Shown one piece after another: positions 1 to 64,000 of a stretch of DNA of 64,000 bases. The notes beneath the pieces were generated by a model, which had not been told where the DNA came from, did no database searches, and saw only the letters and a program-made list of their open reading frames with translations. The stretch comes from Cavenderia fasciculata. Taxonomy: Eukaryota > Evosea > Eumycetozoa > Acytosteliales > Cavenderiaceae. Location of the stretch: positions 806,001-870,000 of the forward strand of contig NW_004457737.1 of NCBI RefSeq assembly GCF_000203815.1, written 5' to 3'. The position numbers and the translations under genes were made by a program. Within the stretch, counting starts at the first letter, position 1. Each line of letters begins with the position of its first letter.

Positions 1-722
1 TAAAGGTTGTTGCTGGAAACGTATCACTCATCGTTCAAGATGAAGCTATCATAGTTGACGAGTCATCTCAAAAAGTGATTGAATCTTTGGAAAGAGATGG
101 AAAGACAATTGTAGTGGTTGCCATTGGCGGAAAGATTAGTGGTATATTTGGTATGATTGACGAGGTCAAGGAAGAGTCTAGACTAGTCGTACAGGCACTC
201 ATGGCAAGAGGTCTCAAAGTTTGGATACTTAGTGGTGACAATTATCGTGCTGTTCAAAGAGTATCAAACTACCTCGGAGTACCCAATTTCATTGCATCGG
301 CAACACCTCAGAGCAAGTGCAAATATATCAGTCAAATCCAATCACTTGGTAGAAAGGTTGCGTTTGTAGGTGATGGTGTCAATGATGCCGTTGCATTGGT
401 TCAATCCAATGTGGGTATTGCTGTCTGCGAAGGTACCGATGTTGCCATTGAAGCAGCATCCATCGTTCTCATGAAGGATGATCTTCGTGGTGTCGTGACT
501 TCCATTGACCTCTCTCAAAGAATCCTCAAAACCATCAAATTGAATTTCCTCTGGGCTTTTCTCTACAATCTCGTTGGTATCCCCATCTCTTCTGGTATCC
601 TCTACCCATTCTTTCACGTATCCATCCCAGTGGCATTTGCGGGAATCTCAGAACTATTATCATCTCTTCCAGTAGTCTTATTTTCATTATTAATTAATTA
701 TTATACTCCACCTTTAATTTAA
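1..722 (+). CDS. Copper-type P-type ATPase, 3' end only
   Basis: The gene enters from the left edge; the reading frame is open from base 3, so the methionine at base 75 is internal. The visible 240 residues are the end of the P domain and the last membrane helices of a P1B heavy-metal ATPase, which uses ATP to move copper(I) across a membrane. Seen: the ILSGDN stretch, the hinge motif VGDGVNDAVAL, the family-typical GTDVAIEAASIVLM, and the paired C-terminal helices. Copper ATPases normally have GDGINDSPAL here; the D-A pair instead of S-P is a mild variation. The membrane part carries NLVGIPISSGILYP, the usual end of copper pumps. No C-terminal cytosolic tail follows. The metal-binding CPC motif lies outside the window, so copper is inferred from the family and not read directly. 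Confidence 0.9.
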   Translation, partial: KVVAGNVSLIVQDEAIIVDESSQKVIESLERDGKTIVVVAIGGKISGIFGMIDEVKEESRLVVQALMARGLKVWILSGDNYRAVQRVSNYLGVPNFIASATPQSKCKYISQIQSLGRKVAFVGDGVNDAVALVQSNVGIAVCEGTDVAIEAASIVLMKDDLRGVVTSIDLSQRILKTIKLNFLWAFLYNLVGIPISSGILYPFFHVSIPVAFAGISELLSSLPVVLFSLLINYYTPPLI

Positions 723-1682
723 TCCCCAACTTCAATTTAGTTTCTCTTCTATCTTTTAAAATACATGTTATGTTTGATCGATCACTATATATATAAAAAA
801 TAATAAAATATTAAAAATGTTTATCTTATGCCTCTCTTTCTCTCTCTAGCATACGGTTGTTATTATTTTGATATAACCATTCCAACATATTTACACCATA
901 TTGTCAATGTATGGAAGTTTGGTTGAATTGTTCAAAACTATAAAGTATATTTTTAAAATCATCAATCCTCTTCTTTCATCATAATATTATTTATTAAGTA
1001 GTAATAATAGTATTACTATCTGGTAGAAGTTGAGTCTTGGTATTTTGATTGCCAATCTTTTAAATAATTAAATATTTGTACACTAAATATTTAATTATTT
1101 TTGTGATCAAGTATTTATCGGTGGTACGACGACACTCTTTGTCTTGAATGTTATTTGATTGTTATGCGACCAGCCAAACAAAACTACATGTGGCAAAAAA
1201 AAAAGATAGTGCCTTTGACATTGATTCAAATCTTTCACAGTGGAGGTGGTTTATTAGGTGGAATTAGAGTAACATAATAATAAAAATAAATAAACAAAAA
1301 AATTATTATATTATCAATATAATTTTCCCAAAAGTTACATCTCCTTTTGTACATAATTAAATCGATCTTGCAATTTTTTTTTTCCTTTCCTTCGAAGTTT
1401 GTAGTACCCTCCTCCTACCTTTTGTTGAGAGATGTAACTTTTGGGAAATAAATAAATAATGAATTAAATAAATAATGAATTAAATAAATAATTATAATCC
1501 GGATACATATATTATATTATATTGAATTGAATTGATTTGTTGTTGGTAAAAAAAATATCTATCATTTATAATGCATAACCATTGTAAACAATAAAATAAT
1601 ATTATATTATTTTTGTTTGTTGATTGATTGATTAGATGAAGATAATAGTAGTAGCAGTGGTATAGAGAGAGATGTAATTAAT
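723..1682. other. Intergenic region with an inverted-repeat element
   Basis: A 960-base AT-rich stretch between convergent genes (the P-ATPase and the EGF-like gene). No gene is visible. It holds a CT microsatellite near 833-847, the 20-bp inverted repeat listed separately at 1324-1448, and directly after it an AT-rich tandem repeat built on taaataaataatgaat units (about 1449-1492). Confidence 0.6.
1324..1448. repeat. 125-bp element with perfect 20-bp inverted ends
   Basis: Bases 1324-1343 (tttcccaaaagttacatctc) are the exact reverse complement of 1429-1448. The 85-base middle contains a T tract of about ten bases and a C/T-rich stretch. The pairing stops sharply at both outer ends. This is the shape of a very short MITE-like non-autonomous DNA element or of a hairpin RNA gene. 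I see no clear target-site duplication, so neither reading is proven. Confidence 0.55.
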
Positions 1683-2535
1683 TTACAATAATAATGAAGC
1701 AATAATGACAAAGATGGTAGCCATGATAATGGATGGGTGTTGCATGATGGCACTACCAGTGTAGTCTGGAGCAGAGAACTTGGAGCAATCAGCTTCGCTG
1801 TAGGTTTGTTGACATGTGCAAGTATTGTTCTCAGTGTTGAAAACACCATTGTATGAACAAAAACCAGAAGCATCGAGATAGACAACGCTGGCATCGGTTG
1901 TTGATTGATAACATGTTACTCCATCCTTGTTCAACTAGATTAAAATAAGAAAATGTTTGTAAATAATCAAATGATACAATAATATATATATAATGTTTAA
2001 CATACAGGGTATTTGTTTAACCAAGTCTTGACAGTATCAATTGGACTGTTTTGGGCGCATTGATGAGTGTTGCAAATTTGAGTTTCAGTGCTGGCGCCTG
2101 TAACGGTGACCTTGATCTTACCATAGGCGACACTGTTGTCGTCTGGGTTACCCTTGCAACTCCATGGATTGTAATCAGGGGGTGGTTCGGCGGCGACAGC
2201 AAGGACTGATGCTGCAACCTTGCTCTCAGGATCAGGTGGATCAGGTTGAGAATTCTTGAAGCAAATGCCATAGGTTGTATAATCGTTACCTGTAACTTTA
2301 CAGGTTGTTGATGTTATTGGTGCAAGTGCTGCTACGTCGTAGTTATAATGTATGATAAAGTATCAAAGATCAAAGATTGTCGTTAATATGTGTGTCATTG
2401 TCATTTTTCTCTATCTTTGCACTATTAGATTATAATATCTATAATGTCGTTAAACAGTACATGCATGTACTACATACCATTGGTAAGGGCAGCAACAAGA
2501 CCTAGTAATAACAAGACACTTAATAAAATTCTCAT
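1683..2535 (-). CDS. Small secreted Cys-rich protein, EGF-like C-terminus, possible GPI anchor
   Basis: Three exons by my reading: 2535-2478, about 2334-2006, and 1934-1683. Exon 1 encodes a clear signal peptide starting MRILLSVLLLLGLVAAL and ends at a GTATGT donor; exon 2 also ends at GTATGT. The mature part has paired cysteines, a Pro-rich linker, and near the C-terminus an EGF-like run with cysteines in CSYNGVFNTENNTCTCQQTY followed by CSKF. The last 20 or so residues are hydrophobic after a small-residue stretch (IIMATIFVIIASLLL), as in GPI-anchored surface proteins. I recognise the architecture as dictyostelid cell-surface style but not a named gene. A role in adhesion or matrix contact is only a guess. 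Confidence 0.75.
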
Positions 2536-3298
2536 CTTATCTATCTTTTCTTATCTCTGTGTGTGTGTATATAATAAAAGGGTTCATTAAACACAATGAT
2601 AATTAAAGTAAGTAGTGTCCCCAGAGAGACACAGTAGGACAATGCTCACTCACTCCTGACACCTCTCTAACCACCTCAATTATCATAATGAAAAATCCGC
2701 ATGGCGACAACGTTTTTTCGGAAGGCTATCACCAAAACATAGATATCTATGGGCTAATGTAACTGTGTGGATTGATAATTTATCTGAATAAATCATTGGA
2801 TCGATCTAATTCCCCCCTTATCCTCATTCCACTCATCTTGAGAGAGATATTGTTGTTGTTTATTTGTATTTCTTATAACAAAAGAAAGATGTGCCATAAA
2901 CCAATGAAGTTATTCAAGATATCTTGCAATGCGCTGTTGTTGTATAGTATTATTAATTATTTGACCTGTACTTGTATTAATGAGAGTTAATAATAATAAT
3001 AAATAATATCTATCTTTATAATTCAAACATGTAAAGATCTCGAAAAAAATTAAAATAATAATAATAATAATTATAAAAATAGTTTTTGAAGAGAATTGGG
3101 GTCTCTTTGAGATCAAGCATCGATTTTTTGTGTTTGAATTGTGTGTGTTGAAGATATCTTCTTTTAAAAGTGTAATTAGCGGCATTCAACTTCCAAGTTA
3201 AGACGAGAGTATAGTTTTTTAGCGACACGACGATTATCGATTGTTATCTATCGACAGAGAGAGAAAGAGATATAATATATATATATATATATTAAGAG
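2536..3298. other. Divergent promoter region with hairpin-forming segment
   Basis: A 763-base region between the EGF-like gene (minus) and the CEPT gene (plus), so it should carry both promoters. A GC-richer segment at 2596-2686 is bounded by a perfect 9-bp inverted repeat (atgataatt / aattatcat). A TA microsatellite (about 3272-3292) sits immediately before the CEPT start codon. No additional gene is supported. Confidence 0.5.
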
Positions 3299-4775
3299 AT
3301 GCCATATATTACTACGGGAGGAGCAAAGAACCTACCTTTATACAAGGGAGGTACAACAATCGATAATTCTATCATGTACTCTTATGTCATTTCACCTGCT
3401 TGTAATGTTATAGTAGAGATTTTCCCTAAAAGCTTTCAGTATGTAATATATAGATAATATATCTATACATAATCGTTAGATACACAATACTAACCTATGT
3501 TTCTACTTAACAGCCCTAATCTAGTATGGAATCCACTAAAGAAGAAGAAGAAGAAGAAGAAAACAAGTCACATGATATTCATTAACTCTCATTATCTATC
3601 CTATCTCCTTTTAGATCACAGCAACAGGATTTGTTTGTAATTTTGTAGCATTGTATTTAGTTTCAACATTAATTGGATCGGTGGTTGATAGCAAGGATGG
3701 ACCACTCGACGATTCAAACTATCGTTGGGTTCACTTTGCAGCCGCCTTTTTAATTTGGTTTTATATGATGATGGATAATATCGATGGTAAACAAGCCAGA
3801 AGAACTAAAACTTCATCTCCACTTGGTGAATTATTCGATCATGGTTGTGATTCATTCACTGTTGGTGTAATGTATCACCAAAAAATTTAAAAATAATAAT
3901 AATAATAATTATAATTTATTAATAATTTCTATTTCTATTTATTATAGTTGGCAACATCGGTAGTTGGATTATCAGTTGGATTAACATTATGGGAAATATT
4001 TTTTGTATTTATTCTATCTACCATTCCATTCTATTTGGCACATTGGGAGGAATATTTTACACACCATTTAATCTTGGGAATGTTGAATGGACCAACCGAA
4101 GCTGAATGTGCTATTATTCTATTCTGTTGTTTGACTGGTATCTATGGTCAACAACTATGGTACACTCAAATCGATATTCTCGGACATGGCATTCGTCTCA
4201 AAGAGATTATGTTTATCATCATGTCTGTCACCTCAATCTCCACCTCTCTCCAAAGTATTTATTCGGGATGTCGTAAAGCTGTTGCCATGAAGATTCCACT
4301 CCTCAGAGCATTCTCTCAATTACTACCATTCACTCTTTTCCTCGTACTCGAATTCATCTGGGTCTACATTTCACCTCAACTCTATCTTGAATATCCAATT
4401 GTTTTCATTTTAGCTTCTACTTTTATTTTCTCTTATTTAAATGTAAATATCAAAATTAATGATTAATTATTATCCAAAAAATTATTAACCTTTGAATTTC
4501 TTTTTCTTTTTTAGTGCCGTTGTATTGTACAAAGAATATGTTCAGAAGATTTTAGAATGTTTTATAAACCATTGATTTTCTTGATTACGGCAGTATTCAA
4601 TTCGGTACTTATCAAATACGCCGGAATTGTTATTGTATCAGAAGAATATGCACTCTTTGGATTATTTGGAATCAGTCTTGTATTCATGGTTCATTTTACT
4701 TATACTATCATCCAAGAGATGTGTAGTATATTAAAAATTCGTGCTTTTACTGTACCAAAAGAAAAACAAGTTTAA
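3299..4775 (+). CDS. Cholinephosphotransferase / ethanolaminephosphotransferase (CEPT family)
   Basis: Five exons: 3299-3438, 3514-3523, 3615-3866, 3948-4442, 4515-4775; all phases join, giving 385 residues, the usual family length. The enzyme joins CDP-choline or CDP-ethanolamine to diacylglycerol in the ER or Golgi membrane, the last step of the Kennedy pathway. The CDP-alcohol phosphatidyltransferase signature is complete: DNIDGKQAR, then G at the ninth residue on and the two aspartates of ELFDHGCD. The N-terminus ([20 protein letters not shown]) also fits the family. Around ten hydrophobic segments follow. Exon 2 is only 10 bases and supplies the conserved HPNL; without it the frame does not close. 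Choline versus ethanolamine preference cannot be read. Confidence 0.93.
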
Positions 4776-4883
4776 ACCAAAAATCAAAAATAATAGATAA
4801 TAATAAATCATTATTATTTATTTTACCTCTACTACATTGTTTTTTATAAATTATTACTTTCTTTCTTTCTTTTATTTATTTAT

Positions 4884-7168
4884 TTATTTAAATTCAATTA
4901 AAATTTCATCAACAGCAACATTGGTACCAGCCTTTGCCTTGATTGATTTAATTTCACAGTCACGTGGAGCACGGAGAACGTTTTGCATCTTCATGGCCTC
5001 GATGATACAGAGTTCTTGACCAATGACGACCTTGTCACCTTCCTTGACGGCGACCGAGAGGATAGCACCTGGCATTGGCGAGAGAAGAGCGTTGGAGTTA
5101 TCAATGTGGAGCTTCTCTGGCATGAATTTAAAGAGACGATCTTCTTCTGGGGTACGGACGGAAACGTCGATCTTGGAGCCGTGGAATTGGAGGGTGTAAG
5201 AGTGTGTGCCACGGTTGTGCAATTGGAATCTGAGGACAGATCCACCGATGGTGAGACGGAGCATTTCTTGGGTGTCTTCGTCGATGGAACCTTCGACACG
5301 CTTGATGACGACTTCTTCTTCCTCGTCGACAAACTCGACGGTGAATTGGGCATCCTTGACCATTTGGAAACGGACGAGGTGACGGACATTGTCAATGACG
5401 ACGACGTTGAACTCGTCGGGCTCGACTGGGGAGGAACGGGCTTGGTTGGCATTGTTGGTGAGTGACTTGTGTTGGTCGGCGTATCTGAGGATAGCACCGG
5501 CGATGGCGAGTTGCTCGATTTGCTTGGGGGCAAACTTGTAGCCTTGGAAACCTTCTGGGTACTCTTCGGGAATGAATTTGGTGGAGATGTCGCCGCTCAA
5601 AAACTTGGCATTCTCCATGACGTCACGCAAAAAGGGGACGTTGTGGTTGACACCCTTGATGTAGTAGTCGTCGAGTGCACGCTTCATGCGGACGATGGCA
5701 GTCTTTCTAGTGTCGGCGTATGTGATGAGCTTGGAGATGAGTGGATCGTAGTAGGTCGAGATCTCGCCACCTTCGTAGATACCACCGTCGATACGGACGC
5801 CTGGGCCTTCAGGACGGATGTATTTCTTGATGCGGCCAATCGATGGCAAAAAGTTGCGGTATGGGTCCTCGGCATAGACACGTGACTCGATGGCCCACCC
5901 CTTGATCTTGAGGTCCTTTTGGGCGATCTTGAGACGCTCGCCATAGGCAATGCGGATCATGTGTGCGACGAGATCCTGACCGGTGATCTCTTCGGTGATG
6001 GGATGCTCGACTTGGAGACGGGTGTTCATTTCCAAAAAGTAAAAGTTCTTCTTCTCGTCGACGAGGAACTCGACGGTACCGGCCGACTTGTAGCCGACGG
6101 CCTTGCAGAGAGCGACGGCTTGCTTGCCCATAGCCGTACGTGTCTCGTCGTCGAGGAAGGGTGAGGGGGCCTCTTCTACGACCTTTTGGTTACGACGTTG
6201 GATCGAACACTCACGCTCGGGAAAGTAAAGGGCAGTCTCGCCATCCGACAAGACTTGGATCTCGATATGTCTTCCACGGTCAATGTACTTTTCAATGAGC
6301 ATACGGTCGTCGCCAAACGACGACTTGGCCTCTTGCTTGGAGAGACGGTAGCCAATCTTGACGTCTTCGTCGTTCCAAGCAATACGCATACCCTTGCCAC
6401 CACCACCGGCCGAGGCCTTGACCATCACAGGGTAGCCAATCTCGTTGGCAATCTTGATGACTTGCTCGATGCCGTCAACCTCGCCGATAAAACCGGGAAT
6501 GACGCTGACGCCAGCAGCCTTGGCGATCTTCTTGGACTCGATCTTGTCGCCGAGTGCATGCATGGCGTACGAGTTGGGACCGATAAAGGTGACACCAATC
6601 TTTTCGAGTTCCTTTACAAATCTGCTATTCTCAGAGAGGAAACCGTAACCTGGGTGAACTGCTTGTGCACCGGTCGACTTGATTGCCTCCAAAATATTAT
6701 CAATGTTTAAGTAACTTTGCGATGTGGGTGCTGGACCGACGCATACAGCTTCGTCGGCTTCCAACACATGACGAGCATGCTTATCAGCATCAGAGTGAAT
6801 AGCTACTGTCTTGATACCCATCTCCTTACATGTCTTGAATACTCGACATGCAATCTCTCCTCTATTTGCTACTAAAATCTTTTCAAACATCTAAATATCA
6901 AACAAATTAAGTAAATATTTGATTAGTATATTATATATTATATATTATATATGTATATCTATTATCAATCTGTCTCATGTCTCTATATCTATTTCTATCT
7001 AGATCTTTCACTCTCTCTCACTCTCTTTGTCTCTGTCCGACAACAACAACAAAGTTTGTGTCTTTCTTTACTTACAAAGTTTGGAGTAGTTGAATGGAAA
7101 GCATTTCTTTGGATATAGTTGGTAGTAGTCTTACTACCATTGAACAATGAAGTGACCAATCTATTCAT
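4884..7168 (-). CDS. pccA: Propionyl-CoA carboxylase alpha subunit, mitochondrial
   Basis: Two exons, 7168-7076 and 6890-4884, 699 residues. Exon 1 encodes a 31-residue basic, Ser/Thr-rich mitochondrial targeting peptide (MNRLVTSLFNGSKTTTNYIQ) and ends at GTAAGT; starting only at the exon 2 methionine would lose it. The biotin carboxylase domain starts FEKILVANRGEIACR, with the ATP-grasp glycine loop KASAGGGGKGMRIAW and the catalytic EMNTRLQVEHPITE. A PCC-specific linker follows, then a C-terminal biotinyl domain with the lysine in EAMKMQN at about residue 665. With the beta subunit it carboxylates propionyl-CoA to methylmalonyl-CoA in odd-chain fat and branched amino acid breakdown. 3-methylcrotonyl-CoA carboxylase alpha is the nearest alternative; the linker fits PCC better. 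It shares a 224-base divergent promoter with UBA5. Confidence 0.93.
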
Positions 7169-7392
7169 TCTGTTCTTTCTTTCTCTTTTACAAGTAAAAT
7201 AGATTGATTGATTGATTGATTAAAATGCTCTAAATTTCACTCATCAACATCATGATCGTCGAACAGACCTTTTAAAAAAAAATTATTTTTTTAAAATCTT
7301 TTTTTTATTGTGTGTGATGACTTTAAAAGTCATTAATTAAAGTTTGTAGTATTTCTTGTGCAAAGAGAGATATATAGAAGAAGAAAGAAAGA

Positions 7393-8621
7393 ATGAGTGA
7401 ACAACAACAACCAAAATATTATAGAGATAAAATACAAAGTATGAGTTCAGAGGTCGTAGACTCTAATCCATACAGTCGATTAATGGCATTAAAGAAAATG
7501 GGTATTGTCAACAACTATGAGGTATGAGCCAAAGAGGGATGGTCAGTGTGACAAACAACTAAAAGTAGACCTACTCTCTCTTCTCATCGTAAATATATTA
7601 GGATATTAGAACTAAAAGTGTTATTATAGTTGGATTGGGAGGTATTGGTAGTGTTGCAGCTGAGATGTTGACAAGATGTGGAGTTGGTAAACTATTGTTG
7701 TTTGACTATGATACCGTTGAAATAGCCAATATGAATCGTCTCTTTTTTAGACCCGAGCAAGCTGGCTTGAAAAAGACAGTGGCTGCCATGGAGACACTTA
7801 AAGCGATTAACCCAGACGTTGAGTTTGAGACACACAATGGCAACATTACAACAGTCGACTGCTTTGATCTGTTTTTAGATCGTATCAAGAACGGTGGTGT
7901 CGGTGGTATTGGTGGACCCGTCTCACTTGTGTTGGGCTGCGTAGACAACTTTGAGGCACGTGTAGCGATCAATCAGGCGTGTCTAGAGCTCGGCCATGCG
8001 TGGATGGAGAGTGGTGTGTCGGAGAGTGCCGTCTCGGGACACATACAATATATCGTGCCTGGCCAGACTGCCTGCTTCCAATGCGTTCCACCATTGATTG
8101 TTGCAAGTGGTATAGACGAGCGAACGTTAAAGAGAGAGGGTGTATGTGCAGCATCGCTTCCTACCACCATGGGTATTGTAGCAGGTATCCTCGTACAAAA
8201 TGCACTCAAACAACTACTGTCGTTTGGTGAAGTGTCCAACCTACTCGGATACAATGCTCTAAGCGACTACTTTCCAAAGGAAACAATCAAACCCAATCCA
8301 GAATGTACCAACTCGTATTGTATCAAACATCAATTGGCATATAAACAATATTTAATCGATCATCCTCCAACACCTCCCTCCCTAGATCAACAAGACGTTA
8401 CTCCTCCTCCATCTACAGATAATGAATGGGGAATTGAATTGATTCCAGATGACTTGGATACCACTCAACAACCACAACAACAAAGTATTGGAAAAGGAAT
8501 AGAGTTTGCATATGATACAACACCAACAATCAATTTAAAAGAAGATGATAAAGTTCAAGTTTCAGAATCAACCAATTTACAAGATTTAATGTCAAAGTTG
8601 AAATCAATGAATAAAAAGTAA
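7393..8621 (+). CDS. uba5: UBA5, E1-like activating enzyme for UFM1
   Basis: Two exons, 7393-7521 and 7602-8621, 382 residues, close to human UBA5. It adenylates UFM1 and passes it to the E2 UFC1, feeding UFMylation at the ER and ribosome. Seen: the nucleotide loop [14 protein letters not shown], the [10 protein letters not shown] segment, a zinc site with CFQC and a later Cys pair (NSYC), and the catalytic cysteine in [14 protein letters not shown] at about residue 225. The C-terminal tail keeps both partner motifs known from human UBA5: the UFM1/GABARAP-binding EWGIELI and the UFC1-binding [11 protein letters not shown] at the very end. These small motifs make the call specific and exclude SAE, MOCS3 and ATG7. 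Confidence 0.96.
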
Positions 8622-8740
8622 CTAACTAATACATAATAATAATAATAATAATCATAATGATGGAGATATAAATAATGGATAACTTTATCGATCAAAGCTA
8701 GTTAAATCCATTTATTTTATTAATTTATTTAATATTGGGT

Positions 8741-11700
8741 TTAACGGTGTCTACCAACTTGCAAAGACGGCATTAAAATCTTTAATGGAATATCAGATAG
8801 TGATAATCCCAAATCAGATGGTGCAATTGGTTTCTTTTCGAGTACTCCTATATCATTTCCATTTCCACTGGAACAGTGGTTATTGCTAATACTTGGAGAT
8901 ATAGGTAAATGAATTTCATCGGCTCCTTGAGCATTATGGTTGAATGGTTGTTGTTTGAGATATTCTTCCATGTGTTGATGTAGCTTTGGTGATTGTTGTT
9001 TGTTCTTGTCACTTTGTCCAAACTTCATAGTCTTGCTCTTGATATTATCAAATAATTTATGGAGTGTTGATTTTGATTTCTTGTGCTTTTTGTAAGATGC
9101 ACTACCAGAAGCTTCTTCGGAAACAACAGGTGGTGATGATGAAGATGGCTTAATATCAGGTGAAATCTTCTTTTCCATCATCATCATCATCTCCGAATTC
9201 TTTTTAACAGACATCTCATCTTTAATCATTTCCCTAAAGATATTGGGTGTTTTTTGAACGGGTGGTGATATCTTGACTGGTGTGGCAGAGATGGATTGTG
9301 TAATAGTTGGAGGAGTAGAAGTGGAATTTCTTGGTGTCGATGTTGCAGTAGTCAAAGTTGAGCTTGATGATGGTGAATGATATGAAGATGAAGGTGTTGA
9401 CACAGCAACAAGGTGTGGTATACTACTAGTAGGTGAAGATGAAGATGATAAAGGTTCCTTCTTTTCAGGTAATGTAGGAGTTGGTTTTAATGTAACACCA
9501 AATGATGGACTATCTTCAGCGATTGATTTAGTATCTTGAGTTGCCTCTACCACTGGTACTGGTACTGGAACTGGAACTGGTACTGCTGCTTCAACCTTCA
9601 TTTCAACATTGACTGGTTCAGGTTGTTTAATAGTAGTACTATTTTCAACAACCGATGATGGTTCCTTTTCCTTTTCATCAATGATTGGTTTTACTTGATC
9701 AACCTTTTTTGTAACACTATTAATGTCCTTGGGTTTGGCAGAGGTAGTCGTAGAAGTGTTATTGTTGGATTGATTCTTTGGAGTGACATGTCTAATAGGT
9801 TGTTTGTTGGATAATAATCTATTATTATTAATAGTTCTAAGTGAAGGTGATGCAAGGTATTTCTTGATAAATGGTTTTCTATTGAATGTTCCCATTCTTT
9901 TTGATCCATTATACTGTTGTTTGCTTCCATTTTCAAATAATTTTTGTTTGATTTCATCAAGTGCTGTTTTGGGTCTGGCATTGTATGCTTTTCTTTCACC
10001 TTGAATAAATGGATTGTTGTCAATGGGTGAAAAGACAGTTGACTTTAGATGATTTGGTTTCATATTGTTGGTATAGAATCTAGACATGCTACCATTACTT
10101 TGTGAACGTGATTGTGATAACATTGATTTCGATGAAGATGATATTTTTGGTTTTAAATAGGTTTTGGCATTTGTTGTTGTTGTTGTTGTCGATGTTGCCA
10201 ATGGTTTCAAATTACCACCCATCTTATTTGCAGTACCAACACTACCATTACTCTTATTAGCACCAACATTACCATTAATCTTAGGATTATTATTAATCTT
10301 ATTGGCAATAATATTATGATTAATCTTGTTCAAATTGGTACCATTTGGTTTTAGTTGTACCAACTTATTATTATTCATATTATTGACCTTTGTTGAATTA
10401 ATATTAATATTTGGTTTACCAACAACATTTCCATTGGAATTCTTTTGAGTTGTAATTGTTGGAATAGTAGTTTTCTTGAGTTGATGATGACGATTGCTAC
10501 CATTCTTATTACCATTCTTATTACTATTATTATTGTTCATTGCTGCCTTGTTAATATTCTCAAATTTAGACTTGAGGTCTTTTGTTGGGGATTTGAGAGT
10601 TGTAGAATTCTTCAAAGCATTGCTACTAGTTCTAAGAGTGTTTTTGAAATTATTATCTCCAAGTTTTTTGTTGTCAGACTTTAATAAATTATTTAAATTG
10701 GCTGATCGTAATGATGATTTAGTTGGTAAATTATTATTATTATTATTATTATTATTATTTCTGTTGCCCGGACTTCTCAATTTACCATTATTACCATTAC
10801 TATTATTGTTATTATTATTATTTCCAATTCTATTATTATTATTTTTAAGAGCTACTAATCTATTATTATCAGTCTTGTTGTTGTTGTTGTTGTTATCACC
10901 AAATGGTTGTTGTTTAGTGCCAAATTCCTTTTTGGTAAAGTTGGGAGAAGAAGAGTTGTCATATTTCTTATTACCATCACCTCTTGGGAATTCAGTTGCC
11001 ATTTGTTGTTTAGTGATATCACTTTGATCCTTTTCTTTATCCTTGGTGTCAAGACCCATCGTATTATTATTATCCTTGTTGTGATTGTTCTTCTTCTTTG
11101 AAAAGAATGATAGGAACCCATTCTTTTTAGTGTCTTGGTTGTCATCACCACCATCCTTTTCCTTGTAGTTGTCCTTTTCCTTGGCTTGTTCAGATGAGCA
11201 GTCACTATTGCTAGGACCATTCTTGTTGGGTTGAGCAACGCTCTTGTTCTTGGTTTGATATGAATCCTTCTTTGACTTGCCTTGTTTCATCTCTAATTCA
11301 CGTAGATTGTCTTTATGAGCCTTGTTAAAATTGGTGATAAAACTATTCATCAGTGAAAAGAATTCATCGGGTGTTTGGTTCTCTTCGACAAAGTATTTCA
11401 TTGATGAGTTGAAAATGTCTTCCACCTGTTTGACATAGATTGCCAGACACTCAATTTGAGGTGTTCTAGAAGCGATAAACGATTTCATCTTGGTGACAAA
11501 ACTATCGTTACCATATGCCTTGCTTTGCATCTCTACTTCCTTTTGGAGATTGGCAATACCATCCTGTAGGAATGTGATCTGGGCCACCATCTCTTTCCAC
11601 TGGCATCGAGATGCTGCCTCCAACGATGGGAATGTCTCTGGTGTAATCAAATAATCTGGATACCTATTCCATACAATTTGTGCAATATGATGTAATAATG

Positions 11701-14700
11701 TTGTTTTGTTATCAATTGATTTTGTATTTGTCATCTAAATAATTAAAAATAAAGAAATTAATAAATCTTTCTTTTTTTTTGAATATTGTGCGATACATAC
11801 AGTACTGAGGAAAGACAATTTAAAACCATCAGCTTGATTACCAACATTATTTAAATAGTTACCAATTTTTAAGATCAAATAGAGAACTAGTCTAAACCCT
11901 TTACACTTTAATAACTCTTGACTTGTAAGTTCAACAAATTTGGTAGCAATGGTAATATCTTCAATCATCGTATCAAATTGTTGTTTAAATTGTAAACTAG
12001 ATATTCTTTCTCTAACCTTTGGAATTGATTTGGTTACCTAAATTAAAATATAATAATAATAATAAAAGATTAAATTAATTTATATTCATTACAAACTATT
12101 TATATTTATATATATATTAAACTTGTGATTTAAACTTCTTCCATACTTATATATATATGATATGATGATACATACATCTAATAGGAATTGATCTATATCT
12201 GCAAGAGTACTCTTTTCACCTTTATAATTTTTAAGTGATTCTTCTTCTTCGGCGGTTGCAATACATTTGGAAATGACCAATACCATTTCATTGGTTAATT
12301 TCTTTTCATCCATTGATGTCAATGCGTCGACCACCCATATCGTATTTAATTTGTATTTTGACAAGAGGATGCCAATATTGTTTGATCTTCTCATATCCAA
12401 GATTGATGTCTTTTTCTCTACCTCCTTTTCAACCTTGTCATCGTCTACTTTGCTTCCGAGAGGAACAGCCTTCTTGGCACAAAACAACTGTTCCAACAAT
12501 ACCTTGTCAAATTCAATTTTAGTGACCTTGTCTGAAAAGTCTGATTGCTCCTTATCGTCCCAAACGGTTTTGGGGATTTTGAGAAGTGGAATCTTTGGCC
12601 AAAACAATTGTTTCATTGGGACTGATGGAGCATCCCCTTTTCTCTTGGAAATGCCTCCTGCAGTAGCAGCACCTCCTGGTCCAGGTGGGGGTGGTGGTGG
12701 GGGTCCGCCACCAGGTGGAGGTGGGGGTGGCGGAGGTCCCCCGCCAGCAGCACCTTTAGCAGAGGGAGGTGGTGGGGGTGGAGGTGGTGGAGCTGGAGCG
12801 GGTGGTGCAGGCGGTCCTGCTACAGAGGTATCAAATGACTTTTCCTCTTCTTTTGGTTTATCTTCTGGAGCAGCGGGTGCAGGAGCAGGTGGATCTTTCT
12901 TTCCATCAGTCAAAACCTTTTGGGAAGTTGGACTTGTCTTGTTTGATGAACCACCCACCATACCAACCTTTAAATTCTCAATATTTTCTTGAAGAGCGTT
13001 GATTGCCGTGTTCATCTTGGCCGGATCGTTTACCAGAGACAAAGATTTTGAGAATTTAACCAACAAACTCAACATGGACGATCGATTGGGTGTTACCTGG
13101 TTTTGATTATTATCAAATTGTGGTTGTTGCGAAGCAGGTGAAGCCGATGACGGTGAAGGTGAAGCAGACAATGACTGCTGATCGGAAAATGATATTGTGA
13201 ATATATCTTGTAAAATCGATGTAAAAGTGGAATCTTGATTCTCTGCTTTTAATTGTTTATGTACTGCCATACACATTGAAACTGGATCACTAAAGTAAAA
13301 TATATATATATATATAAATATTTAAATAAATAAATTAAATTATTAATATTCTATTCACACTTTGTTATTTTTAAAAATATGATATGTATCATAGATAGAT
13401 AGTTACCCCAAGTTAATTGTTTTATACCAAGATGATGATTTTGAATGATTAGATGAGAGTGAATTATTATTGGGGTTGTTGATGTTTGGTTGAACTTCAA
13501 AATGAAGTGACAATAGATTTAATTGTTTTTCCAATTCTGGACACATGTCTTGGTGAAGTATATCGGGTAACTTTTGAAGCAACATGGTTTGTAATTCGGA
13601 TTTGAGTTTGGTCTTTAGTGGTGGGTTGCAGTTGGCACCTTCCAAGATAGCATTGAATAATGATAGACATTGTGTCTTGTACTCTACTGAATGATCAAAG
13701 ATGATGGTTTCCAACAGCCATTTGAATCGTTGACGGTCACGTTTCAATATTTGTATCTTTTCAATACCCTGCAACAAATACTTGTGCGCAGACTCTGAAT
13801 AATTACAAAACTTGGTACACAATGATATAATGGTCGATTTGAAAAGTGATGAATGTGAAGGATTGATTAAAATCAATAATAAATCTTTAAATGAATCATC
13901 TCCAAGAATTGATTTAATTGTACTCTAAAAAATTAAAAATAAATAATAAGTAAGTACTTTGAGTATATTATATTATATTATATAGTTGTTTCTATGTTGT
14001 TTCTGTCTGTACATACAATCATTGAATATTTAATTAATAAATGTAATATTTTAATACACTCTCGGTCAATTGATAAGTCGGAATCTGAAAACCTGATGCC
14101 TTTGTTGTTTAGTGAAACAATGTCGAGAAGTGCGTTGGCACCTCCCAACTGGATAAATTTGTCGAGCCAATCATTTTGGTTGATTACTACAGTACTTGTA
14201 CTGCTGGCACTGCTGGTGGCAGAAGATGTGGATCCTGTGGGAGATGCGGGAGCTGGTACAGGGGGAGGAGGAGACTGGATAGGGGTGACATGAGAACATA
14301 TTCGGCGAATGTCGTCGTTTAACATTTGCAGTGTTTTCAAAGACGGTTGCATTTTCACTAATTGGATATACTGTTCGGGCTTTTTTTGTTGGCTACCTCC
14401 AGAGGATTTACCAGTATTGTTGGTTGAACCTGCAGGTGGAAGAATCGATTGTTTAAATACAGGTGATGAGTTGGTACTAAGCATGGCATCGAGTAGATCG
14501 GGGTCATCTTCGTCATAGATATCCTCGCGGTCAGACAGCCCTAGATCCGGTTGTAGGTGGCTTCCAATCTCTGACCTTTGTTCGGCAGTCAGAGACGGCA
14601 GCAAATTATGAAATACAAATGATTTGACAGGCGACGACGCCGATATCAACGAGACGAGCTGGCCATCCTCCAATACAATTCTTTGTTTTCTTTCAATTCG

Positions 14701-15602
14701 TTTGTCTCCCAAATATACACCATTGGTACTATAATCAACGATATATGGGATTAATAATTCGATTGGTTGTTGTTGAAGTGTGTTATTTACATTATTATTA
14801 TTATTATTTGGTGGTTGATTAAATGGTTGTGGGGATGAGGTAGAGGAAGAAGTAGAAGATTCGGTTGATGTTTTTAAAGTAGATATCGAAGAAATAGAAG
14901 ACATGGGAGAAGATAGATTACTGGCGGTAGATGAAGCAGGTGAAGATGTGGCAGATATAGTAGAGGAAGATGCGGGGGAACTAATGGCAGATGGAGGATG
15001 TCCAAAATTAAATGTACGTTTTCTAAGGGTGATACTACAATGTTTACTAGATACCAACATTTCATTTAAGAATTTAATATCGATTTCCTCACCAGAACCA
15101 CGTCCAAAATTAGTTACCAGTTGATTTAATTCGATTTTTTCACCATGACATGGTGATTCCAAAATACCCCATGGAAATGATAATTTAATTGGTGGATGGT
15201 GTATTTTACTGTTGGTTGTTGAAATATTACTATTATTTAGAATGGTATTTAGATGATTTAATTTATCCTCTTTCTTTTCCCTTTCCCTTTCCTCTTTCTT
15301 TTCCCTTTCTCTTTCCTCTTTTCCCTTTCCTTTTCTTTTTTTTCTTTTTCCTTTGATACAACGCTCGATGGATCTCCACCTTGGCTAACTGTTCTACGAC
15401 TCCTTAATAATCCTCTTGGTGTATTTCCCTTGGATCCTCCATCCGAACTACCATTTAATCTTGCAATAATTCCAGATAATGATCCTGGTATCGAAGATGA
15501 TGATGATGAAGAAGAAGAACCTGTAGTTGTAGGTGTATTATTACTATTACTATTATTATTTAAATCATCTGATTTATTTGGTTCTTTTTCATCCGCTATC
15601 AT
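8741..15602 (-). CDS. Giant formin: FHA, GBD/FH3, FH1, FH2 and Asn-rich tail
   Basis: Five exons by my reading: 15602-14017, 13924-13407, 13289-12176, 12037-11801, 11734-8741, about 2150 residues. Formins nucleate and elongate unbranched actin filaments. Order: a Ser-rich and Lys/Glu-rich N-terminus; an FHA domain (NFGRGSGEEIDIKF, SSKHCSI, then DYSTNGVYLGDKRI) split by a Ser/Asn insert; GBD/FH3 armadillo part; polyproline FH1 (about 12811-12660); FH2 (KQLFWPKIPLLKI onwards, KIGNYLN, GFKLSFL, STDNKTTLL-like SIDNKTTLLHHIA); then about 800 residues rich in Asn, Ser and Thr. Four introns interrupt the FH3/FH2 part. The N-terminal 90 residues are one frame off from the FHA exon; the switch lies in a purine-rich Lys/Glu tract near 15317-15325. 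D. discoideum has about ten formins; I cannot say which one this is. Confidence 0.9.
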
Positions 15603-16829
15603 TTTTTAATATTATATATATAAAGTATTACTACTATTATTATTATTATTATTATTATTAATATTACTATGTTATTATTACTATGACTGGTTTTCCAAAA
15701 AGATTGTAACAATAAAATTATTATTATTTCTAAAAACAATTATTAATAATTTAATTTCCTACTACTCTTGTTTGCATTTCGAAACTGTAAACCTCTATGA
15801 CTATTTTCTATCTATCTGTCTGTCTGTCTGTCTGTCTGTCCTGAAAATATATTATATTATTTTTATGAGTGAGTTATATTTTTTTTTTTGTATTTTGATT
15901 TAATTATTAGATGGATGAGATGGATGGACTGAATGGAACGAATGGATTAATCCTATCTATTATTATTAATATTTTTATCTGTCCAAATCTTTCTAGTTTT
16001 AGCTATAGATATTCTCTTTCTCTTTCTCTCTCTCTCTTATTGGGATAATAAAATTAATAATTAATTCTTGGTTACGCGTGGAAAAAATAATAAACAAGAT
16101 AATAATAATGATGCGTGGTGGTTAGGTGAGTGTTGTTGTAGTTGTTGTTGTTCAATAATTATTATTATTATTCTAACGATGATAATTTCCAACTTTCGTA
16201 TTTTTCCTGTCTATCTCTATTGTTTGATACACTTTGCCTAATAATCAATTTTCCCCTCCTCTTCCTCAACATAAGCAACACTTGCAATAATTATTTCCAT
16301 ATCTGTGTGTCAGACAGACAGACAGACCGACTGACCAACCAACCACATTATTGTATCGTATCTTCAAGAGTATACCAGCAGGTGATGGTCGTAAATTCAT
16401 TCTACGACACCACAGTGTTTTACACCCTCCCCCTCCCCACCAACCACACCCACCACCACCACATCACTAATCCTTTGTTTTTTTGGTTGAGTTGATGTTC
16501 GGTTTCATCCATCCATAGATATTAATAATAAGTGGAATAATTCCATTGTTTGTTTGTTGGTTGGTTGTTGTATTAAATAAATATATTAATCTTTATAATA
16601 TTGACATAATATTAAATGAATGTGAGGTATATATATCCATCTATTGTTAGTAAAGGGGGGGAGGTGGTGGTGGGTTGATGGTGGAGGAATATGTTGTATA
16701 TCTGTTATCGTATATATTATAATATAAGATACAGTAGCCGTCGCTAACAATCACCAATCATTTCCAGTTTTCCAAATTATATAATTTTGTATGTACATGT
16801 GTAGGTAGGGGGGTAAGGGTGTTGATCGG
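15603..16829. other. Intergenic region with microsatellites and C/A-rich boxes
   Basis: A 1.2-kb stretch upstream of the formin gene and downstream of the RNF141-like gene. Seen: ATT repeats near the formin start, a (tgtc)n microsatellite at 15815-15841, a cagacaga run near 16314-16330, and a C/A-rich block at 16420-16466 (ccctccccctccccacc, then cacccaccaccacc). Open frames here are low-complexity and have no start context or domain. The C/A-rich block resembles the G-boxes bound by the GBF factor in dictyostelid developmental promoters; that link is inference. Confidence 0.5.
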
Positions 16830-17649
16830 TTATTTCTTTAAAACCATAGTTTTAAAAAAGTGTAATAGCTCTTCTTCTTTGGGTGCATCAATTAATTCAA
16901 AATCCAAATCATCACTAAAGGGACTTATACATATGGGACATGATTTTTGTTTGGTTCTCCTATATATATATAATAAAGACAATGTTAGTCCACTTTTGAA
17001 TTAACTTGAACTTGATTTGATATGATACAATACCATTGATTAATACATTGATTACAAAACTTGTGCATACAAGGAGCAACACAAGTTGCTTCATTCTCTA
17101 GACATACAGGACATTCGTGATCATATTCATCTTCGTCATAGTCTATATCACCTCCTTTTGTTTTAGTTTCAAATACTGTTGGTTGTCCACTATTACTCGT
17201 CTCTAAAAACTCTACAACTTGTCCTCTGAAATGATAGTATTGATTATACTTTAATACACTCAATGGTGTTGTATCTGTATTCTTGCCACTATTACCAGTA
17301 CTACTCGTACTCGTACTACTATTACTACTACTACTATTTATAAACATGACTTGTATCTTTACAAACAACTTCCATAGTTGTACATCTTTTAAAAGGTCTA
17401 CTCCACCCGATGTAGAATCTAACTTTAATTGTATGATATATCCCGATTTATCTTTAATTGTCTTTAATCTAGATCAATAAATATAAATACAATAATTAAT
17501 ACCCTCTATTCTTTATTCTCTATTTTGACATGTGTCTTGTCTATATCTGTCTCTTTCGTTTTCTCTCTTTTCTCTTACAATTCATTTGAATGTTGAATAT
17601 CACTTTGTAATTCATTTATATTCTTTGCTTTACTCTTATTCGCCCCCAT
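16830..17649 (-). CDS. RING finger protein, RNF141-like, predicted N-myristoylated
   Basis: Three exons: 17649-17579, 17468-17034, 16959-16830, 211 residues. Exon 1 gives MGANKSKAK, a textbook N-myristoylation start (Gly2, Ser6, basic 7-9). The middle has LWKLFVKIQVMFINSSSS, which lines up with FWKVVVRVVCTKINKSSG of vertebrate RNF141. The RING is split by intron 2: CPVCLENEATCVAPCMHKFCNQCINQW in the second exon and CPIC in the third; only the donor inside the Trp codon keeps the frame. After the RING, DFELIDAPKEEEL matches the RNF141 tail. The protein is therefore probably a membrane-tethered E3 ubiquitin ligase; substrates are unknown. Gene name withheld since no dictyostelid symbol is known to me. 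Confidence 0.85.
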
Positions 17650-17922
17650 CTTTTACTATTAATACTACTACTACTGTTATCTATTACTATATTAGTATAA
17701 CTATAATTAGATAATTATATATTAAGAAAGACGAAAAGGAAATGAGTGTTTGATTTTCAAAAGAGTAGTTTTTTTAAAAAATATTAATTTATTTTTTTGT
17801 CAAGTTTGAAATGTTATAATATATATTATTATTATAATTTAATCTTTGTATTTATATTTGTATAGTTAGTGTTATTATTAATATTATTAATATTATTAAT
17901 ATTAATTTGGAATGTTTTTGAT

Positions 17923-20900
17923 TTAAATATTTAATTTTGATAAAGTATTTAATAAATGAACAACATCTAGTGGACTATCAATGAGGGATTTGGCATAGGT
18001 ATTTAATTGATCTTTTCCACCTTCGGCCAATACCTTGACGGTAAAACATTTCAATCCAACTCCTTTTAGTTTTTGTTCATTCTCGAGGATTCTTTGTTGC
18101 ATAATCTTGTCATTTTGACCATTCTCTTCTTGCTCAATGACGCCAGCACTAATTGATATGGATTGCAGTTGTTTAAACATATCTTCGTCGGTCTTGTCAT
18201 CACCACAGCAAAAGATAAATTCATTTGATTTGTCGGATGGTGGGAGTTTGGAGAGAATGGTTTTGATGATGCCACCCTTGTTGATACCCTTTGGTTTGAC
18301 TTCGATTGCTTTCTTTCCGAGGAGGACGTCGAGCGGGTACTTGTTGGCGACCGAGTGGAGCTGGGCCATGAGCTCGCTAGCTTGGTACTCGGAAAAGTCT
18401 GGGTCGGCGCCACGGTAGTGCCAGGTGAGGTTGATCTCCTTGTACTCAACAAAGGAGCCGGGTGTGCGGTCTTCGAAATCCTGCATGATGGCAGTGACCG
18501 TGTCCTTCCACGAGAGGTCGAGGTTGGCGTTTTCATCCCACTTTTGGTTGACACCCGGTGGTCTAAAGAGACCGCCGTGCTCGCACGACAGCCCGATTGG
18601 CAGATGACCGAGCCATCCCTCCAACGAAGATCGGTCACGTCCGCTGATGACATACACCTGGTTGCGCGGATCCTTGGTGAGACGCTCGAGCGTGTCGAGC
18701 AGCTCTTTGGTGGGTGCAGCCATTTTGGGGTGTTTGACAAGGGGTGTGAGCGTGCCGTCATAGTCGAGGAAAAAGTGGCGCATGTTGGCTGCCACATAAC
18801 ACTTTTTGATCATATCTGGGTTGATCTGTGGTACCATCGTTGTGGTCGGGTCGTCCTTGACCGTCTCGTATAGATCACATAGATAACGTTTGGCCCAAAA
18901 GTGGGATGTGTTGGCCATCACATAGTTGTAGTTGATCGAGTGCTTAAGCCTTCTCTCTTCCATTGGCATGTTGAGTGCCTCAATCACCGACATTGTAATC
19001 TCCTTTTCAGAAAATGGATTGACAATGATAGCTCCACCCAGACATCTAGCAGCACCCGTAAACTCGGACAATACCAACACGCCAAAACTATCCTTTTGAC
19101 ACACCACATACTCGTGTGATGTCAAATTCATTCCATCACGAAGTGGTGTAATCAATGCCATATCTGCCAATCTATACAATGCCGTCAACTCCTCAATCCC
19201 TACCTTTCTATTGATATATTCTATTGGATTATAATTTAATGTTCCATATTTACCATTTATTCTACCAACCATTCTAATAAATAAAAATTAAAATTAAAAG
19301 TTAATTAAATATATTTGAATACAAATTCAATTCTATTATATTCTATCTTACTCGTTTACAGATTTATGGAAAGTTTTTTGTTCAGATGATTCACTATATT
19401 GTTCCATGACTGGTTCATAGATTTGAATGAGTACCAACTTTTCTCTCCATTCTGGATAGTTTTCTAGTAGATTCTCGAGTACTTGAAGCTTTCTTGGGAC
19501 ACCTTCGATAGAATCCAATTTGTCACGAGCAAAAATAACCTTTTTGTCTTTGAATATCTCTCTCAACTTTTGAATACGTTCGAGGACACTTGGTGTCTCG
19601 AGGTAGCTTGCATAGTCTGAGAAATCAACGCCGATAGGATACACTTGTAACTTTACAAAATGTGGTGATACATTCTCACCAATCACCTCTATACCTTTTG
19701 GATCGACTTGTAAATCCAATAATCTTGCACATGAACTTTTAAAATGTCTCAAATATTCAAATGATTGAAATCCAATTAAATTTGATCCTAATATACCTTG
19801 TAATAATTCAGTTCTCTAAAAAATATAAATATAAATAATTAATATTAAAATTAAGATATATATTTCAATTATTTTCTATATTTCTTTACATTTGGTAAAA
19901 TTCTAAATAATTCATAACTTGGAAATGGAGCATGAAAGAAGAAACCAATTGAAACTTTGTTACCGAGTGCCTTTTTAACCATTGCTGGTAACAACATTAA
20001 ATGATAATCGTGTACCCAAATGACATCACCTGGACGATACAACTCTACAATCTTGTCACAAAACAATTGGTTTACTTGTACGTAGGAATCCCACCATTGT
20101 GTCTCTAAACGAACAAAATTCAATTGGTAATGAATCAATGGCCACAGTCCAATCTTGCAATACCCCTTGTAATAATTGTCAACATTGGTCTCATCCAAAA
20201 AGATTGGGAACAAGTTGGATCCTGCCTTTTTAATTTCACTTTCAACCTGATCTACATTATCTTCTGTCACTTCACAATGTGGCCATCCAATCCATAAATA
20301 ATCTTTAATCTCTAAAATGAAAAAAAAATATAAATGTATTAATATAAATAAATAAATAAATAAATAAATACTTTTCCAAATTATTTACCATTATCAACTA
20401 AACTTTCCAAAGCAGATTCAATGGGAGAAGTTTCATGTGTTACTTTAACTTGATAATTTGGAAATTGATCATTTGGAGGAGAGTTTGGAAGTGAAAATGA
20501 AGTTGGAACGGTACCATCACCTCCTCCTCCTCCTCCTTGAGGAGTATTATTGCCACGAACTATACCACCACTTCCACGAAAACAACCACTGTTTCTAAGA
20601 GGATTGAATGCACCGTAGCCACTTGATCTAATGGTATCTCTCTTTTCACCTGGTATGCCTCCTGGTGAATCACCAAGATGACTGGTACTGACCAACACTG
20701 GTAAAGCATTGGATGCAACCAATATACGTTTGAATATTCTCTCGCCCTTGTCATTGACCAAATTAGTTTTCTTTGCATTGGACAATAAATAATCTGATGA
20801 ATAATTATGTGTATCTCCATTGACAATTCCAGTACAACTATTACTACGACTATGTCCATATCCTGTACTATTACTACTATTATTACTACTACTACTATTC

Positions 20901-20932
20901 ATTGTTGTTGTTGTTGTATTATTATTCATCAT
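17923..20932 (-). CDS. Trehalose-6-phosphate synthase/phosphatase
   Basis: Four exons: 20932-20389, 20311-19890, 19815-19352, 19273-17923; phases join into 926 residues. The first 180 residues are low-complexity (Asn/Ser, then Gly). Then comes a GT20 synthase domain (DYLWIGWPHCE, PGDVIWVHDYHLMLLP, NLIGFQSFEY, MVGRINGKYG, PLRDGMNLTSHEY), which makes trehalose-6-phosphate from UDP-glucose and glucose-6-phosphate. A HAD phosphatase domain follows with FFLDYDGTLTPL at about residue 647, VISGRDR and FCCGDDKTDEDMF. Both HAD aspartates are present, so the phosphatase may be active. Trehalose accumulates in dictyostelid spores. D. discoideum has two such genes, tpsA and tpsB; I cannot choose. Confidence 0.95.
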
Positions 20933-22370
20933 TCTTTAAAATTAAATAAAAAAAATAACTAAATAACGTTATTTATAATGTTATTTGTATAAATGATATA
21001 TTTATATATATATGTATGTATGATTATTATTATTATATTTAATTAATGTAATGTTATGAATGAATGTTTGAATGAAATAAAATATATATTTATAATAGAT
21101 TTTTAATATTATATTATATTAATATATTTATAAATATTGGTGGAGGTGATTCGATGATTTGATGATTTTTTTTATAAATAAATGTATACTATAGTATTAT
21201 ATTATATTTTGTTTGAAAAATAAAACAAATACACCTACCCTACCTGCTCGTACTATTGCAGTAATCTACCACCAACTTTAATTAAATTAATGATTTTCAT
21301 ATTATCATTATTATCAGTATGCTTTGATGCGACATCGACATCAACAACACACACCCCCACCTCGTTGCATCCCCTGCTTTTATCATTATTGCACAAATGC
21401 GGATGAAGGTTGCTTTTCTACTTTTTTTTTTTTATTACTATAATCATCGAACATCAAACCTAATGATTTAAATTCTTGATATCATCTGCTCAACAAATAA
21501 ATACTAACTACTTTTGTTTTTTATCCAAGACACTATAACTAAACTAAGATGCATTTTATGATCACATTAAATCTAATAAAATAAAATGAAGTTCATATAT
21601 CTATTGATTTAAAAAAATTAGAAGCTAGCTATATGATCAAGTACTAATACACGAGGTGGAGATAAGATACTGACTCAAGATCTTCGCGGTTGATTATTAA
21701 TAATGCCGGGCAAACAATTTTGGCTCACTCTCACTTTTTTAAAAATATTTTTTTTGAGTGTATTTTTTTTTCACTCTTTTCGCAGCTTGACTTTGTATTG
21801 AAAATTCGACATTTTTTTTTATTTAAAGTCACGACAGTACAGGTAGGCAAGCACATACATCTTTTTTTATCACAATTTTACATACAACACAGTTAGCAAT
21901 GAGCGAGAGAGCAGAGAGAAGAGGAGTAGAGGAAAGCGAGTTAAAATGGAGAGAGAGAGATAATTCTAAAGTGACAGACAGTCTATATCTATCTCTTTTT
22001 TTTCGAGGAGGACAGAAATAGATAGATTTTTCTCCATTTGCACATTTACACCCATAATACTCATTCTTTTTTGTTTCTCATTGAGAAACTCACACACTCA
22101 CACACTGGGTACCACACACAACAGAACAACTACTCGATCTTTGTAATATATTATATTTTTTTTGTTTTCTTTTTTTTTATTACTACTTTTGTAAACACAA
22201 ATTATATTATATTTATATAAAGATAATTATAGTTTAGTTTATATTAGTTGCAACCAACCATACACCAGCCCAATCAAATCATCTTCATCTTCAAGATAAT
22301 ATTATATTTTATTTAAATACTCACACTCTTTTAAAACTTACTTTTACATAAATACTTTAAAGTTATTAAA
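20933..22370. other. Divergent promoter region between TPS and eIF5A
   Basis: A 1.44-kb AT-rich region holding both promoters. Notable inside it: a C/A-rich G-box-like block at about 21340-21366 (acaacacacacccccacc), a GAGA-rich tract near 21902-21960, and an acccataa element at 22050-22057 resembling the dictyostelid ncRNA promoter motif. The stretch just before the eIF5A ATG is T-rich then A/C-rich, typical of strongly expressed dictyostelid genes. Open frames here are low-complexity and unsupported. Confidence 0.5.
21340..21366. promoter_or_regulatory. G-box-like C/A-rich block upstream of TPS
   Basis: A run of CA and C5 (acaacacacacccccacc) about 400 bases upstream of the trehalose synthase start codon. 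C/A-rich boxes bound by GBF drive aggregation-stage and later genes in D. discoideum, and trehalose synthesis is developmental. Only the composition is seen; the function is inferred. Confidence 0.3.
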
Positions 22371-22862
22371 ATGAGCGACACCGAAAACGACGATATCCCA
22401 CAAGAAGATTACACCAACGCTGGTTCTGGTGCTTCATTGACTTACCCAGTTCAATGCTCTTCATTGAGAAAGAACGGTCACGTCGTCATTAACAACAGAC
22501 CATGCAAGGTTGTTGAAATGTCTACCTCCAAGACTGGTAAGCACGGTCACGCCAAGGTCAACATCACCGGTATCGATATCTTCTCTGGAAAGAAGTACGA
22601 AGAAATTTGTCCATCCACCCACAACATTGATGTTCCAAACGTCTCACGTAACGAATACTCTGTCATCTACATCACCGACGATAGCTACCTCTCACTCCTC
22701 AAGGAAGACGGTACCACCAAGGACGATCTCAAGGTCCCAGAAGGTGAAATCGGTGAAAACATCACCGCCGCCATCGATGCCGGTAAGGACGTCCTCGTCA
22801 CCGTCATCTCTGCCCTCGGTGAAGAAGGTGTTGTCTCATACAAGGAAAAGAGTGAAAAATAA
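22371..22862 (+). CDS. eif5a: Translation factor eIF5A
   Basis: A single-exon gene of 163 residues, the normal family length. eIF5A helps ribosomes through stall-prone peptide bonds and in termination. The hypusine loop is perfect, STSKTGKHGHAK, with the modified lysine at about residue 57, followed by KVNITGIDIFSGKKYEEICPSTHN, close to human and yeast. The C-terminal OB-fold is complete. Its codons are far richer in C-ending forms than neighbouring genes (for example ACC, GTC, AAG), the mark of a highly expressed gene. It has no intron, unlike most neighbours. It is convergent with the OCD-family gene, 96 bases apart. Confidence 0.98.
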   Translation: MSDTENDDIPQEDYTNAGSGASLTYPVQCSSLRKNGHVVINNRPCKVVEMSTSKTGKHGHAKVNITGIDIFSGKKYEEICPSTHNIDVPNVSRNEYSVIYITDDSYLSLLKEDGTTKDDLKVPEGEIGENITAAIDAGKDVLVTVISALGEEGVVSYKEKSEK

Positions 22863-22958
22863 ACACTTCTTTGTCAACAATAAATCATCATACCATTTTA
22901 TAAACACAATTAACACACATAAACAATATGTACTATAGTTTTTGTTTTTCATAACCTT

Positions 22959-23966
22959 TTAATTAAAATCATTTATTAATAAACCTTTGTTTAATTGAGT
23001 TGCTTTAGTTGTAAACCAATGAGCTGTTGCAATGTCCATGATAGCAGTACCTGCTGATTTGTAGAGGGTAATGTCTGATGGTGATGTACGAGCTTTGATC
23101 TTGCCTGTGAGTACGTCTCCCAGAGGTCCGAGGATATGTGATTCTTTGATGACACCTTGTTCAAGCGGAGCAGCCAGGTCACCACTGACAATACATGAAC
23201 TCAACTCGTCGACGATGACGCGACTGTTGACAACGGCGTCATTGTCGACTTCTCGGTCTTTGGGAGAGGCCGTACCAACACATATAATGTGGGTACCGGG
23301 CTTGACAACCTTTCCATTGAATAGTGGTGTGGATGAACTGGTTGCAGTCACAATAATATCAGCCTTGGCTGCCAATTCATCACCCTTGCCTTCAACCAAT
23401 CGGATCTTTTCAGTTGACACATGATATGTAGTTTTTAAACGTTCCAAAAGGTTGTTTCCACTTTCCATTCTACGACACCCAATGATCACCTCTTCAAGGT
23501 TGGGAAATTCCGTCATCAATGCGAGTATGTGTGATTCTGCTTGAAGACCAGACCCAAAGACCACCATGATCTTTGCATCCTTTTTAGCCATGATCCTTGC
23601 CGATACAGCAGACCCTGCAGCCGTTCTAAACCCAGTAATGTAGGTACCAGCCAACAAAGCCTTGGGCATGCCAGTGTGCGTATCGGCCAAATAGATCGAT
23701 GCGGGTACCACGGGAAGATTCTTCTTTGCATTGTCGGGATACACCGACACTACCTTGCAACCCAATCCCACACCCTCTACAAACGATGGTTTGAAGTAGG
23801 TGCCTCCCGTGATCTTATCGGCTCCCTGGGCCTCTAGATTGATCAGAATTCTATGTGGTGTAATAGTTTGATTGTTTGATTGTCTTTCAAATACATCATA
23901 CACTACATCTATGATCTCTTTCCAATCACATAATTCTAATATATCTTTTTCTTTTAATATTAACAT
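22959..23966 (-). CDS. Ornithine cyclodeaminase / mu-crystallin family dehydrogenase
   Basis: A single exon of 335 residues, full family length. The family uses NAD(P) and includes bacterial ornithine cyclodeaminase, alanine dehydrogenase of archaea, and the mammalian ketimine reductase mu-crystallin. Seen: GGTYFKPSF near the N-terminus, ITGFRTAAGSAVSARIMAKK, the nucleotide loop VVFGSGLQAESHI, ADIIVTATSSSTPLF, HIICVGTASPKDREVD, GPLGDVLTGK and the closing TLYKSAGTAIMDIATA. These conserved blocks are intact, so it should be an active enzyme. The substrate cannot be told from sequence; ketimine reduction (as in eukaryotic mu-crystallin) is as likely as proline formation from ornithine. Confidence 0.9.
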   Translation of the reverse strand: MLILKEKDILELCDWKEIIDVVYDVFERQSNNQTITPHRILINLEAQGADKITGGTYFKPSFVEGVGLGCKVVSVYPDNAKKNLPVVPASIYLADTHTGMPKALLAGTYITGFRTAAGSAVSARIMAKKDAKIMVVFGSGLQAESHILALMTEFPNLEEVIIGCRRMESGNNLLERLKTTYHVSTEKIRLVEGKGDELAAKADIIVTATSSSTPLFNGKVVKPGTHIICVGTASPKDREVDNDAVVNSRVIVDELSSCIVSGDLAAPLEQGVIKESHILGPLGDVLTGKIKARTSPSDITLYKSAGTAIMDIATAHWFTTKATQLNKGLLINDFN

Positions 23967-24133
23967 TATTTGTTCAAAAGTAATTTAAAAGAAACACAAT
24001 CATCATTGCATTCTTAAAAACTTTTAATGTGCGATCCTTCTGCAAAAAGAGATATTAAAAATTTAATTTACAATTGGTTCGAGAGAGTTGTTTGGTCAAT
24101 TTACACAAAGATAATAATCGGATTTGATTTGAT

Positions 24134-27100
24134 TTATTTTAATTTTGAAGAACATAAAGGACATCCTTGTTCTTCGATACAAGTTTGATGGTACGAATGA
24201 CCACAATAGGGGAAAATAATGACAGATGGAGGTGTGACACCAAGAAAAGAGGACTCTGGATTTTCAATCAATGGCAATGTACATATGGGACAGGATCCAT
24301 TTTGAAGTTCGGTTTCGGTACCCCAATGGAAACTAGAATCCTCAAAGAATTGAGGTGTAATGCCCAAGTCTATACTATTGTTGTTTTGTAGTGTCAAAAT
24401 TGATGATTTTTGTTGTTGTTGTTGTTGATGGTGATGATGATTATAATATTTCAAATCTTGATCTACTAGAGACCAAATTTGAGGAGAAAGATTCATTGGT
24501 TTCTTTGTCCAGAGATAGCTATCCAATCTAGATAGAATTTCGTGTGAAATGAGTTTACGATGATACAATGACCACTTTCCATTACGAATCCATTCTGAAA
24601 ATACATCTGATGGTAAAACACATGTATCAAACAATTGAGAGTCGTTTAACAACTCTATAGCTTGTAATGGTCCAATAGAACGTCCCATCAATCTTGCAAT
24701 AAATTCTTCCGAAATTTCATATTCCAAAAGAGTATTATTATTATTATTATTAAAAGAATAATCTTCTTCTTCTTCTCTTTCTTTTTCACCTTTTTCACCC
24801 TGTCTACCTTGTTTTTTATAAAATTCTCTTTGATTTGTCATTTCAATTAATAAAGTTGACCAATGATATTGATTGATATTATTTTCCATTAATTTGGTTA
24901 GCACTTCCTTATTGTCGGTGGAAACTACTAGATGAATCAATTTCTCTACATTGGCATTTGATATTTCTTCATTGTAGGTCAATGACTTTGGTCCATACGA
25001 TCGGTAGAGATGGTAGTAGATGAGATATAAACCTTCAAAAAAGCCAATCGATCTACATATATCTTCGAGTTTGGTCAAACTACAAACATACTCGTTTGCA
25101 ATGACTCCATTGATAATATTGATCAATACTTGTGATTGTTTCCATTCAACCAAATGTCCTTTAATCATTGGTCTACTTGTTGGTGGTGAGGGGGATGAAG
25201 AGGTTGAAGTTGACAGTCCACCACTGATTTGATAATAGAGTTGATTTAAATTTGGTTGATTTAATTTTGAATTACTTTGGAACCATTGTTCTACGAGATC
25301 AGAATTGTAACGACAGTCAAACTTGGTCATTAGGTGATTTAAATAGGTTGCCTTTACCAATAGTCTGGAGGCTGGTTGTTTGTTTACAAAGTGGAATATG
25401 TTTCGAGGAAGAATCGATGGGTACTGGTTGGCATAGAATACCGATGCTTCTATGGGTTTGATCTCGAGCAAATGTTCAATGTATCTAAACAAGAGCCCAA
25501 CGTCGCTGGCATTTCTTTCCAACACGACGAGACAGGTGGGGTCGTTGGTGTCGACCAACTGGTTGAGTGTTTGGATGATACGAGAGCTGTGTCTTGCAAA
25601 AGAGTCCATTTCCAATAGTTTGTCGATACATCCGTCCCATGCAAGTTGGTTCAAGTGTTTGTAGAGCTTGTTAATGTCCATGTAGGAAAAGTATCGCTCA
25701 ATGTAGGCACGTGCCACCGACTCGTTCCAACACTTGCAAAGCTTGCCGGTTGATTCGTGGAGACTTGCAATATTGAATCCCAACAAGAAACAACTGGTAA
25801 TAATCTCATTGATCATGTCATTGGCCGGTATAATATCGACCTTGTGTAGAGATTGTACCCAGATTTGAAGCATTGGTAAAAAGGCTTGATCGTTTCTCTT
25901 TACCTTGAATATAACCAATGAGTCAAATGTAACCTTTGTCAATTTCTCCAATACTTCGTATGGTGTTGGTTCGTGTAGAGGTGTCGTTTCAACCAAAGGT
26001 GTTGAGGTTGGAGTATTGACTGGTTCAACGACCGTAAGAGTTGGGGTAGTAGATGTTGGTGTTGTTACATTGGTCGTATTATTATTATTATTATTAGAGG
26101 TAGTTGTTGGATCTTGATGTTGATGTTGAAGGTTATTTAATAATATCTTGTTTGAAATATTGGTAATTTCAGATTTAATTTCAACTGTTTGTTTTTGAAT
26201 CGATTTAAATGTATTTCCTGCCAATTGTGTAATTGATGTTGTATTAATTCCTTTAAATAATCCACTTGCTTTTGATGATATGGTTGGAACTTGTTCTTCT
26301 TTTTCCTTTTCTTTTTCTTTTTCTTTTTCCTTTTCTTTTTCAGGTTCCAAATCTTTACGAGGTGAGGAATTGGCACTAGTTGTAGTACTTGTAGTAGTAG
26401 AAGAAATAGTTGGAGTACTTGTAGTTGCGGTAGTATTTGGATTTGTTAAATTTGATTGACTTGAGGATAGGGGAGATGAGGTGGTTGATGATGGTTGACT
26501 ATCAGATGAGGGGGGTAGTTGACCTGTTGATTTCTCCTTTTTAACAACAATTTTCTTTTTAACTACTGTTACTTTTCTCTTGGTTGTTGCAGAGGCAGAG
26601 GAAGATGAAGATGAACTATCATCGGCGGCGGCAATAGGTGGTTTAGTATCACTAGTTACTGTGGATTCCCCATTGACCGCACTTGATGGTGCAACACTTG
26701 GTGATGAATTAGTACTTGTTGCCGCCTTTTTCTTTTTAACAATTGTTTTTCTTGTTGTTGGTGCCGATGTTGTAGAAACCAATGGATCATTTGTAATTTG
26801 AATTTCAGAGAATAAATTCTCTTTTGAAATTCTTCTATTATGTGATACATCTTGTGGTTGAACAGTTGGTTGTATTACTGGTGGTTGAACTGTAACTGGT
26901 GTTGGAGTTGGAGTTGGAGTTGGAATTGATTGAACTATTGTCGATGGAGGAGGAGGAGGAATTGATCCATTACTTTCACCCAAAGCAGATTTTGTATCTT
27001 CATTTATCTCCTTTTCTCTATCAATTGTATCATCTGTATTTGTAAATGAATTTGTACTATTTGTTAATGTATTATCTTGACTTTCATTATTATTATCTTC

Positions 27101-28599
27101 TGTTCCTAAAATAAATAAAAAATATTAATATTTTAATCAAATATCACTTTATCCAAACCCTACATACCATTTGACGATTCTTGTTTACTACTAGTAGTAT
27201 CATTTGATTCAGTGATCTCTTTTTTAACTATTTCCTCTTCTTGTGTTGGTGGTAGTACAACTGCTGCTACTACTGTTGGAGTTGGTACGACCGATTCTTC
27301 TTCTACTACTGGTACTGCAGTTGTCGTTGTTGTTGTTGTTGTTGTTATTGATTCTACTACTATATGATTATTATTTTCGCTATCTTCAACAATAATTGAA
27401 GGTTGAGATAAAATTGGTAAATCAAAACCATGATGAGGAATGGTATGATAAATTCTAGAAAGGATTCTATTTTGTCCATGAAGTACATAGATAGAGTCAT
27501 CGACGATACATAAGTCTTGAACAAATTGTTGATCCAATCTCCATTCCAATACTTCAACCTCTTCGACATCGATGAGGAGGACAGACTTTTCGTCCCAAGA
27601 GATAATGTTTGATCCGTAGGGGAGCAGCTTGGCAAAGATCATTGAACCACCGCCCGTGACTGGAGCATGTGATGGATCCATTGTAAAGGGTGTGACGACC
27701 TTACCATCTTCTGGTTTAAAGTTCATAGTGTTGAGTACCTTGCCCTCGACAAAGTCGGCGAGCCATATACGCTTGCCGGGACGACTGGCATAGATGGACA
27801 TATCGAGACGTGGGTGAAAGCAGGCACCCTGCTTGGTGTTTTCACGCTGCTTCTTGCCAATTGAGATGTTGGACAGCAGACGTCCGCTGACGGTTGGTGC
27901 AATCGCATAGTTGATGATCGACGACTTGGTGAGTGTGCTTGCGAGCAGTGTGATGTGCGCCGTGTTGGGTGGATGCTGTGGGTTGGGTGGTGTGGCGATC
28001 ACATGTAGCTGCACGATACGACTGTCACACTTGGTCAGCAGCTCCGACTCGGACGAGAAGAATGCGAGTGAGCGGCGTGCCTTGGCAACCGACGTGCAGT
28101 AGATGTTGCCCAAATCATCACCGCTAAACAGGTACTGGCCACAGACGCTCCACTCGACCGTCGTTAGATCCGTGTCACGTGGATGGTCAGTCATCTTGAC
28201 GAGGATCTTTTCCTTTTCCTTGCGTACCATCAGGTTGGGTTCGACAATGTAGACGATCTTGTTGGTTGCGACTGCGATCAGGTTCTCGTTGGTTGGACTG
28301 ATACGCACCGCCAGAATCGAGTCTCTAATGTCGTTGAACGACAGGATCTGTGCAAACACTAGTGTGTCATTGCTCAGTGCAAACGGCTGCTGCACCGGAC
28401 CCATCGGCACGACCTGCTGGTTGTCAATCTGCTGATTGTGCTGCGTCGGCAGCTGCTTTCTCTCGAAAAAGTACAGACTGCCCGTGTTGGCACCCAGCAC
28501 CAAGTACCGCGCCGACACATCAAAGCAAGTATACTTTACACGTCCACTACTCCCAATAGGTGATAATACACCATCAATACTTTCTATTGATAGTATCAT
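24134..28599 (-). CDS. HPS5 homologue (BLOC-2 subunit) with C-terminal RING finger
   Basis: Two exons, 28599-27168 and 27105-24134, joining in phase for 1467 residues. The N-terminus (IESIDGVLSPIGSSGRVKYTCFDVSARYLVLG) is the start of the HPS5 beta-propeller; WD-like repeats run to about residue 400. A Ser/Thr/Asn-rich linker of about 330 residues follows, with a Lys/Glu run. The helical C-terminal half matches human HPS5: LEDICRSIGFFEGLYLIY against MTDICRSCGFWPGYLILC, and LMGRSIGPLQAIELL with SRLDSYLWTKKP against LLAKAMGPDRAWSLL with DRFLWSQQA, where human HPS5 ends. Here about 110 more residues end in a RING: CPIC, then PYCGHSYHQTC and CPLC. BLOC-2 directs cargo from endosomes to lysosome-related organelles. 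The RING resembles those ending VPS8, VPS11, VPS18 and VPS41. Confidence 0.85.
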
Positions 28600-28986
28600 T
28601 TCCTCTGTTACAACAACAACAATATACTAGTATCTCTACTAGCTAGTATCTGTGTATGTGTCTCTTTGTTTTGTTTAAAATATAAATAAAAAGTATGAAA
28701 TATATAATGTAATGACCTTTTTGCAAAGATGCCTGAAAAGTAATTTGAAATATTCAAAGTCTACTAAAACAAAGACAAAGATTTTTTTTTTTGTTCACCA
28801 ACTTGATTAATCACTTTTGCTTCATATTTGTATTTGTATTTGTATAATATTATAGTTTATTTATATTAATATATATATATTATTTATTAGTCGTAGTGTG
28901 TTTCATTATTATATCCATATTCTTGGATTGTGGTAGATAGATAGATAGGTAGGTAGGTAGGTTCATTTAATTTAATTTAATTTAAT
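28600..28986. other. Intergenic region, nothing notable
   Basis: A 387-base AT-rich stretch between the HPS5 start and the elongase stop codon. It contains short tandem gtag and taatt repeats near 28943-28990. I see no gene, RNA or regulatory motif that I can support. Confidence 0.5.
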
Positions 28987-29861
28987 TTAATCTTTTTTAA
29001 TGTTATTTGTAGTTTTATCCTTCTTGGCACTATAACTCTTAAAGTAGAATTGTAAAAAGAGACCGAGGAAACTAAGGATGACAAAGTCGGAAAAGGCAGT
29101 ACCTCTCAACGACCCATTACATCCACCATTGGATTGGGCATGATAATATCTCCACAAAGAATGGAATGTTAAATCATATACAAATTGTACAATTTGAATA
29201 CGTGTAATATATTTCTAAAAAAAAAGGAAAAATATTAATATTTTAATATTTAATATTTAATAAGTATTCTGGTTGTATTTACCTTCCACCATGGAGATTG
29301 ACCCATTTCAGTTTTATAGTAATAATAGTACATTACGATATGAACGAAACAATTGATGGAAATGTCTGCCCATTGGACTGAAGTGTTTTCGCGAAGGTTG
29401 GCCCAACACAACCAATAAGTGATAAAGTGATGATAGACATGTAAAAAGATAAGTTTCTTCTTTCTTAGGACGAGGAAGACAGTGTCAAGGAATTCGTATA
29501 CCTTGGAGAGATAGAATATATAGTACCAAAATTCGGTTCTACCAGCTGTCGTTGGTTTGCAGACCAAGTGTTCCAAACCCTGTGTAGCCTCGTTGGTCAA
29601 GAGCGGTATCATCATCCCGAGCAACATGACCAATGACAAGCCGCTGAGGAAAAGGTTGTGTACCACGCAAATACCATGCAACTTTATCTCCTTTCTATTT
29701 TTCATGAATTCCTGTAATCCAAATATGACCACCAAGTAAGCAATCGACGCAAACAATGGTGCCCAAACTGTAGAGAATGGCGTCACATCATTCTCCCATT
29801 TAAAATTATTAACTGTATTGATTGGATCTGAAATTAATTCTACTATTAAATGTGTTGCCAT
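28987..29861 (-). CDS. ELO family fatty acid elongase (3-ketoacyl-CoA synthase)
   Basis: Two exons, 29861-29283 and 29214-28987, giving 268 residues, standard for the family. ELO enzymes condense malonyl-CoA with an acyl-CoA in the ER membrane, the first step of chain extension. Seen: the KVYEFLDTVFLVLRKKKL segment, the histidine box HVYHHF, the tyrosine run MYYYYYK, and several membrane helices. The second exon encodes the last helix and ends in IKKD, resembling a dilysine ER-retrieval signal. The HVYHH form of the box is the one commonly found in saturated/monounsaturated and in some polyunsaturated elongases of protists, so chain specificity is open. Confidence 0.94.
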
Positions 29862-31100
29862 GATTCTTTTTTAATATATTCTTCCAATCATAAACATATA
29901 TATATTGATAATTATATAATGATATGTATCTCTGCTGGCTATAAATAAATAAATAAATATATTGACTATTTAATATAAATAAATAAATTAAACCTAAAAA
30001 TAAACAAAACAGACAGAATTAGTTTAATTTTATGCATTTATCATATGATGTTATAATGATGATTAAAAGAGAGAGAGAGAGAAGAGATAAAGATTGTGTA
30101 GCATTCAAATAGATAGATATAAAGTAAAGAGTTTCACATGAAACACATACAATCATATGTTAATGATAAATGTGATTAAATATTATTACATAACAATAAC
30201 GATAATAATAACAATTGGATTGAAAAAAAATAGTTATGTAGATATAGATAATCTAATCTTTCGTTTTTTTTCTCAAATTATATTATATTTTTTGTTTGTT
30301 GTCTATCACCCTCCAATTTCATACCCCCCATTATACAATTGTGTTTTTATCCTGGTAACTTTTCATTGATAATTACCTTTTTCTCTCTGAACACTACTCT
30401 TTTAACACTTTCTATCTCTATCTCTACAAAAAAAAAAAAAAACTATAAGTAAGAAAAGAAAGGGTTCTTGTTCTATTCTAAAGAATGTATTTGACCGTTA
30501 GAGTGCTCTCTAGAGAACAGCTGACCCCGCGCTAAGAAGAAAGGTCAGTTCTACTCTTTCTTGCTTCAAAACGTTGAACCCCACTGACTTTGTCGTTTTT
30601 TTCAATTTTTTTGAGGTGATCCCTCGTCTGAACAACGACCTTGCCTTGCAATATCTCATTCCTAAAAAGGAAGTGCATGGGTAGATAGGTAGGTGAGGCC
30701 GACAATAATAAATAGTAATGTAATACTTTATAGTTTGATTGAATGATGACTATACTATACTTACACTAACGATAATCTTGTGAGGGTTGGCAGGTTGTGA
30801 TGACGATGACTATGATGAAAACAATTCTATTCTTATGAGGATCTTTTTTTTGAACAACAAAAGAAGATATTATATTTTAAAATTTTATTCTGTCGTTTCG
30901 TAAATTTAATTCTTTTTAATGATAATTATGACGTGATTTCGGGAAATAGAAGGAAGGTCAAACCATCGTACGAGCTGTTGGAACTTTCGACTCTCTCTCC
31001 AAATCTTTATTGGGGGGGTGGGAACTTCATCAACTTCATCTAATCGAAAGATTGATTGATTAATTGATTTCTAATTATAAATATATTTACATTATTATTA
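29862..31100. other. Intergenic region with a GC-richer structured island
   Basis: A 1.24-kb stretch upstream of the elongase and downstream of endonuclease V. Mostly AT-rich with a GA microsatellite near 30070-30085 and a homopolymer A run near 30426. Between about 30475 and 30680 the composition rises and several short inverted repeats occur (see findings). Another GC-richer patch with a G8 run lies at about 30930-31025. No protein gene is supported. Confidence 0.5.
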
Positions 31101-32077
31101 TTATTCGTTAGTTGTTGTCGTGCTTGTAGTGGTCGCGGTCGTAGTTGTAGTAGGCGAAGGAATAGGTGAAGGTTTATAATTCTTTCTAATGAAATCACGA
31201 GATAATAGATCAGCTTGTCTTACAGGTTCAGGGATACGGTTGGATGTAGTACAAGCTTGAACAACTTGAAGTGATGAGGCAAGAGAGAGACGGTGACCTA
31301 CTGATACAAAGATTGGGTTTTTAGAGTTGATGTGACTGAGTACTGCTGATCCCCACACAGTACCACTGTCACCGGTAAGGTCGTAATGGTCGCCTGCTTG
31401 TTTACACTGTTGAGAAAAGGCAGTTTTGACAGCCTTAGTGTCTAGACCATCGACGTGAAAGAATGTCTTTCCAATACCAATAGTTGGCAGGTCGCAGAGC
31501 ACACCCAAATGACACGCCAAACCAAATGCACGTGGATGCAAGAATCCATTACCGTCGACCAACAGTACTTGTGGATAGAATCGTGGGTGTTGTGTCTTGA
31601 CACGATCGATCAACCTAGTGAGTGAAGGACACTCTCTAAATGCGAGAAATCCAGGTATATAAGGTAGATCCAACTTTACAAACTCCATCTCTTTATGTAC
31701 CACTTTAAGTGATGGATACTCTAATATAATCAATGATGCACATGCATCTTCATCATTATCTTTTACAAAACTTATATCAACTCCTCCAACATATTTTAAT
31801 GTCGTACTTGTAGTAGTACTAGTACTAGTACTATTACTATTGTTATTATTGTTTGGTATGACCCAATCTATTTGATCATGTGTAATATGTTTTGTTTTCA
31901 ATTCATTTTGTATACTATATATCATCAATCAAATCATATAAATATAAACATGTTTACTCTTTGTTCAATCAAGACAACATACACTATCCATTGACTTTCA
32001 ATTTCTTTATATTCTTCACTATTCTTTTGATTGTAAACTTCTTGAGGTTGATGGACTTCTTCATCTTGATTATCCAT
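31101..32077 (-). CDS. Endonuclease V (inosine-specific nuclease)
   Basis: Two exons, 32077-31983 and 31914-31101, phases joining to 302 residues. Endonuclease V cuts one base 3' to inosine; bacterial enzymes act on deaminated DNA and human ENDOV mainly on inosine-containing RNA. The catalytic residues are all seen: the first Asp in VGGVDISF, and VLLVDGNGFLHPRAFGLACHLG with the second Asp and the two family histidines. The wedge region PYIPGFLAFRE and the strand GIGKTFFHVDG are also typical. An Asn/Ser/Thr insert precedes the core, and a Thr-rich tail ends the protein. The initial 31-residue exon is needed for a good start; its helix is the usual N-terminal helix of the family. Confidence 0.93.
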
Positions 32078-32590
32078 TCTTACTTTAATTATTAATAAAA
32101 ATTTATATTAAATGAAATGACTTTTGTCCGAGCAAGCTGAATAAGTCTTTTAGTTGTTTTTTGTACTTTCTCAATTTCATATACAGTTATAATACATTAT
32201 TATTAGTTAAATTTTTGTCTTCTTTGCTATCTTTTTTTAGATAATCTAAAAAACTTCTTCTTCTCAATACAGACACTCCCCTCAAGTTCGTGAATACATC
32301 TATCTCTTTCTTACCATTATTTTTTTCATGTCTGTAGATGTATTGGTTCCTTCAAAAACAAGATCATTCAGCTAGTAGTTTCCATTTCGCAAGTCACACA
32401 AAAGGGGAAGCTTCTTTGAAATTCATCTCTTGTTTGGGTTATGATAAGATAAGATAAGAATCTCAAAGGAACTTCCCCTGCAACTTAAAGTTGTGGTTGT
32501 TGTATCCATGCTGCCAATTCCAATTCATCAATTGAAGACTTCTCTGGTTCAATAAATAAAATAAATATAATAATATATTATATTTTTATT
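32078..32590. other. Intergenic region with a 17-bp inverted repeat
   Basis: A 513-base region that should hold the endonuclease V promoter and the 3' end of the HPPD gene. At 32403-32419 and 32463-32479 lies an inverted repeat matching at 15 of 17 bases with a 43-base loop; immediately beyond it, 32481-32493 is a perfect 6-bp stem with a one-base centre (caactt a aagttg). A gataa tandem repeat is in the loop. No gene is supported. Confidence 0.5.
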
Positions 32591-34177
<1,587 letters not shown>

Positions 34178-35055
34178 TATATGTGAAAAGAGTTTTGATT
34201 GATTGAATGATTGAATGAATGAATAAAAGAATGAATATGATTGGTGATCACTTTTTTTTCTTTTTTGTAAGTAAAAGTACGACTAGAAGTATATTTATAC
34301 TCTTCTATTGGAAGGATGAAAGAGAGAGTGAGTGCGTTGCGTTATTGGGTTGTTGTTGTTATTGTTGTTATTGTTATATTATATCAAAACCTGAACACGT
34401 GTTGCAGATGCTTTGTCCCAAACAGAACTAAATGTTTTAAAATTTTATTGTTTTCGGCACACCCCCAATTGCCCACGTAATTGGTTGCAGCAACCGACTG
34501 ATTTGCATTGGGATCTTGTGATTCCAACAACAAACAATAAACAACTGGGTTTTGGGAAACTCGTCCTAGCAACAACTGTGTCGCCAACCGTCTCTAACTG
34601 GTAGTTTACACATCTCTTGTTGATACCATGTGTATGTTGTGATATCACACACACACATTTACATATATTTGTATGTATAAGAAATATATATCTTTGAATG
34701 TCTGTCTGTCTGTCTGTCTGTCTCCCACGATGGGAACATGGATCCATTTTCGTGTGTAGTGTTAGTGGTGGGTAAATATTTAGATCTCTCTGTGAATCTG
34801 TGTTTTTCTTTTTTTGTTTTATTTGTTTGAAAAAATATCTTTAAACTCTGTATACATATATACATGCACGACGACTCCTTAATTTGTTTATTATTCAGAC
34901 TATTGTTGGTCGGTTCGAGGGTTAATGAAAAAAAAGTGGTGGTTGTCAATATATATATATATCTCTCTCTCTCTATCTTTCTACTTGTTTCTATCTATTT
35001 ACTAAATATTGTTTGTTTTGTTTTGTTTTGTTTTGGGGTAAATATATTTATTTGG
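34178..35055. other. Intergenic region with hairpin-rich island
   Basis: An 878-base region upstream of hpd and downstream of the RMND1-like gene. From about 34384 to 34620 the DNA is GC-richer and has at least four short perfect or near-perfect inverted repeats (see findings). Elsewhere: a (tgtc)n microsatellite at 34700-34723, a TA/CT run near 34951-34972, and tttg repeats near 35014-35035. The overlapping short open frames show no family I recognise. Confidence 0.5.
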
Positions 35056-36269
35056 TTAAATATGGGAATACCAATTTGCCAAACCCAAAGCAGCCTCTAT
35101 GGCAATTAATGCTATAATAATTCTTTCTAATCTGATGGAGTGACTATGCTTCATCTCGTCATTGATAACGTCATAGATGCCACTAATTAGGTTGAGACGT
35201 TCATTCATGATTCTAACTCGTTTGTCAATCTCGCAATGTCCTCTTGCTATTTTATATATTCCTTCTCCTTCTGTATGTTCCCAAAAATGTTCTAAATAAT
35301 AAATAAATAAATAAATTCTTTTTCTTGCTCCATTTTTGATTTCTTTTTCCATTTCTTTTTGATTTCTTTTTTCTTACCTGGAGTATCAATAATATCAGTA
35401 TGAAGATTTAAAAAGTTTCTAATCTTCATTTGTTCACCTAATTGTTTGACAATATCTCTTTTTGAAAAATGGGCAATGGTACCATGTTTGGCTAGTTCAT
35501 CTGGTATATTTTCAACCTTTTGAGCAAGTTTGTAGACGTGAGCTTCGATGAGGTTGAGTCGAACGGATTGAGCCAATGCATAAGAGGTGGCAAACATCTC
35601 GTTGAAACGTTCAGTGTGTGACGATGACAGTGTAATGAGTTCTTTGTATCTAGATTCAATGTCAAACTTTGTGTTTCCTCCCAAATGACCTTCGACATAG
35701 GAAAAGGTGTCGTGTTCGGGTGAGTAGGGATCGACACTATACTGTTTGAGCCATGTAAACAGAGTGTCCTTGGCGTCGGTTGGAATACCCCACAATACAA
35801 CACAACCAAACGATGGAAAGATATAGACGTCACCACCAACCTTTCCATTTGTATTCTTTGCATATCTTAACCACATGACATTGCTCACTGGGAAAACCTT
35901 GTCAAGTGAAAAGTCTTGTGGAAGATCAGAAACGTTTCGCTGTATAGATTTACTAATACAGTAAGCCGAACATTGTAATACTTGTTGTTTCGTTTCATCT
36001 AAAGTAGAAGAAGAAGAGGCAGACTCTTTTGATTCCCTATTACTCCATGTTGATGATCTTTTATAATTTCTTGTTTGAAATGTATATTCTTCTTTTCTTT
36101 TCAATATCAATGATGTTGATGATAATGATGATCTATTGTTTAAACCAGTAGTAGTTGTTGTAGTTGTAAATAGTGATCTTGTGGTGATGGGTGTAAAGGA
36201 AGGTGATGATATATTTAGACAAGAAGATAAAACTTTTGAACGTTGATTGATGATTGATCGACCCAACAT
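35056..36269 (-). CDS. RMND1 / DUF155 family mitochondrial protein
   Basis: Two exons, 36269-35378 and 35291-35056, 375 residues. RMND1 is an inner mitochondrial membrane protein needed for mitochondrial translation in mammals; yeast relatives include RMD1 and RMD8. The N-terminus is a Ser/Thr/Arg-rich mitochondrial presequence starting MLGRSIINQRSKVLSS. The DUF155 core is seen: GDVYIFPSFGCVVLWG, YALAQSVRLNLIE, LDTPEHFWE spanning the splice, KRVRIMNERLNLISGIYDVIND, and HSIRLERIIIALIAIE. The final hydrophobic segment (IIIALIAIEAALGLANW) is the single membrane anchor of the family. The open frame runs on past the donor in a Lys-rich stretch, but only the spliced form keeps the domain. Confidence 0.92.
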
Positions 36270-36488
36270 AATTATCTGTGTCTGTGTGTATATATGTGTG
36301 TTTTATATAAATAAAGACAATTGATAAAAAAGATGAATCTTTAAACTTTTTAAATTGTTTGTTTGTCGGACAAAACGCAAAAAATCCCAAGCGACGTCGT
36401 AATTACTACTTTTAAGAAAATAATATTAAATAATATTTATTAAATAGGGTTGATTAGAATGATATTATTATTACTAGTTTAAGGGTTG

Positions 36489-36790
36489 TTAGTTTGATCT
36501 AAAGATTGTAATGATTCTTGAAATGGGGCTACGACAGATTGGACAAGTTTTCAATTTCCCTGAACATGATAGACAACAACTTAGATGTCCACACTCCAAA
36601 AACACTGTATTGATCACATTGTCCATACACACTACACATATATCCTTTTCTGTTAATCCAGTTGGTGTATTTGATCCTGAAAATGAAGAAGTAGAAGAAG
36701 TAGAATTATTATTATTATTATTATTGGTATCAGGTGAAGATGATGATTTTTCTTTTTTCTTTTTCTTTCTTGTTGTTGTTGGTGATATTC

Positions 36791-36841
<51 letters not shown>

Positions 36842-38522
36842 TACTTGATGATGATGATGATGATGGTGATTTACTTAATACAGATTCACTTATAAACATT
36901 GCATTTGGTGAGTTACTATTATTTATATTATTATTATTATTATTATTATTATTTGTTTCATTATTGATGTTTGATGGAATTGTGATAATGATTGGAGGAG
37001 ATTTTGGTAATTGATTATTCGATAATTCATCTTTGACTATTTTTACATTTGCTTCAATGTTTACTAGTTGATCGGATGGAGGGAATAGAGAAGATTCAAC
37101 GGGTCCAATGGCAAACTTTAGACGAGAGGAAAAGTTTAAAACAAATTCAGTCAGGTTTTTAAATATTTCAGGTGGTTGCAATAGAGACAATCCATTCGAC
37201 ACTGGATACAACAAACAATGTTTAATCTGATTCGAAGACTCTACAAAGGTAACTGCAAATGCTCCTGGATAAGTCTTACTAAACCGTATAATATAATTTC
37301 CAAATGATTTCTTTTCTAAAAATCTTGTTGCTTCTACTCCCGATACAAATCCACTCATTATCCTTGGAAAAGAGAAACAAGTAAATAAATTGATTAACTA
37401 ATTAAATATAAAGATCAAATCAATATTTTAATTTACATACTTTGAATTTATACTATCAATTAGATTCCTAAGAGATGATTGAAATGGACCAAACCATTTT
37501 AAAAAAGTGAGTACTTTGTAGGGACTGACGAAACCATCTTGAGTAAAATCGATAATATGACGAAAGTTTTCTTCATAGTCTGATACGACAATGTTGAAAT
37601 GTGTCTGAATGGTAGCAAAAAAGATTGGCCATGCTACAAGTACCGTATTTTCACCAAACCTTTTAATCCACATTTCTTTTGCATCACTTGGTAATAATGT
37701 AGTTGCATTGAATAAATTATTTATCATTGTTGTTGTTGTAGTATTAGTTGATGTATTGGTTGTATTAGTTGTATTAGTTTTGGTAGTTTCAATCATTGGA
37801 AATAGAGCCAATAATTGATCAACTGATTGTTTCAATAGTGAATCGTTTTTGAGTACTTTGGTAACAATCAATTTTAATAGATTGGTAGGCATTTGTTTCA
37901 TTTCATTTAGTAGAGTGTATAGTGTCAATAGTAATGAATAGATTCTAAATACATTCATATTGAAACTAGTATCTCCATGGATTGATACCATCTCTACTGA
38001 ATCAACTCCACTTTTTCGCACTATTCCATTATTATTGTTGTTGTTGTTGTTGTTGTTATTTGTAGATAATAATTGTTTACCAATATAAAGTTTCAATGAT
38101 GATTTGATAAAGGTGATGGTATTGTTCAACTCTGAGAATTCACTCTCTGTCAATACTTGATTTTTGTTTGGTTGTTTTAATTCAAATGCCAACTTTGCAA
38201 CCATCTCTAATTGTACTAAACAATCATCAATCTTGTATGATAAATCTATTGTAGTAGGTGTTGTTGTTGTAGTAGTAGTAGTAGGTTGAATATACCTTAT
38301 TGATGAAGAGGAAGAAGGAGATGAAGAAAAGGTTGTTGTATTATTAAATGATGGTACAGATAAAAATAATGGTACATTTGATGATTGTGATTGTGATGAA
38401 GGTGGTGATGAAGATAAAGGTATAGATGAAGAAGGTCTATTATTACTAGTTGTACTAGTTGTAGTAGTAGTACTAGTTGCAGTAGTAGTAGTCGTACTGG
38501 TTGATGACATTTCTTCTTCCAT
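36489..38522 (-). CDS. cblA: Cbl-type E3 ubiquitin ligase (SH2-like and RING)
   Basis: Two exons, 38522-37441 and 37362-36489, 651 residues. Order: a Thr/Ser-rich N-terminus of about 100 residues; a helical bundle (SYKIDDCLVQLEMVAKLA onwards, the Cbl 4H part); an EF-hand-like segment (VAWPIFFATIQTHFNI, then DFTQDGFVSPYKVLTFLKWFGP); an SH2-like part (FGNYIIRFSKTYPGAFAVTFV); a long Asn/Ser linker; and a C-terminal RING (CVVCMDNVINTVFLECGHLSCCLSC, then CPICRSPI). This is the Cbl order. In D. discoideum CblA positively regulates STATc by removing a phosphatase, so a tyrosine-kinase signalling role is inferred by homology. The symbol is given on architecture; only one such gene is known to me in dictyostelids. 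Confidence 0.85.
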
Positions 38523-40187
38523 TTAGACTGCGGATTATGATGATGATGATGATGTTGTTGTTGTTGTTATTGATATTATAGTCATGAGTGAGGATGATGT
38601 TCTTGTAAATTTAATTGATGTTTGTTAATCTGTTCTATCGTAGTTCTTCAATCGAATGGTCTAAAATTCAAGTCATTCAAATGAAATGACACACTTTGCT
38701 TTGTTGTTGGGTTGGAGGATGCAAAGAAAGTGTCAAGCCCTTTTTTGTATTATTTTTAGAACCAACACACACAAAATAGTGAAGAGGGAAGGAAGGAATG
38801 GTTTCTTGTTGATGAGAAGAAAAATCGAATCGCAAAGGAAAGAAAATCTTTGAATTGATGTCTAAAACTAAATTTTAAAAAAAATAGTAATAATATAATA
38901 ATAATAATAACAATAGATAAAAGAGTGTACACTCTTTCCTCTTTGTTTCAAACAACCAACTAACTAAACTAAACTCTTCTCTCTCCTCTTGTATGATTCC
39001 AAACTTTTTTTGTATCGGTTCCCCCTTGGCTGGGAGAGGAGGGAGTTGTTCACATCAGAGCTAAAGGGCCCTTTCCCCCTCTCCTCTTTGGTATAATCGT
39101 TCTTTTAATATTCATGTTCTTTAAAGATTTGAAACAGAAACAAAAAGAAAAGATCCAAACCAAAAACACAAAACAGTGACCAAAAGCTCTTATTTTTTTT
39201 GAATATTCTCTTTTTTTTCTACTTATCATCATGTGACCCCTTTCTTGACGGGTTAACATAATTCTATTTGCAACATCCTTCACTAGTTCTCCTATCTATC
39301 TGATAGATAATAGTCTAAAATGAAATGATAAATCATGATAAATCATGATATATGTCAACGACGATGGCAACAACAAACAATCAATAATAACAACACTACA
39401 ATGAACGAATGATCAATCAAACCCGATAATGCATCACTCAATCAAAATCAAATCGATTATCATATCCCACCAACCAACCAGCCAACCATCAAATTTTCCT
39501 CTCTCTCTCTCTACCACTTCGAATCGTACAACTAGTTATTTTTGTTTGATGGTAATAGTACGCACTTACACGCTTGCGCAATAACAATGTGGGAGTGTTT
39601 TGGTTCTACTCGTTTACTTTTTTAGTAAACCAACACTACTATTATTTGTATTTTCTTTTCAAAATCATCATTCAGTTCAATCCTCCTCCTCCTCCCTATT
39701 GTTACAGAGAGGATACTCTATGTGTATTGGATATATTCTAAAAGAAAAAAAAGTATATTATAATGAATGAATGCGTAAAAACACAATTAACAATTAATTA
39801 TCATCATTCTTGATTGTTTGTTTGTTTGTTAGTCAGTCAGTGTCTGTCTTTTGTTAATTTGGGATTAGTATATAGTTGAACAATAATATTTCTTTTTTTT
39901 TTTCTTTCCAAAACAAATAATAATTATTTTTTTTTTTGTAAAATCTATTATTGTAAAACCTTCCAACCAGACATTAAAGATCTATTTTTCTTTTGAATCT
40001 CTATTACTTTTTTTTTTTTTTAAATTACAAAAAAACAATAATAATATTACAATTAAATTAATTAAACAGTACATACAGTAATAATAATAATAATAACAAA
40101 TCAATTTAATTAGTTATTTATTTATTTATTTATTTATTATTTTCCTTTGTGTGTAAATATTTGTTTTTTATTTATTTTAAAAATACA
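38523..40187. other. Divergent promoter region between cblA and MARCH-type gene
   Basis: A 1.67-kb AT-rich region with no gene I can support. It holds TGA/GTT trinucleotide repeats just upstream of cblA, a C/G-richer patch at about 39018-39085, a 10-base tandem repeat (aaatcatgat) near 39326-39350, long T runs near 39892-40020, and TAA and TTTA repeats just before the RING-CH gene. A 77-codon open frame at 39050-39283 on the minus strand is low-complexity and rejected. Confidence 0.5.
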
Positions 40188-41552
40188 ATGTTGGTTGAAT
40201 GTAGATTTTGTTTGGAAGAATTGGAAGTTGAAGAAGGGGATCAACAGCAACATCAACAACAACAACAGACATCATTGGACGACGTAGACCAACCATTGGA
40301 AAAGGTTTCATCATCATCATCAACACAATGTCAATATATGGAATTTACACCAATTGTAAGGTCGAAAAAGAAAAAGAGGGATATTGGAAATAGATTAGTT
40401 CGACCTTGTGCATGCAAGGGGACACAGCAACACGTCCATGTAAAGTGTTTGTGCCAATGGATTGCCAAGTGCAACAAGTGGTATTGCACCATTTGTCAGC
40501 GTGTCTATAACTTGTCACCTTCGCAACTCCATTATTGCGTGGTCAAGTTGCAGCGTCGTGGTGTACTCAAAAACCTGCCACCCATTTATTCGCACAATGA
40601 TTTTTCCAGAAGTAGCTATTTCGTATTGCTTATCATCATGGGTACATTGTCCATGTTGATGTTACCATCAACTCTACCAACTCAGCAGTTGTTACAACCT
40701 CAACAACACTATATTTTGCAATCACCTCATCATCATCATCATAAAAGTATAGTTACTACTACTACGACCATGACTACTACCTCTACTACTGCTGGTGAGG
40801 TAGGTGGAATAGGAGGAGGAATAGGAGGAGGAGGAGGAGGAATGTCAGTACTCTCAATCAGTACTCAACACCACCATCATCCCCATATACTCTCATTTGA
40901 CAATCACTCTTATAGTCATCGAAACAGTCTCTTGTCTACCATTTTAAAGGCTCCCAATCATTTAATCCAAGATCTTTTTTCAAGTTTACCATTCAAGATT
41001 TTAAATAATAATTTAAAATTAACCTTGGATCATTTTTCAATTGACAATCAAAATAATCAAAATCAAAATCAAAATAATAATAATATAGAACATAATAATA
41101 TAGTTTATCCATCAACTAGTACAACTACAACTATAACCAATCAATTGGAATATGAAATGAAAACAAATATTCAATGTCAAATTGATAATAATGGAATTGG
41201 TGTTTTATCAAAATATCATCCTTTAAATTGTTTTAAAGATAAACATCAAAATAATCAAAATAATCAAAATAATAATAATGGATTATTCAAAGTTGAAAAA
41301 GAGAAAAATCAATTTAAATTTAATAATAATCAAAATAATCAAAATAATAATATTCCATATATATTAAATTTGGATCATTATAATATTCCATCAAATATGA
41401 ACAAATCTAAAAATGGTCTTTCAATGACAACAACAACGACAACAAAGACAACAACAACCCATCATCATCATCATTTATTAGAATCTGTACCCATTTCAAC
41501 AAATCAATCACCTCTAATTGATTTGTTTTGCAATATTATACAAATATGTTAA
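40188..41552 (+). CDS. RING-CH (MARCH-type) membrane-associated E3 ligase
   Basis: A single exon of 454 residues from the ATG at 40188; the frame is open 13 codons further upstream but has no ATG there. The protein opens with MLVECRFCLEE and closes the C4HC3 RING-CH after a Gln/Ser insert: RPCACKGTQQHVHVKCLCQWIAKCNKWYCTICQRVY, with the CxC, HxxC and CxxC pairs all present. A single hydrophobic helix (SYFVLLIIMGTLSMLML) follows at about residue 150. The rest is low-complexity, with Gly runs, His/Thr runs and Asn/Gln-rich repeats of unknown role. MARCH proteins ubiquitinate membrane proteins in endosomes and the ER. One hydrophobic segment is fewer than the two in most MARCH proteins. Confidence 0.85.
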   Translation: MLVECRFCLEELEVEEGDQQQHQQQQQTSLDDVDQPLEKVSSSSSTQCQYMEFTPIVRSKKKKRDIGNRLVRPCACKGTQQHVHVKCLCQWIAKCNKWYCTICQRVYNLSPSQLHYCVVKLQRRGVLKNLPPIYSHNDFSRSSYFVLLIIMGTLSMLMLPSTLPTQQLLQPQQHYILQSPHHHHHKSIVTTTTTMTTTSTTAGEVGGIGGGIGGGGGGMSVLSISTQHHHHPHILSFDNHSYSHRNSLLSTILKAPNHLIQDLFSSLPFKILNNNLKLTLDHFSIDNQNNQNQNQNNNNIEHNNIVYPSTSTTTTITNQLEYEMKTNIQCQIDNNGIGVLSKYHPLNCFKDKHQNNQNNQNNNNGLFKVEKEKNQFKFNNNQNNQNNNIPYILNLDHYNIPSNMNKSKNGLSMTTTTTTKTTTTHHHHHLLESVPISTNQSPLIDLFCNIIQIC

Positions 41553-42236
41553 CAGAGATAGATAGAGAGAGACATAGAGAGAGAATCTAGAAAAAAATTA
41601 AAATTACCCAATGAATAAAAATATCATTTCCCATCAATTGTATAAAAATGATCTATAACCCCCAACAATGATGTAATTATTGGAAATCGTATTCGATTTG
41701 ATTTAAATTGGGCAATAATATTAATATATTTGTTTGTTTTTGGTTTCATTGATTATAGTTCAAAACCAAAATTGATTTATTTATTTATTTTTGGATTGTT
41801 TTATCATACTCTTCAACCTCTCCCCACTTCTTTTGGAATAAATCAAACCACACTCGTTTTCCATTGATGGACTGACAACCAGTAGGGAAAAACAAAAATA
41901 CACTACATACGGATTGTGTGTGTTGAAAATCAATATCCGGTCATTCATTGTTTGTGTGTGTGTGTGTGTGTATGTGTTTACCATTGTGATTTGTCGGACA
42001 TTGTCTGTCTGTCCCCTTTTATCATTTCATCAGCGAATCTGTACAGATCGAATTGTATTCCTTTAATTGGTTCAAGTTTTTAAAACATGATTTATATAAA
42101 AGGATTCATATGAATGTCTTTTAGAAAAAAAAGTATAAATAGATTTGAAAAATCATTAAACTGAAATCAAATCAAATCAAATCTTTTTCTTTAACAATAA
42201 CAATACAATCTTTTAACAAAAAAAAACAATTAAAAC
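41553..42236. other. Intergenic region, low-complexity
   Basis: A 684-base AT-rich region between two plus-strand genes. It has GA repeats just after the RING-CH stop codon, a GT microsatellite near 41954-41972 with a CA-like context, and an AAATC pentanucleotide repeat near 42165-42184 just before the small membrane-protein gene. No gene is supported. Confidence 0.5.
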
Positions 42237-42532
42237 ATGTTATATAGTATGTTTTTTAAACCTAATGGTTCTTTAAGACTATTATTAATTAATTATCTTT
42301 TTTTTCTTTTTTTTTCTTTTTTTTTTCAATAGAATCCTTGGCATCAATTGGATCACCAAAATCCATGTCTTTTTCCAATTCAAATATGGCTAGCAATGTA
42401 GGTGGAGGAGGAGCATCTCAATCATCCAATAAACCTCAATTCTTTTGGCTTTTGGCTGTACCTTTAATTGCTACTCTGGTACGTGGTGGATTGGATATTG
42501 GACATGAGGTCTGGAATGAAAATAGAGGTTAA
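42237..42532 (+). CDS. Small single-helix membrane protein, 69 residues
   Basis: Two exons, 42237-42246 and 42333-42532. Exon 1 is only 10 coding bases (atgttatata) followed by a GTATGT donor; the acceptor is CAATAG after a long T-rich tract. The protein starts MLYKSLASIGSPKSMSFSNS, then a Gly/Ser stretch, one hydrophobic helix (FFWLLAVPLIATLVRGG) and a short polar end, DIGHEVWNENRG. The Ser-rich start followed by a Gly run resembles the small hssA/2C/7E-type dictyostelid proteins, which also have tiny first exons, but the membrane segment is not part of that family as I know it. No function can be assigned. Without the first exon the frame has only an internal ATG. Confidence 0.65.
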
Positions 42533-42685
42533 AAACAAACAAAACATTATCTCTCTTTTTCTTCTCTCTCTTTTTTTCTCCTCTCCATTTTCTTAATTAA
42601 TAAATTTAGTTATTTAAAATTTAATTTAAATCAAATTCATTGGGCTTTTGTTGTGAACAAAATAATCAAAACTTTTTCTTTTTTC

Positions 42686-45036
42686 ATGAATCATTTTTCA
42701 AAGATGAGTAAACAACAACCAACCTTTTTATTTAAATGTATCATTCATAATGTACATTTAAGGAATTTAGTATTTAAACATGTAAAGAGTATTCATAGAC
42801 AACTAAAGATAGATACTGTCAAATCAAATGATTTAACAACATTGTATGATTACATCAAATATGGTCAAACTGATCTATTTATCAAGCAATTTGATCGTCT
42901 ATATCAATTCATTCAATCTTTGGATCATACTTTTTTAAAATCAAAACAATTTAAAAAGATACCTAATTTACATGTATGTAAAAAGATGACGATAATATAG
43001 TTGATAACATATATATATATATATCTAACTTTTATTACTTTCTTTTCTTTTCTTTTCTTTTTCTATGTATTTAGAATGAAAAATATTATTTTAAAAGATT
43101 ATATTGGGTATTTCATATAGTATTTCAAAAGAGTAATCATGTAGCATTGAAATATATGATTGATAGACTTTGTATTACAAAACAAGATTTTCAATCTTAC
43201 AAGTTACACTTTGAAACCTATCCATTCAAATGTACACCTGAAATGTATCGCGTCTTGTCTGATGCAAACTTTACACATGTCGTACCTTTACTCTCACATG
43301 AAATGATCAATGCATTGATCAAAATTGGTGATTGCGAACAATTGGAATTGTATCTATCAAAATTAAAAGAGGAATCTTTTAAAAAAATAATAATATCACC
43401 ATCATCAAATCATCGTCCATTTAGATATTCTTTTAGAGATTTGATTAAAAATAATCAAAATCAAGAGATCATATTCATTATGAATAGAATATTTTTAAAA
43501 TATGGAATCAATGTTTATGGTGAAATATTCATTGCGGCATTGGAAAATAATCATTTTAATATTATAAAATGGATAGTAGATTGTTTGGACAAATCTATAT
43601 TGATAGAGATTTTCGATGACGATGATGATGTATTTTATGTATTGGAGAGGTATGGTAAAAAGGAAATACTAGAGCTTTTACCATTACCTGAAACGGTACC
43701 TTTTACAGCTAGTGGTTGTGAATCTGTAAAACAAGGTAATCTAGATTTCCTATCCTATTATTTAAATTGTAAACATCAAAAAGATCGTTATTTGGTTGGA
43801 TTGGTAACAATGGCTCTTAAAGAGGGTAAATTGGATTGTTTGGAACTCTTATTGTCACATAGACATATTTCATTTAATCTAATAGAAGTTTCAATTGAAA
43901 AGATTCATCAAACCATTTTAACAGTTGAATTGGTAAAGAGATTGGTTGGTTTGGGTATCACGGTTGTTCTAACAAATGATATTCTTTTGGATGCAATTCA
44001 AATCGGTCAACTTGAAGAGTTGATTCAAATGGAACAAATTAGTAAATTGCCATTACAGATTTCTCATTTTTCTGGGCTACTAGAAAAAGCAATTCAAAAA
44101 AATTCTATATCATCAATCGATATATTACTATATCATCCACGTTTTCAACCTTTTTTAAATGTTCAACCCATCAGTATTGATATTGGATGTATTAATCAAC
44201 CAAATCATATAAAAACAATTGAATATTTATTCTCAAAATCATTTTCAATTAAATTTCTAATCAATAATTGGGAGAAAATGGATCATGTATTGGTATCAAA
44301 GGCAATACGATCAATTTATTCCTCAACTATAGACATTTTACTAAAGACTGAATTATTTGGTATATTTTTATTGGCAAATGATTTGGATTGGTTGGTAGAA
44401 CAAAATATTCTAGTCACTAGCAATGATGGTCACACAACACCACAATTATCATCATCATTTTTTCAAGATGGATGTAGTATATTGACATTGATTTTTGATC
44501 AGGCTTGTGTTGGTGGTCATTATCAAGCATTGGATTTTCTTTTACGTAATTGTTCACTTGCTCAAATAGATAGACACTTGTCACTTGTCAGTTTGGTCAA
44601 ACTACCAGATGACGATCAATTTGACATTTTTTGGAAAAGAATGGAAAGGTTTACATCAAACTTGACACTTGTCACTCCTATTATACATTCAATCATTCTT
44701 TCACCCAACAAGAAGGATTATAAACCTAAAAGAGCAAAATCGATTGTTAATATTTTTGGATCATTCCCAACAAAGTTGGCAACCATTCAAAAAATACATC
44801 CTCCACCAATCACTAGTTTTGAAGCTTATGCTTTTCCTCATCTCCCAACACTTTTGGATATTTTTTGTTGTAACCCTACTCTACCAAACGTACAAGGTTA
44901 TTCAGTACAAGATTCTCTATTAATCATTCAAATGGCTATTAAAATTGGTTGTATCCCTTCTCTTTCTTGTATTGGTATAAATGATGATAAAAGTCATGAT
45001 TCAATTGTTGATAATAAAAAATGTATTTTAATGTAG
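42686..45036 (+). CDS. Ankyrin-like repeat protein with C-terminal CaaX box
   Basis: Two exons, 42686-42973 and 43075-45036, 749 residues from the first ATG; a second ATG six codons later is possible. The N-terminus (FLFKCIIHNVHLRNLVFKHVKSIH) is the F-box-like helix pair that opens many dictyostelid ankyrin-like proteins. The rest is a series of helix pairs with the ankyrin rhythm: GDCEQLELYLSKL, ENNHFNIIKWIVDCL, VKQGNLDFLSYYLN, LKEGKLDCLELLLSH, IQKNSISSIDILLYHP, GGHYQALDFLLRN. The repeats are too worn for a classical ankyrin match. The protein ends KKCILM, a CaaX box whose final Met favours farnesylation, so membrane attachment is predicted. This is a large lineage-specific family; no specific role is known. 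Confidence 0.8.
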
Positions 45037-45273
45037 AATAAAAATAAAACAACACGAAAATAAAATTATATTTATTGGTGATCAATCTAAAAATCGACAA
45101 CAACAACAGCCGAATAATAATCACAATCATAATAATAATAATAATTTATTATAATAATAATTTATCATCATCATTGTTTTAATCATTTATCATTTTCTTG
45201 ATGAGACGAGAAGAATAGATGAATGAAATTTAAATAGGGACAAAAATTTTCTGTCAAACATCCAATGTGCATT

Positions 45274-45329
45274 GCGTTTATGGTTAAATGGTAAAATATT
45301 TCACAAGGAAGTGTCTAATCATTCCTCTC
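45274..45329 (+). pseudogene. Decayed copy of the tRNA-Gly gene
   Basis: Bases 45254-45278 repeat exactly the 20-base 5' flank and first five bases of the intact tRNA-Gly at 45715 (tcaaacatccaatgtgcatt then gcgtt). The D arm is kept (tatggttaaatggta) but four bases of the anticodon region are lost, and the T arm has drifted so that the ttcga box is gone. It cannot fold as a tRNA. Because the 5' flank is also copied, this is a segmental duplication and not a retrocopy. Confidence 0.8.
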
Positions 45330-45714
45330 CTATTAAAAAAAATAATAATAATTTCAAAAAAAATATATATACCTGTAAAGTTAAAAAATATTTGCTTTGG
45401 ACTGGAAATCATAGGCCAATGATAGTTGGTCTAGATTCATTCTAAACAAGATGACTTTATATTATTATATCATGTGGACAAGATAATATTTTTTCAAATG
45501 AATTTGGCCCTTTGATTTTTTTCAATTTTTTCGTTTTTTTGGACAAATATCTTGGCCCTAACCGAGTCCCTACTTGAGGACTCTGACCCTTTAATATACT
45601 TGTTCAATGAAATTGTCCAATGATAGTTGATATACCAATAAAGTGCTCTATAATTTTTAAAAATATCGGTATAAATACCGCGATTTTTTTCCAATCAAAC
45701 ATCCAATGTGCATT
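45330..45714. other. Spacer between tRNA relic and tRNA-Gly
   Basis: A 385-base spacer. It has a perfect 6-bp hairpin (gagtcc / ggactc, 8-base loop) at about 45564-45583, and directly upstream of the tRNA a 6-bp inverted repeat with two-base centre (cggtat aa ataccg) at 45667-45680. The phrase ccaatgatagttg occurs twice, near 45416 and 45617. The short overlapping frames are not coding. Confidence 0.5.
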
Positions 45715-45785
45715 GCGTTCATGGTTAAATGGTATAATATTTCCCTTCCAAGGAAGTGTCCCGGGTTCGATTCCCGGTGAACGCA
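45715..45785 (+). tRNA. tRNA-Gly (anticodon UCC)
   Basis: A 71-base tRNA with a perfect 7-bp acceptor stem (gcgttca / tgaacgc), discriminator A, D arm with ggttaaatggta, anticodon stem tttcc / ggaag, loop cttccaa with anticodon TCC at 45747-45749, and a perfect T arm ccggg-ttcgatt-cccgg. Both internal promoter boxes are intact. No intron. A T7 tract at 45791-45797, six bases after the gene, is a good Pol III terminator. The tRNA end forms the first unit of the satellite that follows. Confidence 0.96.
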
Positions 45786-46047
45786 CAGGGTTTTTTTAGG
45801 GTTTCCTGTTGCTGCTGGGTGGACGCACAGGGTTTTTTTAGGGTTTCCTGTTGCTGCTGGTGGACGCACAGGGTTTTTTTAGGGTTTCCTGTTGCTGCCG
45901 GTGGACGCACAGGGTTTTTTTAGGGTTTCCTGTTGCTGCCGGTGAACGCACAGGGTTTTTTTAGGGTTTCCTGTTGCTCCCGGTTGCATTGTTTGTTGGT
46001 GGCCACCGGTGAACGCACAGGGTTTTTTTAGGGTTTCCTGTTGCTGC
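45774..46047. repeat. Tandem satellite seeded by the tRNA-Gly 3' end
   Basis: Six units. Period is 42, 41, 41, 41 and then 67 bases. Each unit begins with the last bases of the tRNA (ccggtgaacgca or the variant tggacgca), then caggg, T7, agggtttcctg and ttgctgc. Unit starts (at the acgca word) are 45781, 45823, 45864, 45905, 45946 and 46013. Units are nearly identical, so the array is young. Each unit carries its own T7 tract and an acagg / cctgt stem around it. Between units 5 and 6 is an insert with a 10-bp palindrome (ggtggccacc, 45998-46007). The units give overlapping open frames on the minus strand, which are artefacts of the repeat. Confidence 0.92.
45791..45797 (+). terminator. Pol III T7 terminator of tRNA-Gly
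   Basis: Seven T residues starting six bases after the tRNA discriminator base. Tracts of this length stop RNA polymerase III in dictyostelids and other eukaryotes. The same tract recurs in each downstream satellite unit. Confidence 0.75.
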
Positions 46048-47408
46048 GGTCACCGTTCATTTTTTTCGATATCTACAATACAGTTGATTCGGCCATTTAG
46101 CGATCTTCTCCAATATCAATTGTTTCCAACTTTTATAAATTTCCCTCTCTAATCCTGGCCAAAGGATAATATGATTATTTTTACGATTCCAAAAATATAG
46201 AGTTCAGTCAATGATATCCTTATCCTTCTTTTTTTATCAAAGTTATATCAACTCTTAATTTGTTAAAGGAAATGGAATGAATATTATATTCCTATATATT
46301 ATTATTTTAATTTTTTTTTAATTTTTTTTAATTTTTTATAGTCTCTTGACTTTTATCACACAAACTCATCAATTGAAATTGTTTTATTTTAAAAAGTATT
46401 ACAACAACAACAACAACAATCATATATTGAATAATATTATGATAACCCATTTAGAATAATAGTAGTAATAGTATAAAAGAAAACATTTCTTTCAAAAAAT
46501 GCAAGACAGTAAATGTTAAAGGTTGGTCCAAAGAGGGAGGTGTGCTATACTCATATTCATATGATCAGCTGTCTATAAAAGTAAAAGGTTGATCTCTTGT
46601 CAAAAGAATGAAAAGAACAATTGCTCTTATATATAAATATATATTCAAAGACAATTGTCCTCATTTGCAAGTTGTTGGAGCAATGGTTATAAATTTATTG
46701 AATTTGTTGGTTAGTTTCAAATCTACTACTGTATAGAAATCATATAGTGTTCAATGATGGTACCATCATTGTGAATGACGGCGATAATATCACTCATTTG
46801 TCTATAATGGTAGAGAGAGAGAGACGATTGACAACTACGATCGAGACAATGGTTGTCTTGCTCTTTATAAATATTATCTCTAGTTGGCTGCTTGTGCAAA
46901 GGCTAACTCAAGATTCTAGATTTTTATTTCAACAAGTGATAATCTTATAGGTAGCTACACATCAGTATTCTATAATCCCTATCGGAATGGTTTGTTTGGT
47001 CATTACCTTTCTTTTAATCAAATATGTATGTAATTGAATGAATTAAACAAGCATAAAGGAATTATGACTAATATCTATATGTTTCACATAGATCATTTAT
47101 AAATACATCACTTACTTTTTTATTAATTTCAGCCAATCCTGATCAATTGGATATCAAAAGACATCAAATATTCAATGTTATCCTTGTCCTTCTTTTTTTT
47201 TTTTTATCTGGTATCAAAGATTATACAACTGAACTTTCAGATTACAATATAGGTTGACTCAAAAAAGGGGTACAAACTACTCCAATTCACATGTAATCTA
47301 TCTGTTTGTAGAGATATGCTTTTGAAATCATTAATAATAGGTAGTAATATATATTAACTATTGTCTTTTTCTATTTCTAAATTACTCTTTTATTAATTTT
47401 TATTATTA
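46048..47408. other. Intergenic region with palindrome and diverged direct repeat
   Basis: A 1.36-kb stretch with no supported gene. It contains a perfect 20-bp palindrome at 46752-46771, and two diverged copies of a phrase (tcaatgatatccttatcc near 46205 and tcaatgttatccttgtcc near 47176, each followed by a T run and atcaaag). A 67-codon open frame at 46747-46950 starts inside the palindrome and has no recognisable feature. Confidence 0.5.
46752..46771. repeat. Perfect 20-bp palindrome
   Basis: caatgatggtaccatcattg reads the same on both strands, with no central spacer. The flanking bases do not pair. It lies in non-coding DNA far from any start codon. Confidence 0.85.
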
Positions 47409-49393
47409 CTAGTCTTTTTCTGAAATTTTAGTTTGTACTGGATTCATATTAATATCATCATTGTTAATATTTTCTTGTTGATGTTGTCTATTCTTCTTTT
47501 TATCAAAAGATTGATTTGATGGAAAAGGAATAACTAACATACCAACTCTTCTATTTAAATTTTGAAAACTCTTGTTTAATCTTTTGTAAATTTAATTCCA
47601 ACTTTTCTCTTGTTTACCAAAACGACCACCAAAATAATAGAGATTAAAACAAATGATAGACATATTACAAACAATATAACTATAATTTTCCAATTTTCAA
47701 AAGACCACTCGCATTCTCTGTCACATTGACTTTTATCCAACATTTCATCACCAACAATGAGAGCATTAAAAGCAGGATCCAATTCAACCGATTTACGAAA
47801 TCTTGGAATATTAAAAGTTGTAAAAAGATTAAAACCTTGATTGTCAATTTGTTTAAAAAGTGGATCATTTTCTAGAATGGTTACTCTTGATGGAAAAATA
47901 TATTCATAGTCAATAATCATTCTACTTGCAATTCAACAATAATCTTCCAACCAAAACTCTTGTCCATAAAATTTGATCACCAGGAGATACCAAACTTTGA
48001 ACCTTTTTTCTACCACATTTATCAAATTCTAATTTATCTGATTTTGAATGAAAAATAATTTGTAGAGTATTCATTGGTGATGACCATTCCCAATCCTGAA
48101 TTTTAATTTTAAATTTGATTGAATTTGGTGAAACTTGTAATTCCTCTCCTGCAAATAAAGAGATATTTGTATTTTCAAATTGATAAACATTGATATACAA
48201 TAGTGTCGTTCTATTATAAATTGATCCAATAAATATTGTTTCATTCATTTGTTTCCAATCAACTTTGTTCATTGAAATAGTTTGAACAATTAAAAAATCT
48301 TGATCAATTTCTCTAATAAATTGAATTCCTGTTGTAAAATTGACAATACCATTGGTTTCATTTTTTGTTGTTGTTGTTGATGATGATAGAGTTACAGTTC
48401 CATTATTTTCTATAGTTGTATTAAATAATTTATCTCTATTGATCAAATTTTCACCAATCAATGTAATGAATCCATTTTCTTTAAATGATGGATAAACAGC
48501 TTTAATAAATGGTGGTTGCCATGCAAAATGAGTAGAGTTGATTCCACTTGCATCTTGAATGATTACATTTTGAAATCCAGTAAGAGGTGAAACTATACAA
48601 GTGACTGATGATATTTGTTTTGAAGTTATTTGACAAGATTTTGATAATAATTTGGATGGATTGAAAAATGAAATATAGAAAGTTTCTAGGTTGAATAGTG
48701 TCAAATTACTGATTGTAATTTCTCCTCCATTTGTACCAATTGATGGAATATATACCTCTGAAATGGGTTGAAATTCACATATTGCTTGTTGAACTGGATC
48801 ATTATAACCCTTGGCATTATTTAAATTCCATGGAATACCTCTAATATAAATATTTATCTCTCTAGAGGTTAAAGATGGTTCACCTGGTTCGAATGGACAA
48901 TACCCTATATAAATAGAAAAATGAATTAAACAGGACTGTTTCTTTCTTTTTGATTTTTTTTGACATACCCCACCCAACATTGACCAGTATACATATTAAA
49001 TAGTGGTAGATTGGTTTCAGATCCAGTTGAAAAAGAGTAATTTTTAATAGCCATAGAGTCTATACCAAATACCCAGATACGATTGGAAGCAGTAGCAAAG
49101 TTTTTAGAATTGGAATTGAAAATAAAATCCCATTCTTGTTTTGATCCAAGTGTTTCAAGATATGATTTAAATGTACTACTTGTAAAGGTAGCACATTGAG
49201 TAGTGGCCATAGAGATTGAATAAGCCTGGACCAATTTATATCCATGACCATTTCCTCCCTGAGAGGTTGGCCATACAACTATATCCTTTATAGAATCATA
49301 TTGACATTCAATTAGACTACTATTAAAAACTATTAAAATGATTAAAATAAATACTCTTACTATTGATGTTTTTAAATCAATCATTTTGATCAA
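47409..49393 (-). CDS. Lectin-like / TIG-domain membrane protein, frame broken
   Basis: A type I membrane protein in several frames. N-terminus: signal peptide (IVRVFILIILIVFNSSLIEC). Then a C-type-lectin-like domain (TTQCATFTSSTFKSYLE, RIWVFGIDS, YCPFEPGEPS, NLNNAKGYNDP). An IPT/TIG domain follows (PPFIKAVYPSFKENGFITLIGENL), then a stalk, a membrane helix (WKIIVILFVICLSFVLISI) and a polar tail (NRRVGMLVIPFPSNQSFDKK). The main segments are 49393-48969, 48904-about 47928, about 47923-47580 and about 47579-47409. The best donor (GTATGT at 48968) and acceptor (48905) leave the frame one base off; further single-base shifts occur near 47925 and 47580. No base differences from a relative are available here, so a decaying gene and assembly errors are both open. 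The architecture is common in dictyostelid cell-recognition proteins. Confidence 0.7.
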
Positions 49394-49612
49394 TTATAAA
49401 AAAACAAATAAAATAAAATGATTTGATTATAACATGTTTTAAAAAAGATAAATCCCAAAATTTGTATATATTTAATCTTTTTAATAGTTTTGCTGTGGGA
49501 GATCCAAAAATTGACTGGGTTGATCAATACAATGAGTGACTTTACTTTGATGGGTACTATTAATTAATTTCTGTAAATAATTATTATTTATCTTTTTTCT
49601 TTAAACTATTTT

Positions 49613-50855
49613 TTAAATTAATGGATAACTTGCATAACTAGCAATACCACATTTATCATTATTATTCCTAGCCATCCTGAAAAATCCTCCTTGTTCACCC
49701 CAACCAGCTATAATAAATAAATAAATAAAAAAAGATAGATTAGTCAATTATAAGCTTTGAAATAATTTTAAAAAACAACATACTTCCCCAAGAATTTTTA
49801 AGTAACCAATAGGTTGGTTGAAATCCAATAACAAGTACTGCATGTGTTGGTTTTGATTTATCACATGTTGGTGATGAAAATATTCCACTCTTGTATAATT
49901 GAAATTCTCTAAATATAATAAATAATCATTTTTTATTAAAACATTTTAAAGAGTTAGTAAACCATAGGTAAATTCTTTTTCTTTTTTTTTTCTATTTTTA
50001 CATACCTAGAGCTTGCATCAAATGCAGCTGAAATGGGTGTTTTAAGGACACAATTTGCTAATTCTGTCTCTGATCTTGATACCATTGCGTAGGTTTGAAT
50101 GTTGGCAGTTTTGGATACTGGGTTGCAGAACCTCCTGTTACTATAACCTACATAGGGTCGTTCACTTGATAATGATATTCCCTTTTGGTCTTGGACTTGT
50201 TTAAAAGAGGTATGCATCCAGCCACCTTGGCATCCTGTATTTCCGTATTCACGACAATCAACCAATTCTTGTTCAGAGAGATCAAAATTTTTATTTATTG
50301 CCAGGTATCTAGATTCAATGGCAGATGTAGCTGAAAATGCATAACAACTATATATATTTATATTGGGTAGATTTTAATTATATTGTTTAAAAAAAAGTAA
50401 TATTGTTTAAACATACCTTCCACAGTCACCTTGATCTTTAACTCTACTAACTAGTCCAAAAGGTCTCCAATCATGACCTTGAACATTTGTTGTTGATAGA
50501 ATTTGTCTAGATGTTGGGTTTGAAGAAGAAGAAGAAGATGATGATAATGTTTCATTGTTGTCTGGTTGTAAGTTTTGTTGAATTGATGTGTCCAAGCAGT
50601 GAATAGATTTCTATTTGTTTGATCACCGATTGCCAAATATAACTCTAAACTAATTGGTCCAATATCTATATCAATAATAGGTCCTGATCCACCTGTAGAT
50701 GACGATGATGAGGATGAAGAGGATGACGATGAAGATGATGAAGATGAACCACCAAGTAATCCACCCAATAATCCAGTGATCGATAACAATTCACTTGATA
50801 CCACAAAACTTGATACAATGACAATAAAAATAACAAGAGTTCTTGATGGCTTCAT
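49613..50855 (-). CDS. Papain-family (C1A) cysteine protease with short prodomain
   Basis: Four exons: 50855-50417, 50347-50006, 49908-49784, 49707-49613. A signal peptide (LVIFIVIVSSFVVSS) is followed by a poly-Ser run of about 17 residues and only the first part of an I29 inhibitor domain (NLFTAWTHQFNKTYN). The mature protease is complete: DWRPFGLVSRVKDQGDCGSCYAF with the catalytic Cys formed across intron 1, then CQGGW, the catalytic His in PTHAVLVIGF, and Asn in LKNSWGTGWGEQGGFF, ending CGIASYASYPLI. The frame changes once between the prodomain start and the mature domain, somewhere within about 50595-50451. Most of the ERFNIN part of the prodomain is missing in either frame. Expected site of action is the endolysosome or outside the cell. 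Confidence 0.87.
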
Positions 50856-51068
50856 ATTTGTTAAAGGTTGAAATAGAAGAAAAAAGATATGATTATCACA
50901 TGTGAAGTACAAGGGTTTTAAAATGATGGATGAATTAATTTAAATTAAACGACGGTTCAAAACCCAACAAAGAAAATCTCATCTCTTGGAACGAGTGATT
51001 CGGTGAAACAGTGATCAAACACCATTATTATGATTATTATTATTTATTTATTTAAATATATTTGAATT

Positions 51069-53594
51069 CTAACTAGTACTTGAAACATTACAAAATAAAG
51101 TTGAAGGTAAAAAGTAAGAAACAAAAGAATAGAAACCTTGCATTCCTCCCCAAGAATTCTTTTCCTTGCCAGCCACCAATTCCTTATTTTTTTCTAGTTG
51201 CGTAGACAATTGTTTTTCCAAAAACTTGTTTGCCTGTTTTTCTTCGTGGTACATTTTCTGGACACGTTGTATTTCTTGGTCCTTGTTTTTCTGTAAATCT
51301 GTCATTGCTTGTTGTTGTTCATCGAGTAGAGTCAATGTACTTTCTTTTTGTGCTTCCAATTCATTTGTATGTAATCTAATCAAATCTGTTTTTTTCATTC
51401 CTTTTATACTGCCGCTGCCTGATGTATTATTATTATAAGTTGTCAATGGTGAAAATGCATTTGATAAATCAAATGGTGATAATGTTGCTTGATTTTGTTG
51501 TTGTTGTTGATTATATGGATTTGAATATCCTAAACTACTATATTGGTGTTGTTGTTGATTGGGACTAACAAACATTTGATCAAAAATGGGTTGTTTTGAA
51601 GAAGAGGATCTTGGTGAAATAGTATGATATATTGATGGTGATGATGTTACAGGTGTTTGTTGTTGATAACCAATTGGAGATTGTAAAGAATTACCACTTT
51701 GTTGTTGTTGACTAATTCTTAGAGGTGATTGTTGTAAATTATTAACCATTGTTACAGGTGTTGGTGGACTAGTTAAAATTTGTGGACTTGATGTCAACAT
51801 ATTACTATTCATTTTTGGACTTGATTGTTGTCTTGAAAGTGTTGGTTTAATATTTGTTGTTATAGTAGATTCAATTGGTGATTGCATTGAAGTGGTTGTA
51901 TTTGCCGAAGAAATTTCCGTTGTAATATTAATATTCTCTTCATTAATTTCTGGTAATTGAATTTCACCACTAATTAATTTTAATTGTTCTTTTAATTGAT
52001 CAACTTCATCATTTTCTTTTTCTTTTTCTTTTTCCTTTTCCTTTTCTTTTTCTTTTTGTTGTAATTGTTCAAATTCTTTTTGTAAACTAATTGGTGAGGA
52101 AGAAATGATTGGTGGAGAATTTGGAGAGGATGATGATAAATCTCTATCTTCACGATTTGGAGTTGATGGAATTGGGATGGGAGGTGATGGTGTTCCACTT
52201 CCAGATCTATTCATAGTGTTGGGAGGATCAAAAAATTCCGATTTTTGTTTTGATAATAATTGTTTTGCCTTGTCAATGGTTGGTTTAATTCTTTTCTCTG
52301 TAAATGATGCATTTTTATCGCGCTCTGCCAATGTTTCATTACTAAATGTAACCATCATTGACAGTTTGTTATTAATATTTTGTTGAGATTTTAAGAGATG
52401 ATTTAATTTTTTAATTTCCAAATCCTTCATGACGACTTGTTCGGAAAGGGAACGAGCCTTTTCCTTTTCATTTTCCATATTGTCTCGAAGGGCTGCATCA
52501 TTTTGGTTTAATTTGGAAATGGTTGTTTTGAGATTGGTGTTTTGTACAGTTAGATCCTTGTTTGAATCACGCATACCATCGACAAACTTTGCATCCTTTT
52601 TGAGACGATCAATTTCTTGATCTTTTTTCTTGAGTTGTGCTTCCAGTTGTTGCCTCGACTTTTCGAGAAACGTAATTTCCGATTGAAAAGTATCACATTC
52701 CTTTTCAAGAGTCTTGTAGTTTTCTTGTAGTTGACCCATGATTGCCGAGTTTTTACTCCATTCCAATGTTGACTTTTCGCGTTGTGGTTCGGCTTGTTTG
52801 GATGTTGGAAGATCTGAATCTTCAAAAGACAACTTGGGACTCATTGGATGATTGAGACCACTATAACGAGCGATAAACGATGTAATCTCAATGGAACCGT
52901 CATTATCGACTGGCAAATCATTGACAAACATTAATAGTTTGTTTTTGGGTATAGTCTTGCCATTGTTGAGTTTGGTAAACAAATCTTCAAATTGGTCAAA
53001 TGTAATGACTGGTTTGGTTGAAAAGAGTTTGTTGAATTTGTTTTTCGATGGTGATGCGAGATGACTGTACTGTGATGTTGACTGTCCCTGGATCAATGGT
53101 GATCCTTTGGGTGTGATATTGTATTTTTTGAGCATATCGACCGGTACCTTGAACTTTGGTAACCGATTCTTTTCCAACAACAGTCTACGTGATTCATTGG
53201 CATTGACACCTTCCATAAACCTTGTCATACTCTCTACGAAATTGTCAAAATCAATCGACACGTTTTCATCCTTTATCGAATCCATATCAGTGTCTGCGTC
53301 CACCTCCAATTCACCACCATCCAACTGACAATGTACAATCTTTAAGTATTCCAACAATTGTCCAATCAATGGGTTACTGTCAATCACATCGGCACCCAAA
53401 CTTTCAATCTCCTCTCTTAATTGTGCCAATGTTATAATACCACTTGAATCTCTATCAATTGCTCTAAATACTTGTTCCATTTGATTGATAAATTCATTTG
53501 TTCCCAACTGTCCACCATCCACTTGATCGTCACCATCTCTATCATCGTCATTACTAATTAATATTTCTTCAAATTCATTATTTGACAGAGACAT
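51069..53594 (-). CDS. EF-hand and coiled-coil protein, unknown function
   Basis: A single exon of 841 residues. Near the N-terminus is an EF-hand (MEQVFRAIDRDSSGIITLAQL, residues about 39-59) with loop DRDSSGIITLAQ; position 12 is Gln in place of Glu, so calcium affinity may be weak. A second helix-loop-helix (ITFDQFEDLFTKLNNGKTIPKNKLLMF) and a third (PVDNDGSIEITSFIARY) follow. Residues about 280-430 form a strong coiled coil. The middle is rich in Ser, Pro, Gln and Thr with a Lys/Glu run, and a second coiled coil lies near 750-820. The layout recalls scaffold proteins such as Rab11-FIP3/4 or ninein, but I see no signature that identifies it. Confidence 0.8.
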   Translation of the reverse strand: MSLSNNEFEEILISNDDDRDGDDQVDGGQLGTNEFINQMEQVFRAIDRDSSGIITLAQLREEIESLGADVIDSNPLIGQLLEYLKIVHCQLDGGELEVDADTDMDSIKDENVSIDFDNFVESMTRFMEGVNANESRRLLLEKNRLPKFKVPVDMLKKYNITPKGSPLIQGQSTSQYSHLASPSKNKFNKLFSTKPVITFDQFEDLFTKLNNGKTIPKNKLLMFVNDLPVDNDGSIEITSFIARYSGLNHPMSPKLSFEDSDLPTSKQAEPQREKSTLEWSKNSAIMGQLQENYKTLEKECDTFQSEITFLEKSRQQLEAQLKKKDQEIDRLKKDAKFVDGMRDSNKDLTVQNTNLKTTISKLNQNDAALRDNMENEKEKARSLSEQVVMKDLEIKKLNHLLKSQQNINNKLSMMVTFSNETLAERDKNASFTEKRIKPTIDKAKQLLSKQKSEFFDPPNTMNRSGSGTPSPPIPIPSTPNREDRDLSSSSPNSPPIISSSPISLQKEFEQLQQKEKEKEKEKEKEKENDEVDQLKEQLKLISGEIQLPEINEENINITTEISSANTTTSMQSPIESTITTNIKPTLSRQQSSPKMNSNMLTSSPQILTSPPTPVTMVNNLQQSPLRISQQQQSGNSLQSPIGYQQQTPVTSSPSIYHTISPRSSSSKQPIFDQMFVSPNQQQHQYSSLGYSNPYNQQQQQNQATLSPFDLSNAFSPLTTYNNNTSGSGSIKGMKKTDLIRLHTNELEAQKESTLTLLDEQQQAMTDLQKNKDQEIQRVQKMYHEEKQANKFLEKQLSTQLEKNKELVAGKEKNSWGGMQGFYSFVSYFLPSTLFCNVSSTS

Positions 53595-54549
53595 TATTAA
53601 ATATTATTATTATTATTATTACTTATTAAATAAATAAATAAATATATGTATATATACAATCTTTTTTTATTTGTAAAAAAAGACAAAAGAATTAAAAAAA
53701 AACTAAAAGTAAAAGTATGTTTTTTTGATTAATATAAAATTAAAATTATTAAAATATTATTATTATTCTACGATGCTTGGTTATTATGAAAAATGGGAAT
53801 GGGATCTATTGAAAAATAATAATAAAAAATAAAAACAAAAAAAATTGGTTGTAAAATAATCTTGTTACTCAGTCTAGTCTCTCTGATATACTATTGTGTA
53901 AAAACTCTTTTATCTCTATCTCGATATCTATCTCTCTTTATCTTTAGAAATTCTAATCTAATAGATAGAAGAGAATAAAACATTCGACATGATATACTAT
54001 CCTTATCCTTATCCTTATCCTGTCTGTCCTCTTGTTTATTGATTTAATTTTTAATTGACACATAACCAACCCTAACCACACACTCCGACCGAGGTGGAGC
54101 CATTATTATCATTATTGTTATTGTTGCTTGTTGTTAGGGTTGGTGTCAAGAAAGTGATATACACAATACAATCAATTATGACCGTTACTGTTGTGTGGTG
54201 GTAGTAGTGTGTGTTGGTGGGTAATACAGCTGTTTTTTGAATGGCGATGGATGATAATTAATTATCGTAACACTTACTACAAAAGTGTATTTATATTACT
54301 TTACTTTACTGCCCAATATTCTTATTTCGTCGTTGTCGTCGTCTGTACTTATCCTATTATTATTATATAATCTAAGATATATAGAAAATAATCATATGAT
54401 TAAAATCTGCCACACCATTTCACTAACTTTGATTTGTGAGGGCGCCGATTGTCCAACAGACTTTTTTTTTTTTTGAAATTTTTTGTCGGTTACAAATTAA
54501 TTAAGCTACCTCCTTTGCATCACTACACATAATCACACACAGCGACCTG
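53595..54549. other. Divergent promoter region, low-complexity
   Basis: A 955-base region between the EF-hand gene (minus) and ICT1 (plus). It contains short tandem tatcctta units near 53998-54018, a T10 run near 54462, and AT-rich filler. The block at about 54060-54110 is richer in C (accctaaccacacactccg). No gene is supported. Confidence 0.5.
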
Positions 54550-55132
54550 ATGTTATCCTTATCTTTATCATCATCTTTAAAGAATTTTACACAACAATGC
54601 ACATTTGCTGTTAGGTACTACTCTAGCGGATTTAAAGTACATGTACCAAGAGAAAAGATAGAGCTGTCATTTGCGAGGTCGAGTGGAGCAGGAGGTCAAA
54701 ATGTAAACAAGGTTGAAACAAAGGTAGAAGCAAGATTTAATATTTATCGTGCTGATTGGTTAACTGATCATTGTAAAGAAACTCTAAGAGTATGAAATGA
54801 AAAAAAGTTGTAATTGTAATAAGTAGTAATAGTAATACTAATTCATTACATTTTCTATTTCATTTTAGAAAGAATATGCAAAGAATTTAAATAGTTCTGG
54901 TGATTTTGTGATTACATCAATGAAACATAGAGAACAAAGATTAAACATTAAAGATGTATTTGAAAAATTAGAGAGATTGTTGACAGATGCTTCCATCATA
55001 CCAAAGGAGCGTCTGCCTACAGATGCTCCACTCTATGCAAACGAAAAACGGTTAGAAGAGAAAAAGAAACGTTCAGATGTTAAAGCAAGTAGATCAAATC
55101 GTGGTAGAGGTGGTAGATATGATAATTGGTAA
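54550..55132 (+). CDS. Mitochondrial ribosome rescue factor ICT1 (peptidyl-tRNA hydrolase)
   Basis: Two exons, 54550-54789 and 54869-55132, 167 residues. ICT1 (mL62/MRPL58) frees nascent chains from stalled mitochondrial ribosomes. The start is a Ser/Leu-rich presequence (MLSLSLSSSLKNFTQQ). The RF1-type catalytic motif is intact, ARSSGAGGQNVNKVETKVEARF, with the GGQ glutamine. The rest follows the family (LNSSGDFVITSMKHREQRLN), and the C-terminus is a basic Lys/Arg-rich tail (EKKKRSDVKASRSNRGRGGR) as needed to occupy the mRNA channel. The bacterial relative ArfB has the same layout. Short length and lack of other RF1 domains exclude a true release factor. Confidence 0.94.
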
Positions 55133-55493
55133 AAGACAAAAGGACAAATAATAATAATAATAATAATAATAATAGGATGGGAATATGGACATTCAATTCT
55201 TGCCCAACTTGTAAATAAATCTTGATTGTTGAGATCAAACCACCGACCGCTGGTCTTGATCAAACGAAACGTTAACAGTAAATAGTTCCATTTTTATGTT
55301 CAATGTATACTCCACCCAACAACAACAACAAAGTTGATGGTGGTACCAAAAAAAGAGGATACGTAACAAGTACCACGGAAAACACCGATTCAACTGTTGT
55401 TCATTTTTCGTAACAGGTCCTTCAAGAATGTTTATAAATTGGATGGATTCATTCATTATTTTTCAATTCAAATCAAATATTAATTAATTAATT
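55133..55493. other. Short intergenic region
   Basis: A 361-base stretch between two plus-strand genes, with an ATA trinucleotide run just after the ICT1 stop codon and a slightly GC-richer part at 55195-55400 that probably serves as the promoter of the small downstream gene. No other feature is supported. Confidence 0.5.
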
Positions 55494-55749
55494 ATGTTAT
55501 TTAGTATGTTTAGAAAAAGATATTATTTCTATTCCATTCCATATTGATTCATTTCTTTTTTTTTTAATAGAAAACTTATGTAATCTCTCAAAGGGATCTA
55601 ATATCTCTTACTCTCCATCATCATCACAATATTTAGAACAAGATTCATATTCATCAACCCAAGGATTATCATCATATACTGGTTTCAAACCCAAAAATGA
55701 TTCAAATCAAAATAATGGTAATGGAAATGGAAATGGTGGATGGAAATAA
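55494..55749 (+). CDS. Small Ser/Gly/Asn-rich protein, 62 residues
   Basis: Two exons, 55494-55503 and 55571-55749. As in the gene at 42237, exon 1 has exactly 10 coding bases (atgttattta), intron 1 starts GTATGT, and the intron ends with a T tract plus AATAG. The product starts MLFKNLCNLSKGSNISYSPS, is Ser/Tyr-rich in the middle (QYLEQDSYSSTQGLSSYTGF), and ends in Asn/Gly repeats closing with GGWK. I recognise no domain. It is convergent with the large CLU-LRR gene, 56 bases away. Confidence rests on the matching splice signals, the clean frame and the similarity of gene structure to its counterpart upstream. Confidence 0.6.
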
Positions 55750-55805
55750 TATCTTTATTTATTTATAATTTATTTGTATAATTAATTATAAATTTCTTTT
55801 AATTT

Positions 55806-58800
55806 TTAAAAAAGATTAAGATCTTTTTTAAGTTTATCACTTTTCCATTTTGGTAATGAATAAAAAGTTGATTTTTTCAAATGAAATACTTGTTGGAATG
55901 ATTCATCGTTTAGATATTTTTCCAAGTTGTTTGGGTCGATGGGAGGGTTTGTGACTGGTCTTTGTAAAAGTTCCTTGTAACCTAGTGACTCTTCATAGTC
56001 GCGATATCGTATCTCGACAACCTCTATCTTTTTCGCTTGTTCCTCTTCTTCTCTTTTCTTTTTCTTTAGTCTTGCTTCCACCTCTTCCTTTTGTTGTTGT
56101 AGCAGTTGCATTCTTTTTTCTTGTTCTCTTTGTAGTGATTCTGTCTTTTCCAGTTCCTTTTGTTTGTTTGCTCTTTCTTTTGCCTGTAGTCTCCATTCCG
56201 ATGTAGTACCTTCATTGATTTTAATTGGTTTCAAGATTTCAGATGGTGAAGCATTTCGTAGTTCACCAACCAATGGTAGCGAGTGAAGAGATAGACGAGT
56301 GAGTCTAAAAAGTGTACATTTACTCTTGATATAGTCAATGGCAGCTTGAGTGATATTATTACATTCACGAAGGAACAGTTTCTCGAGATAGAGTAAATGG
56401 TCGGCTAGGAAATGGACTGATCGATCTGTGAGTAGACCAGCACTGCTTAAATCCAAGTGTCGGAGCAGACAAAGATTCTCGGCCAAATGAATCACATTGG
56501 CATCATTTAAATTGGCACATCCACTTAGAATAAGTGTTTCTAGTGATTGAAGATGTTTTCCAATTTGTAAAAATGATTTTGTCGTCAATCTAATACACAG
56601 TGTCAAATCCAAATGCTTTAGATTTTTCAAGTGATTACAAATTGATATCATTGTACCATCCAAAACTCTACTATTATTACTTAGGTCCAAATACTCTAAT
56701 TGTGTCAGCAAATTTAATCCAGTAAATGATAATTCATTTAAATGATAACATTGTTTCAATGATATATAGGTCAACTTGCTCAATACTGTAGTCATATTTA
56801 AAAAACTTTGATGACTAATTTGTAATTTTTGAATTGACAATGTTTGTAATTTCTCCAAATTTGAAAATGTTAATGATCCATCATCAATCAATTTACTAGT
56901 AGAGTAAAAGAATTAATTAATTATTTTGTTTTCCTATTCTTTTTTTCTATTTTTTTTTTTTAATACATACGGACAAGAATCCAATTTTAAATGTAAAAGA
57001 TTAGTTAAATCATTAATAATAGTTAGGGTATTTTGAGTAATATTTGGATTTTCAGAAAGATTGACAGAGATTAATTTTGGACATTGAATGATTAGATTTT
57101 GAATGGATGATTCTTCTAGTTGTGGACACATTGAAAGATCGATTTTATCTAGTGTGTTGCAAAGGTTGGTGGCAATGGCTTGGAGAGAGACTGAGGTGAT
57201 AGAATGACATCTAGACAATTTGAGGTCTTGCAATTTCGAAAGTCTCTGTGACAATGGTACCAATGATGAATCTGTTATAAATTTGCACCCTTTTAGTGAT
57301 AGTTTGGTGAGTGATGTCATTTTGGTAGAGATAGAGTTGATAGTGACATCGGTTAAATTATAACAAGACTCGAGAATAAGAGTTTGGAAATTGGGGCATG
57401 GTGGAAGACTGACAAACGAGACATCAGACAATTTACTACACGATGTCAAGTCGAGACTGACAAGATGGTGCCATGGGAATCCACCCTTTGTAAATGTATC
57501 GTCAGACAGTCTGTTTTCATTTCGTAGATTGAGTTCGATCAACAGAGGCAGTGATGCCAATGCAAAAATCACCTCGCTGCCAATCTTGCATTTAGAGACG
57601 TCGAGACGACGGAGATTCTTGAGTTGGGCAAGTGAGGGTAGTGCTTCGACTGCAATCATTGGACAGTTTGAATGTCAAGTGATTGAATCAATGGACAAAA
57701 GTTGGAAATGACCGAAATCGTGGTTTGGGTAATCAGCGATCCCGACAAATCAAGAGACACCAAATGTTTACCAACCACTGACAACAGCTCTGTCAACCCT
57801 TGATCCGTCACCTTTGGACAATAACTAAGATTCAAACTTGCCAATGTTCCAGTGCTGTCAAAGAATTCTCCTAAAATACCCATCACTTGATCATTGATCG
57901 ATGTACGATGAAAATCAATCGATCTAATCCCACTCATTGCCAATTTCATTCTCTCTTTAATCTCTTTTGAATAAGTTGCCATTACCAATAAATCAACTAA
58001 ACTTTGTCCTTGATTATTTAATGAATCATTTAATTTTTCTAATACATATTGATTCTAAAATAAATTAATAAATTAATAAATTAAATTTTTCCTTTTTTTT
58101 TTTTTCTATTATTTTTCTACATACATTCATTTTAAATAATTTATCATAAAGATTTGATAATTCAATTATAAATGTATCATCATTATTTGCACTATTAAAT
58201 TTAATCATTTCATTTAGAGAATCTGAATACATTGAATAGATTTTGTTGTCTGGACTAGGATGATATTGTACCAATAGTCTAAAGATGAGAGCTGTTGGAT
58301 AGTAGAGACGTTTACTACCTAGTTTCGAGTTGATCCACATATCTTTACCAATTTTAAAGATTGCTTCATAGACTGCATCACGATCAATTAGCAGAGCATG
58401 ATTGAATTTAGTGTAGGCTTGAACAAAGAATTCCTGTTGTCGACGTTCATTTGAATCTTCGTGATGAGATGGTCGATAGACAAGTGCTTTACCAAGCAAC
58501 AACTTTACTCCAACATCTCTAGGTCTATGCTTTTCCAATACTTCGCAAATATTTGCTACACCAATCAATGACATCGACATACCTTCTTTACCAAAATCAA
58601 ACAATTTCTTGGTGTCTGCAAAAACAGTGGTGAACAAGTCTTCCTTGGCAATTCTCTCTCTTTCTGCTCTCTCCTCTTCACCTTCACCTTCACTAGACAC
58701 AATGATACGTTTTGTAATGTGTTTGGTTGTAGAGGCGTTGGGTGGTACATAGTTTGATTGTTGTTGATCATAGTATCGGAGAGCATGGTCAAATTCGATC

Positions 58801-61800
58801 GACGCCATTTTATAGTGTTTCTGAGCTTGAAAGGGGACATTGTGGTAATACTGTGCAATGAGGATATAGAGATGTGCCAACTCATAGTATGCCTTGCAGT
58901 TGGTAGGTGCTATTTGGATAGCATCTTTAAACTTGGCGGCTGCCTCTTCAAGTGTTCTGAGATAGAGGTTCTTGCCGAACGCACCCGACACGACATTGAT
59001 CGAATTGGCCTGCAAAATCAACGTTCTACCAAGTTGGCAAATACAGTCGAAATTGTCGGGATTGGATTTAAGAGATGACTGGAACTTGGAGGTGGCCATT
59101 TTAAGCAGACGCAACTGCTCTCGTCCACTCTTGGACTTGGCGGCCATGCTCAGTGCCATACCCTCTGCATAATCGACAATGTTCATATGTTTAACATTGG
59201 CATAGATCTCTTGAATATCAGAATCTACAAATTGAAACGAGAATGGGTCACGTGTAAACTCGTGTTGTGCGATTGGCGATAATGATATACCAGTCAGATA
59301 TTGTAGTCGTTCAAACAAGTTTCGTGGATTAATAGAGTCCATCCAATTCTCTTCTTGCTCTTCAATAATCGTTCCAGACCCACGTGGATCCAGTTTCATA
59401 AATGCCAAACTATATTTTGATTTGATTCTCTCTCTAATTCTCTTCCATATCAATGATTGATAATCCAATACTTGATTAAATATTAAAATAACAATTTGTT
59501 TAAATGGTTCTTCTGATAATCCTTGTACTTCTTTCATTTTTGATCTCATTTCATCTTTTATAATTGTCTAAACAAAAAAATAAAAAGAAAAGAAAATTAA
59601 TATATTAAATAATTATTATTATTTTTTAATTTCTTTCTTACTTTAATTGATCTTGCAGTCATTTCAAGTAATAATAAATCACGAACTTTAAGTGATAAGG
59701 AAAAATGACGAATTCTACCCATATGTCTAAGATTAATACCTAGTCGATGTATTTCTTCGTTGAGTGTTGACAACATTTTGGGTGTTTCATTTTTCACTTG
59801 GTTCAGAGACCTAACATGTTTTCGAACGGGTGTGTCTGGCATACTGGCAGATGTTGCCACTGAATCCATTGAATCATTCATCGTAGATGACGCCTGTGTA
59901 TTGTTAATCTCTCCTGCGACTTGTTGTTGCTGTTGTAGTATTTGTGGTGGTGTATTACCAAGTTCCAAACGCTTCATTACAATTGGTAGAAACTTGTTTG
60001 CAAATTGTGTTTTGATTTCATTAAAATCGGTTGGATCTTCTCCTCCAGCTCCTCCAGTAGTCACTGCCGATAAATTATTTGATGCTGGGTTACTGGCAGC
60101 TGCACTTGGAAGCATTTTACCCTTGACATCTCGATCCAATTTATCTGCCAATTCTCTAACTGCCTGGTTCAACAAATACTCTGTTGCGTCTTCAATCTCC
60201 TTATTGTGTTCTTGTTTCTCCTCGTCTAATCTCTGCCACCCTGTAAACGCGTCACTACAAAGTGGTTTGCTCCATTTTGCCACAAACTCGGGTCTCAATA
60301 AATTATAAAATATACTTCTTCTATTTACATCTGTTCTCTTTAACAATGCCTCTGGTGGAAATGTTCTACTAAAATCAATTACATAATATCTATTATCCTA
60401 TAAACAAATTAAAATAATAATTAATAATTAATAATTCATTCAAGAATATATATTAAATATTATTATATTTAAGTTTTCAACTTACAGAACCCAAATGAGC
60501 TTCAATATCACCAGGACTTGATAATACTTTAGTAAATTCAGGATCACTTCCAACTTTATGTGGTTTCAAGTTTATCTTTTTTCCAGCCTCTCGCATCTTT
60601 GTATTCAAGTCTGGTACGTCGTAATGTACAATGGTTCCACTATCACATGATCCATATCTAATTGTATCAGTATTAATTGGTAATAATGATAATGCTATAA
60701 TTCTAAATCCTTTATAATCAATTAATGCAATCTAAAAAATAAATAAATAAATAAATAAATAAAGATGTTTGGAAATTATTTGATTTGTTTATCTTTTCTT
60801 ACAAGAGGATAATGTAAACCTTGAACACCAGTCATATAATAAGATATTAACCCTTTTAATTCATTTGAAGCAGCTTTTGAAGCATAATCATCTCTTGGCA
60901 TATCACCACCATACATCCAACAATCGTCACTCAACATTGTATCCATTGCAAACTTGAATAGGATACCTTGACAATACCACTTCATACCACCTGCAATACC
61001 ACCAACATCAACAGGTGCCAAACTCTTTTCTTTATATGGTAAACATAATTCATTAATAATAATTGTTGCCTAAATATAAATAAATAAATAAATAAATAAA
61101 ATATATTAGTAATTCCATTGTCTTTTGATTTCAATTTCAGTTGATTATGTTCTCTTTCATACATAATTCTTTGCAGCAGCAACAAAGTCTCTTGCCAAAT
61201 GAGATAATTTACTAAACTTTTGTTCAGTATCTGGATGAGCCAATAATGTTTGAAATTCATCATTCCAATCCTTTCTCTTGAAATCCTCGGACGTGTAACG
61301 ATTGAGTTGTGATTGTATATTGATTCCATTGTGACTAGAGTTTTGTGACAACATGTTGGTACCGTTGATTCCGCCATTGCCATTGATTCCATTTCCAATA
61401 CTGCTATTACTATGTGATCCGTTGAGTTTGTGGTGTAGGTCTTGTTGTTGACGATGTAGATCTGCAGCTCCGTCGAGCTGTATAGTACCATCTTGGTAGT
61501 CTTCAAACAGACAATCTTCATCATAACTACTCATACTTCCTCCCGATGAAACGTATATTGGTTTTGGACTCTTTACCATACCATGATGATTATTATTTCC
61601 TTCCATTTGTCGTCTCTTTATCTTACTACATATCTTATTTGTATTATTATTATTCTTCTTCTTCTTATTCTTTACATTATTATTACATATATTATTATTT
61701 ACATTATTATTATCGTTATCGTTATTGTTATTATTAGTTGATGATGATATAGTTGCAGTTGTACAACCATTACTATTACTACTACTACTAACAGTAACAG

Positions 61801-62194
61801 TTGTATTGGTGTAACATCCAAAATCAGTTGTATTGTTTTGTTTTGGTATTGGTATTATTCTATCCTTTTCATCTTCCTCTTCTTCTTCGTCGCTGTACTC
61901 TTCTTCTTCTGTGTCTTCTTCTTCTTCTTCATCTTCAGTATCTTCATCTTCTTTATCAGCTTCATCACAACTACTACAATAGTCATAAGAGTTTGAATAA
62001 CTATTTGTTGTTGATGTAGTTGTTGTAGTTGCTGTTGGTAAGGTTGCGTTTGCCTTGTTCAAGAGATGTATGTTGGCAGCTGATTGTTTCAAGAATGCCA
62101 ATCTCTTTCTTCTCTCCCTCGCCTCTTCTTCATTATCACAAAAGTATGAATAGATATCGTAGTCATATACCTTTGATTTATTGATAGAGTACAT
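55806..62194 (-). CDS. Large CLU-like, TPR and leucine-rich-repeat protein
   Basis: Seven exons: 62194-61163, 61069-60803, 60731-60486, 60397-59642, 59567-58125, 58054-56971, 56895-55806; about 1970 residues. Order: an acidic, Asn-rich N-terminus; a CLU-like domain (GGIAGGMKWYCQGILFKFA, KAASNELKGLISYYMTGVQGLHYPL, LIDYKGFRIIALSLLPI, IRYGSCDSG, GDIEAHLGSDNRYYVIDFSRTFPPE); a Ser/Gln linker; TPR-like helices (residues about 880-1010, FDCICQLGRTLILQAN, CKAYYELAHLYILIAQYYH); about 18 AMN1/F-box-type leucine-rich repeats (LVSLDLTSCSKLSDVSF type); and a C-terminal charged coiled coil. CLU proteins bind mRNAs and keep mitochondria dispersed. The frame slips by one base inside exon 6 near 57660, where one A appears to be missing. 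A DUF-type name may exist; I do not know it. Confidence 0.8.
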
Positions 62195-62554
62195 TCTATC
62201 TAACTATCTACTATACAATTATTATTATTATATATTATATTATACAACTTGATCGATGATTATTATTATTATACATTTAATCTAAAAATAAAAACTAATG
62301 ATGGTAGTCTCCACTCATTTCATTGTCATCTCTCAAGTACTCACAAATAAAATTAATTAATTTTAAAAGTAGTGTATATATTTTAAATCGATAATGAAAG
62401 AATGTTTATTCATTCATTCATTTATTTATTATTTTAAAAGGTATGTTGGTATGTATAAGATTTAAAATAATGGTGAATAGTAGGTTGATAGGGAAAAGTA
62501 CAAACTTGACGAAAAGACAATCACTAAACTATAAACAAGCTATAGTTTGATGGT
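62195..62554. other. Short intergenic region
   Basis: A 360-base AT-rich stretch between the start of the CLU-LRR gene and the stop of the deaminase gene. ATT repeats near 62220-62275 and a cattcattcattta run near 62411. Nothing else is supported. Confidence 0.5.
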
Positions 62555-63436
62555 TTAGTCAGAGTCAGAGTCAGAGTGGTAGGTTTGGACGGCTGGGTCA
62601 AAGGCACCAAAGGCAGAGTTGGTGGTAGAGCACTTACGGGACCATCCGTTGTTGCAGACGGCTTGGATACCAGATGGGTCGGCCTTTGGAGTCTTACAGA
62701 AGGTTGGGAAGAGCTTGTCGGTTTCCTTTTCCAAGACACCACCGATGATTTCAGTGTAGTGACCAATACCGTAACCGAGAGAGTTGATGGCAGCAGAGCT
62801 GATTGGGAGTTGGTTGAGACAACGTTCACAGTACATGTTGGAGACGTATGAGCCAAAGACAACGGTCTTGAACTTGGTCCACATGATGGCAGCTTGACAC
62901 ATTGGACATGGTTCACCGGTAGTGTAGAGGGTCCAGCCTTCAAACATGTTTTTGGTGTAGAGGTTGGAGCAGTTGTTGATGGCAACGATTTCACCGTGGT
63001 TGATACGGTTGATCTTACCTTGGTTGACACCAGTGCAAGCAAGAGTACCGTTTTCATTGACAATGACGGCACCGAAACGACCGTTGACAGCCTTGGTGAT
63101 TTGGAGAGCGAGCTTCATCCAGTTTTCATGCTTGTGGAGTTCAGTAGAATTGAGATCCTTTGGAGTCTTGACGTATGGCTAAAGAGTATAGTAAAAATAA
63201 TAATAATAATAATAATTATAATAATAATTATAGGTCGGAAAAGAGAGTAGGAGTGAATGGGATGGAAAAAAAAAAAGAAAAGGGATGGTTTGATTAATAA
63301 ATACAGGTTTAGCCATATCTTTGTATTTTCCTCTACCCACGAGTGAAGCGTCGATGAATGGGCTATCTGGGCAGGTTCCAGCGTTGGCAACAAAGACCAT
63401 ACAAACTAAAACAAGAAGGGAAATTAAGAATTTCAT
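62555..63436 (-). CDS. Secreted cytidine/guanine-deaminase-fold protein
   Basis: Two exons, 63436-63305 and 63178-62555, 251 residues. It starts with a clear signal peptide (MKFLISLLVLVCMVFVANAG). The zinc-dependent CDA fold follows, with the HAE-type motif as NHGEIVAI and the zinc cysteines in TTGEPCPMCQAAIMW, both intact. The spacing and the GRFGAVIVNENG strand match the guanine deaminase / tRNA adenosine deaminase branch rather than cytidine deaminases. The C-terminus is Ser/Asp-rich (YHSDSDSD). The codons are biased to C and G endings as in eIF5A, implying high expression. A nucleoside or base deaminase acting outside the cell or in the endolysosome is inferred; the substrate is unknown. 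Confidence 0.9.
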
Positions 63437-64000
63437 TGTATGTATATATATAAAAGATAAGAAGAGATGATTATAATAATAAGAATGATGATGATGAATA
63501 ATAGAATGCTGGGTTGGATGGTATTTAAATCTTGTGGATGGTGTGGAAGTTTGAAGCAGGCTGCAAATATTGCAAACAAACAAAGAAATTAAATTTAAGA
63601 AATTGTTTGTGGTTGGTTGATGGATCAGCTGATTCTGCTGTTGCTCGCCAACAAAGTCCTGCAAATTTCGCCCCGTTGCAGGGGGGTAGGCACTGGTCGA
63701 GTGGGTTGGAAAATTGGTGATCTGATTGGTGTTGTAGTGATATTGGCCAATTAGGCAGTTTGCTGCTGTTTTTAATATTTTACTGCTGTCACCAACTCAC
63801 ACCATCGTCCTCAACCTTTAATTCCTTTAAATCGTTTAATGTAAATCATATTATGTTTAAAAAGAAAGAAATTTGAAAGTACTCACCAAACATCTTATTT
63901 TTTTCCCTCTCTCCTTCATAGTTTGTCGCCAGTAGTCTTAGAGTGTTGCATTATTAGTCTTGTCCTATTGGTTGATCTCATCTGCAATCTCCAGACAGAA
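63437..64000. other. Right-edge upstream region
   Basis: A 564-base region upstream of the deaminase gene. It has TGA/TAA repeats close to the start, a perfect 7-bp hairpin (cctgcaa / ttgcagg, 11-base loop) at 63658-63682, and on the minus strand an atgtttg followed by a strong gtgagt donor at about 63893-63881 that could be a non-coding or coding first exon of something I cannot complete. No gene is supported. Confidence 0.4.

Follow-up and report, generated by a model that had tools for sequence, protein, structure and literature searches.

External B boxes lie downstream of the tRNA genes of Dictyostelium discoideum. The closest known system to the one described here is that of Entamoeba histolytica and E. 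dispar, in which tRNA-linked repeats, generally of 7-12 bp with a few up to 44, sit between tRNA genes in long tandem arrays, and for which slippage and fork barriers formed by Pol III genes have been proposed (PMC2652664). Because these repeats lie between arrayed tRNA genes, cause and effect are hard to separate in Entamoeba. In dictyostelids the zone 3′ of tRNA genes is occupied by the mobile elements Df_Skipper-2 and TRE3, which are insertions of their own sequence, not copies of tRNA trailers (PMC5006619). Yeast offers additional T-tracts past the first terminator, which are not described as tandem copies in the sections available (PMC9278858). Among the matches listed in a search of the open-access literature, none described dispersed tRNA genes with tandem repeats at their 3′ ends.

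The window, a 64,000-nucleotide stretch of Cavenderia fasciculata on the contig that we label C1 (C12, C14, C15, and C21 being other contigs of the same genome), contains a single tRNA gene, an intact tRNA-Gly(UCC) on the forward strand at 45715..45786 (ARAGORN; Rfam RF00005, 67.4 bits over 45715-45785), with a B box, GGTTCGATTCC, matched by pattern on the same strand at 45764-45774. The initial annotation had described its 3′ end as turned into a tandem satellite, and this is borne out. The array, also on the forward strand, has six units, each made of the last 12-13 bases of the gene, CAGGG, a T7 tract, and then AGGGTTTCCTGTTGCT. Unit 1 (45774..45815, 42 bp; placed by TRF and core positions) is the end of the tRNA gene followed by the T7 tract and AGGGTTTCCTGTTGCTG, that is, the gene's own trailer, so that the six repeats claimed are six in total and not six beyond the gene. 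Next come units 2-4, each of 41 bp, and an equally long regular portion of unit 5 (45816..45979, borders counted from core positions), then 26 extra bases in unit 5 (45980..46005, borders approximate, from comparison of the units) and unit 6 (46006..46047, from core positions). Unit spacings are 42, 41, 41, 41, and 67, the last of these because unit 5 holds 26 more bases; the period of 41-42 bases given earlier thus holds for the first four only. A stretch similar to the 26 extra bases occurs in unit 1 of the C21 locus.

The exact repeat begins 13 bases before the end of the gene, and the gene end itself, G(G)TG(A/G)ACGCAC, is present in every unit. A 25-mer core, ACAGGGTTTTTTTAGGGTTTCCTGT, occurs in six mismatch-free copies (45785, 45827, 45868, 45909, 45950, and 46017), while none of 100 shuffles contained a match at up to three mismatches. 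TRF reported 45774-45984 with period 41, 95% matches, and a score of 378. The near absence of divergence noted earlier needs one correction: GGACGC stands in units 2-4, GAACGC in the gene and in units 5-6. The acagg/cctgt stem can be drawn, but it folds no better than shuffled sequence: in one phase of the unit z was -0.03, with 81 of 200 shuffles as stable, and in the other 0.64, with 146 of 200. With both phases at chance level, we rejected the stem as a functional RNA element. Two non-tRNA Rfam matches fell short of the gathering scores and were discarded, one to an antisense plastid model overlying the tRNA (34.7 vs 65.7 bits) and one to snoU13 (17.7 vs 46), and the exact unit core was absent from the viral and prokaryotic contigs searched.

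A genome search (31 Mb) found four intact copies of the tRNA-Gly gene, on C1, C12, C14, and C21, and all four have the unit. At each of them a truncated tRNA-Gly copy lies 0.33-1.35 kb upstream; in the window this is a 3′-truncated pseudogene at 45274..45315 (forward strand), 441 bp from the intact gene. The paralogous arrays differ in unit sequence and in unit number, with six units on C1, three on C12, one on C14 (followed by the start of a second, interrupted by an LTR), and five on C21 (four, and a fifth past an LTR remnant). Genome-wide, the core has 12 matches at up to three mismatches, a count that omits most C21 units as too divergent, and 11 of these lie at the four tRNA-Gly loci, so that confinement of the unit to the vicinity of tRNA genes, proposed as a check at the outset, very nearly holds. 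The stray match, C14:1610559, lies about 490 bp beyond a tRNA-Ile gene and adjoins another copy of the LTR; the flank that follows this match also follows the last unit on C21, suggesting that LTRs have exchanged sequence.

Between C1 and C12, similarity extends over 689 bp (82%) around the gene and on its upstream side and over 1039 bp (78%) running downstream, indicating segmental copying of the locus. The last unit is followed by GCTGCGGTCACCG on C1 and by GCTCCCAATTTT on C12. Since both loci are multi-unit while their flanks differ by about 20%, the first duplication at the Gly gene probably predates the spread of the locus. The C14 gene (C14:2202598-2202669, locus L012) carries a paired change in its acceptor stem, GCGTCCA/TGGACGC for GCGTTCA/TGAACGC. 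The GGACGC variant recurs in unit 2 of the C12 array and, in the window, in units 2-4, and its presence in both this gene and array units may reflect sequence exchange between arrays and genes.

We then surveyed tRNA genes chosen by Rfam score or by B-box pattern, with their flanks disregarded, plus four genes found by chance in stretches fetched for these or for the Gly loci. The sample comprises 88 distinct ARAGORN genes, all from one assembly; its Rfam part comes from the best 63 candidates and its B-box part from among the matches listed, with 11 B-box sites that had no ARAGORN tRNA and repeat fetches of one locus left out, and with L127, which was found via its repeat unit, not counted. 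An array was scored when TRF gave at least 60, with a period of at least 9, a unit GC of at least 12%, and a start between -20 and +25 of the tRNA 3′ end. Such arrays occurred at 14 of the 88 genes, compared with 24 of 3569 bins of equal size taken from other parts of these loci and including coding DNA (binomial p 1.6e-15), and at 12 of 84 genes when Gly was excluded (p 6.2e-13); related loci were counted one by one, so these p-values are too small. Shifting the score cut-off gave 14/88 vs 35/3569 at 50 or above and 13/88 vs 11/3569 at 80 or above. T4-T9 runs elsewhere had an array at 20 of 2549 anchors (Fisher p 6e-13), a control that does not support slippage of T-runs as the whole cause. 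Only one of 58 tRNA 5′ ends was abutted by an array. In an earlier run on 76 of the genes, 10 arrays fell into the bin covering the 3′ end (45 bp wide), and the next eight bins combined held another 10.

The tRNA-Gly array is thus one of several and not a one-off. Nine of 21 anticodon families have arrays, with unrelated units: three genes for Arg(tct), two each for Lys(ttt), Gly, and Met, and one each for Asn, Thr(tgt), Arg(acg), Glu(ctc), and Val(aac). By the TRF rule, 74 of the 88 genes lack an array, among them three large families, Lys(ctt) (0/11), Ile (0/8), and Phe (0/6); the rule leaves uncounted the visible units at Gly C14, Gly C21, Thr L038, and Asn L063. The unit of each array is a copy of that gene's own trailer. 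Near-perfect examples are the arrays of Thr (TTTGTTGCCAA, 11 bp x21), Arg(acg) (CTTTTGTTTGTTGTT, 15 bp x20), Glu (CTTTTTGGCTTGGTAC, 16 bp x7), and Val (GTTTTTTGTTT, 11 bp x9). Searching the whole genome with array patterns about 1.5-3 units long placed every match at a tRNA 3′ flank: 20/20 for Thr, 18/18 for Arg(acg), 15/15 for Glu, 7/7 for Val, and 5/5 for Arg(tct), whose pattern was 27 bases of a 39-bp unit. The other patterns exceed one unit, so single units could go undetected by them, and the Val pattern is its own mirror image, which makes its backward control (7 hits) uninformative. The Glu pattern led to a new site on C15, where the DNA contains a second tRNA-Glu(ctc) with an array directly 3′ of it, the repeated unit having two bases changed. 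This is consistent with homogenization within the array, and separate expansion of two diverged trailers would fit too. Longer, two-copy trailer duplications spaced 137-186 bp apart were seen at L034, L035, L060, L062, L069, and L121, which carry Lys, Asn, Ile, and Phe genes.

The upstream side of the tRNA genes has a feature of its own. Of 58 tRNA genes, 24 have a TATAAAT in the 70 bp preceding them, mostly between -41 and -45, compared with 27 of 963 background windows; in the window, it starts 45 bp before the tRNA-Gly gene, within a CGG-TATAAATA-CCG element (45667..45680, forward strand). The arms flanking it are often complementary in a family-specific manner (CGG..CCG, CGC..GCG, GCG..CGC, GCC..GGC). 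Complementary pairs at arm positions 1-3 number 14, 11, and 12 among 21 distinct sequences (shuffle means 9.8, 7.2, and 8.4), and the sum was reached by 3 of 5000 shuffles, with relatedness among the sequences left in.

Some downstream copies include tRNA bases. They start at -13 for Gly, -14 for Ile, and -11 for Phe, in each case 0-3 nt from the 3′ edge of the B box, a pattern of three cases noticed after the fact; the Ile and Phe copies are single and about 170 bp away. External B boxes of D. discoideum resemble these copies as downstream stretches similar to part of a tRNA gene, but the Gly copies of C. fasciculata start at the 3′ edge of the B box, and the consensus GGTTC(A/G)ANNCC was found in none of the 88 genes within 300 bp downstream (a shorter stretch at some loci). 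At the Gly junction TGCTCCCGGTG, trailer CTCCC is joined to T-arm TTCCCGG with a match of about four bases, and this would be the oldest Gly junction.

The best reading of these data, to which we assign a probability of roughly 0.55, is that Pol III genes have at their 3′ edge a mutational hot spot for tandem duplication, followed by slippage and homogenization, and that the Gly array is a product of this hot spot and not a device peculiar to tRNA-Gly. Of the outcomes that the initial annotation offered, a slippage product fits best. TFIIIC on the B box and Pol III pausing at the terminator would hinder replication forks, after which the nascent strand could re-anneal via a short match, in the case of Gly probably the TCCC common to the tRNA T-arm and the trailer CTCCC, and template switching would produce a tandem duplication. 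Slippage and unequal exchange would then expand and homogenize the array. Because the upstream tRNA copy stays intact, such duplications would be cheap and would persist. Fork pausing at tRNA genes is reported for yeast (PMC5368702); according to the same review, however, tRNA genes of wild-type fission yeast cells pause forks yet are not recombination hot spots, which counts against a mutational hot spot (PMC5368702). More tentatively, and with some doubt, the TFIIIC-bound B box may act as a fixed wall, such that forks arriving at an active tRNA gene from its 3′ side would resume by switching templates immediately outside this wall, and the gene would thereby give off copies of the stretch that runs from the B box to a short match close by.

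That selection, instead, keeps the arrays as banks of Pol III terminators, every unit adding one more against read-through into close neighbors in a gene-dense genome, is a reading we consider unlikely, although parts of the evidence favor it. Units of six of the nine families contain a T4-T7 tract (Gly T7, Lys T6, Val T6, Met T5 and T7, Glu T5, Arg(acg) T4), and yeast polymerases that pass a weak primary terminator were stopped at secondary ones or with Sen1 (PMC9278858). The first 27 trailer bases are, moreover, identical at the C1, C12, and C14 Gly genes despite diverged flanks: the 60 bases before the gene show 6-8 differences among the three, and C1 and C12 differ at 0 of 27 trailer positions vs 8 of 60 just upstream of the gene. 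The C21 locus was excluded from this comparison, as its 12 of 27 differences are partly due to one inserted base in an ungapped alignment, although its units genuinely differ. Trailer identity of this kind suggests conservation beyond neutral drift and counts against the hot-spot reading, as does the lack of arrays, by the TRF rule, in the large Lys(ctt), Ile, and Phe families. Yet the units of Thr(tgt), Asn, and Arg(tct) lack any T4+ tract, a point on which they also differ from the yeast secondary terminators; at the Thr locus the first T4+ run comes at +234, behind the array; the Arg(tct) genes already have T5-T8 runs ahead of their arrays; and most genes, the 74 noted above, do without an array by the TRF rule. 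With three families lacking the tract, selected terminator redundancy, and with it the guaranteed termination suggested at the outset, is hardly a general explanation. Some arrays, that of Gly above all, may be kept in part through their additional terminators, but the sites at which arrays arise are not explained in this way. Retention of the arrays as buffers that absorb mobile elements inserting 25-100 bp past tRNA genes is less probable still. For Df_Skipper-2, positions 26-97 bp downstream of tRNA genes are reported (PMC5006619), an LTR or LTR remnant lies within or after the units at two of the four tRNA-Gly loci, and element-like ends, recognized by motifs of three repeated sequences that miss the C21 remnant, lie at +35..+100 past 12 of the 88 tRNA genes and at +200 past one. 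The idea of a landing zone is to this extent upheld, but the genes concerned are mostly without arrays: repeat units occur at only two of the 13 loci, Gly C14 and Thr L038, and there is no sign that units attract or protect.

Two further explanations are very improbable. Assembly of short-unit arrays, which reach about 300 bp, can be difficult, and we worked from one assembly, in which reads might be mis-joined or units mis-counted; nevertheless, the same edge is hit in nine families with different units, unit numbers and variants differ among the four Gly loci, and the enrichment is confined to one position. Spread of the array by a tRNA-derived, SINE-like mobile element would explain the four similar loci, which lie on four contigs and each combine a pseudogene with a gene, but the similarity of C1 and C12 continues through both flanks with no defined element borders encountered, four intact copies were found in 31 Mb, and unrelated arrays adjoin other tRNA genes.

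Repeated sequences also recur downstream of the surveyed tRNA genes. An LTR beginning TGTAATGAGAATGGACC, with 24 matching places in the genome, lies downstream of tRNA genes at L012 (C14), L010 (C21), L038, L106, L111, L123, and L013; it is possibly a candidate Df_Skipper-2, its position fitting the range quoted above (PMC5006619). A second sequence, AAGAAGGAATGAAGGAAGG, begins at +36..+100 past the tRNA genes of L061, L082, L113, L118, and L120, and a third, GTGAGCATAGTGTCATAC, at +48..+50 past those of L089 and L100, both being termed mobile solely because they recur. L082 and L115 look like the filled and empty versions of one site.

The arrays resemble the Entamoeba repeats in that short tandem repeats adjoin tRNA genes of an amoebozoan, here at 14 of 88 genes (PMC2652664). 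They differ from them in three respects: some periods in C. fasciculata (138-141 and 102 bp) are above the published range; the repeats begin at the 3′ end, seldom adjoining the 5′ end, with some units including the last bases of the tRNA; and the tRNA genes are dispersed instead of lying in long tandem arrays (PMC2652664). Besides the single gene in the 64-kb window, there is one per 5-8 kb locus, except on C12, where a different tRNA gene lies about 3.5 kb away; in other places a few different tRNA genes are spaced about 1 kb from one another. Dispersed genes, each array with its own unit, make the roles of 3′ position, terminator, and B box testable gene by gene, and the test system is a free-living amoeba. 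If strains differ in unit number, the arrays would be usable as markers. Should the B box indeed act as a wall to replication forks, the arrays would constitute a gene-by-gene readable record of conflict between replication and transcription.
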